Source: Campylobacterales bacterium
GTDB lineage: Bacteria; Campylobacterota; Campylobacteria; Campylobacterales; Sulfurimonadaceae
Assembly: GCA_026390075.1 (NCBI GenBank)
Contig: JAPLGP010000027.1
Coordinates: forward strand, 1 to 44,197
DNA: 44,197 nucleotides
Direction: 5' to 3'
Made by a program: the position numbers and the translations under genes
In this document: positions 1-44,197 of the stretch, piece by piece
How the letters are laid out: each line of letters begins with the position of its first letter
How positions within the stretch are numbered: the first letter of the stretch is position 1
Notes under the pieces: generated by a model
What the model was told of the DNA's origin: nothing
Seen by the model: the letters and a program-made list of their open reading frames with translations, nothing else
The model's database searches: none

Positions 1-1
1 A

Positions 2-82
2 TCAGGAATCATCAATTCAGACATTTATAAGTTTGGAGCTAAATCTTCAAATAAAATAGTAGAAAAACAAGAGGTGGTTTAA
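2..82 (+). CDS. C-terminal tail of an unidentified upstream gene (partial)
   Basis: An open frame enters from the left edge and stops with TAA at 80-82, giving 26 residues that end in VEKQEVV. A second frame is also open to about position 57, so the choice of frame is uncertain. The tail is too short to name a family. It lies upstream of the convergent tRNA-Leu. Confidence 0.35.
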   Translation, partial: SGIINSDIYKFGAKSSNKIVEKQEVV

Positions 83-200
83 GTTTCAGAATGTAACTTT
101 TTTTTAATTTACCTGCCCAATTTTAGAGTTCGTTTGACAATAGATGAATTTTTATGTGTAATAACTGAATTGAAAAAGCTTTTGGAAGCCCTATTTTAGG

Positions 201-284
201 TGGTACCTGCGGGCGGACTCGAACCGCCACAACTCGCGTTAGCGGATTTTGAATCCGCCGTGTCTACCATTTCACCACGCAGGC
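201..284 (-). tRNA. tRNA-Leu, anticodon CAA
   Basis: Read on the minus strand, a class II tRNA folds cleanly. The acceptor stem is GCCTGCG with CGCAGGT (first pair G-U). The anticodon stem GCGGA/TCCGC holds the loop TTCAAAA, giving anticodon CAA, which reads UUG leucine codons. There is a variable arm, the T-arm is GGCGGTTCGAGTCCGCC, and the discriminator A is followed by an encoded CCA (201-203). The 84 nt length fits tRNA-Leu. Confidence 0.97.
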
Positions 285-369
285 AAATATATCTAAAAGG
301 GTATATTGGAGTGCAATAATAGTGATATATTACTTAAAAGTAAATAACTTTATGTCGATTGTAGTGTGT

Positions 370-389
370 GGAATTATAAATGCTATAAT
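370..389 (+). promoter_or_regulatory. flgL promoter region: sigma-54-like -24/-12 overlapping an extended -10
   Basis: GG at 370-371 and GC at 382-383 are separated by exactly 10 bases, the spacing of a sigma-54 promoter. The same GC is part of TGCTATAAT (381-389), a perfect extended -10 for the housekeeping sigma factor. Flagellar hook-filament genes in Helicobacter and Campylobacter often use sigma-54. Sequence alone cannot decide which element is used. Confidence 0.45.
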
Positions 390-431
390 TTGAATATTAT
401 ATAGATTGAAAATAAAGAGTGGAGGTTCACG

Positions 432-2546
432 ATGCGAATTACGCCTAGTATGTACTATAAAAGCTTGTATGCCGAGCAAAATAGTCAGATTAATAATAAA
501 CTTTTTGATGTTAATAAACAAATAGCTTCTGGACTTAAAATACAATATGCGAAGGATGATGTTTCTACTTTTGCTGAAACTATGCGACTTGATAATGAAA
601 TTGTGGCATTGGGGCAGATACAAAAAAGTACAGAAAGTGGATATAAAGTATCAAATCAATCAGATGAAGTTTTAAATGAATTTGTAACATCTATGAAAAG
701 AATGAAAACTCTTCTTATTTCTTCCGCAAATGGTACAAATGATGTCACTTCTCGTGATGCAATCGCGGCTGAAATGAGAGGTATTGAAACTAATCTAAAA
801 ACTCTAGCCAATACATCAATAAATGGTCAGTATATCTTTTCTGGTTCAGCAATAGATATTAAACCTATTTCTGATGATGGAACTTATAATGGAAATGATG
901 TTGCAATGAATGCATTTTTAGGTTCAAATACACAACAACAATACAATGTATCTGGTGCACAATTATTTCTCGGTGAAGAAACTCTTACAAGAAGATCGGT
1001 CACAACAAATGTTGCAAATAGCAATCTTATTGCAAATTATGGTACATTAAAAAGTGCGACAGATACAAATAATCCTCTAAGTGTGGATAGTAATATCCGT
1101 GATATGATGGGAGATACTGATAATGTTATAGATTCTATAAATTCAAAACATAAGTTTTATGTTCGAGGTGTTCGGAGTGATGGAACTGCTTTTAGCGAAA
1201 AAATAGCTATGAGAGACGATGAAAAAATTGATGCTTTATTGACGCATATTGGGAATGCTTTTGGAAATACACTTGGCAACAAAGTTGTCAATGTTTCAAT
1301 GAATGGATCTGGACAAATAGTTGTAGATGATAAAATAAAAGGCTCAAGTAAGCTAGATTTTAACATGGTTGGTGCTGTTGATTTTAGTGGTGGAGCTGCT
1401 GCTGATGTGACAAATATGTCTTTATTAGATAGTGGTGAAAAGAATTTTGATAAGATAATGCTTGGTACGAGTGCAGCCGCAAATCCAAACTTATATGTAA
1501 AAGAGTTTGTAAAATCACCTTATGGTTCTGTTGGTGCTTCAAATATTAGCGGTTTGCTTTATGATAAAACGCAGTTTAGTGTTGTAGGAAATACAGTATC
1601 ATCTAATGTTGCTCAAATAGTGAAAGGCTCAAATGCTTTTGCAACATCTTCTACAAAAATTTCTGAAGTTGCTGATTTGTCACAATTACCATCTGTTGGA
1701 AGTTTAGATGGCACGCAGTTTAAATTATCTGGCACAAATACAAGTGGTACTGCTTTTACTGCTCAGATAGATTTTAAAAATACAGCGGGTGGTGGTTCAA
1801 CTTTTTCACTAGATGGTGGGGTTACAAACTATAAAATTTTTGATGTTGGTACACCAAGAGCAGCCGTAGATGCAGATGCAATGACATATCAACAGATGAT
1901 GGATGTTATGAATATGGTTGTAACAGGTAATATTCCAGCAACAACTAATACAGCTGCAGACTATGATAGTGCTATCATTTCTTCAAACGCTGTTGGAAAA
2001 ACATCTCTCTCTTATGATGGTAAAATTAAATTCGGGGATTTAAATGTCATAAGTACAAAAGCTACTATAGCTCTCTATGATGCAAATAGTGGTACAGGTT
2101 TTCCCCCAGTTTCTGGTGTGGGTTCAACTAGTTCTGTAATGTCATTTAATTCAAACAATGCACTTACTATTCGTGACCCAAAAACAGATTTCTTCAAAAC
2201 CATAAATGAAGTTATAACAGCTGTTGAAGATCAAAAAAACAATCCAGATAGTACAATAGGAAATATGAGAAATGTAGGTATCAACAATGCTATGGCTATG
2301 ATGGATGATTTACAAGGGCATATTTATACAACTCAATCTCAAGTTGGTGCACATTCAAATACCCTCACTTCTTCGTTACAACGAACATCTATGTTGGAGC
2401 TTAGTACTAAAACTCTCCGTTCTTCTGTGATTGATACAGATTTAGCAAAAGCGTCTCTAGAATTAACTCAATTAACTACAAATTATAATGCGATGCTATC
2501 TACAGTTGGTAAAATTTCAAAGCTGAGTTTAGTGAATTATTTATAA
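432..2546 (+). CDS. flgL: flagellar hook-associated protein 3 (FlgL)
   Basis: FlgL forms the second junction ring between the hook and the flagellin filament and is exported by the flagellar type III system. The N-terminal ~140 residues are a flagellin-like D0/D1 helical region (starts MRITPSMYYKSLY, includes the INGQYIFSGS motif). The C-terminal ~80 residues return to the coiled D1/D0 region and end LSLVNYL. Between them lies a ~480-residue Ser/Thr/Gly-rich surface domain. At 704 residues it is more than twice the enterobacterial protein but normal for Campylobacterota, where FlgL is long. ATG 432 follows a GGAGG ribosome site at 421-425. The gene stands alone, with its own promoter candidates at 370-389. 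Confidence 0.9.
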   Translation: MRITPSMYYKSLYAEQNSQINNKLFDVNKQIASGLKIQYAKDDVSTFAETMRLDNEIVALGQIQKSTESGYKVSNQSDEVLNEFVTSMKRMKTLLISSANGTNDVTSRDAIAAEMRGIETNLKTLANTSINGQYIFSGSAIDIKPISDDGTYNGNDVAMNAFLGSNTQQQYNVSGAQLFLGEETLTRRSVTTNVANSNLIANYGTLKSATDTNNPLSVDSNIRDMMGDTDNVIDSINSKHKFYVRGVRSDGTAFSEKIAMRDDEKIDALLTHIGNAFGNTLGNKVVNVSMNGSGQIVVDDKIKGSSKLDFNMVGAVDFSGGAAADVTNMSLLDSGEKNFDKIMLGTSAAANPNLYVKEFVKSPYGSVGASNISGLLYDKTQFSVVGNTVSSNVAQIVKGSNAFATSSTKISEVADLSQLPSVGSLDGTQFKLSGTNTSGTAFTAQIDFKNTAGGGSTFSLDGGVTNYKIFDVGTPRAAVDADAMTYQQMMDVMNMVVTGNIPATTNTAADYDSAIISSNAVGKTSLSYDGKIKFGDLNVISTKATIALYDANSGTGFPPVSGVGSTSSVMSFNSNNALTIRDPKTDFFKTINEVITAVEDQKNNPDSTIGNMRNVGINNAMAMMDDLQGHIYTTQSQVGAHSNTLTSSLQRTSMLELSTKTLRSSVIDTDLAKASLELTQLTTNYNAMLSTVGKISKLSLVNYL

Positions 2547-2603
2547 AATTACTCAATTTTTACATTTCAAAATGCCAAGAAAATTCTTTATGGAATGCTT
2601 TTT

Positions 2604-2612
2604 GGCTATACT
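2604..2612 (+). promoter_or_regulatory. ftsK -10 box candidate
   Basis: TGGCTATACT at 2603-2612 (TATACT at 2607-2612) is a reasonable -10 hexamer, about 43 bases before the TTG start of ftsK. The identification is by resemblance only. Confidence 0.35.
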
Positions 2613-2654
2613 TCGCTTATTAAAATAATTATTAATTTCTAAAGGTAAGATGAT

Positions 2655-4892
2655 TTGAAAGATGCTATTTTTATTATAGTTTTTGGTTTATTGATATATT
2701 TAGGTTTTGCAACAATTTTTGGCAATAGTGGCTTTATAGGCAGTTATGGAGCAGTTTTTGCCTCTTATAACCATCAATATTTTGGGTATTTGTCTTTTAT
2801 TTATCTCTTAGTATCACTTGTTCCACTCTATTTTTTATATAAGAATAGTGTTTTTGATTTTAGAAAAGCTGAAGTTGTAATGGCACTCTTTTTGTTGTTT
2901 TTCTCTTTTTTACTTGCGCAGTCACTTTTGGTACAAAATGGATTTAGAGGAAAAATAGCAGGTGATTTTGTAGATTTTTTATCTCCTTATATTGGTCTTT
3001 TTGGACTTTGGGTATTTTGGCTTATTACAACTTTAGTTTCAACCGTAATTATTCTTGATAAAAATTCAGATGAAATAGCATCTATTGTTACTACTTTTAT
3101 TAAAAATAAATTTCCAAAATCTACGGTTGAAAATGTTCCACATGCCGTAAAAGAAGCTTCTATTAAAGAAACTAAAAAAAAAGATGAAAAAATAGAAAAT
3201 AACTCAAATATTGATAATAAAGAAAAAATAAATGTAATTTTTACACCTGAAGTGAATAATCTGCCTCTGCAAAAACAACTTTTTGAAGAAATTAAAGAAG
3301 TTCCACATGCCAAAGAAGATGTTGCAAAAAGTAATATAAATAGAACTATTGAAAGTGTAAAGTCTGAAAAACCAAACAATATTTTAGAATTAGTCTCAAA
3401 AGTAAAAGAGCAAAAAAATGCAATTATTATAGATGAACTTGAAGAAAATACAAAACTTTTAGAAACAATAGAAAAAGGTGAAGTTGAAAAACCAAAAAAT
3501 TTCACGCTTCCTTCTGTAGATTTTTTACAAAAGCCAACAGCTGCAGCGCATAGTGTAGATGAGAGTGAAGTAGATGATAAAATCCGCTATCTTATAGAAA
3601 AATTGGCTCATTTTAAAATAGATGGCGATGTAGTTCGAACTTATGCAGGTCCCGTTGTCTCTACCTTTGAGTTTAAACCAGCTGCAAATGTGAAAGTATC
3701 ACGCATCTTAAATCTTCAAGATGACTTAGCGATGGCACTCTCAGCGGAAAGTATTCGTATCCAAGCCCCAATTCCTGGAAAAGATGTAGTCGGCATCGAG
3801 ATACCAAATGCTACAGTTGACACAATTTACCTTAGAGATTTACTTGATAGTAAACTTTTTAAAGAGTCTTCATCGCCCTTAACAATAGTTCTAGGAAAAG
3901 ATATAGTTGGTAAACCTTTTATAACTGACTTGAAAAAACTTCCACACTTGCTTATAGCAGGAACAACAGGAAGTGGTAAAAGTGTTGGTATAAACGCTAT
4001 GATTTTGAGTCTTTTATATAAAAATTCACCTGATCAACTCAGACTTTTAATGATTGACCCAAAAATGTTGGAGTTTTCAATTTATAATGATATTCCACAT
4101 CTTCTTACCCCAGTTATCACCAAACCAAAACAAGCGATAGTAGCTCTAAATAATATGGTTCACGAAATGGAACGCCGTTACCAACTTATGAGCGAGAATA
4201 GAACGAAAAATATTGAGAACTATAATGACAAAGTAAAAGTTGAGGGCGGTGAACACTTTCCTTATATCGTAGTGATTATTGATGAGTTAGCGGATTTGAT
4301 GATGACGAGTGGTAAAGATGTGGAACACTCTATTGCAAGACTTGCTCAAATGGCAAGAGCTTCAGGAATACACCTAGTAGTAGCTACACAAAGACCTTCT
4401 GTAGATGTTGTTACAGGTTTGATTAAAGCAAATTTACCATCACGAATATCTTACAGAGTAGGGCAGAAAGTTGATAGTAAAATTATTTTAGACCAACAGG
4501 GAGCAGAGTCACTTTTAGGTAAAGGAGATATGCTATTTACTCCTCCAGGCTCGACTGGTTTGGTTCGTCTTCACGCTCCATGGAGTACGGAAGCAGAGAT
4601 TGAAAATATAGTTAATTTTATCAAATCTCAAAGAGCACCAAACTATGATAAAAGTTTTTTACTTGAAGAAAATGAGTTAAGTTCCTCTTCTTCAAACGAT
4701 ACTTATGAAGAGTTAGACCCTCTTTTTGATGAAGCAAAAAATGTGATTTTAACAGATAGAAAAACTTCTATTTCATACTTACAGAGGAAACTTCAAATTG
4801 GTTATAACAAATCTGCACGATTGATTGAGCAATTAGAAAATGAAGGGATATTGTCTTCTCCAAATTCTAAAGGAATTCGTGAAATTCGCTAA
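2655..4892 (+). CDS. ftsK: DNA translocase FtsK
   Basis: FtsK is the septum-bound, ATP-driven DNA pump that clears chromosome termini during division. Hydrophobic segments in the first ~135 residues form the membrane anchor. A charged, low-complexity linker covers ~150-290. The RecA-like motor follows with Walker A GTTGSGKS (436-443) and Walker B VVIIDELADLM (~540). A C-terminal winged-helix gamma domain (~690-745) carries SYLQRKLQIGYNKSARLI. The start is TTG 2655 after AAAGG at 2641; the nearby ATG at 2650 is closed by a stop two codons on. The linker contains two copies of CCACATGCC (3138, 3303), both read as Val-Pro-His-Ala. The stop overlaps the next ATG by one base, so the two genes are probably coupled. 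Confidence 0.95.
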   Translation: MKDAIFIIVFGLLIYLGFATIFGNSGFIGSYGAVFASYNHQYFGYLSFIYLLVSLVPLYFLYKNSVFDFRKAEVVMALFLLFFSFLLAQSLLVQNGFRGKIAGDFVDFLSPYIGLFGLWVFWLITTLVSTVIILDKNSDEIASIVTTFIKNKFPKSTVENVPHAVKEASIKETKKKDEKIENNSNIDNKEKINVIFTPEVNNLPLQKQLFEEIKEVPHAKEDVAKSNINRTIESVKSEKPNNILELVSKVKEQKNAIIIDELEENTKLLETIEKGEVEKPKNFTLPSVDFLQKPTAAAHSVDESEVDDKIRYLIEKLAHFKIDGDVVRTYAGPVVSTFEFKPAANVKVSRILNLQDDLAMALSAESIRIQAPIPGKDVVGIEIPNATVDTIYLRDLLDSKLFKESSSPLTIVLGKDIVGKPFITDLKKLPHLLIAGTTGSGKSVGINAMILSLLYKNSPDQLRLLMIDPKMLEFSIYNDIPHLLTPVITKPKQAIVALNNMVHEMERRYQLMSENRTKNIENYNDKVKVEGGEHFPYIVVIIDELADLMMTSGKDVEHSIARLAQMARASGIHLVVATQRPSVDVVTGLIKANLPSRISYRVGQKVDSKIILDQQGAESLLGKGDMLFTPPGSTGLVRLHAPWSTEAEIENIVNFIKSQRAPNYDKSFLLEENELSSSSSNDTYEELDPLFDEAKNVILTDRKTSISYLQRKLQIGYNKSARLIEQLENEGILSSPNSKGIREIR

Positions 4893-5284
4893 TGAGTCAG
4901 GCACGATTTATATTTACAAAACATCCAAATTCTTTCAGTGTTTTTGTTGAAAATTTAGAGCAACTCAGTGTTGCAGAGATACAAAATATAGAAACTTTTG
5001 TTAATACGAGGCAAGGTTTTTTTGATTTTGAGAGTTATACTTTCTCCATTCCAAAAAGATTAGAATTTGATGAGTTTGTTACACTTTTAGGGCATGTGGA
5101 AATAGATGCAAAGTGTGAAGAAAAAACTTTAGAAATACAAAGCTATAAGAAAATAGAGTTTGGTCAATATAAAGGAATGTTTTATTCTGAACTTCCAGAT
5201 TCCTATCTTATATGGTTAAAAAGTAGCTATAGAGGTGTAGATAGAGATAGTATTGATAGCGAGTTAAAAAAAAGAAACTTATAA
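4892..5284 (+). CDS. small DUF3820-like protein coupled to ftsK
   Basis: This is a 130-residue cytosolic protein with no signal peptide or membrane segment. Residues 90-109 contain FGQYKGMFYSELP followed by SYLIWL, which resembles the short FGKYKG...LP..YLxWL signature of DUF3820 and of C-terminal extensions of some exonucleases. The N-terminal ~85 residues are not recognised. The gene starts on the last base of the ftsK stop codon, so it is probably cotranscribed and translationally coupled. A copy of the repeated word (reverse GGCATGTGG, 5091-5099) falls inside it, read as Gly-His-Val. A DNA-related role is only suggested by the neighbour. Confidence 0.7.
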   Translation: MSQARFIFTKHPNSFSVFVENLEQLSVAEIQNIETFVNTRQGFFDFESYTFSIPKRLEFDEFVTLLGHVEIDAKCEEKTLEIQSYKKIEFGQYKGMFYSELPDSYLIWLKSSYRGVDRDSIDSELKKRNL

Positions 5285-5370
5285 GTGTTACAATAAGAAG
5301 CATACTTTAAATAAAATCAAATAAATATGTTTCTTTTTGAAACACTATAAAAATAAGCCATTTATATTTT

Positions 5371-5378
5371 GCTATAAT
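5371..5378 (+). promoter_or_regulatory. acnB promoter -10
   Basis: TTTTGCTATAAT, with TATAAT at 5373-5378, is a near-ideal Campylobacterota -10 element, 28 bases before the acnB ATG. A ribosome site ACAGGA lies at 5395-5400. Confidence 0.6.
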
Positions 5379-5406
5379 CCTATAAAATTTACAAACAGGA
5401 AAAACA

Positions 5407-7998
5407 ATGGCATTTATTGAAGAATATAAAGCACATATTATTGAAAGAGAAACACTTGGTGTTCCACCATTACCGCTTTGTGTTGAACAAACTGTTGCAT
5501 TAGTTGAAATGATTAAAGCTGGTGAGGGTGATATGGTTCAAAACATTGACCTTATCACAAATCGTGTATCACCAGGTGTTGATGATGCGGCTTATGTAAA
5601 AGCTGCTTTTTTAAATGATGTTGCAGCTGAGAAAATAGCTATTAATGCAATTGCTCCTGAACATGCGATTAAAATAATGGGTATGATGCTTGGCGGGTAC
5701 AATGTTAAACCTATCATTAATGGATTAACTTCTAAAAATAGTGCTGTTGTGGAAGCTGCTAAAGAGGCTCTTAAGCACACTTTACTTGTTTATGATGCGT
5801 TTAATGATGTAGAAGAGTTGCACAAAGCTGGAAATCCACATGCCACAGAAGTTATGACTTCGTGGGCAAATGCGGAGTGGTTTACTTCAAAACCAGCTTT
5901 GGCAGAAAAAATGACAGTAACTGTGTATAAAGTTCCAGGTGAAACAAATACAGATGACCTTTCTCCAGCTTCAGAAGCATTTACGCGTTCAGATATCCCT
6001 TTACATGCTAATTCTATGCTTATTTCTAAAATGGAAAACCCAATAGCTACTATTGCGAAGTTAAAAGAATCTGGTCATCCAATCGCTTATGTTGGTGATG
6101 TTGTTGGTACTGGTTCAAGCCGTAAATCAGGTGTTAACTCTGTTCAGTGGCACATGGGTGAAGATATAGCAGGTGTTCCAAATAAGCGTACAGGCGGTGT
6201 AGTTATTGGTGGTATTATCGCTCCAATTTTTTTCGCTACTTGTGAAGATTCAGGTGCATTGCCACTAGAGATGGATGTAACAGCGATGGAAACTGGTGAT
6301 GTTGTAACAATTTACCCATATAAAGGTGAAGCACACAAAAACGGTGCATGTATTGCTACATTTAAACTTAACCCTAACACAATCACTGATGAAGTTCGTG
6401 CAGGCGGTCGTATCCCACTCATTATCGGTCGTGGACTTACTTCTAAGGCGCGTGGTGTTTTAGGCATGGGTGCATCCGATGTATTTTTAACTGCAGAGCA
6501 ACCAGCTGACAGTGGTAAAGGTTATACTCTTGCACAAAAAATGGTAGGTAAGGCATGTGGAATTGCGGGTGTTCGCCCAGGTATGTATGTTGAGCCTCTA
6601 ACGACGACGGTTGGTTCTCAAGATACAACGGGTCCAATGACAAGAGATGAGATTAAAGAGCTTGCTGCACTTGGTTTCTCAGCTGATTTAGTAATGCAAT
6701 CATTCTGTCACACAGCGGCATATCCAAAACCGTCTGATGTTATCATGCACCATACACTTCCTGATTTTATCTCTAACCGTTCAGGTGTAGCTCTTCGCCC
6801 AGGTGATGGTGTTATCCATTCATGGTTAAATCGTTTAACTCTTCCAGATACTGTTGGTACTGGTGCGGATAGCCATACTCGTTTTCCAATCGGTATCTCT
6901 TTTCCTGGTGGTTCAGGTATCGTTGCATTCGCTGCTGTTACAGGTTCTATGCCTCTTACTATGCCTGAGTCTGTACTTGTGCGTTTCAAAGGTGAATTAC
7001 AACCAGGTATTACTCTTCGTGACCTAGTAAATGCTATTCCTTATTATGCAATCAAAGAGGGGCTTTTAACTGTTGAAAAAAAAGGTAAGAAAAATATTTT
7101 TAATGGACGCATTTTAGAGATTGAAGGGCTTCCTAATCTTAAGGCTGAACAAGCATTTGAACTCTCAGATGCTTCTGCTGAGCGTTCGGCTGCAGCATGT
7201 ACGGTTCTTTTAAATAAAGAGCCTGTAGTTGAATATCTAAAATCAAACATTGTTTTGATTGAGTCAATGATTGCAGACGGTTACCAAGATTCTCGTACAT
7301 TACAACGCCGTGCAAACAAAATGAAAGAGTGGGTAGCAAATCCATTACTGATGCAGCCAGATGCTGATGCAGAGTATGCAGCAGTTATCGAAATTGACCT
7401 TAACGAAGTAACAGAGCCGATTTTAGCATGTCCTAATGATCCAGATAATGTTAAACTTTTAAGTGAAGTTGCTGGTGAAAAAATTGATGAAGTGTTTTTA
7501 GGAAGCTGTATGACGAACATTGGTCACTATCGTGCGGCTGGTGAAGTAATGCGTGGTGAAGGCAAAGTTGCTGTTGAGAAGTTCTGGATTGTTCCACCAA
7601 CTCGTATGGATGAGCAACAACTCATCAATGAAGGTTATTACGAAGTATATGGTGCCATCGGTGCACGCACTGAGGTTCCTGGATGTTCACTTTGTATGGG
7701 TAACCAAGCAAGTTCACGGGAAGGTGCAACTGTATTCTCAACTTCTACTCGTAATTTCGATAACCGTTTAGGTAAAGGAACTCAGGTTTATCTTGGTTCT
7801 GCTGAACTCGCGGCGGTATGTTCTAAACTTGGGCGTATTCCTACAGTTGAAGAGTATATGGAGATTGTTCCTGCAAAACTTGCAGGTAAAACTGGTGATG
7901 TTTACAAATACTTAAACTTCAATGAAATCGCAGACTATAAGCTCGAATCGCGCAGTGTAGCTGAAGAAAAATACGGCGTTACTATTAAAGCCGTATAG
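5407..7998 (+). CDS. acnB: aconitate hydratase B
   Basis: AcnB interconverts citrate and isocitrate through cis-aconitate using a [4Fe-4S] cluster; in a reductive TCA cycle it runs isocitrate to citrate. Its 863 residues match the family length. The layout is AcnB-specific: an N-terminal HEAT-like helical domain, the swivel domain with [19 protein letters not shown] (~180-200), then the catalytic domains. Cluster ligands are Cys701 (GSCMTN) and Cys760/Cys763 (GCSLCMGNQ). It has its own promoter at 5371 and a shared terminator with lolA at 8011. Two copies of CCACATGCC are embedded: 5836 (read Pro-His-Ala) and 6552 on the reverse strand (read Ala-Cys-Gly). They therefore lie in different codon phases. 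Confidence 0.97.
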
Positions 7999-8010
7999 TT
8001 TTAAGACTCA

Positions 8011-8039
8011 TATAACGACGCAATTTTTGCGTTGTTATA
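8011..8039. terminator. bidirectional terminator between acnB and lolA
   Basis: The sequence forms a 13-bp stem, TATAACGACGCAA against TTGCGTTGTTATA, with one G-T pair and a 3-base loop. It is followed on the plus side by a T-rich run (8041-8048). It lies between two convergent genes and can serve both. Confidence 0.75.
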
Positions 8040-8068
8040 CTTCTTTTTTTATGATTTTTTTAACCTTA

Positions 8069-8584
8069 TTAATCTTTTATAATATCAAAATTACTTGGAA
8101 ATTTTGGAATAAATAACTTCACATCTACACTTTCATTTTGTTTTTGATTTTCAAAAATAATCATTACTTTGTTTTCAAACTCATCAATATAAGAGATAGT
8201 TTTAATAAAATTATTTTTTGTAGTTATAGTAAATTTCGACTCTTTAAAGTTAGTAACAAAAGTATTTTCTTTTACTTTTTCTGCATTATGAATCATATTA
8301 AAAAAATTAAAATTTGAATCTATCTCTTTAATAATCACTTGTTCTATTTCTGGCTCAACAATTGTCACACTATGTGTATCAATATACACATTTTTTTTCA
8401 CTGGTTTTATATAGTTCCATTTAACATTTTGTGGCTTTGCGGCGATAATTGAGCCACTATAGTTCAAAATTTTGTTATTTTCATCACTCACGGTTTGAAC
8501 AAAATCAGCCTCAAAAGAGTTAACATCATCCAACGAAGCAAAACCTGAAGTAAATAGTAGCAGTAATATAAATATATGTTTCAT
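8069..8584 (-). CDS. lolA: outer-membrane lipoprotein carrier protein LolA
   Basis: LolA is the periplasmic chaperone that carries lipoproteins from the inner-membrane LolCDE complex to the outer membrane. The product has 171 residues, slightly shorter than the enterobacterial protein. Residues 1-16 are a Sec signal peptide ending near SGFA. The mature start, with SFEADFVQTV and then YSGSIIAAKPQNVKWNYIKP, is the usual LolA opening (one face of the lipid-binding half barrel). An AGGAG ribosome site precedes the ATG by 5 bases. It is divergent from secA, and a LolC/E-like permease lies just after secA, so the Lol components are close neighbours here. Confidence 0.88.
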   Translation of the reverse strand: MKHIFILLLLFTSGFASLDDVNSFEADFVQTVSDENNKILNYSGSIIAAKPQNVKWNYIKPVKKNVYIDTHSVTIVEPEIEQVIIKEIDSNFNFFNMIHNAEKVKENTFVTNFKESKFTITTKNNFIKTISYIDEFENKVMIIFENQKQNESVDVKLFIPKFPSNFDIIKD

Positions 8585-8604
8585 TAAACTCCTTAAGTTA
8601 AGAA

Positions 8605-8613
8605 ATTATATCA
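8605..8613 (-). promoter_or_regulatory. lolA promoter -10
   Basis: Read on the minus strand, TGATATAAT (TATAAT is the complement of 8605-8610) lies about 20 bases upstream of the lolA ATG. It is a good extended -10 element. Confidence 0.55.
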
Positions 8614-8693
8614 GATTGCTTGTTTACATATTAATAAATATGACATTCATAAAACAATCATTTTCTTCTTTATGCAAATTATTATTTATACTA

Positions 8694-8702
8694 TGCTAAG
8701 AT
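8694..8702 (+). promoter_or_regulatory. secA promoter -10 candidate
   Basis: TGCTAAGAT at 8694-8702 has an extended -10 form, with TATACT just before it at 8687-8692. It is about 67 bases upstream of the secA start, in the divergent lolA-secA gap. Confidence 0.4.
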
Positions 8703-8768
8703 GGCAAGAATTTCTTTGACAGTGATACTTTACAGGTAAATATATAACTGTCATTAATAAGGTTGAGA

Positions 8769-11342
8769 ATGCTACAAGCATTAATGGGAAAGGTCTTTGG
8801 TACTTCAAATGACCGTGAATTAAAAAAATATTTAAAAAGAGTAAAAGACATAAATGCGCTAGAAAGCAAATACGAAGTTTTAAGCGATGATGGGTTAAAA
8901 GAAGAGTTTTTAAAGTTAAGAAACAGTGTTTTAAGCGAAGAAAAAACTTTAGATGATGTTTTGGAAGACTCTTTTGCTATTACAAGAGAAGCAAGTAAAA
9001 GAGTTCTTAACATGAGACATTTTGATGTGCAACTCATGGGTGGAATGGTACTTCATGAAGGTCGAATAGCTGAAATGAAAACAGGCGAGGGCAAGACCCT
9101 TGTTGCAACGTTGGCTATAGTTTTAAATGCAATGACGGGAAAAGGTGTTCATCTTGTTACGGTGAATGATTATCTTGCGTCCAGAGATGCAAGAGAGATG
9201 GGAATTTTATATAACTTTTTAGGTTTTAGCGTAGGAACAGTACTTGAAGGTATGTATGACTCTAAAGCTAAAAAAGACGCTTATAGTGCTGACATAACTT
9301 ATGGAACAAATAATGAATTTGGATTTGATTATTTGAGAGATAATATGAGTTATTCTATGGAAAATATGACTCAAAGAAATCACAATTTTGTTATTGTGGA
9401 TGAAGTTGATTCTATTTTAATAGATGAAGCTAGAACGCCATTGATTATCTCTGGTCCAACAAATAGAAGTATGCAAGACTATACAAATGCAAATACTATC
9501 GCTCTGCAATTAGTCAAAGATGAACATTTTACAGTGGATGAAAAAGATAAGGTTGTATTAATTACTGAAGATGGTATAACTAAAGCAGAAGAGTTATTTA
9601 AGGTAGAAAACTTATATAGTATAGAAAATGCTTCACTTCCACATGCCCTAGACCAAGCACTCAAAGCAAATTATCTTTTTGAAAAAGATGTTGATTATGT
9701 TGTGAATGATGGCGAAGTTGTTATCGTTGATGAGTTTACAGGTCGTTTGAGTGAAGGTCGTCGCTTTTCTGAAGGACTCCACCAAGCACTTGAAGCCAAA
9801 GAGAAAGTTGAAGTAAAAGAAGAAACACAAACTCTAGCAGATATAACATTTCAAAATTATTTTAGAATGTACAAAAAGCTCTCTGGTATGACTGGAACTG
9901 CTGAAACTGAAGCGACAGAGTTTGCTCAAATTTATTCACTCGATGTTGTTTCGATTCCAACGAATATTCCTATTTCAAGAAAAGATTTAAACGATTTAAT
10001 CTATAAAACTGAAAAAGAAAAGTTTAGTGCGGTGATTGATACAATCAAAAAACTTTCAAAAACTGGGCAACCAGTTTTAATTGGTACAGCTTCTATTGAA
10101 AAATCGGAAGCTCTTCACGCTGTTCTTCAAAAAGAAAAAATTGCTCACACCGTTTTAAATGCTAAAAATCACGCGCAAGAGGGTGAAATTATTAAAAATG
10201 CTGGGGCAAAAGGTGCTGTTACAATTGCTACAAATATGGCAGGTCGTGGTGTTGATATTAAGGTAAATGATGAAGTAAAAGCTCTTGGTGGACTGTACAT
10301 CATCGGAACTGAGAGACACGAAAACCGTCGTATTGACAATCAGCTTCGTGGTCGTTCAGGAAGACAGGGTGATGCAGGTACTACACAGTTTTATCTCTCT
10401 TTAGAAGACAATCTTCTTCGTATTTTTGGTTCAGATAAGATTAAATCTATTATGGAAAGACTTGGCGTTGAAGATGGTGAGTATATAGAATCTAAAATGG
10501 TTACTCGTGCAGTTGAAAAAGCTCAGAAAAAAGTTGAAAATATGCACTACGAAGGTAGAAAGCAGATTGTAGAGTACGATGATGTTGCTAATGAGCAAAG
10601 AAAAATTGTTTATAAGTTTAGAAATCAACTTTTAGATAAAGAGTATGATATAGCATCAAAAATCGATGATATTAGAGTTGAATATATACATCATATACTT
10701 GCAGCGTCCAATATTTTCAATGGAGGAATAAAAGAAGATTTTAATCTTAAAAAAGTTTCTGAACTTTTAAAAGAAGATTTGAATTTTGATTTAAACAGTG
10801 ATGAATTATCTTCTTTAGAATACGAAAATTTACTAAGTTTATTGATTCAAACTGTGAAAGAATCGTATGATAAAAAAATGGGTGTTTTAGAAAATGAAAT
10901 ACGCCAAGAAATAGAAAAAGAGTTCTATCTTAAAGAGCTTGATAAAGCATGGAGAGAGCATCTTTACTCTATGGACAATATGAAAACGGGTATTAGACTT
11001 CGTGCATATAATCAAAAAGACCCATTAGTTGAGTATAAAAAAGAGAGTTTTAATCTTTTTGAAGAATTAATTAATGATATTAAATTTAACACTATTAAAA
11101 CGCTTCAAATTATTCAGTTTAGAGTAGAATCTCCAGAAGATGAAGCTGCAAGACTCGCTGATAAATTAGCCCAAGAACAAAAATTACAAGAATCTTTGTT
11201 ACAGTTCAATCACTCAAGTAATGAAGAAGATATACTTGAAAAAAAAGTAACTAGAAATGATCTTTGTCCATGTGGAAGCGGTAAAAAATATAAACTTTGC
11301 TGTGGAAAAAGTGGTCCTAAAAAAGGTGTATTTGCCTCTTGA
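8769..11342 (+). CDS. secA: protein translocase ATPase SecA
   Basis: SecA is the ATPase that pushes preproteins through SecYEG. Starting at ATG 8769 (AAGG six bases upstream; a TTG two codons earlier is less likely) it has 857 residues. Walker A is TGEGKT near residue 106. The DEAD-like Walker B region [17 protein letters not shown] lies near 211. The second helicase lobe contains [10 protein letters not shown] and RGRSGRQGD, and the C-terminal zinc tail is [14 protein letters not shown] near 833. A CCACATGCC copy at 9639 is read Pro-His-Ala. The stop codon overlaps the start of the next gene, a permease of the LolC/E type, so the two are likely cotranscribed. Confidence 0.97.
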
Positions 11343-12541
11343 AAAATTCAATTGTTCCATATCTTGTAAAGAGATTTTTACGATTTGACAATGAGCAACC
11401 TTTTATATTCTTATCTGCATTACTTGCATTCATAGGAATATCACTAGGTGTTGCAGTACTTCTCATAGCTATGGCACTTATGAATGGTTTTGATAATGAG
11501 TTTAAAAAGAAACTCACAATTATGAATTATCCTCTTACTATTATTCCTAAGTTTTATGGATCTGTCGATGAAAACTTACTTACAGATTTAGAATCAAAAT
11601 TCCCAGAACTCTCCTTTAGTCCTTATGTTCAATCTGCTGTTATGGCAAGAAATGGAAGCAAATTAGAGGGTGGATATATTTTTGGTGTCAATATTAAAGA
11701 AGAAGCTAAAGTAAACAGTGTTATAAACAAGGCTATGCAAAATAGTGATATGGATAGATTTGATATACTTGTTGGAAAATCTTTAAAAGATGAGTTTGAT
11801 TTACACATTGATGATAAATTGATGTATATATTTACCCATGTTGAGCCAGGTGGACTTGCCGTTACACCTAAAATTAAAAGATTTAATGTTAGAAGTGTAT
11901 TTGATTCTGGTCTCTCAGCGTATGATAAAGCATATAGTTATACTACGCTCTCATCACTTCAAAACATACTCAATATTCCGTATAATCAATACGATGGCAT
12001 ACATGTATTTTCAAATAATCCACATGCCGACATATTAAGAATTAAAAAAGAGTTACCAATCAGTGTGAGTGTTAAAGGTTGGTGGGAGGATAATGTAAAC
12101 TTTTTTGCGGCGCTCGAGCTAGAAAAAGCCTCTTTATTTATAGTTTTAATGCTTATTATATTAATAGCTGCTATAAATATAATATCTTCACTTTTAATGA
12201 CTGTAATGAACAGAAGAGGGGAGATAGCTCTGTTGTTATCGCTTGGAACAACAACGCTTGAGATTAAGAAGGTATTTTTATATTTAGGTATTGTGATTGG
12301 TGTGAGTGGTATTTTAGCGGGGGTAGTTTTTGGTATGAGTGGATTATGGGTACTCAGTACTTTTGATATCGTATCTTTGCCAAAAGATGTTTATCCAACT
12401 GCAACACTTCCACTTGATTTAAGTTTAAAAGATTTCATACTCATAGTTGTTGGCGCTTTTTTTATCGTAATAATATCGTCTTATTATCCTGCAAAAAAAG
12501 CGAGTGAAGTTGATATCTTAACTGTTCTAAGAAATGAATAG
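11339..12541 (+). CDS. ABC transporter permease of the LolC/LolE family
   Basis: This is an inner-membrane permease subunit likely to release lipoproteins to LolA. It has 400 residues. One membrane helix lies at ~22-48, followed by the family segment [20 protein letters not shown] ~200-residue periplasmic domain comes next. Three C-terminal helices follow (~255-290, 305-335, 365-390), with the cytosolic loop [16 protein letters not shown] that contacts the ATPase, and the end is [18 protein letters not shown]. The start is TTG 11339, inside the last codons of secA (4-base overlap). No LolD ATPase is encoded in the window. LolC and LolE cannot be told apart from one sequence, so no symbol is given. 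Confidence 0.88.
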
Positions 12542-12545
12542 TTAG

Positions 12546-15500
12546 TTATTCTTCTTTTTCTTCATCGTTTGAGAGCAAATGATAGGGAAGCAATAAAGCT
12601 CTTTTAATTATATTTAAAGGGGCTACAACTATATCCTCTGCGATTAAAGATTTAACCTCTGGATTATCTAATGCACCCGTAACATTAACGGTAGTTGAGA
12701 GTGTCTTTCCATCAAATAAAATATAACTTACAACGGGAATATTTAAAATACTACTAGCTAAATCAGTTTTTAAGTTTAATAGTAAATTTATATTATTTGT
12801 ATTTAAGTTAGCTGTTCCTTTGCCTAAAATATCAATCTCTTTAGAATCAAGATATATATCACTAATAGTAAAGAGATTATTTTTAGAATTGAAGTGCATG
12901 TAAGCACTATTAACATTTAACCCATGTGAGCTATATCCAGGAAGTGAAAATGTTACAAGGGATGGTATCGTATTTACAAATGCAAGTACATTATTTAAAA
13001 TTTTATAATCTAAGACTAGAGTGTTTTTTATATAAAATAAACCATCATACTCTTCTGTTGTACCATCTACTGAAAAATCAAACGAACCACCTTTAAACTT
13101 TGATAAAACAAACAAATTCTGCATAAAAATATCATTAAAATTTTCTCCATAAACATGAAGCTCACCATTTTGTACATCTATTTTTGCATTTCCTTTGGCA
13201 TGTGTAAAATGAGCTGCAGTTATTTTGTCATGATATTCCAAATAAAAAGAGTCTGATAATACATGTCTATCTTTACTAATATATAAATAGGAGTTTTTAG
13301 CATTCAATATCACATTTTTACTCTTAGAACCCTCAGAATTTTCAGAAGTGCTAGAACTGTTTGTATCAGGTTGATTGTGTACAAGGTCAATGAGTGAGTT
13401 CACATTCACACCAACTTCTTTCATTTTAATTCTAATATCTTTATCTATAGTGATTTTTAGGACATCATTATTGATATTTAAGGATGTTTTTTTTGTTGTA
13501 TTATTTATTTTACCTTCGATACTATAATCTTCAACTGGTTCATTGTCTTTTACGAGTAGTTTATATGGATGTTTTATATTTGCTACAAACTTTGTATTGT
13601 TGTCACTAAAATTCTTAGTTAAGTTAAAATTACCCGTCGTTACATTAAAATTTTGCAGTATTTTCGAATTTTGTGCCAATTTATCTATAGATTTTATATC
13701 TAAATTGATTTTTTCGTTATTTTGCGTATAGTTAATATCCAAATCTGGAATATTTATTTTTATATTTTTATCAGATTTTGCTATATATAAATTTATTTTT
13801 TCATCACTTGCAAACATTTCTCCTATACTTTTGTTTGAAATATTTAACTCTTTTAGTTCTATAAAGCCACTATTTTCTTGAAAATCATATTGTCCAAGAA
13901 GCTTTGCTTTGGCGATATTATCAATGTTTGCAGATGAAGATTTTAGAGTGAAGTTATTTTTTTCTATATCCATTGTTGGTTTATCTAATCCACATGCCAA
14001 GCCATTGAAAGTAAATCCAATTTGATTGTTTGCACTGAGTATAATTTTTTTGTCATAAAGAAGATTTATAGAACTGTTTGGTTGTGATAATTTGATTCCT
14101 TCATATGTGAAAGATGAAAAGTCTAGGTTTAAATTTACTTTATTTGTTTTAAGTTCGGATGTGCCAGAGACATAAGCTGAAGCGATGTTTGGTATATTTA
14201 CTTGTGTTCTTGGCATGTGGATAATGAGTTCTTCTAGGCTAAAAGGTAGAGACATCTTCGCTATATTAATTACTTTATCTTTATAGAACCAAGTTGAATT
14301 TGCTACATCAATAGTGTCTTGTTTTGGCGCTATAGAATAGGTAACATTAAGAGGTTCTTTGTTATTGAGTGAAATATTAAAATCTTTAAATGCAATATTT
14401 TTAACATTAAAATCGATTTTACCTTCTCCCTTATGAGCGTCATAACTTACATTCACTTTTGTAGTGGCTATATCTTTATACTGTGCCAACATATCGCTTA
14501 TCTTCACATCGTAATTATTAAGTAAAACGGAAACATCCGATACATCTATTTTTAATCCTAAATAGTCAAAATTGGCTTTTTTTGTAAAAAAATCACCATT
14601 TGCTTCAACTCCTATAGTTCGTAAATTAACGGTCAATTTGAGATTTGCTTTTGTTGTTCCATTATTTTGTAAAAAGGGAACATTAATTTTGTAAGTGCTT
14701 AGAATATTTAATATATTTTTATCTAGTTTTGCATCAAAAAGTAAATAGAGAGTGAGTAGTTCTTCTTTTTGCGTAAAGTCTATTTTTAACCAACTTTTAT
14801 CTAAAGCATTATCATAAGAATAGGCTTGTTTAGGATATATATAAAGCACTCCATCTTTGAACTTTAATTCTGTCGTTTTACTATGAACAGCGTCTAAATT
14901 TTGATTGTATTTATAGGATAAATTATATCCAGTCGCTGCTACGGAAATATTCTTATACGCGGCGTCTAAATTTTTATATTCTAACCAACCAAACGCAGAT
15001 TCTAAAGTTGCATAAGACATCTCAATAGCCTCATACGCCCAATATTTAACATCTGGATGTAAATCAAGTAATTTCATTGTGTAATTGATATTTTTAATAT
15101 TTTTTAGTGAGTTTACTTTGTAAAAAAGCTTATCTTTATTTGCTAAAGTCAGTACATTCAAAGATATATCATTATTTATATTTACATTTAAAGATGTTGC
15201 TAGTTCTAAATTTTGATTGTCAACTATTATATTGCCAGAAATCGTGATTTTTCTTTTTAAATCTATAAATTCATTGATTTGTAGATTTAATAAATTTGAT
15301 TCAAAAAAAAGTGAACTTTTAAGTGAAAATTCTGGTGAAGAAGCTATAAAAAATCCATTTTCTCCTTGCTTATAATTGAATGAGGCGGTAATATTGTTGA
15401 ACATTATTTTATCAATAACTATCCCTTCAAACCAGTTACCCAGAATAGGAATTTGTTGCAATACTTTATTTATTTCTTCAAAATCTATAGATGAGTTATT

Positions 15501-15725
15501 TGTTTTATGAATTATCTCTGTTTCTTTTATAGAAATATTTATTTTTTCGTTCCACTTAATGTATAATTGCTTGATTTCAACATTTGGAAGCACTATATTT
15601 TCTAGATATATTCCATTTTGTAAAATAATAAAAGTTAGGAAAAACAGTAAAAATATGAAAGATAAAAAACTGACGATAGTAGAATGGATTTTTGATATAG
15701 CTTTAATAATTATTTTGTCGTTCAT
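12546..15725 (-). CDS. large AsmA/YhdP-like envelope protein
   Basis: The 1059-residue protein has one N-terminal membrane anchor (~15-36), then a long beta-rich, Asn/Ile/Lys-rich periplasmic body. The last ~150 residues resemble the C-terminal region of the AsmA-like superfamily (YhdP, TamB): a GxLxxLNxxxPxLVTF-like segment, then LPGYSSHGLNV, then IPVVSYILFDGKTLSTTV, ending LLLPYHLL. Known members form lipid-transport bridges between the inner and outer membranes; that role is inferred here. No other start with a membrane anchor is available, and AGGTAG precedes ATG 15725. Its first 24 codons are antisense to the first 24 codons of mltG. Three copies of the repeated word or its near form lie inside (13197, 13990, 14212). 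Confidence 0.75.
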   Translation of the reverse strand: MNDKIIIKAISKIHSTIVSFLSFIFLLFFLTFIILQNGIYLENIVLPNVEIKQLYIKWNEKINISIKETEIIHKTNNSSIDFEEINKVLQQIPILGNWFEGIVIDKIMFNNITASFNYKQGENGFFIASSPEFSLKSSLFFESNLLNLQINEFIDLKRKITISGNIIVDNQNLELATSLNVNINNDISLNVLTLANKDKLFYKVNSLKNIKNINYTMKLLDLHPDVKYWAYEAIEMSYATLESAFGWLEYKNLDAAYKNISVAATGYNLSYKYNQNLDAVHSKTTELKFKDGVLYIYPKQAYSYDNALDKSWLKIDFTQKEELLTLYLLFDAKLDKNILNILSTYKINVPFLQNNGTTKANLKLTVNLRTIGVEANGDFFTKKANFDYLGLKIDVSDVSVLLNNYDVKISDMLAQYKDIATTKVNVSYDAHKGEGKIDFNVKNIAFKDFNISLNNKEPLNVTYSIAPKQDTIDVANSTWFYKDKVINIAKMSLPFSLEELIIHMPRTQVNIPNIASAYVSGTSELKTNKVNLNLDFSSFTYEGIKLSQPNSSINLLYDKKIILSANNQIGFTFNGLACGLDKPTMDIEKNNFTLKSSSANIDNIAKAKLLGQYDFQENSGFIELKELNISNKSIGEMFASDEKINLYIAKSDKNIKINIPDLDINYTQNNEKINLDIKSIDKLAQNSKILQNFNVTTGNFNLTKNFSDNNTKFVANIKHPYKLLVKDNEPVEDYSIEGKINNTTKKTSLNINNDVLKITIDKDIRIKMKEVGVNVNSLIDLVHNQPDTNSSSTSENSEGSKSKNVILNAKNSYLYISKDRHVLSDSFYLEYHDKITAAHFTHAKGNAKIDVQNGELHVYGENFNDIFMQNLFVLSKFKGGSFDFSVDGTTEEYDGLFYIKNTLVLDYKILNNVLAFVNTIPSLVTFSLPGYSSHGLNVNSAYMHFNSKNNLFTISDIYLDSKEIDILGKGTANLNTNNINLLLNLKTDLASSILNIPVVSYILFDGKTLSTTVNVTGALDNPEVKSLIAEDIVVAPLNIIKRALLLPYHLLSNDEEKEE

Positions 15726-16599
15726 GTACTACCTAAATAAGCCTATAAATACCTCTAAAGTCATATATATACCTCAAGGTTCAATTAGTCAGATTATAAC
15801 ACAAATGCGTCTGGAAAATTATAATGTATGCAAACTTGATGCTTTACTTTTAAGAATCATAGGCATTCCGCAAAGTGGTTGGGTAAACATAGGAGTAACT
15901 CAAAGTACAAAAGCAGATTTTTTATATAAATTAACGACCGCAAAAGCGGCTCTTCAGGATATAACACTTATTCCTGGAGAGACAACTTATATATTTTTAA
16001 ATCAACTCTCAAGTAATCTGAAACTCGATAGAGAAAAATTACAAAAAGAGTATGAGTTATATACTTCGCAAAAAGAGGGTGCTTTTGTTCCAAACACATA
16101 TAAAATGCCTCTTGGTATTACGGAAAAAGAACTTATAAGAATTTTGTTAGAAACTTCATCCACTCAGATGAAAGACTTATCTATAAAATTTTTTGGAAGT
16201 TTTAACGAAACGAAATGGTTTCGATATGTAGCAATTGCATCAGTTATTCAAAAAGAATCAGCGAATGTTGAAGAGATGCCTCTTGTAAGTTCTGTAATTT
16301 TTAATCGACTGAATAAAGGTATGAAGTTACAAATGGATGGAACTCTTAACTATGGAGAATTTTCACATACTAAGGTAACACCAGAGCGTATAAGGGAAGA
16401 TACGACAGTTTTTAATACTTATAAGAATTCGGATATCCCATCAATTCCTGTCTGTAATGTTAGTTTTGATGCCTTAAGAGCAGCAGTATTTCCTGCTAAA
16501 ACAGACTATCTTTATTTTATGAAATCTAAGGAAGGAACACATGATTTCTCATGTAACTATTCTACACATTTAACCAATATAAAGCGTGCTACAAAATGA
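15655..16599 (+). CDS. mltG: endolytic peptidoglycan transglycosylase MltG
   Basis: MltG (YceG family) cleaves nascent glycan strands at the inner membrane. Starting at ATG 15655 it has 314 residues: a cytosolic stub MKDKKLTIVEW, a membrane helix (~10-27), a LysM-like region with GSISQIITQM, then the catalytic domain. The catalytic Glu is Glu201 in ASVIQKES. Downstream motifs are FNRLNKGMKLQMDGTLNY and the C-terminal YLYFMKSKEGTHDFS. The frame stays open upstream to 15559, but ATG 15655 gives the expected N-terminus; its ribosome site (TAGGA at 15636) is distant. The 5' end overlaps the divergent AsmA-like gene by 71 bp. Confidence 0.9.
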   Translation: MKDKKLTIVEWIFDIALIIILSFMYYLNKPINTSKVIYIPQGSISQIITQMRLENYNVCKLDALLLRIIGIPQSGWVNIGVTQSTKADFLYKLTTAKAALQDITLIPGETTYIFLNQLSSNLKLDREKLQKEYELYTSQKEGAFVPNTYKMPLGITEKELIRILLETSSTQMKDLSIKFFGSFNETKWFRYVAIASVIQKESANVEEMPLVSSVIFNRLNKGMKLQMDGTLNYGEFSHTKVTPERIREDTTVFNTYKNSDIPSIPVCNVSFDALRAAVFPAKTDYLYFMKSKEGTHDFSCNYSTHLTNIKRATK

Positions 16600-16705
16600 A
16601 ACAAATTATGAATATAACTCAATGTTTGCATAGGCTTACTAAATAATTAGCTATCTTAGTGTTATCATGAGTATGTAAATTAAATATCAACCTTGAGGAT
16701 ACAAA

Positions 16706-18904
16706 ATGTCAAAAATTATTTGGTCAAAAATTGATGAAGCACCAGCTTTAGCAACATATTCACTTTTACCTATAGTAAATGCTTTCACGCAAGCAGCGGG
16801 TGTAGAAGTTGAAACTAGAGATATCTCTTTAGCAGGTAGAGTTATTGCAACTTTTGGAGAATTTTTAACAGACGATCAGAAAATCGCTGACGAATTGGCT
16901 TATTTAGGTGAAGTTGTACAACAGCCAGATGGTAATATTATAAAATTACCAAATATTTCTGCTTCTGTTCCACAACTAAAAGAGTGTATTGCTGAGCTTC
17001 AAGCTCAAGGTTATAAATTGCCAGATTTTCCAGAAGCTCCAAAAAATGCTGAAGAAGAAGCGATTAAAGAAAAGTATTCCACATGCCTAGGTTCTGCTGT
17101 TAATCCGGTTCTTCGTGAAGGTAACTCAGATAGAAGAGCTGCTCTTGCAGTAAAAAACTTTGCTAAGAAAAATCCACATAAACTAAGAGCATTTTCTGAA
17201 AATTCTAAAGCATATGTATCTCATATGAATAGTGGTGATTTTTATGCAAATGAGAAATCAGTTATCAAAAATGGTGATGGTAAAGTAAGAATTGAACTTA
17301 ATGGCAATCTTCTTAAAGAGATTAATGCTGTTGATAAAGAAGTTTTAGATGGTACTTTCTTATCTAAAAAAGCTTTAAGAACTTTCTTGGCTCAAACAAT
17401 AGAAGAAGCTAAGGAAAAAGGTGTTTTATGGTCTATACACCTTAAAGCAACTATGATGAAAGTCTCTGACCCAATTATGTTCGGTCATGCTGTTGAAGTG
17501 TTTTTTAAAGATGTGTTTGCAAAATATGCAGCAGAGTTTAAAGAGATAGGTTTTAACTCTAATTTAGGTCTTGGTGATTTATACAAGAAATTAGAAAAAT
17601 TACCATCCGATAAAAAAGCTGAAATTGAAAAAGCTATTATGGATGTTTATGCTACACAGCCAAACATCGCTATGGTGGATTCAGATAAAGGTATTACAAA
17701 TCTACATGCTTCTAATGATGTAATTATTGATGCTTCTATGCCTGTTGTGGTAAGAGACGGCGGTAAAATGTGGAATGCTAAAGGTGAAGTTCAAGAGTGT
17801 GTTTCTGTAATTCCTGATAGATGTTACGCAACTATGTACAAAGAATGTGTTGATGATTGTGTTAAAAACGGTCAGTTTGATGTAACAACTATGGGTTCTG
17901 TATCGAATGTTGGTCTTATGGCACAAAAAGCTGAAGAGTACGGTTCACATCCTACAACTTTTGAAATTGCAGAAGATGGTGTTGTAAAAGTTCTTGACAC
18001 TGATGGCTCAACTCTTATGGAGTTCAATGTTGAAGCGGGTGATATCTGGAGAATGTCAAGATGTAAAGATATCCCTATCAAAGACTGGGTTAGATTGGCG
18101 GTTGAGAGAGCAAGATTGACGGGTGAGCCAGCAGTTTTCTGGCTTGATGAAAACCGTGCTCATGATGCAAATATGATTAAAAAAGTAAATGAGTACCTTA
18201 AAGATTTTGATACTTCAGGATTAACTATAGAAATATTAGCTCCTGAAAAAGCTATGGCATATAGCCTTAAGCTTGTAAGAAAAGGTCAAAATGCTATCTC
18301 AGTAACAGGGAATGTTTTGAGAGATTATTTAACAGACCTTTTCCCAATTTTAGAGCTTGGAACATCTGCAAAAATGCTTTCAATCGTTCCTTTACTCGCA
18401 GGTGGCGGTTTGTTTGAAACGGGTGCTGGTGGTTCTGCTCCTAAACATGTGGATCAATTTTTAAGTGAAGGTCACCTTAGATGGGACTCTTTGGGAGAAT
18501 TTTTGGCACTTGCAGAATCTTTAAGATTTATTGCACAAAAAAATAAATCTAAAGACCTTGAAGTTGTAACTACTGCACTGGATGTTGCAAACAATGCATA
18601 TCTTGATAATAATAAAGAGCCATCAAGAAAAGCTGGTGAGCCAGACAACAAAGCTTCTCACTTCTTTTTAGCTCAATTTTGGGCAGAAGCATTGGCTTCT
18701 CAAACCCAGAGTAAAACATTGTCTGATAAATTTGCACCAGTTGCAAAAGCTTTAAAAGAAAATGAAGCTAAGATTATTGAAGAATTACTTTCTATTGAAG
18801 GTAAAGCGCAAGATATTGGTGGTTATTATCATCCAAATGATGCAAAAGCTGAAGCTGCAATGAGACCATCTGCAACTTTAAATAGTATTATCGACGCTAT
18901 ATAA
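16706..18904 (+). CDS. icd: monomeric NADP-dependent isocitrate dehydrogenase
   Basis: The enzyme interconverts isocitrate and 2-oxoglutarate with NADP; in the reductive TCA cycle it carboxylates 2-oxoglutarate. The 732-residue length and the motifs [36 protein letters not shown] and [14 protein letters not shown] identify the monomeric class (IDH-II), unrelated in length to the dimeric ~400-residue enzyme. A CTTGAGG ribosome site at 16692-16698 precedes the ATG. A CCACATGCC copy (17079-17087) falls just before the conserved GSAVNP and is read Ser-Thr-Cys, a third codon phase. It is followed by mdh after a 141-base gap. Confidence 0.96.
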
Positions 18905-19045
18905 GTAACATAAGAAGATTTATGTTTTATGCTTTTAGAATGGCATAGAATATATTTCTTCTGATTTCATTTTTTTATGAAACTTTATAGTTTTATAAAA
19001 AAAATGAGAATCTTTTAACAGAATATTCAATTTCAAGGGGTGTAC

Positions 19046-20002
19046 ATGAAGCAAGGTAAAAGAGTAGGAATAGTAGGCGCTGGAAATGTTGGTGCGACAG
19101 TAGCTTACTCATTGGCAATGCTTGGTTCTTGCCATGAAATTATTCTTCGTGACAATAAGATAGATGTAGCTCGTGGAAAAGCACTTGATATGTCACAAGC
19201 TGCTTCAGCTGTAAGAAGCCATACCGTTGTAAGAGTTGCTGAATCAATGGAAGAGTTAGTAAACTGTGATGTTGTAGTAGTTACTGCAGGTAGCCCAAGA
19301 CTTCCTGGTATGAGCCGTGATGATTTACTTATGATAAACGCCAATATAACAAAAGAAGTTATAGAGGGTATCGCAAAATACTCTCCAGATGCTATTATTA
19401 TAATGGTCTCAAATCCATTAGATGCTATGACTTATGTAGCACTCAAAGAGAGTGGCTTTGATAGAAGTCGTGTCATTGGTATGGCAGGTATTTTAGATAG
19501 TTCAAGAATGGCTGCATTTATTCAAGAAAAACTTGGATATGGTGGTGGACAAATCCGTGCCTCTGTTATGGGTGGTCACGGCGATGATATGGTTCCACTT
19601 CCACGATACTCAACTGTGGCGGGCGTTCCTCTTACAGATGTTTTAAGTGATAGTGAAATTGCTGAAATTGTGGATAGAACTCGTCATGGTGGGGCAGAAA
19701 TAGTTGGCTATTTAAAAACTGGTTCTGCTTATTATGCTCCAGCAAAATCAACAGCGATTATGGTAGAAGCAATTTTAAAAGACACAAAACAAATCCACCC
19801 TTGTGCAGTTTATTTAGAGGGTGAATATGGTTATAGTGATGTTGTATCAGGTGTTCCTGTAATGCTAGGTGCAAATGGAGCAGAAAAAATCATTGAAGTT
19901 ACTCTTAACGCAGCAGAGCAAGAGATGTTCAAAAGTTCGTGTGCCTCTGTTCAAGAATTGATAAAAACACTTAATAAAAATAATTTTTTTGGAGGAAAAT
20001 AA
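19046..20002 (+). CDS. mdh: malate dehydrogenase
   Basis: Mdh interconverts oxaloacetate and malate with NAD(H), the first reducing step of the reductive TCA cycle. The protein has 318 residues of the LDH-like type. The Rossmann motif is GAGNVG (11-16). Substrate-binding elements include [13 protein letters not shown], and the catalytic His178 is in [12 protein letters not shown] 19046 follows AAGGGG by 5 bases; an in-frame GTG lies two codons earlier. The ribosome site of fumC (GGAGG) lies within the last codons of mdh, so the pair is probably one translational unit. Confidence 0.95.
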
Positions 20003-20003
20003 T

Positions 20004-21395
20004 TTGAAAACAAGAATTGAAAAAGATACAATGGGTCCTATAGAAGTACCTATTGATGCTTATTGGGCGGCTCAGACTCAGCGTTCAATCGAAAACTTTG
20101 CTATTGGCGAAGAGACGATGCCTTATGAGATTACAAGAGCATTTTCTTATCTTAAAAAAGCAGTAGCACTTGTAAATATGGATCTTGGCAAACTAGATGC
20201 TAAAAAAGCAGAAGCAATTGCACATGCCGCTGATGATATGCTCTCAGGTAAACTTGATGGAAATTATCCACTCGTTGTTTGGCAAACAGGTTCAGGTACA
20301 CAATCAAATATGAATAATAATGAAGTACTTGCAAATCGTGCGACAGAAATATTAGGGGGAGATTTTAGAGTTGAGAAACTAGTTCACCCTAATGATGATG
20401 TAAATAAATCTCAAAGCTCAAACGATACATATCCAACTGCTCTACATGTAGCGGCTGTAATCGCTGTTGAGACGCGTGTTCTTCCTGCAATCGCTAAGCT
20501 CAAAGCAACTTTGATTGAGAAATCAGCTAAATTTGAGTCTATCGTTAAAATAGGTCGTACGCATTTACAAGATGCTACGCCGATTACTTTAGGTCAAGAG
20601 ATTAGCGGTTGGGTTGAAATGCTTAACAAGTGTGAAAAAATGGCAAAAGATTCACTTGAACCAGTGCGTGAATTAGCACTCGGTGGTACTGCAGTTGGAA
20701 CTGGTCTTAATGCACACCCTGAACTTGGTGAGAGAGTAGCAAAAAAATTATCAAAACTAACAGGTCATGACTTTATAACTGCTCCAAATAAATTTCATGC
20801 ACTCACTAGTCATGATGCTTTAGTCTATTCACATGGAGCTTTAAAAGCGTTAGCTGCAGACATGATGAAAATAGCAAACGATGTAAGATGGTTAGCAAGT
20901 GGACCTAGATGCGGAATCGGTGAAATTGAAATTCCTGAAAATGAACCTGGTTCATCTATTATGCCAGGAAAAGTAAATCCTACTCAAGCAGAAGCTGTAA
21001 CTATGGTTACATGTCAAGTTTTTGGGAATGATGTAGCTATTTCTATGGGTGCTTCACAAGGAAATTTTCAACTCAATGTTTTTAAACCGGTTATTGCATA
21101 TAACTTTTTACAGTCATGCAGACTTTTAGCAGATTCAATTGTCTCTTTTAATGATCATTGTGCTGTTGGAATTGAGCCAGTTGTGGATAAAATAGATCAC
21201 TATTTACACAATTCATTAATGCTTGTAACGGCTTTAAATCCGTATATTGGGTACGATAATGCAGCAAAAATTGCTAAAACTGCACATGCCAACAAATCTA
21301 CACTTAAAGAGACGGCAATTGAGCTTGGACTTTTAACAGCAGAAGAGTTTGATAAATATGTTATCCCAGAAGATATGATTGCGCCTAAGGCATAA
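20004..21395 (+). CDS. fumC: class II fumarate hydratase
   Basis: FumC interconverts malate and fumarate without an iron-sulfur cluster. Starting at TTG 20004 it has 463 residues, the usual class II length. TTG is favoured because GGAGG (19991-19995) is 8 bases upstream; the frame is open to an earlier TTG that would overlap mdh. Motifs include GSGTQSNMN, the fumarase/aspartase segment near [15 protein letters not shown], and the mobile SS-loop [11 protein letters not shown] with Ser317/Ser318. It begins one base after the mdh stop. Two GCACATGCC near-copies of the repeated word occur (20220, 21282), both read Ala-His-Ala. Confidence 0.95.
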
Positions 21396-21461
21396 ATACA
21401 AGTATAAAACTAAATTTTGAGTCGCGAAAGCGTAACATCCATTTTAAAACAAGGAGAATAA

Positions 21462-22634
21462 ATGAATATACATGAGTATCAGGCAAAACAAATTTTTGCT
21501 AAATATGGTGTTCCAACACCAAGAGGTATTATTGCAAATACACCAGAACAAGCTGTTGCGAATGCACATGAATTAGGTGGAGAAGTTTGGGTTGTTAAAG
21601 CACAAATTCATGCTGGTGGAAGAGGTCTTGGTGGTGGTGTTAAACTAGCTCGTTCAATAGATGAAGTAAAGAAACTTGCTTCTGAAATTTTAGGAATGAC
21701 TTTAGTGACACACCAAACAGGACCAGAAGGTAAACTTGTTCAAAAAGTTTATATAGAAGAGGGTGCTAACATTGTAGATGAGCTTTATTTGGGTGTTGTT
21801 CTTGATAGAGCTAAAGAGATGCCAGTAATTATGGCTTCTACTGAGGGTGGAATGGATATTGAAACCGTTGCGCATAACACTCCTGAAAAAATTATTAAGA
21901 TAGCTGTTGACCCATCTATTGGTTTTCAAGGATTTCATGGGAGAGAGTTAGTATTTGGACTAGGAATTACGGATCCACAAGAACAAAATAAACTTATTAA
22001 ATTTGCAAAAGCTCTTTATACTTTATATATAGAAAATGATGCAGAAATGATAGAAATCAATCCTTTGATTAAAACTGGTTCTGGCGATTTTATGGCACTT
22101 GATGGTAAAATGGGATTTGATGACTCAGCGTTAGGACGACATCCAGATATTGAAGCGATGCGTGATATTTCAGAAGAAGATGCTGATGAGCGTGAAGCGA
22201 GTCAATATGGACTCTCTTATATCAGTTTAGATGGTGAAATAGGTTGTATGGTAAATGGTGCTGGTCTTGCGATGGGTACGATGGATACGATTAACTATAT
22301 GGGTGGAACTCCTGCAAACTTCTTGGATGTTGGTGGAAAAGCGAATGCTGAAACAGTTGCAAAAGGCTTTGAAATTATTCTTAAAAACCCTAAAGTAAAA
22401 GCTATCTTTGTAAATATTTTTGGTGGAATTGTTCGATGTGACCGAATTGCAAATGGTATTTTGGAAGCTACAAAGCTTGTAGATGTTCATGTTCCAGTTA
22501 TCGTTCGTCTTGATGGAACAAATGCTATAGAAGCAGCAGAAATTCTTAGAAATGCAAACATTCCAAATGTAATTGCAGCAACAGATCTAGCAGATGGTGC
22601 AGCAAAAGCAGTAGCCGCAGCGAAAGGAGAATAA
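21462..22634 (+). CDS. sucC: succinyl-CoA ligase beta subunit
   Basis: SucC carries the nucleotide- and succinate-binding parts of succinyl-CoA synthetase; in this pathway it activates succinate for the ferredoxin-dependent step encoded downstream. It has 390 residues. The N-terminal ATP-grasp fold starts [20 protein letters not shown], with [14 protein letters not shown] near 50. The C-terminal flavodoxin-like ligase domain contains NFLDVGGKA and [10 protein letters not shown]. An AAGGAG ribosome site lies 6 bases before the ATG. sucD follows 5 bases after its stop. Confidence 0.96.
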
Positions 22635-22639
22635 TTTAT

Positions 22640-23512
22640 ATGAGTATATTAGTAAATAAAGATACAAAAGTAATCGTTCAAGGTTTTACAGGTAAAGAGG
22701 GATCTTTTCATGCTGAGCAATGTATAGCATATGGAACTAAAATAGTTGGTGGTGTGACACCAAATAAAGGTGGTCAAGAACATTTAGGACTTCCAGTATT
22801 TAATACAGTAAAAGATGCAGTTGAAACAACTGGTGCGACTGTGTCAATGATTTTTGTTCCACCTGCATTTGTCGCAGATGCTGTAATGGAAGCTGCTGCT
22901 GCTGGAATTACATTGGCTGTAGTTATTACTGAGGGTGCTCCAGTTCGTGATATGCAAGCTGCAAAAGCATTTGCAGTAAAACATGGAATGATGACAATTG
23001 GACCAAACTGTCCAGGTATTATAACTGCAGAAGAGTGTAAAATCGGAATTATGCCAGGTTCTATTTTCAAAAAAGGGCATGTGGGATTGATTAGTAAATC
23101 TGGTACACTTACTTATGAAGGTGCAAATCAGGTTTGTAGAGAAGGTTTTGGTATTACTACTGCAGTTGGTATTGGTGGGGATCCGATTATTGGACTTTCA
23201 TATAAACAACTTCTTAAAATGTTTCAAGAAGATGAAGATACACATGCCATAGTTATGATTGGTGAAATTGGTGGAGACCTTGAAATTCAAGCGGCACATT
23301 ATATTAAAGAAAATATTACTAAGCCAGTTGTTGCATTTATCGCTGGTCAAACTGCTCCAGCTGGTAAGAGAATGGGGCACGCTGGTGCTATTATTAGTGG
23401 AAGTGCTGGAACTGCAAAAGAGAAAATGGATGCTCTTGAAGCGGCAGGCGTTAGAGTTGTAGTTTCACCTGCTGAAATTGGTAAAGCTATCAAAGAAGTT
23501 TTGAGTAAATAA
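22640..23512 (+). CDS. sucD: succinyl-CoA ligase alpha subunit
   Basis: SucD has the CoA-binding Rossmann domain and the histidine that is phosphorylated during catalysis. It has 290 residues, normal length. Motifs: [12 protein letters not shown] (CoA-binding domain), GPNCPGI, and MGHAGAI with phospho-His247. Its ribosome site AAAGGAG is in the end of sucC, so the pair is coupled. It contains one reverse CCACATGCC (23076-23084, read Gly-His-Val) and one ACACATGCC near-copy at 23240. It ends normally (AIKEVLSK), directly against the gene remnant at 23514. Confidence 0.96.
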
Positions 23513-23513
23513 T

Positions 23514-23717
23514 ATTTATCTTTCGTGCGAGCCTCGTAAAGTAACAATAGATGTTAAAGATGAGGCGTCTGAAGCACATGCTATAGCTATCTTAAGAAAA
23601 CTAGGCTATCCTCTTTGTAAAAAAGAGATTAGTTTTGGCAATGCAACTACTTTTAAAGCCAAGAGTTTTATCTCTTGTGCGGTCGGAAAATTTAATATTA
23701 AAGATGATGTAAACTAG
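23514..23717 (+). pseudogene. 5'-truncated heavy-metal-associated (HMA) domain protein
   Basis: In the frame one base off from sucD, 67 codons are open to TAG at 715-717, yet the frame has no ATG, GTG or TTG. The translation includes YLSCEPRKVTIDVKDE, AIAILRKLGYPL and a tail AKSFISCAVGKFNI. This resembles the second half of small copper-chaperone-like HMA proteins seen in related bacteria, which carry a metal-binding CxxC in their first ~15 residues. That half is missing: the remnant abuts the sucD stop. It could only be expressed from an unusual ATT start (23514) or by frameshift. I read it as a relic; the family match is from memory. Confidence 0.55.
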
Positions 23718-23745
23718 TTTTATATCTTAATAAATAGGAGAATAG

Positions 23746-24081
23746 ATGGGAACTTTCAAAACAGAAAATCCAGGTAACCAACCTGTTTGGGTAAACACAA
23801 GTAACTGTAAGGCGTGTGATATCTGTGTATCAGTGTGTCCTTCAGGTGTTTTAGGAATGAAGTATGAAGTAACTTCTACACTTGGTGCTATGATTTCAAT
23901 AAATCATCCAGAAGCTTGTATAGGCTGTAGTGAATGTGAGCTTTCATGCCCAGATTTTGCTATCTATGTAGCAGATAAAAAAGATTATAAGTTTGCAAAA
24001 TTAACTGATGAGTCTAAAGAGAGACAAGTGGCAATCATTGCAAATAATTATATGTCACTTAGTGAACAAGGAGTTAAATAA
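23746..24081 (+). CDS. oorD: 2-oxoglutarate:ferredoxin oxidoreductase, delta (ferredoxin) subunit
   Basis: This is the small electron-transfer subunit of the enzyme that carboxylates succinyl-CoA to 2-oxoglutarate with reduced ferredoxin. Its 111 residues hold two 4Fe-4S motifs: Cys21/24/27/31 (CKACDICVSVCP) and Cys58/61/64/68 (CIGCSECELSCP). A TAGGAG ribosome site precedes the ATG. The stop overlaps the oorA start by one base. The D-A-B-C order is the one known in Helicobacter and Campylobacter. Confidence 0.93.
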   Translation: MGTFKTENPGNQPVWVNTSNCKACDICVSVCPSGVLGMKYEVTSTLGAMISINHPEACIGCSECELSCPDFAIYVADKKDYKFAKLTDESKERQVAIIANNYMSLSEQGVK

Positions 24082-25235
24082 TGGCAAGAGAAGTAATTGG
24101 AAATGGAAATGAATTAGCCGCAGAAGCAGCTATTGATGCTGGTGCAATGTTCTTTAGTGGGTATCCTATTACACCGTCTTCAGAAGTAATGCACGTTGCA
24201 TCTGATTTGTTGCCAGAGGTTGGTGGAAAATTTATTCAAATGGAAGATGAAATAGCTGGTATAGCTGCAGCATTAGGCGCATCAATGACAGGCGTTAAAT
24301 CTTTTACTGCAACTTCAGGTCCTGGTATTTCACTCAAAGCTGAGCAGATTGGTCTTGGTTTTATTGCTGAAGTTCCTTTAGTTATCATAAATGTTATGCG
24401 TGGTGGTCCATCAACTGGTCTTCCAACTCGTGTATCTCAAGCAGATATTGGACAGGCACAATATCCTACGCATGGAGATTATGCTTCTATAACTTTGTGT
24501 GCTGGTTCATTAAGTGAGTGCTATACTGAAACTGTTCGCGGGTTCAACTTAGCTGAAAAATATATGACTCCAGTATTTGTTCTTTTAGATGAAACTATTG
24601 GGCATATGCACGGAAAAGCTGTTCTTCCAGATTTAGAAGAAGTGAAAGCAAATATAGTAAATCGTGCTACATTTGATGGTCCGATTGATGAGTATAAGCC
24701 ATATAAAGTTCCTATGAATAAACCTGCTGTCATTAACAAGATGTTTCAAGGGTATAGACACCATGTGACTGGTTTACACCATGGAGATGAAGGTTTCCCA
24801 ACGGAAGATGCAGTTCAATGTGAATTTAACATTGAACGATTAGTTGGTAAAATTAACACAGTTGCAAAAGAGAATGATGGTCTTGATGATCTTCCAGATT
24901 ATGAAGAGTATATGCTTGAAGATGCTGAAGTATGTTTAATAGCTTATGGTTCAATAGGTCTTGGAGCGTATGAAGCGGTACAAAAACTTCGTGCTGAAGG
25001 TATTAAAGCTGGTATGTTCAGACCAATCATGTTGTGGCCAAGTCCAGCGAAGAGAATTGCTGAAATTGGTGCTAAGTTTAAAGATAAAATTTTTATTACA
25101 GAACTTAATATGGGTCAGTACACGAAAGAAATTGAAAGAATAATCAAAAGAGATGATTTCACTACACTGTTTAAAGCAAATGGTCGTCCAATTGCTCCAG
25201 CAGAGATGGTAGCAAAAGTTAAGGAGATGATGTAA
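24081..25235 (+). CDS. oorA: 2-oxoglutarate:ferredoxin oxidoreductase, alpha subunit
   Basis: The 384-residue alpha subunit is homologous to the pyrimidine-binding and transketolase-C parts of 2-oxoacid oxidoreductases. It opens with GNELAAEAAIDAGAMFFSGYPITPSSEV. SFTATSGPGISLKAEQIG marks the core domain, and the tail carries FRPIMLWPSP and FITELNMGQYTKEIERI. With oorB it forms the thiamine-diphosphate active site. It overlaps both oorD and oorB by one base (TAATG junctions), which implies tight translational coupling. Confidence 0.95.
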   Translation: MAREVIGNGNELAAEAAIDAGAMFFSGYPITPSSEVMHVASDLLPEVGGKFIQMEDEIAGIAAALGASMTGVKSFTATSGPGISLKAEQIGLGFIAEVPLVIINVMRGGPSTGLPTRVSQADIGQAQYPTHGDYASITLCAGSLSECYTETVRGFNLAEKYMTPVFVLLDETIGHMHGKAVLPDLEEVKANIVNRATFDGPIDEYKPYKVPMNKPAVINKMFQGYRHHVTGLHHGDEGFPTEDAVQCEFNIERLVGKINTVAKENDGLDDLPDYEEYMLEDAEVCLIAYGSIGLGAYEAVQKLRAEGIKAGMFRPIMLWPSPAKRIAEIGAKFKDKIFITELNMGQYTKEIERIIKRDDFTTLFKANGRPIAPAEMVAKVKEMM

Positions 25236-26089
25236 TGGCATTTAATTATGATAAATATTTGCGTGTAAACAAAATGCCGACACTATGGTGTTGGGGTTGT
25301 GGTGATGGTGTTATTTTAAAAGCGACTATTCGAGCTATTGACAAAATGGGTTGGGATATGGATAATGTATGTGTTATTTCTGGTATCGGTTGTTCAGGAC
25401 GCTTTTCGTCATATATAAACTGTAACACAATTCATACAACACATGGTAGAACAATTGCTTATGCAACAGGCGTTAAACTTGCTAATCCAGGTGTTAATGT
25501 TGTTGTTGTAGCTGGTGATGGCGATGCTCTTGCTATTGGTGGTAATCATACAATTCACGGGTGTCGTCGTAATATAGACCTTAATTTTATTCTTATTAAT
25601 AACTTTATTTATGGTCTTACAAATTCACAAACTTCTCCAACTACGCCTCAGGGCATGTGGAGTGTATCTGCTCAAAATGGTAATATTGACCCAACTTTTA
25701 ATGCTTGTAATTTAGCTATTGGTGCTGGTGCTTCATTTGTTGCTCGTGAAACGATGTTAGACCCTAAAAAATTAGAAAAAATTCTAGTAAAAGGTTTTTC
25801 ACATAAGGGCTTTAGTTTCATAGAAGTTAATTCAAATTGTCATATTAACTTAGGTCGTAAAAATAAAATGGCTAATGCTATGGAAAATCTTGCATGGATT
25901 GACAGTATTACAACACCATTAAAAAAATGGGAAGCTCTTCCTCCAGAAGAGCAACTTAATAAGCTCCCAACAGGTGTGTTACGCGAAGTAGAACAAGCTG
26001 AATATTGTGATATGTATGAACAAGTAATTGCAGCTGCTCAAGGTAAGCGTGGTAAAATCACTCAAGATGATTTTGCGAAAAAAATCTAA
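25235..26089 (+). CDS. oorB: 2-oxoglutarate:ferredoxin oxidoreductase, beta subunit
   Basis: The 284-residue beta subunit binds thiamine diphosphate. Cys19 and Cys22 lie in LWCWGCGDG, the start of the iron-sulfur/TPP region. GDGDALAIGGNH at 94-105 is the Mg-TPP motif, followed by LINNFIYGLTNSQTSPTTP. A reverse CCACATGCC at 25652-25660 falls here and is read Gly-Met-Trp, a different codon phase from most copies. oorC follows after 9 bases. Confidence 0.95.
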   Translation: MAFNYDKYLRVNKMPTLWCWGCGDGVILKATIRAIDKMGWDMDNVCVISGIGCSGRFSSYINCNTIHTTHGRTIAYATGVKLANPGVNVVVVAGDGDALAIGGNHTIHGCRRNIDLNFILINNFIYGLTNSQTSPTTPQGMWSVSAQNGNIDPTFNACNLAIGAGASFVARETMLDPKKLEKILVKGFSHKGFSFIEVNSNCHINLGRKNKMANAMENLAWIDSITTPLKKWEALPPEEQLNKLPTGVLREVEQAEYCDMYEQVIAAAQGKRGKITQDDFAKKI

Positions 26090-26098
26090 GGAACTGAT

Positions 26099-26650
26099 AT
26101 GAGAAATACAATTCGTTTTACAGGTGTAGGCGGGCAGGGTGTTTTACTCGCTGGTGAAATAATGGCTGCATGTAAAATTAAAGAGGGTGGAGAGGGCTTA
26201 AAAACGGCAACTTATACATCACAAGTTCGTGGTGGTGCTACAGTTGTTGATATTACACTTGATGATGGAACAATCCGTTATCCGTACGCTAATGAAGGTG
26301 AAATTGATTTTATGCTTTCAGTAGCAAATGTTTCTTATCACCAATTTAAAAATGGTGTAAAACCAGGTGGCACAATCGTTGTTGATCCTAATCTTGTTCA
26401 ACCAACTGATGAAGACCGAAAAAAATGGGTAATTTATGAAATTCCTATTATTACAATCGCAAAAGAAGAGGTTGGTAATGTAATTACACAATCTGTTGTC
26501 GCATTAGCTATTACTAATACTATGACAGGTGTACTTCCTAAACAATCTTTGATTGATACAATGCTTTCAAAAGTACCTGCAAAAGTTCATGCTGCAAATC
26601 AAAAAGCTTATGAGCTAGGTGAAAAATATGCAAAAGAAGCTATGGCTTAA
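26099..26650 (+). CDS. oorC: 2-oxoglutarate:ferredoxin oxidoreductase, gamma subunit
   Basis: The 183-residue gamma subunit completes the four-subunit enzyme. It opens IRFTGVGGQGVLLAGEIMA, the signature of the gamma/catalytic-domain family, and contains TYTSQVRGGATVVDI. It is the last gene of the oorDABC operon; a strong hairpin terminator lies 10 bases after its stop. Confidence 0.94.
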   Translation: MRNTIRFTGVGGQGVLLAGEIMAACKIKEGGEGLKTATYTSQVRGGATVVDITLDDGTIRYPYANEGEIDFMLSVANVSYHQFKNGVKPGGTIVVDPNLVQPTDEDRKKWVIYEIPIITIAKEEVGNVITQSVVALAITNTMTGVLPKQSLIDTMLSKVPAKVHAANQKAYELGEKYAKEAMA

Positions 26651-26660
26651 ATAATAACTA

Positions 26661-26695
26661 AAAAAAAGGTAAGCTATTTTAGCTTACCTTTTTTT
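26661..26695. terminator. strong terminator after oorC
   Basis: A 15-bp perfect stem pairs AAAAAAAAGGTAAGCT-type sequence at 26661-26675 with AGCTTACCTTTTTTT at 26681-26695 around a 5-base loop. A-runs and T-runs flank both sides, so it can stop transcription in both directions. Confidence 0.9.
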
Positions 26696-26700
26696 AAATT

Positions 26701-26732
26701 TTTATTGTAATATTACATAATATTACAATAAA
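26701..26732. repeat. AT-rich perfect palindrome
   Basis: A 14-bp perfect inverted repeat (TTTATTGTAATATT, loop ACAT, then its complement) lies six bases after the oorC terminator. Each arm also contains the smaller palindrome TGTAATATTACA or part of it. It could be an operator for the next gene, a second terminator, or a cruciform. No T-run follows it on the plus strand. Confidence 0.6.
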
Positions 26733-26901
26733 AATAAATAGTTTTTTACAATAGACAAAGAATGTATCCAAGTAATAATTATTTGTTATCAGTAGAGTTT
26801 GAAGAAAAAATGTTACTAAAGGAAATGGCTGCTTAGAATGTTATATTCATTTATGATATAGGATTGACATATCAGTTTTTATCTCTAACTTATTAATACT
26901 T

Positions 26902-26909
26902 GATATAAT
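26902..26909 (+). promoter_or_regulatory. -10 box upstream of the CoA-binding protein gene
   Basis: TTGATATAAT with TATAAT at 26904-26909 is a good extended -10, 31 bases before the ATG at 26940. Confidence 0.5.
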
Positions 26910-26939
26910 ATACTCAAAGAAGTAGAAAAAGGTATGGTT

Positions 26940-27365
26940 ATGGAGTGTGAGTTTCCGTCTGTTAATTCAAATAAACAAGAGATAAAAGAAATTTTTGAGA
27001 GTGTTAAAATAGTTGCTATATTGGGGCTTTCTCCAGATTCTAGCAAAGATAGTCATAGAGTAGCAAAATACTTGCAAGAACATGGATTTATAATTGTACC
27101 AGTGTATCCAAAAGAGGAGACTATTTTAGGTGAAAAGGTGTATCGTTCACTTGCAGAGATTCCTTTTGATGTTGATATGGTAAATATTTTTAGAAAATCT
27201 GATGCGCTTGACATGATAGCCGATGCGTGTATTGCTAAAGGCAATGTAAAAGTATTTTGGGCTCAAAAAGGGATAGTAAACAATGCGGCTGCGCAAAAAG
27301 CAAAAGATGCAGGAATGCGGGTTGTTCAAAATATGTGTAGTATGGTAGAACATAGAAGTTTATAA
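26940..27365 (+). CDS. CoA-binding domain protein (YccU type)
   Basis: This 141-residue cytosolic protein is a single Rossmann-like CoA-binding domain. Key segments are VAILGLSPDSSKDSHRVAKYL, VPVYPKEETILGEKVYRSL and VFWAQKGIVNNAAAQKAKDAG. ATG 26940 is preferred over the in-frame ATG 26934 because the AAAAAGG ribosome site (26926-26932) is too close to the latter. The family is widespread and of unknown exact function. It lies 14 bases before ilvA and is probably cotranscribed with it. Confidence 0.85.
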   Translation: MECEFPSVNSNKQEIKEIFESVKIVAILGLSPDSSKDSHRVAKYLQEHGFIIVPVYPKEETILGEKVYRSLAEIPFDVDMVNIFRKSDALDMIADACIAKGNVKVFWAQKGIVNNAAAQKAKDAGMRVVQNMCSMVEHRSL

Positions 27366-27379
27366 ATTAGGTTGAAGAT

Positions 27380-28582
27380 TTGTTAGATATACATAAAATT
27401 AATGAAGCTGCAGAGCGTATAAAAGCTGTTGTGGTTGATACACCTTTCTCTTTTGCTCCACATTTAAGCGAAATATCTGGTTGTCAAGTTTACTTAAAAA
27501 AAGAGAATTTGCAAGTGACAGGTGCTTTTAAAATCAGAGGTGCGTATAACAAAATAGCAACATTAAGCCAAGACCAATTGGCATGTGGAGTTGTGGCGGC
27601 GAGTGCTGGAAACCATGCGCAAGGTGTAGCTCTTTCGGCTTCAAAATTTGGCATCAGAGCTGTAATTGTCATGCCAGAATCAACACCTCTTACAAAAGTA
27701 AATGGCGTAAAACATTATGGTGCAGAGGTTATACTTGCTGGTTCAAATTATGATGAGGCGTATGCGTACGCTCTTGTTTATGGCAAAGAAAACTCTTTGA
27801 CTTTTGTACATCCATTTGAAGATGATGAAGTCATGGCGGGTCAGGGAACAGTCGCACTTGATATTTTAAAAAAATGTGCGGATGTTGATGCGGTAATTAT
27901 TCCTGTTGGTGGTGGTGGACTTATTTCTGGTATGGCATGTGCAATTAAAAGTATAAATCCAAAAATAGAAGTTATCGGCGTGAGTGCTGTAGGTGCTCCT
28001 GCACTTAAAAATTCATTTGACCTTAAAAAAGCTGTAGATAGTCTGAGTGTAAGAACCATTGCAGATGGAATCGCTGTGCGTGACACTTCTGAGATTACAT
28101 TAAACTATATGCTTGGTAGTGTTGATAGATTTATAAGCGTAGATGATGAAGAGATTGCAAGTGCAATTTTATTTCTTCTTGAGAGAGAAAAACTCGTTGT
28201 AGAAGGTGCTGGTGCTGTTGGCGTTGCAGCACTTTTACATCATAAATTAGAGCATTTAAAGGGCAAAAAAGTTGCCGTAGTGCTTAGTGGTGGAAACATG
28301 GATGTGACGCTTTTGTCTGTCATCATAGAAAAAGGACTTTTAAAATCTGGAAGAAAGATGAAAGTTACGGTTACGCTCATCGATAAACCTGGTTCTTTGA
28401 TGAGACTTACAGAGATTTTAAAAGATTTAAATGCTAACATCGTTCACATCTCTTATGATAGAACTTCCATTTCACTTGATTATGGTGATGCAAATGTTAC
28501 GGTTCACATGGAAACAAAAGGTGAAGAACATCAGCAAGAAATTAAAAGTACGCTAAAAAAAGAGGGTTATTTAAGGGGTTGA
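27380..28582 (+). CDS. ilvA: threonine ammonia-lyase (threonine dehydratase)
   Basis: The enzyme deaminates threonine to 2-oxobutanoate, the first step to isoleucine. It has 400 residues. The PLP-binding lysine is Lys51 in GAFKIRGAYNK, the glycine loop is VGGGGLISG (~175), and one C-terminal ACT domain begins near KVTVTLIDKPGSLMRLTEIL. A single ACT domain with this length matches the shorter IlvA/TdcB-like type. The start is TTG 27380. A reverse CCACATGCC (27580-27588) is read Ala-Cys-Gly. The acetolactate synthase genes ilvB and ilvN of the same pathway are 2.2 kb downstream. Confidence 0.92.
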   Translation: MLDIHKINEAAERIKAVVVDTPFSFAPHLSEISGCQVYLKKENLQVTGAFKIRGAYNKIATLSQDQLACGVVAASAGNHAQGVALSASKFGIRAVIVMPESTPLTKVNGVKHYGAEVILAGSNYDEAYAYALVYGKENSLTFVHPFEDDEVMAGQGTVALDILKKCADVDAVIIPVGGGGLISGMACAIKSINPKIEVIGVSAVGAPALKNSFDLKKAVDSLSVRTIADGIAVRDTSEITLNYMLGSVDRFISVDDEEIASAILFLLEREKLVVEGAGAVGVAALLHHKLEHLKGKKVAVVLSGGNMDVTLLSVIIEKGLLKSGRKMKVTVTLIDKPGSLMRLTEILKDLNANIVHISYDRTSISLDYGDANVTVHMETKGEEHQQEIKSTLKKEGYLRG

Positions 28583-28586
28583 TTTC

Positions 28587-30713
28587 ATGAAAGCAGTTAA
28601 AGAAAAGAATTTCGCAAAACCAATTATTTTAACAAAAATTATGGATGATAATAGTTTATTAGTAGTGGATTCAAATACGACCATTCGATTTTTAAATAAA
28701 GAAACATTGGAAGTTATTAGCGGTTTTAAAGCAAATATAAATCATGTACGATATAAAAATTGTGTTGTTGCTTTTAGTAATAATGGTGAATATTTTTCAT
28801 CGCTAAGTGAAGATCGTCGTCAAACTAAACTCTACAATGCAAAAACAAAAAAAACTCTTGCTATTATGGATAGACATCATGGAGAGGGTTCTTGTACAGC
28901 GATTGATCCAACGGGTAAATATATGCTCTCATGTGGTGATGATGGCAAAACATTTGCTACGGATATAAGAAGTAGTCAATTAGCTTTTACTATGCCTATT
29001 CATGCAGATGCAATTAATGATGTAGTATTTAATTTTAATGGAACTTGGATTGCAACAGCGAGTTATGATAGAAAAATTTTACTGTTTAATCTAGCTATGA
29101 TGACACCAAAACATAGATTAAAAGGGCATAGCGCTCCTGTTATGAAAATGAAATTTTTGAGTCATAGCAGACTTTTTAGTGTGGATAAAAATAATGTAGC
29201 AATTATTTGGAATATCCATAGTGGAAAAATCATAGCACGACTTGAAGGCATACATGATGATGTGAGACAAGTTGTAGTTGGTGGTGATGATAAGTTTCTT
29301 TTTTTAGGAACTGCACTTGGATATATTTTGGTATATGAATTGAAGCAATATCAGCAAATCTCTAAAAAATATATAAAAATAAACTCTTCTATAACTGCTC
29401 TTGAATTTGATGAAACGAATCAAAATCTTATTATAGCTTCAGATGAAGGGGATTTACTTTTTTATAATATATTTGAAGGAGAAAATTATTTAACGGAACT
29501 TTTTCAACAAAAAGATTTTACCCGTATTCAAAGTTATGTAGATGAAAATCCAATTTTAGCATATACTAAAATATATCAGTTAGTATCCGTTTTTTGGGAT
29601 AAAACAGTAGAAAAAGTGAATCAATTACTTCAAAATGGTGATAGAAAAACAGCCGTAACTCTTTTTTCCTATTTTAAAAGTATTCCATCAAAAAATAAAG
29701 TTATACAAAATATTCTAAATGAGTATGAAGAATATGATAAATTTACGCTTCTTGCAAATCAGGGAAAGATAGTTTTGGCTTATGGAATAGCGAATAAACA
29801 CCCTATGTATCAAACTTCAAAAATCTATAAAGCAATGGAAGTAAGATGGAAAAAAGCTTTTGCATTAGCGCAAAAATATTCACTTGATCCAAAAGGAATG
29901 GATCAAGCCCGTGAAATTTTAGCTCCATACAGAGGTATTAGTGATAAAACAATATTAACACAACAGCTTTTTACTAAAGGTGAAGTATATAAACGATTTC
30001 GTGTTGCAATTGGTCAAAAAGATTTTAAGATTGCATTTGAGCTGATTAAACAAAATCCTCATCTCAAAGAATTTCCAGAGTATGAAATACTTATAAATTA
30101 TGGTGATAGTTTATATATGAAGTCACAAACTCTAATAAACGAGGGTGATACACATGCCGCTATCAAACTGCTGAGAATTTTAGCTGACTTTGATGATTTT
30201 GCAGTAGAGGCAAAAGCGTTGATGCATGACATAGATGCACGACAAAAATTCTTTAAAGCCATAACAGAAGAAGATATGATTTCAGCCTATAATATTTTAG
30301 CCAGCTCAGAAGATTTACAAAATACTGATGATGGAAAGATGCTTCAGAAACAGTGGAATGATGATTTATCTATAGCAACTTCGTATGCTGCCCAAGGCGA
30401 TGTAAGCGGTATTCAAACAGCTCTTGAAAAATATATGACAATAAACTCAAAATATATGGCTTTAGGAACTATTTTTGGATGGTGTTATATGACGCAACTT
30501 GAAAAAGCTGTCAAAGAACAAAGAGATAAAGCTACTATAGAAAATGGTATAAAAAATTATATATTAAACTTTGGATTACAAGATCAAATTTTAAGTTTTT
30601 TCGAGATATTCACAGAAGATTATAAAGAGACAAAGTTAAATTTAGAGTTACTTTCAAAAGGTTCTTTAAAAATGTGGAGACCGTCGATGATAGTCGAATC
30701 AATCTTAGTATAG
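28587..30713 (+). CDS. WD40-repeat protein with helical C-terminal half
   Basis: The 708-residue protein has no signal peptide or membrane segment. Residues ~15-310 contain at least five WD40-like units: segments such as SCTAIDPTGKYMLSCGDDG, NDVVFNFNGTWIATASYDRK and MKMKFLSHSRLFSVDKNN. The remaining ~390 residues are mostly alpha-helical with TPR-like stretches (KRFRVAIGQKDFKIAFELIKQ, NEGDTHAAIKLLRILADFD). I recognise no enzymatic motif. A scaffold role is inferred from the architecture. It follows ilvA by 4 bases and so is likely in its transcript, an odd partner for amino-acid synthesis. One ACACATGCC near-copy is at 30150. Confidence 0.8.
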   Translation: MKAVKEKNFAKPIILTKIMDDNSLLVVDSNTTIRFLNKETLEVISGFKANINHVRYKNCVVAFSNNGEYFSSLSEDRRQTKLYNAKTKKTLAIMDRHHGEGSCTAIDPTGKYMLSCGDDGKTFATDIRSSQLAFTMPIHADAINDVVFNFNGTWIATASYDRKILLFNLAMMTPKHRLKGHSAPVMKMKFLSHSRLFSVDKNNVAIIWNIHSGKIIARLEGIHDDVRQVVVGGDDKFLFLGTALGYILVYELKQYQQISKKYIKINSSITALEFDETNQNLIIASDEGDLLFYNIFEGENYLTELFQQKDFTRIQSYVDENPILAYTKIYQLVSVFWDKTVEKVNQLLQNGDRKTAVTLFSYFKSIPSKNKVIQNILNEYEEYDKFTLLANQGKIVLAYGIANKHPMYQTSKIYKAMEVRWKKAFALAQKYSLDPKGMDQAREILAPYRGISDKTILTQQLFTKGEVYKRFRVAIGQKDFKIAFELIKQNPHLKEFPEYEILINYGDSLYMKSQTLINEGDTHAAIKLLRILADFDDFAVEAKALMHDIDARQKFFKAITEEDMISAYNILASSEDLQNTDDGKMLQKQWNDDLSIATSYAAQGDVSGIQTALEKYMTINSKYMALGTIFGWCYMTQLEKAVKEQRDKATIENGIKNYILNFGLQDQILSFFEIFTEDYKETKLNLELLSKGSLKMWRPSMIVESILV

Positions 30714-30764
30714 TTTTGAATTTTCACGATGGAAACAGCTTTTAACCTCAAATATAGTTGCATT

Positions 30765-30774
30765 TGTTTATAAT
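30765..30774 (+). promoter_or_regulatory. ilvB operon -10 candidate
   Basis: TGTTTATAAT, with TATAAT at 30769-30774, is the best -10 match in the gap before ilvB, 41 bases from the ATG. Confidence 0.45.
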
Positions 30775-30815
30775 TACCGAATTTTTAAAAATATAAATAG
30801 TAGAGGAGACTTTTC

Positions 30816-32513
30816 ATGCAAATGAGCGGCGCACAAATGGTTATTGAAGCTTTAATTGCTGAGGGTGTGGACACAATCTTTGGCTACCCTGGTGGGGCAA
30901 TTATGAATGTCTATGATGAGATATACAAACAAAATAAATTTAAACATATTTTAAATCGTCACGAACAAGCGTCTGTTCATGCAGCTGAGGGTTATGCAAA
31001 GGCAAGTGGTAAAGTTGGTGTTGCTCTTATTACGAGTGGACCAGGGTTTACAAACGCTGTCACAGGTTTAGCAGATGCGTATATGGACTCAATTCCTTTA
31101 GTTGTCATCAGTGGACAAGTTCCAATGAGTCTTATTGGTACGGACGCATTTCAAGAGATTGATGCAGTTGGAATTAGTCGTTCATGTACAAAACATAACT
31201 ATCTTGTAACGGATGCAAAAGATTTACCTCGTGTTTTAAAAGAGGCTTTTTATATAGCTGCTTCTGGTCGTCCAGGTCCAGTACATGTGGATATTCCAAA
31301 AGATGTAACAGCACAGATAGAAGAATTTAACTACGATATTGAAATCAATTTAGAGACTTATAAGCCAAATGTAAAAGGGAACACGCGCCAAATAAAAAAA
31401 GCAGTAGAGGCTATAGCAAAAGCAAGAAGACCTCTTTTTTATCTTGGCGGCGGTATTATCAATTCAAATGCTGCGTATGAAGTAAGAGAGTTAGTTCATA
31501 AAACTGGAATTCCTGCGGTTGAGACTTTTATGGCAAGAGGTACTTTAGCTCATGATGATAAACTTCTTATTTCAATGCTCGGTATGCACGGTTCTTATGC
31601 TGCAAATATGGCGATGAGTGAGACAGACTTGGTTATCGGTTTAGGCGCACGATTTGATGATAGAGTAACTGGTAAACTTTCCGAATTTGCTAAAAATGCT
31701 GGAGTTATCCATGTGGATATTGACCCTGCTAGTATTTCAAAGCTTGTAAATGCAGACTTTCCAATTGTTGGAGATATTAAAAATGTTGTGTTAGAGATGC
31801 TTGGATTATCTGAACTTATTGATTCAAATAAGTACAAATCTTGGAGAGATACAATCAATAACTTTGATGCTCTGCACCCTTTAACTTTTCATGAAGATAG
31901 CCAAAGACTTAAACCGCAATGGGTTATACAAAGAGTTGGTGAGTTGCTTGGAGATAGTGCAAATATCTCTACAGATGTTGGGCAACATCAAATGTGGGCT
32001 GCACAGTTTTATCCATTTACAAGACCTCGCCAATGGATAAGTTCTGGCGGACTTGGAACGATGGGATTTGGTTTTCCAGCGGCTCTTGGTGTAAAAGCAG
32101 CTTCTCCTGAGAAAATTAGTATAAACTTTACAGGTGATGGCTCAATTCTTATGAATTGTCAGGAATTAATGACAGCGGTTGAGCAAAAACTTCCAGTCAT
32201 TAACATTATTTTAAATAATAACTTTTTAGGAATGGTGCGTCAGTGGCAAACACTTTTTTATGACAAACGACACAGTCAAACGGATTTGAGTGTTCAACCA
32301 GACTTCGTGAAACTCTCAGAAGCTTTTGGTGGTCTTGGCTATAGAGTTCATACAAAAGAAGAATTTGATGCTGCCCTAAAAGATGCGGTTGAAAAAAATG
32401 TTGTTGCATTTATAGAAGTAATTGTTGAGAGATTTGAGAATGTTATGCCTATGGTTCCATCAGGCGGTTCACTTTTTAATATGATGTTACTAGAGAAGAA
32501 GGAGAAAAAATAA
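30816..32513 (+). CDS. ilvB: acetolactate synthase large subunit
   Basis: This thiamine-diphosphate and FAD enzyme makes acetolactate or acetohydroxybutyrate in valine, leucine and isoleucine synthesis. It has 565 residues. The catalytic Glu50 is in LNRHEQASVHAAEGYA, the middle FAD-type domain is present, and the TPP motif begins GDGSILMN at 440 and continues to LNNNFLGMVRQWQ. A GAGGAG ribosome site lies 7 bases upstream of ATG 30816. Its stop overlaps the ilvN start by one base. Confidence 0.96.
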   Translation: MQMSGAQMVIEALIAEGVDTIFGYPGGAIMNVYDEIYKQNKFKHILNRHEQASVHAAEGYAKASGKVGVALITSGPGFTNAVTGLADAYMDSIPLVVISGQVPMSLIGTDAFQEIDAVGISRSCTKHNYLVTDAKDLPRVLKEAFYIAASGRPGPVHVDIPKDVTAQIEEFNYDIEINLETYKPNVKGNTRQIKKAVEAIAKARRPLFYLGGGIINSNAAYEVRELVHKTGIPAVETFMARGTLAHDDKLLISMLGMHGSYAANMAMSETDLVIGLGARFDDRVTGKLSEFAKNAGVIHVDIDPASISKLVNADFPIVGDIKNVVLEMLGLSELIDSNKYKSWRDTINNFDALHPLTFHEDSQRLKPQWVIQRVGELLGDSANISTDVGQHQMWAAQFYPFTRPRQWISSGGLGTMGFGFPAALGVKAASPEKISINFTGDGSILMNCQELMTAVEQKLPVINIILNNNFLGMVRQWQTLFYDKRHSQTDLSVQPDFVKLSEAFGGLGYRVHTKEEFDAALKDAVEKNVVAFIEVIVERFENVMPMVPSGGSLFNMMLLEKKEKK

Positions 32514-32989
32514 TGACTGAGACAAGTGAAAGAAGAGTAATTTCAGTTATTGTAGTCAATGAAGCAAGTGTTTTATCCCGTATTACAGACCTTTTTTCAG
32601 GTCGTGGGTATAACATAACATCTTTGACTGTTGCTCCAATTCCTGAGAGTAGATACTCAAGACTTACAATTGTTACTTCAGGTTCGGTGAGGGTTATAGA
32701 GCAGATTACAAAGCAACTTCATAAACTTATACCCGTTCTTCGTGTGTATGAACATGCTGATTTAGTTGAAAAAGAGATGGCACTCATTAAGTTCCCACTC
32801 TCTGAAAATTTGAGTGATATTAGTACACTTTGTGCTGCTTATAATGGCAAAATCGTGAATGTTGGGGAGAATGTAATTATAGCGATGGTTGCAGATGAGC
32901 CTCAAAGAATAGAAAATTTTTTAAGAGTTATAAAAAAATACAATCCTAAAGAGATAGTTCGAAGTGGTGCTGTTGCACTCGAACGATAA
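32513..32989 (+). CDS. ilvN: acetolactate synthase small (regulatory) subunit
   Basis: The 158-residue regulatory subunit binds valine through its N-terminal ACT domain (ISVIVVNEASVLSRITDLFSG). The domain continues through YNITSLTVAP, and a C-terminal domain starts near LVEKEMALIKFPL. It overlaps ilvB by one base and directly abuts lpxD. The order ilvB(I)-ilvN(H)-lpxD is conserved in Campylobacter. Confidence 0.94.
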   Translation: MTETSERRVISVIVVNEASVLSRITDLFSGRGYNITSLTVAPIPESRYSRLTIVTSGSVRVIEQITKQLHKLIPVLRVYEHADLVEKEMALIKFPLSENLSDISTLCAAYNGKIVNVGENVIIAMVADEPQRIENFLRVIKKYNPKEIVRSGAVALER

Positions 32990-32992
32990 TTG

Positions 32993-33940
32993 ATGCTCTT
33001 TAGCAAAGTGGCGCATCATTTAGATTATGATTTAGTAGGGGATGATTTAGAGCTTAATTCTATGAATGAATTGGCTCTTGCATTGCCCTTTGAACTCACT
33101 TTTGCAGTTGGCAAAAAATACTCTACATCTTTATCTTCTTCAAACTCAAATGCTTTTTTAATTTCTAGTGATTTAGTAGAACACTTGCCAAAAAATGCAT
33201 CTTACATTATTTGTGACAATGTTTCACTTTCTATGGCACAGGCGACAAAGCTTTTTGCACCAAAGCTTATTGATTTTCAATCTCCACATGCCGAGATTGG
33301 AGATGAAAGTTACATCGACACCATGGCAAGAATAGAGAATGGTGCCAAAATCGGTTCAAATGTAACGGTTATGGCGGGTGCATACATAGGTTCAAATGTA
33401 ACTATAAAAAATAACACAATTATTTACCCAAATGTTACAATTTATCGCGATTGTGTTGTTGGAGCGAATTGCATTATTCATTCTGGAACTATTATCGGTG
33501 CGGATGGATTTGGGTTTTCTCACACTGCTACTGGTGAGCATATCAAAATATATCAAAATGGAAATGTTGTTATTGAAGATGATGTAGAAATTGGGGCGAA
33601 CTGTGCTATAGATAGGGCAGTTTTTAACTCTACTCTCATTAAAAAAGGGTCAAAACTTGATAATTTTATCCATATTGCACATAATTGTGAAATTGGAGAA
33701 CACTCTATCTTTGTTGCTCAAACAGGTATAGGCGGTTCAACAAAACTTGGTCGTAACTGTGTAGTAAGTGGACAAAGTGCATTTTCTGATCACCTCGATA
33801 TTGCTCCTTTTTCTACATTTACCGCTCGAAGCGGAGTGACGAAAAGCATTAAAGAAAGTGGTGGAACTTATAGCGGTTATCCGCTCATGGAACATCGTGA
33901 GTGGAGACGCTTACAGGGTAAAATAGCAAAACTAAATTGA
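32993..33940 (+). CDS. lpxD: UDP-3-O-acylglucosamine N-acyltransferase
   Basis: LpxD adds the N-linked hydroxyacyl chain in lipid A synthesis. Starting at ATG 32993 (a TTG one codon earlier is possible) it has 315 residues. The N-terminal uridine-binding domain is followed by a left-handed beta-helix of hexapeptide repeats ([19 protein letters not shown] onward). The catalytic histidine is in [10 protein letters not shown] (His230, with His227 nearby). A CCACATGCC copy at 33284-33292 is read Pro-His-Ala in the join between the two domains. Confidence 0.94.
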
Positions 33941-34031
33941 ATAAATTAATAAATAGTCGTTAAAATAGTTGTTTATTTAAAAGCATTATAAGAGTATTAT
34001 ATAACATATTGTTATTTAATAGGAGTTATGA

Positions 34032-35411
34032 ATGAAGTCTGCGTTGTTGATATCTATTTTGACATCTGTCCTTTTAGCAGGTGTAGTTGAAACAAAAGAG
34101 GGAACTTTTTTAGAGATTTATGCTGATGATAATCTTCAGTCAAATATAGTCGCAAATGTTTCTATTGATAAGGGAAAGTTAGAGAAGCATAATTGTTTCA
34201 ATACACGAAATAATACAGAGTGGTGTAAAATAACTTATGGGTATAACGGACTTGTCCTTAAAGGTTATGCAGATAAAAAATCACTTGATTCTATTGACTC
34301 GCGTCCTAACACAGCTAAAACATTTGAACAGAGTTATGGCGGGCGTTATGATGATGTTGGAAATGCTTTATTGCCACTCAAAGATGGATTTCTTATTGTT
34401 GGATATACACAAAGTTTTGGTGAAGGGCAGAGTGATGTTTATATTGTGAAAGTAGATAATTTTGGCAATAAAATCTATTCAACAACATACGGTGGGGGAC
34501 AAAATGATATTGCAAATGCAGTTATTGCCATAAATGATGGCTTTATGGTTGCTGGAACAACAGGTAGTTTTGGGAATCGTGTTCAAAGTATGTATCTCGC
34601 AAAATTACGCAATGATGGTTCACTTGTCTGGCAAGATGGGTATTACTCAGATGCAGATGACTACTACACTGGTAAATCTCTCGTTAAAATAGATGATGAA
34701 AATTTCTTAGTGGCTGGTTCTGAAGAGCATGTAAAATTCTTTGATTCTCAAATGGATTTTTACATAAATGCTATCAATACAAAAGGTCAAAGAAATGGAA
34801 TCAAACGCTATGGCGGAGAAAAAGTAGAAGCTATAAACTCAATCATCAAAGTAAGTGATGGTTATGTTATGGCTGGAGAGACTAAAACATGGGGACATGG
34901 TGCAAAAGATGCCTATGTTGTAAAAATCGATAAGGATGGAAATCAAATTTGGCACAATGCATATGGTTTTCGTTATGATGAAGTTGCAAATCAGATTATA
35001 GCAACACAAGATGGTGGTTACATTTTAGTTGGTACGACAAATAGTGACAACCACAATCAAAAAGATATTTTTGTTGTAAAAATGAACCCTGATGGCACGG
35101 TGCAGTGGCAGTATCATTATGGAACAAAAGAACACGATGAGGGCTTTGGAATCGTAGAAGTGGATGATGGTTATGTGATAGCTGGCTCTACCAATGAAAC
35201 ACCAACTTATAAAAGTGATGTTTACTTGTTGAAAATTGACAAAGCAGGAAATACATCTTGGAGTAAAAAATATGGCGGCGCAAGAGACGATGCTGCAAAT
35301 GCTATCGTAAAAGTGGATGATGGTTTTGCGATTACAGGGTACACAACTTCAAGTCAAACTTACAGCAAAGACCTTTATTTACTTAGAGTTGACAAAAACG
35401 GAAATATATAA
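34032..35411 (+). CDS. secreted protein with SH3-like domain and seven propeller repeats
   Basis: The 459-residue product has a Sec signal peptide (residues 1-~17, ISILTSVLLAG). A ~65-residue SH3b-like region with two Cys (NCFNTRNNTEWCKI) follows. Then come seven ~50-residue repeats of the form YGG..DD.A.AI...DGF...G.T.S......D.YL.K.D..GN. Seven such units predict a seven-bladed beta-propeller. The function is unknown; related repeats occur in surface or periplasmic proteins. An AGGAG site lies 5 bases before the ATG. The last 33 bases overlap the 3' end of the convergent small gene. Confidence 0.8.
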   Translation: MKSALLISILTSVLLAGVVETKEGTFLEIYADDNLQSNIVANVSIDKGKLEKHNCFNTRNNTEWCKITYGYNGLVLKGYADKKSLDSIDSRPNTAKTFEQSYGGRYDDVGNALLPLKDGFLIVGYTQSFGEGQSDVYIVKVDNFGNKIYSTTYGGGQNDIANAVIAINDGFMVAGTTGSFGNRVQSMYLAKLRNDGSLVWQDGYYSDADDYYTGKSLVKIDDENFLVAGSEEHVKFFDSQMDFYINAINTKGQRNGIKRYGGEKVEAINSIIKVSDGYVMAGETKTWGHGAKDAYVVKIDKDGNQIWHNAYGFRYDEVANQIIATQDGGYILVGTTNSDNHNQKDIFVVKMNPDGTVQWQYHYGTKEHDEGFGIVEVDDGYVIAGSTNETPTYKSDVYLLKIDKAGNTSWSKKYGGARDDAANAIVKVDDGFAITGYTTSSQTYSKDLYLLRVDKNGNI

Positions 35412-35609
35412 CTCTTCAACTTTAGTTCTTGCCCAAGGTGTTTTTCTAAGAAACTTGAGGCAAGAGTTTATACTAGGGTCAAACAAAAAACATCTTATTT
35501 CTATGCGTTTTGCTAACTCTTTAAAACCAAAATGTTTCACTAAACTCTCTAAAATATCTTGTAGCTTTATGCCATGAAGTGGATTATTGCTATTTTGTTG
35601 TTCATTCAT
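35379..35609 (-). CDS. VF530/DUF2132 family small protein
   Basis: The frame is open from 35765, but the family N-terminus begins at ATG 35609 (MNEQQNSNNPLHG), preceded by an AGAAG-type ribosome site. This gives 76 residues. Conserved family segments are NNPLHGIKLQDILESL, FGFKELAKRIEIRCF and LKFLRKTPWARTKVEELY. A family member has been described as DNA-binding by structure; this one is inferred. It overlaps the upstream plus-strand gene tail to tail by 33 bases. Confidence 0.85.
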   Translation of the reverse strand: MNEQQNSNNPLHGIKLQDILESLVKHFGFKELAKRIEIRCFLFDPSINSCLKFLRKTPWARTKVEELYISVFVNSK

Positions 35610-35729
35610 AAATTTATCTTCTTTTTTTATTTGTATTTTAACAGAAAGAGAGCGCAAAGTGTTAGTTTTTCTCCTACATCCGATAGATGTGGTTAGCTTT
35701 AGGGGGTTGTAGGGACAAGATGCAGCAGC

Positions 35730-35757
35730 CACTAAAACGGACTTGTTCGTTTTAGTG
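35730..35757. repeat. perfect hairpin, 10-bp arms
   Basis: CACTAAAACG at 35730-35739 pairs with CGTTTTAGTG at 35748-35757 around GACTTGTT. It lies at the 3' end of the AEC carrier gene, upstream of the VF530 gene, both on the minus strand. Without a clear T-run its role as a terminator is uncertain. Confidence 0.55.
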
Positions 35758-35764
35758 CATAACA

Positions 35765-36664
35765 TCAGTTGATGAGATTAAAAATTATCCAAGTCGTTAT
35801 AAATGAGATGAGTGTTCCATAACCCACGATTGCTGAACTTAGTCGTGGAGCTAGTCCTGCCATAGAAGCGACTACTCCTGCTGTAATCATAGGTCCCATT
35901 CCCGCTTCCATAATAGACACAAATCCAGCTTGATTTTGCCATGAAAATACAAAACAGAGTACAAATGCTATGAGTGGAGCTAAGAGAAGTTTTACGCCTA
36001 ATGCACTTAGAAATGGTTTGATGTCTTCAGCTGGTAGTTTAAATCTTAGTTGAAGCCCAACAGCAACTAATGCTAAGGGAACAATCGTTTTTGAAAAAGA
36101 GGATAATACACTTAGAATTACTGGATGAAAAGTCGTTCCTATAAATAAAAGTGCAACTAAAAGTGCTAAAAATGGTGGGAAAGTTACTATTTTTATCATT
36201 ATTGCTTTCGTGTTTACATCTCCTGCACTTGAGTAATATGCGGCGATAAAAGTACCATAAGTACTGAGCGTTATAAAAGAACCTAATTGGTCGTACATCA
36301 AAACATAGGGAAGTGCCCCATCACCAAAATACGCTTGTATGATTGGAATACCTACAAAGGATGTATTTCCTAAAACGCCAACGAGCATTAATGCACCTGT
36401 GACTTCTTTAGAAAAATGAAAGAGTTTAGAGATGTAAAAAATTGCCAATGCACTTATTCCCGTTACAATCCAAGCTATGAGTATAGGTATAAAAACCTCG
36501 TATGAAAAGCTTAGTTTAGGGATTTGGAGTAATGCTGTCGCAGGAAGTGAGATATATAAAATAAACTGATTTAAAATAATCGGAGTATCTTTACTAAAGA
36601 TGCCTCTTTTGTTGATGATATAGCCAATAAAAAGAGCTACAAATATGAGTGCAAAGTTTTCCAT
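35765..36664 (-). CDS. AEC-family membrane transporter (auxin efflux carrier type)
   Basis: This is a 299-residue polytopic inner-membrane protein with about ten hydrophobic segments in two halves. Family features include the opening NFALIFVALFIGYIINKRG, the segment LYISLPATALLQIPK, and GVLGNTSFVGIPIIQAYFG, the conserved N-G/P-rich crossing helix of the first half. The second half contains PLALVAVGLQLRFKLP and EAGMGPMITAGVVASM. Bacterial members move organic acids such as malate or malonate; the substrate here cannot be read from sequence. The upstream gap contains a CCACATGCC copy (36677). Confidence 0.85.
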   Translation of the reverse strand: MENFALIFVALFIGYIINKRGIFSKDTPIILNQFILYISLPATALLQIPKLSFSYEVFIPILIAWIVTGISALAIFYISKLFHFSKEVTGALMLVGVLGNTSFVGIPIIQAYFGDGALPYVLMYDQLGSFITLSTYGTFIAAYYSSAGDVNTKAIMIKIVTFPPFLALLVALLFIGTTFHPVILSVLSSFSKTIVPLALVAVGLQLRFKLPAEDIKPFLSALGVKLLLAPLIAFVLCFVFSWQNQAGFVSIMEAGMGPMITAGVVASMAGLAPRLSSAIVGYGTLISFITTWIIFNLIN

Positions 36665-36688
36665 TTTTTACCTTTTCCACATGCCGAA

Positions 36689-37009
36689 CTAATTTATATG
36701 GACTGCCAACCAAATGGCATTTTTTGAAGTTTTTAGGACTCTATGTTTTGTTTGTTTTGGGATAAAAACATAATTTCCACATGCCAACTCTTTTGTATAG
36801 TCTTCAAATTCTAAAGAAGCATTTCCTTGAAGTAAAATGACCCATTCATCGTCATTTTGTTCATACCATTGACCATCTATCAGTTCATTTGAGAGAATTT
36901 TTTCTATTTTTACTTTTTCATTATCAAAAAGTGTCTCAAAACTTTCGCACCCTTTTTTTGGAAGTTGTGAGGGATTTTTAAAGATATTATTAATTGTAAA
37001 ATTTTCCAT
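36689..37009 (-). CDS. single-domain cupin protein
   Basis: The 106-residue protein is a small beta-barrel cupin. It contains DGQWYEQNDDEWVILLQGNASLEFED (motif 1 region, with the usual histidines replaced by Gln/Asn/Asp/Glu) and GNYVFIPKQTKHRVLKT (motif 2, His in TKHRV). The metal site is therefore partly altered. It sits 24 bases upstream of the AEC carrier on the same strand. A CCACATGCC copy (36777-36785) lies in its motif 2 region. Confidence 0.82.
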   Translation of the reverse strand: MENFTINNIFKNPSQLPKKGCESFETLFDNEKVKIEKILSNELIDGQWYEQNDDEWVILLQGNASLEFEDYTKELACGNYVFIPKQTKHRVLKTSKNAIWLAVHIN

Positions 37010-37042
37010 GATTTTATTTCTTTTTTATTAAGTTTGGAAGTA

Positions 37043-37048
37043 TATAAT
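37043..37048 (+). promoter_or_regulatory. -10 box candidate for the nitroreductase gene
   Basis: TATAAT at 37043-37048, in GGAAGTATATAATC, lies 34 bases before ATG 37083 in the divergent gap with the cupin gene. Confidence 0.4.
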
Positions 37049-37082
37049 CTTTTTTGTAATTATTAAATGGAGTTTTTTAAAT

Positions 37083-37712
37083 ATGAGCAATGATTTTTCA
37101 GAAGCACTCGATTTTAGACATGCTTGTAAGATTTTTGATGAGAGTAAAAAAATATCTGAAGAAGATATAAGATTTATACTCGAAGCAGGGAGAAAATCGC
37201 CTTCTTCTTTTGGTATGGAAGCATGGAAATTTTTGGTTATAAGCAATGATGTCTTAAAAGCAAAGCTAAGACCTTTTTGCTGGAATCAGGTTCAAATTAC
37301 TTCATGTTCTCATTTGGTTGTAGTTTTAGCAGGTATAGAGTCAGTAAAACCAGAATTTGGTGTTGTAAAGAAAAGATTTTCAAGAAGAGATATGCCACAA
37401 GAGAAACTTGATTTTTATCTTAATTTGTATGCTAAGCATTTAGCAAAGACACTGAGTAGCGATGAAAATATTTATGCTTGGACATCCAAACAGACATATA
37501 TAGCAGCAGCCAATATGATGAGTGCCGCAGCAATGATAGGCATAGACTCTTGCCCAATCGAAGGTTTTGAGAAAGAAAAAGTGGAAGAAGTTTTAGACTT
37601 GGATATTAAAAAATATCAACTTTCAATGCTTCTTCCTTTTGGTTACAGATTAAATGAACAATCAACTCAGTTAAGACTTCCTTTTGAAGAAGTTATTGAG
37701 TTTATTAAATAA
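37083..37712 (+). CDS. nitroreductase-family flavoprotein
   Basis: The 209-residue protein has the nitroreductase fold. An opening with FRHACKIFDESKKIS is the usual family start (R.A.R.F). The FMN-binding segment AGRKSPSSFGMEAWKFLVI follows, then AAANMMSAAAMIGIDSCPIEGFE near 145-170, the conserved region preceding the C-terminal strand. Members use FMN and NAD(P)H to reduce nitro compounds, quinones or similar substrates; the physiological substrate here is unknown. A lipoprotein gene follows 18 bases later. Confidence 0.87.
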   Translation: MSNDFSEALDFRHACKIFDESKKISEEDIRFILEAGRKSPSSFGMEAWKFLVISNDVLKAKLRPFCWNQVQITSCSHLVVVLAGIESVKPEFGVVKKRFSRRDMPQEKLDFYLNLYAKHLAKTLSSDENIYAWTSKQTYIAAANMMSAAAMIGIDSCPIEGFEKEKVEEVLDLDIKKYQLSMLLPFGYRLNEQSTQLRLPFEEVIEFIK

Positions 37713-37730
37713 AATAAAAAAGGAAAAAAG

Positions 37731-38165
37731 ATGAAAAAAATTATATATGTATCGGTTGCAACTCTGCTTTTACTCAATGGATGTGCTACAAGCGGAGTTC
37801 CAGAATATAGCGGACATGATTACAATCAGATAAAAAAATATGACACAGGGAGAGTTGTTGAAGCGAAGCCTGTCGTGATTTCTGATGATGGTACAGGCAC
37901 ATTTTTGGGCGCAATTATTGGTGGCGTTGTCGGTTCTACTATGGGCAGAGGTGCTGGAAATACTCTTGCAACACTTGGTGGTGGTCTTGTTGGCGGATAT
38001 GCTGGAAATCAAGTTGGTAAAGCAAATGCGATGGAACTTACAGTCGATTTAGATAACGGAGAACATGTTGTTGTTGTAGCGAAGGGTGTAGATATTCATA
38101 CAGGTGACCGTGTTAGAATTGTAAAAGATGGCTCAAAAGCTTCACAAGTTTATAAAATAAATTAG
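37731..38165 (+). CDS. glycine-zipper 2TM lipoprotein (SlyB/Pcp-like)
   Basis: The 144-residue product has a lipoprotein signal with the lipobox LLNGC (lipidated Cys18). A glycine-zipper segment FLGAIIGGVVGSTMGRGAGN, continuing through GGGLVGGYAGNQVG (~60-100), forms the 2TM-like hairpin. The C-terminal ~40 residues, with ELTVDLDNGEHVVVV and GDRVRIVKDG, resemble the SlyB/PAL-cross-reacting family. It is probably an outer-membrane structural lipoprotein. Confidence 0.86.
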   Translation: MKKIIYVSVATLLLLNGCATSGVPEYSGHDYNQIKKYDTGRVVEAKPVVISDDGTGTFLGAIIGGVVGSTMGRGAGNTLATLGGGLVGGYAGNQVGKANAMELTVDLDNGEHVVVVAKGVDIHTGDRVRIVKDGSKASQVYKIN

Positions 38166-38195
38166 TATAATTGCAAAAAAATAAAAGGTATTCTT

Positions 38196-39113
38196 ATGAT
38201 AACATTTGTATTTGGCCACACTAATCCTGACTCTGACTCTATCGTTGGAGCTATCTCACTTTCGTATCTAAAAAATCAATTGGGTGAAGAGTGTGTTGCT
38301 ACGCGTCAAGGTGATATAGCACCTGAAACAGAATTTATACTGAACAAATTTGGTGGAACACTTCCTGAACTTAAAACTTCTTATGCTGGAGAAAGTGTTT
38401 ATTTAGTTGACTTTTCAGACCTTGCACAAGCACCAAAAGATATAAAAGAAGCAACGATTTTAGGCATCGTTGACCACCACAAACTAGGCGATATAACAAC
38501 AGATACTCCCTTAGAATGCTGGATACGCCCGATTGGATGTACAAACACTATCATCAAAGAGATGTTTGATTACCATAAAATTGAAATCCCTAAAGATATC
38601 GCTGGAATGATGATGTGTGCGATTTTAAGTGATACTGTCATTTTTAAATCTCCAACTTGTACAAAAGTAGATACAAAAGCTGTAAAAGAGTTGGCTGAGA
38701 TTTGTGGCATTGAAGATTATAAAGCTCTTGCAATGGAGATGTTTATAGCTAAATCTGCAGTGGAGGGTGCAAGTGCGAGAAACCTCAACACAAGAGACTA
38801 CAAAGAGTTCGATATGAATGGCACAAAGGTTGGTATCGGCCAGCTTGAGATGGTAGATATCTCTGTTCTTGATAACAGAATCGATGACCTTTTTGCAGAT
38901 ATGAAACTTTTAAAAGAAGAGGGCAATCTTCACACTATCGTAATTCTTTTAACAGACATTATGAAAGAGGGTTCACAACTTCTTACTCTAAGTGATGATG
39001 CAAGTAAAGTAGAGAATGCGTTTAAAATAAAATTAGAAAATAACCAATCATGGTTAGAAGGCGTTTTAAGCCGTAAAAAACAAGTTATACCTTTTCTTCA
39101 GCCACAGTTTTAA
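38196..39113 (+). CDS. ppaC: manganese-dependent (family II) inorganic pyrophosphatase
   Basis: This DHH-superfamily enzyme hydrolyses pyrophosphate. It has 305 residues. Metal-binding motifs are FGHTNPDSDSI (6-16) and VDHHKLGD (Asp93-His94-His95). The C-terminal DHHA2 domain ends with LSRKKQVIP. The length and motifs match the plain (CBS-free) form. A hairpin terminator carrying the repeated word CCACATGCC follows 17 bases after the stop. Confidence 0.93.
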   Translation: MITFVFGHTNPDSDSIVGAISLSYLKNQLGEECVATRQGDIAPETEFILNKFGGTLPELKTSYAGESVYLVDFSDLAQAPKDIKEATILGIVDHHKLGDITTDTPLECWIRPIGCTNTIIKEMFDYHKIEIPKDIAGMMMCAILSDTVIFKSPTCTKVDTKAVKELAEICGIEDYKALAMEMFIAKSAVEGASARNLNTRDYKEFDMNGTKVGIGQLEMVDISVLDNRIDDLFADMKLLKEEGNLHTIVILLTDIMKEGSQLLTLSDDASKVENAFKIKLENNQSWLEGVLSRKKQVIPFLQPQF

Positions 39114-39208
39114 ACTGTAAAGATTTCCACATGCCAACTTTTTTTGTTGGCATCCCAAATGTATTCTCTCTCTTTGTTCACAGCATATGTGGAAAAGTCC
39201 TTTACAGT
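39114..39208. repeat. 95-bp nested inverted repeat after ppaC
   Basis: Outer arms ACTGTAAAG (39114-39122) and CTTTACAGT (39200-39208) are perfect complements. Next come TTCCACAT (39125-39132) and ATGTGGAA (39187-39194). An inner hairpin lies at 39131-39153. The left side contains a full CCACATGCC; the right side holds a broken copy in opposite orientation (GCATATGTGGAA). The segment could be transcribed as a long hairpin or be a small mobile or repeat unit. Confidence 0.6.
39131..39153 (+). terminator. ppaC terminator built on the repeated word
   Basis: ATGCCAAC (39131-39138) pairs perfectly with GTTGGCAT (39146-39153) around seven T residues. The left arm is the 3' half of CCACATGCC (39127-39135). 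No T-run follows the stem, so termination strength is uncertain. Confidence 0.5.
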
Positions 39209-39302
39209 TCATTTCAAAATTATTATACAATTAATCTATATCAATAAAATTACAAGTAATAAAAGCTACCATCTATTATTATTCAAAAAGAAGGTGAATA
39301 TC

Positions 39303-39350
39303 GTGATTATAGATAAATTACAAATCGCTAAAAAAATGGTGTTAGCATGA
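39303..39350 (+). CDS. 15-residue leader ORF coupled to the cytochrome operon
   Basis: GTG 39303 follows an AAGAAGG ribosome site (39288-39294) and encodes MIIDKLQIAKKMVLA. Its TGA (39348-39350) overlaps the ATG of the next gene (39347). That next start has no good ribosome site of its own, so translation may depend on this short leader. The peptide resembles nothing known to me. Confidence 0.45.
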   Translation: MIIDKLQIAKKMVLA

Positions 39351-40597
39351 ATATATATATAAAAACATCGCTTAAAATAATTGTCGTTGTGATATTGATT
39401 TTTGAAGTTTTATCCTACCTGTTAACAAAAAAAGTAAATAAACATTATAGTGATGATGAGCTAAGACAAACAGCATTATCTAGGAATATGTCAAGTATTC
39501 CAAGTACATACAATGAACTTTTAAAGCTGGTTGACAGCCCAGAAAATAAATTAAGTAAAGATAAGATTGAATTGGGTAAGAATCTATTTTTTGATAAAAC
39601 TTTATCTAAAGATAGAGATATAAGTTGTGATACTTGCCACATGATAGAAAAAGATAATAAAGAGAACAAAACATTCTCAAATATGCTTCTCTCAAAAAAC
39701 AAAGATTCTGTAAAAGATTGTGTTGTATGTCATTTATCTGATCAAAGTGGTACAGATAGGTTAGGAGCTGCTATTGGACATAATCAACAAGTAAATCCTT
39801 TACACTTAAATACACTCAGCATCTTAAACTCTGCATTGGCAAAACATCAAACATGGAGTGGAGAGGTTCAGAGTGTGGAACAACAAGCTGGAAACTCAAT
39901 ACAAGATCCATATAAAATGAATTTAAGTGTGCAAGATGCGCAGCAGAGATTATCACAAGATAACTCTTATGTTCAGATGTTTGAAAAAGTTTTTAAAGAT
40001 CAAAAAAATCCCGAAGCCCCAACACTCACTTTTGAAAATCTGCAAAAAGCTATCGGTGCGTATGTCAGAACACTTTTAACTCGTAGTGATTATGATAAAT
40101 TTTTAGATGGCGATGATAATGCAATAAGCCAAGAGGCAAAAAAAGGTTTAGCAAATTTTATGAATTTTGGCTGTAAAGGGTGTCATACTGGTAAAAGTGT
40201 CGGAGGGCAGAGCATACAGAAGTTTCCTCTGAGAGATTACAATAGTTTTCTTGATTTGACAAATACCTTCAGTGAAAATACGAAGGGAAGAGCAGTCAGC
40301 CAAGTTAGTTTTAATTTTAACATGAGTCATCCCTATCCATTTGAAAATATTGGTGGATTTATGGGTAAAAATAGTCAACGATTATTTAGAGTTCCGATGC
40401 TGCGAAATGTTACTAAAACATCACCCTATTTTCACAATGGTTCAGTTGCAAAGCTAAGAGATGCGGTACATATCATGGCAAAACATCAACTAGGAATGAA
40501 TCTCACCGATACACAAACAGATGAAATAGTGGCATTTTTAAAAACTTTAGAAGGGGATATTGTAAATTATTCTATTGAAGATGAAGGAAAGTTATGA
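39347..40597 (+). CDS. cytochrome c peroxidase/MauG-family protein with three CXXCH motifs
   Basis: This 416-residue periplasmic or membrane-anchored c-type cytochrome starts with an uncleaved or cleavable hydrophobic segment (~8-26). Haem-binding motifs are CDTCH (94-98), CVVCH (125-129) and CKGCH (276-280). Family segments include GKNLFFDKTLSKDRDISCDTCH, PLHLNTLSILNSALAKHQTWSG (with the catalytic-site region) and FRVPMLRNVTKTSPYFHNGSV with the distal Met/His-type ligands. Most bacterial peroxidases of this family have two haems; the middle CVVCH sits in an insertion and suggests a third. It overlaps the next gene by four bases (ATGA). No CCACATGCC word occurs from here to the window end. 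Confidence 0.87.
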   Translation: MNIYIKTSLKIIVVVILIFEVLSYLLTKKVNKHYSDDELRQTALSRNMSSIPSTYNELLKLVDSPENKLSKDKIELGKNLFFDKTLSKDRDISCDTCHMIEKDNKENKTFSNMLLSKNKDSVKDCVVCHLSDQSGTDRLGAAIGHNQQVNPLHLNTLSILNSALAKHQTWSGEVQSVEQQAGNSIQDPYKMNLSVQDAQQRLSQDNSYVQMFEKVFKDQKNPEAPTLTFENLQKAIGAYVRTLLTRSDYDKFLDGDDNAISQEAKKGLANFMNFGCKGCHTGKSVGGQSIQKFPLRDYNSFLDLTNTFSENTKGRAVSQVSFNFNMSHPYPFENIGGFMGKNSQRLFRVPMLRNVTKTSPYFHNGSVAKLRDAVHIMAKHQLGMNLTDTQTDEIVAFLKTLEGDIVNYSIEDEGKL

Positions 40598-42426
40598 AAA
40601 CAAAGCATATAAAAACATACATACTCTTGATATTTATAACGGGCTTATTACAATTAGATTTTTTAAAGATTGATTGGGAATATTTTAAATATATACAAGC
40701 ACTGCATATACTAGGTTCTGTTATCGTAACTCTATTTTTATTAGTGCCGCTGGTCAATGTTCATGTGTATAAACATTTGATTGTTAAAAAAGAAAATTCT
40801 ATAAATGGTTTATTATTGGGGATTGTACTTTTTTTAATTACTGCGAGTGGATTTTATCTCTTTTTGGTTGGAAATCGTGGTGGAGATTTGTTTGGAATTT
40901 ACTCTTTCGATATACACTTATATGGTTCATTTCTTTTACTAATTGCTTTATTTATGCATACTAAAAAGAGAATAAACCCAACACTTATATCAAGCATTAT
41001 AATCCTATTTATGGGCACTCTTTTTTATCCTACTCTCTCTCTTGGTGACACAAGCAATAAACTTACTAATATACAACTTGAGGAAAATGTAGATAGATAC
41101 CATATTGAAGATTGGACAAATTCTGCCAAATGTAAATCGTGCCATACTGAAATATTTAATCAATGGGCAGACTCAAATCATAGACATATAGCAGAAACAA
41201 ATCCATACTATATGGTAATGGAAAATTTAGCTGCACAAGATAAAGGTCAAGGGTTTAGAAAATGGTGTATGGGGTGTCATAACCCTAGTGCCATTACAAC
41301 TGGGCAAGATAAAACAACGCACACTATGAATGACAATATTATGCCTGATGTTCTTTTTGAGAGCGGTTCTGCAGCTCTCATTGATGAGCTAAAAACACAT
41401 GGTAATTCAAGATTAGAGCAGGGAGTCTCTTGTATAACTTGTCATAGAATTACAAAAACTGAATCAAAAGGAAATAGCTCTTATAGTTTAGATGTAACAA
41501 ACAGAAAAAAATATGTTTTTGAAGATAGCAATTCACAAGTGAGCCAGTGGCTTGATGAAAAGTTTATAAATTCAAATCCAAAAGTTCATAAAGAGAGTTA
41601 CTCAAATCCTATTTATAAAAAAAGCACCTATTGTGCCTCTTGCCATGATGAGTTTTTACCAGATAGTAATCTGAGTGTGGTTGCAACTTTTAAAGAGTGG
41701 GAAAAATCACCATTTAACAATCCTACAGATTTGAGCAAGCACAAAAATTGTATAGATTGTCATATGACAAATTTAAAAGATGACAAGTTTTCACCTTTAA
41801 AAGGTTCTTCAACAGAGGGTGGAAAAATAAAAGAGGATGTAAAAGTTCACTATTTTTCAGGTTCAAACCACTTTTTATCAGGGCTTAAAAATAAAGTGAA
41901 TGAAGATCAGACAATTCAGTTACTCAAATCATCAGCAAAACTTGATGTTGCTATAAAAGATGGTAAAATCGAAGTGGGCGTAAAAAATGTAGGAGCTGGA
42001 CATCATTTACCAACTGGAGTTGCTGATTTTAGAGAGTTGTGGCTCGATATAACACTCAAAGATAAAGATGATAAAGTTGTTTTTGAGAGCGGAAAACTTA
42101 AAGCAGATAATAACCTTGGGGAAGATGCAAGACCTTTTATGAAAATATTTGGTGATGAAAATGGTGTACCAGTGGGGTTACTCTTTTGGAAATATAAAAA
42201 GCTTTTAAGTGATACAAGAATACCAGCAGGAGAGAGAAGAGTAGAGAGCTACGATATAAAAGAAGAGTTACAGTATCCATTAACAGCCACTGTAAAACTT
42301 AACTTCAGAGTTTATCCTCAGTGGGTGACGGATGCCGTCAAACGGGCATATCCGCAACTCCCAAATCCTCCTGTAGTTGAGTTAAATAAAATAGAAAAAG
42401 TATTTTCAAAAGGAACATTCAACTAA
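40594..42426 (+). CDS. membrane-anchored pentahaem cytochrome c
   Basis: The 610-residue protein has five predicted membrane helices (~8-24, 38-57, 70-92, 104-121, 127-148). Histidines at 38, 57, 61, 108 and 122 near helix ends could bind b-type haem. A periplasmic part follows with CXXCH at 180 (CKSCH), 225 (CMGCH), 280 (CITCH), 347 (CASCH) and 386 (CIDCH). The C-terminal ~150 residues form a haem-free beta domain with the AGHHLPTG motif (~468-475) found in several multihaem cytochromes. The ribosome site GAAGGAAAG lies in the preceding gene, with which it overlaps by ATGA. It likely passes electrons between the quinone pool and periplasmic partners, such as the peroxidase-like neighbour; the substrate is unknown. 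Confidence 0.82.
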   Translation: MKTKHIKTYILLIFITGLLQLDFLKIDWEYFKYIQALHILGSVIVTLFLLVPLVNVHVYKHLIVKKENSINGLLLGIVLFLITASGFYLFLVGNRGGDLFGIYSFDIHLYGSFLLLIALFMHTKKRINPTLISSIIILFMGTLFYPTLSLGDTSNKLTNIQLEENVDRYHIEDWTNSAKCKSCHTEIFNQWADSNHRHIAETNPYYMVMENLAAQDKGQGFRKWCMGCHNPSAITTGQDKTTHTMNDNIMPDVLFESGSAALIDELKTHGNSRLEQGVSCITCHRITKTESKGNSSYSLDVTNRKKYVFEDSNSQVSQWLDEKFINSNPKVHKESYSNPIYKKSTYCASCHDEFLPDSNLSVVATFKEWEKSPFNNPTDLSKHKNCIDCHMTNLKDDKFSPLKGSSTEGGKIKEDVKVHYFSGSNHFLSGLKNKVNEDQTIQLLKSSAKLDVAIKDGKIEVGVKNVGAGHHLPTGVADFRELWLDITLKDKDDKVVFESGKLKADNNLGEDARPFMKIFGDENGVPVGLLFWKYKKLLSDTRIPAGERRVESYDIKEELQYPLTATVKLNFRVYPQWVTDAVKRAYPQLPNPPVVELNKIEKVFSKGTFN

Positions 42427-42446
42427 TAAAAACAGGGAGGTAAGTT

Positions 42447-42626
42447 ATGAGAATATGCCAAACTGGGGCAAATGGTTTTGTTGGAAATCATATACAAGAG
42501 ACTTTTACTGATTGCGTTATCATAGAATATTATGCGAGTGTTATTGAGTCTAAAAACATTGATTTTGGATTTAATTTTTTACTTTTCGGTCATGGTACGG
42601 TCATAATCGAAAAACAAAGAGGCTGA
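42447..42626 (+). pseudogene. truncated N-terminus of an NAD(P)-binding epimerase/dehydratase
   Basis: ATG 42447, with a strong GGGAGG site at 42435-42440, opens MRICQTGANGFVGNHIQ. This is the first strand and TGxxGFxG dinucleotide loop of an SDR-type epimerase. After about residue 26 the similarity to that fold fades and the frame stops at TGA 42624-42626 (59 residues, against ~300 expected). The rest of the gene is not found within the remaining 1.5 kb. The break point is followed by repeats and a toxin-antitoxin pair, suggesting interruption by an insertion. Confidence 0.6.
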
Positions 42627-42769
42627 TAATCCCTATAAATAGGGGTTAAAATGAAGTTAGACACAACATAAGCCGAGTTTATCAAACACCGTTAAATACG
42701 CATTTAGCGTCAATTTTGTGACAGTTTTACTATGAATATATGCTTTTATGGTCACATAACGGTCACGAT
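42588..42769. repeat. two 20-bp imperfect direct repeats plus hairpin at the truncation point
   Basis: GGTCA-N4-ACGGTCA-N2-AT occurs at 42588-42607 and again at 42750-42769. Between them, TAATCCCTA (42627-42635) pairs with TAGGGGTTA (42640-42648) with one G-T. TGTGAC at 42717-42722 mirrors GTCACA at 42751-42756. Such nested direct and inverted repeats resemble recombinase attachment regions, but no recombinase gene is visible in the window. Confidence 0.45.
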
Positions 42770-42842
42770 TTTTAATTCTTTATTTTATACTCATGTATTA
42801 AAATATGATACAATATACTAACGAAGAACATAAGGGATTACA

Positions 42843-43262
42843 ATGACTGCTCCTATATATTTATATGCTACACTTCCTACTAAACAGCTTGAGAGTTTTC
42901 TGACATCTATATTTAAACCTATCAAGGATGCTTTTCAAAGTGGTGCTAAAGAGTTTGCTAATACTATGCTTATTGAAATGATTTTTGCACTTAAAACTCA
43001 AAACAATGAAATTTCTAAACTAAGAGATAGTATTTACAGAGATAAAAATTTAGCAACGCTATATGATACAGAAGAGTTTCACGACATTATGTCTGATGTT
43101 GAAAATACACTTGAAAAGCTAGTAGAAGAAACGAAAGAGTATAAAGATAAATCAGATATTTTTAATGAATTTTATATAATAGCAGATGAGTTATATACTA
43201 ATGTAATGCAATTAAGTTATCAAGTTTCTCAATGCGCATCAGAAGTTGAATATGCAAGTTAA
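42843..43262 (+). CDS. putative antitoxin partner of a RelE/ParE-like toxin
   Basis: The 139-residue acidic, mainly alpha-helical protein has coiled-coil-like stretches (FHDIMSDVENTLEKLVEETKEYKDK). It has no signal peptide and no DNA-binding motif that I recognise. It is assigned as antitoxin only because it directly precedes and overlaps (11 bases) a RelE/ParE-like toxin gene. It is longer than most antitoxins. AT-rich promoter-like sequence (TGATACAAT at 42808-42816) lies ~30 bases upstream. Confidence 0.55.
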   Translation: MTAPIYLYATLPTKQLESFLTSIFKPIKDAFQSGAKEFANTMLIEMIFALKTQNNEISKLRDSIYRDKNLATLYDTEEFHDIMSDVENTLEKLVEETKEYKDKSDIFNEFYIIADELYTNVMQLSYQVSQCASEVEYAS

Positions 43263-43536
43263 CGAAACAAAAAAATTTTCAATCTATAAGAAAAAACTAA
43301 AAAATGAAACTTTCCTGCTCTCAAAACTTGAAGAGACTCTTTTACTGCTTAAAAAAGACTTTACTCATGAACCGCTCAACTTTAAAAAGATAAATTGTAA
43401 AAAAGATAAGTTTAGACATTCAATCAGAATTATTGGCACTCAGTATCGAGTATTGTTAAGCGTACACAATGAGATTATTGATTTGCATTGTATATGTAAC
43501 CATGACGAATATGACCGACTGAATAAGAACTGTTAA
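43252..43536 (+). CDS. RelE/ParE-superfamily toxin
   Basis: Starting at ATG 43252 the protein has 94 residues (a TTG two codons earlier is possible). The layout fits the RelE/ParE fold: an N-terminal helix hairpin with LSKLEETLLLLKKD, then a beta-sheet with RHSIRIIGTQYRVLLSV. The tail DLHCICNHDEYDRL parallels the usual C-terminal GxHxxVY-type strand. Basic and small, it overlaps the preceding acidic gene, the typical order antitoxin then toxin. The target (mRNA or gyrase) cannot be told from the sequence. Confidence 0.72.
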   Translation: MQVNETKKFSIYKKKLKNETFLLSKLEETLLLLKKDFTHEPLNFKKINCKKDKFRHSIRIIGTQYRVLLSVHNEIIDLHCICNHDEYDRLNKNC

Positions 43537-43556
43537 AAAACTATATTTTTTTTTCT

Positions 43557-43655
43557 ATGATATACTTCTCTCGTGAAGCAAAACAATCCTGTCTGATTGA
43601 TTACCAGACGCTTGAGAGATTAGGTTAATACTTTCGGGTTTTAGCTTTTTTTTTG
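43557..43655 (+). ncRNA. possible structured small RNA
   Basis: TCTCTC (43571-43576) pairs with GAGAGA, and AAGC (43580-43583) pairs with GCTT, leaving a GTG bulge. Inside, GTCTG pairs with CAGAC as a hairpin. Downstream a run of nine T (43648-43656) follows TTTTAGC. TATGATATACT just upstream is a plausible -10. I cannot match it to a known RNA family. Confidence 0.3.
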
Positions 43656-43945
43656 TAACATAATATTTCTAAATATTGCACTTTACTACTGCAATGTGTT
43701 AGAATGAAAGGGGTAATTGGATTAATTTCTAGTTATCCTTGGCTATTATTTTATTTCTTCTTCTCAAAACTCCCACATCAGAACTCAACTCTTAATTAAA
43801 TTATTTTTTATGGTCAATGCTATAACTCCCGTGCAGGGTTCAGCAACGACATCGCTACTTAGGATTTATTTCTTAGGATTGGAACTTCTTGCGTACTATC
43901 ACAAATACTTCCCTACTAAATGATAAAAAAATACATGCGTTCTCA

Positions 43946-44042
43946 AAAGTTACCAAGCGGAGGCGTTGATTAAGTTACTACTTCATACACTAGCTACTTC
44001 TTTAAAGCTTACTTGCGGAGGCTTATTTTAAACTACTTAGGA
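43946..44042. repeat. imperfect direct repeats spaced 58 bp
   Basis: Two ~35-base units share AAAG, the invariant core GCGGAGGC (43957-43964 and 44015-44022), a T/A-rich stretch and TACT at matching offsets of exactly 58 bases. The G-rich cores stand out in AT-rich surroundings. Only two units are visible. Confidence 0.45.
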
Positions 44043-44125
44043 GATAAAAAAGACACTTGTCAAACGAACTGCTAAACTAGGCAGTCAATAAATCACAAAA
44101 AGTTATATTTTGATTGTTGAACCTT

Positions 44126-44151
44126 AAACTAATAAATTAGTTTTGCTAAAC
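44126..44151 (+). promoter_or_regulatory. palindromic operator overlapping a promoter
   Basis: AAACTAAT (44126-44133) and ATTAGTTT (44136-44143) form a perfect 8-bp inverted repeat around AA. TTTTGCTAAACT immediately follows, a variant of the -10 form TTTTGCTATAAT seen before acnB. The layout suggests a repressor or activator site for the gene starting at 44182. Confidence 0.4.
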
Positions 44152-44181
44152 TTTAATTTCATTTTTGGAATAGGAGGTTTG

Positions 44182-44197
44182 GTGTTAAAAAGGAGAG
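44182..44197 (+). CDS. start of a further gene (partial, cut by window end)
   Basis: GTG 44182 follows a strong AGGAGG site (44172-44177) at 4 bases; TTG 44179 is a possible alternative. The first codons read Met-Leu-Lys-Arg-Arg. A twin-arginine pair this close to the start would fit a Tat-exported enzyme, but five residues cannot establish it. Confidence 0.45.

Follow-up and report, generated by a model that had tools for sequence, protein, structure and literature searches.

The divergent genes mltG and asmA of this Campylobacterales genome form what we regard as a true and old dual-coding head-to-head overlap, in which start signals of each gene are written in codons of the other and mutual interference between the two is the most likely consequence (probability about 0.8). 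In the window, i.e. the whole stretch of 44,197 nucleotides that was analysed, the mltG open reading frame (ORF; 15655..16599, plus strand, 314 aa) opens with the ATG at 15655, and a YhdP/AsmA-like gene, called asmA here (12546..15725, minus strand, 1059 aa), opens with an ATG (15723..15725) located within mltG codons 23-24. The two genes share 71 bp (15655..15725, both strands) in the 123:213 register, in which codon position 1 lies opposite position 2 and wobble lies opposite wobble. The mltG product matches the Pfam family YceG/MltG (PF02618; E=1.2e-51, 176.3 bits compared to a curated cut-off of 32.4), and the AsmA-like product matches YhdP (PF13116; E=3.7e-23, 81.9 bits compared to a cut-off of 46), covering that profile from position 534 onward. 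Both proteins combine the family domain with an N-terminal membrane anchor evident from hydropathy, as is characteristic of MltG and YhdP/AsmA-like proteins. MltG terminates glycan strands, and YhdP/AsmA-type proteins are involved in envelope lipid transport.

The 71 bp overlap had been proposed from the letters of the window and its ORFs only, and the ORFs with their starts at 15655 and 15725 are confirmed. AsmA cannot start earlier in the window, since a TAG lies in frame two codons upstream of its ATG, and use of the in-frame mltG starts found upstream of 15655 (ATG and TTG, 96 nt and 84 nt before it, respectively) would only make the overlap longer. Later starts lose the anchors, as the sequence-only reading had argued: the next mltG starts (TTG at 15715, ATG at 15724) sit close to the end of the mltG hydrophobic core, and the next AsmA start, a GTG 132 nt downstream of the ATG at 15725, is located beyond the core of AsmA. 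The further proposal that each anchor is largely encoded by the overlap is correct for mltG, whose best hydrophobic 17-mer (15676-15726, from residue 8) lies nearly completely within the overlap, but not for AsmA, whose best 17-mer (15674-15624, from residue 18) lies there only in part, the overlap encoding the N-terminal tail and the first part of the anchor.

Conservation of this arrangement was examined across the phylum, where mltG was detected by profile search in 396 of 397 sampled genomes. A search of named genomes at the protein level yielded 99 relatives, from which 80 loci were kept, with titles including Sulfurimonas, Sulfuricurvum, Sulfurovum, Arcobacter, Campylobacter, Helicobacter and others. 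Combined with the profile-search loci, the 119 regions that were fetched cover all 68 genus labels of the 397-genome sample. A divergent AsmA-like ORF is present near mltG in 188 of the 207 loci examined, window included, and 184 of these divergent pairs are distinct and spread over 12 of 13 family labels. Another 18 loci, examined as a second batch, provided 15 more divergent pairs (12 in f5, and one each in f14, f15 and f18). Anchors were placed by hydropathy and a motif pattern, and all counts reported here are raw locus counts which ignore shared ancestry. Substitution and codon usage analyses made use of a set of 52 Sulfurimonas-type loci, required to have an mltG ATG, an AsmA start 71 bp away and no mltG stops, so that start-codon conservation and stop counts in this set are partly by construction. 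The only ATG-bearing locus dropped by these filters, L192, has no stop in the first 40 residues.

Long divergent overlaps have a doubtful reputation. Divergent overlaps are described as strongly under-represented, with 123:213 as their commonest register in the tables given (PMC2174442), and 75 divergent overlaps of more than 60 bp analysed in 2008 were, by that report, all classed as misannotations (PMC2478687), in keeping with the rarity that the sequence-only reading had assumed. Going by this published base rate of 75 out of 75, one or both genes could start downstream and the overlap would then be a chance open frame. Small indels would be expected to randomize the relative frames of two genes that simply adjoin. 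The register of mltG and asmA towards each other is identical in 181 of 184 distinct divergent pairs (185 of 188 before removal of repeats) and in all 15 pairs from the second batch. Control frames were random, both for mltG relative to the downstream isocitrate dehydrogenase gene (28/22/22) and for asmA relative to the converging FtsX-like gene (23/24/25), each control comprising the 72 loci in which the neighboring gene was found. The three exceptions to the common phase are L024, with asmA split into two frames, L054, in which the genes are separated, and L202, with a broken frame. In L202 (genome G247, f3), mltG has no start ahead of its anchor and asmA is frameshifted close to its own start, a pattern that a single indel in the shared stretch, breaking both genes, would produce.

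The hydrophobic cores of the two proteins are encoded back to back, with an offset of -50 to +20 nt in 172 of 184 pairs, the 12 pairs outside this range including some in which anchors are probably misplaced. This leaves little room for the start codon and tail of either gene except opposite the other one. When the last anchor-keeping start was taken for each gene, an overlap greater than zero was obtained in 166 of the 174 pairs with both starts. The remaining 10 of 184 pairs have no usable start before the anchor in one of the two genes, which speaks for start misannotation; for mltG, no ATG, GTG or TTG precedes the anchor in 7 of 184 loci (L028, L029, L044, L106, L107, L195 and L202), possibly due to a non-standard start or a misplaced anchor. 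In L028, an ATG is found 3 nt before the expected mltG start. Among 62 related loci for which positions were projected from sequence outside the overlap, the codon expected for residue 1 is ATG in 51 for mltG and in 52 for AsmA, and the overlap measures exactly 71 bp in 54. Conservation of the overlap in relatives, which the sequence-only reading had named as a check, is thereby established, and it upholds both starts.

A different situation was noted in five loci of Helicobacter bilis type (L065, L097, L098, L099 and L144; f2 g43). Here, AsmA has a polar N-terminal extension of roughly at least 200 residues before the anchor, and the mltG frame opposite this extension is open for 341-527 nt. 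The overlap may thus be far longer in these loci, all five of which carry ATTATA in mltG as read.

The substitution record of the shared stretch bears on the same question. Third-position changes silent in mltG were classified by parsimony over the 52 loci: inside the overlap, 17 alter the AsmA frame and 130 are silent in it, compared to 750 altering and 2063 silent changes in the AsmA-strand frame along the rest of mltG, and an AsmA-altering ratio as low as that of the overlap was found in 0 of 261 other windows. As judged from this sequence comparison, the AsmA frame is shown to be under selection where the two genes overlap. A mirror-image test of wobble positions gives a weak signal for the mltG frame (40/111 compared to 2133/4114, with 103 of 1000 windows as low). 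With residue positions projected from segments outside the overlap, none of 62 loci has a stop within residues 1-24 of the mltG frame. The same antisense frame was followed along 174 other stretches of asmA, every one of which contains stops in 18% or more of 39 genomes. The corresponding counts in the 52-locus set, partly by construction, are stops in 0 of 39 genomes, and a stop-touching effect in 0 of 171 changes, compared to 585 of 8220. Stops are found in 6 of 62 extrapolated AsmA N-termini, each ahead of an in-frame ATG, which is the pattern that displacement of the extrapolation by an indel would give. Despite the published base rate and the 10 pairs without a usable start, start misannotation is rejected by the phase, selection and stop tests; with the loss of anchors from later starts also standing against it, we consider this explanation extremely improbable.

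The register itself explains how two membrane N-termini can be encoded by one stretch. With codons facing each other in the 123:213 manner, the codons of a charged tail can specify a hydrophobic anchor when read from the opposite strand, and the Lys/Asn tail of one protein faces the Phe/Leu anchor of its partner. Among the residue pairs opposed across the overlap in the 52 loci, Ile/Ile is the commonest (290 of 1092) and Lys/Phe accounts for 100, with Val/Thr, Leu/Lys and Ala/Ala among the others. The 123:213 register is stop-free in 52 of 52 loci, a set chosen without mltG stops, and stops interrupt the two remaining antisense registers in 42 and 47 of these 52 loci, respectively.

Beyond its start codon, asmA probably also has its ribosome site and -10 element within mltG. 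Codon bias in mltG columns was scored against gene-wide usage over the 52 loci. Among 116 testable columns, bias is strongest in Y26 (TAC in 52/52) and L27 (CTA in 48/52), which spell the asmA leader TTTAGGTA upstream of the asmA ATG and, in the window, are part of a Shine-Dalgarno-like TTTAGGT (15731..15737, minus strand, within mltG codons 26-28). The third rank is held by S22, opposite AsmA codon 2, and ranks 4 and 6 by I47 and I48, encoded by ATT and ATA in 52 of 52 loci each and giving TATAAT on the asmA strand. The predicted extended -10 element of asmA at this location, TGTTATAAT (15793..15801, minus strand, within mltG codons 47-49), can be compared with TGxTATAAT lacking a clear -35, the sigma-70 motif reported for Campylobacter (PMC3656092). 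Elsewhere in mltG, from codon 60 on, ATTATA is used by 31 of 228 Ile-Ile pairs. The element is less frequent in f6 (1/3) and f7 (10/18). In f5, it is found 5 nt away and in another frame, spelled by Asn-Tyr or Asp-Tyr, with TATAAT being exact in 11 of 16 loci, matched at 5 of 6 bases in two more, and not located in three.

The predicted -10 element of mltG, TATAAT (15562..15567, plus strand), lies in turn within AsmA codons 53-55, where the L54 and Y55 codons spell it on the mltG strand. Over 39 full-length loci, Y55 (TAC) and L54 (TTA) hold ranks 2 and 6 for bias among 106 testable AsmA columns, the first rank of F23 (TTC), opposite the mltG ATG, being by construction of the locus set. A TAnAAT in the same register is present in 163 of 184 pairs, compared to 98 of 1916 equal-length control stretches elsewhere in asmA (5%). 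The AsmA Leu-Tyr site could be located in 174 of 184 pairs, and reads ATTATA in 119 and ATTNTA in 156 of them; the mltG element is missing at the scanned place in f5, f6 and f13 (0/8). Both -10-like elements are present and face each other in 148 of 184 pairs, with 237 bp between their outer ends in 120 of the 148 if 237 is preferred among several TAnAAT, and in 110 without this preference. A generic sigma-70 scan that required a -35 did not list the embedded -10 elements of either gene; the promoter-like sites that it returned were at shuffle level (5 compared to a mean of 4.0). The proposal that the promoter and ribosome site of each gene lie inside the opposite gene is thus supported for both -10-like elements and for the asmA Shine-Dalgarno-like sequence, all with frozen wobble positions, but not for the ribosome site of mltG, for which the window offers no clear Shine-Dalgarno sequence and only an AGGA 14 nt upstream.

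These codons could have been kept for the proteins, namely for Ile-Ile in MltG and Leu-Tyr in AsmA, with the real promoters located elsewhere, and both residue pairs are indeed conserved. However, the codons are frozen and not the residues alone (ATT 52/52 and ATA 52/52 in mltG, TAC 36/38 in asmA), and most f5 loci keep TATAAT by means of other residues in another frame. Loci without a partner are also informative in this respect. ATTATA occupies mltG codons 47-48 in 161 of 184 pairs with an asmA partner and in 2 of 19 loci without one, the latter including a locus lacking the N-terminus (L080), one genome represented twice (L068/L171), misplaced sites (L076, L175) and possible paralogues (e.g. 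L075-L078, L081); removal of L080 and of the L068/L171 repeat leaves 2 of 17. Together with the TGn extension, the element is found in 135 of 184 loci with a partner and 0 of 19 without. The residues at positions 47-48 of mltG whose partner is absent or has moved are mostly changed (e.g. FF, VV, VI, TI, LI, VL). Protein conservation is rejected as the full cause of the promoter-like codons by codon freezing, by the changes in partnerless loci and by the f5 frame, and we find it rather unlikely that the elements owe their presence to protein function with promoters situated elsewhere.

In some genomes, absence of the partner appears to reflect loss of the gene. In seven genomes without an AsmA neighbor of the sampled mltG, the AsmA profile was found in 0 of 7, and it was found in both comparison genomes; among the six of these in which the site is readable, ATTATA is kept in one (G096), and the other five differ. 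The profile also found no match in searched genomes of f9, f16, f19, f20 and f21. This suggests loss of asmA in these genomes and in part of f4, and the coupling of mltG and asmA is therefore not indispensable. Relatives with separated genes, another kind of case to which the sequence-only reading had drawn attention, were sought and amount to one separated divergent pair and one relocated asmA, both without ATTATA at mltG codons 47-48. In the separated pair (L054), mltG codons 47-48 encode Phe-Phe (TTTTTT), Met-Asp stands in place of the AsmA Leu-Tyr motif, and a TATAAT is located between the genes. G412 carries asmA on a different contig and has Val-Val at mltG codons 47-48. Sequence comparison shows that the codons forming the asmA promoter-like element stay frozen as long as asmA is present, and that most have changed in genomes in which asmA is missing or has moved. 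Such rare losses help to separate residues that serve the promoter from those that serve the protein. In two genomes of f7 g14 (G008 and G030), the AsmA profile matched in two neighboring pieces on the same strand, one of which crosses a TAA in G030; this could be due to gene fission, a frameshift or an artefact of the search.

If the predicted elements are promoters, RNA polymerases would start at facing promoters about 210 bp apart, near 15574 on the plus strand and 15786 on the minus strand, and the region 15574..15786, as placed from the -10 positions, would be transcribed on both strands. Since the facing -10 boxes are usually 237 bp apart, the two mRNAs would be expected to share about 210 complementary nucleotides at their 5' ends, both start codons included. 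Polymerase collision and sense-antisense pairing would then cause mltG and asmA to oppose each other, and would tie the output of MltG to that of the YhdP/AsmA-type protein. Mutual interference of the two genes, which the sequence-only reading had anticipated, appears likely on these grounds. Facing promoters have been modelled to interfere in the scbA-scbR pair of Streptomyces coelicolor, in a study that also cites experiments on phage 186 (PMC3134472).

A serious rival accepts the same anatomy and differs only on function. The overlap could be a frozen accident, real but kept because separation requires duplication of the shared stretch with its signals, with negligible interference and no regulatory role. 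Constant spacing can arise if indels are rarely tolerated in the two anchors, and the loss of asmA is tolerated in some genomes, which is compatible with such an accident. The modelled interference at scbA-scbR speaks against it, as does the fact that escape is possible, as seen in L054 and G412, and yet separation occurred in only 1 of 184 divergent pairs. We would give this rival slightly less than an even chance. The more ambitious version of the interference reading, in which the shared start DNA and facing promoters have formed a phylum-wide regulatory lock since early Campylobacterota, through which glycan-strand termination and envelope lipid transport are placed under reciprocal control, is more speculative, and we find it less likely than not. 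If true, neither gene would be expressed without opposing the other. The pair also represents a simple system for asking whether facing promoters couple two envelope activities.

Compared to known divergent overlapping genes (PMC2174442, PMC2478687), which as described there share the head-to-head coding overlap and, in the tables of PMC2174442, most often the 123:213 register, the mltG/asmA pair is unusual for its length, its spread and its embedded promoter-like elements. Whereas no divergent overlap longer than 60 bp was considered real in the cases reported in PMC2478687, that of mltG and asmA measures 71 bp and is kept across the phylum sample, and the pair contradicts the published 60 bp rule through tests that are independent of start calling. 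It represents a strong counter-example to the verdict as given in that report. The scbA-scbR genes resemble it in having facing promoters and overlapping 5' ends for which collision and antisense pairing are expected, but their overlap, as described, is one of 53 bp counted from transcription starts, whereas in mltG/asmA the protein-coding sequences overlap and the -10-like elements lie in the opposite coding sequence (PMC3134472). Similarly, the excludon as outlined in PMC7154746 consists of neighboring genes with mutually antisense mRNAs, a property which is only predicted for mltG/asmA, but differs in that the coding sequences of mltG and asmA overlap as well. Both strands of one stretch are also coding in the antisense overlapping genes reported from E. 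coli O157:H7 (PMC9927249); those are novel ORFs, whereas mltG and asmA belong to known families and overlap only at their 5' ends.

Across the phylum, a single stretch of DNA specifies the N-termini of two proteins together with two promoter-like elements and no fewer than one ribosome site. If the lock reading is right, the 5'-5' overlap would be dual-coding, conserved to great depth and would contain both promoters, a combination for which no precedent was found in the literature searched. The C. jejuni counterpart of the pair is presumably Cj0529c/Cj0530. Searches of the literature for cj0529, and for mltG together with AsmA and Campylobacter, gave no match, and nothing on the mltG/asmA pair was seen in a search judged by titles and the beginning of abstracts; cj0530 is named as a periplasmic protein in published tables.

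One further frozen site was noted in mltG, distant from the overlap and close to the 3' end of the gene. The column with the fifth strongest bias is S303, and codons 302-304 (window positions 16558-16566) are nearly invariant among the 52 loci (TAT in 51, TCT in 51 and ACA in 48). On the minus strand they spell TGTAGAATA, which may represent an antisense -10-like element.
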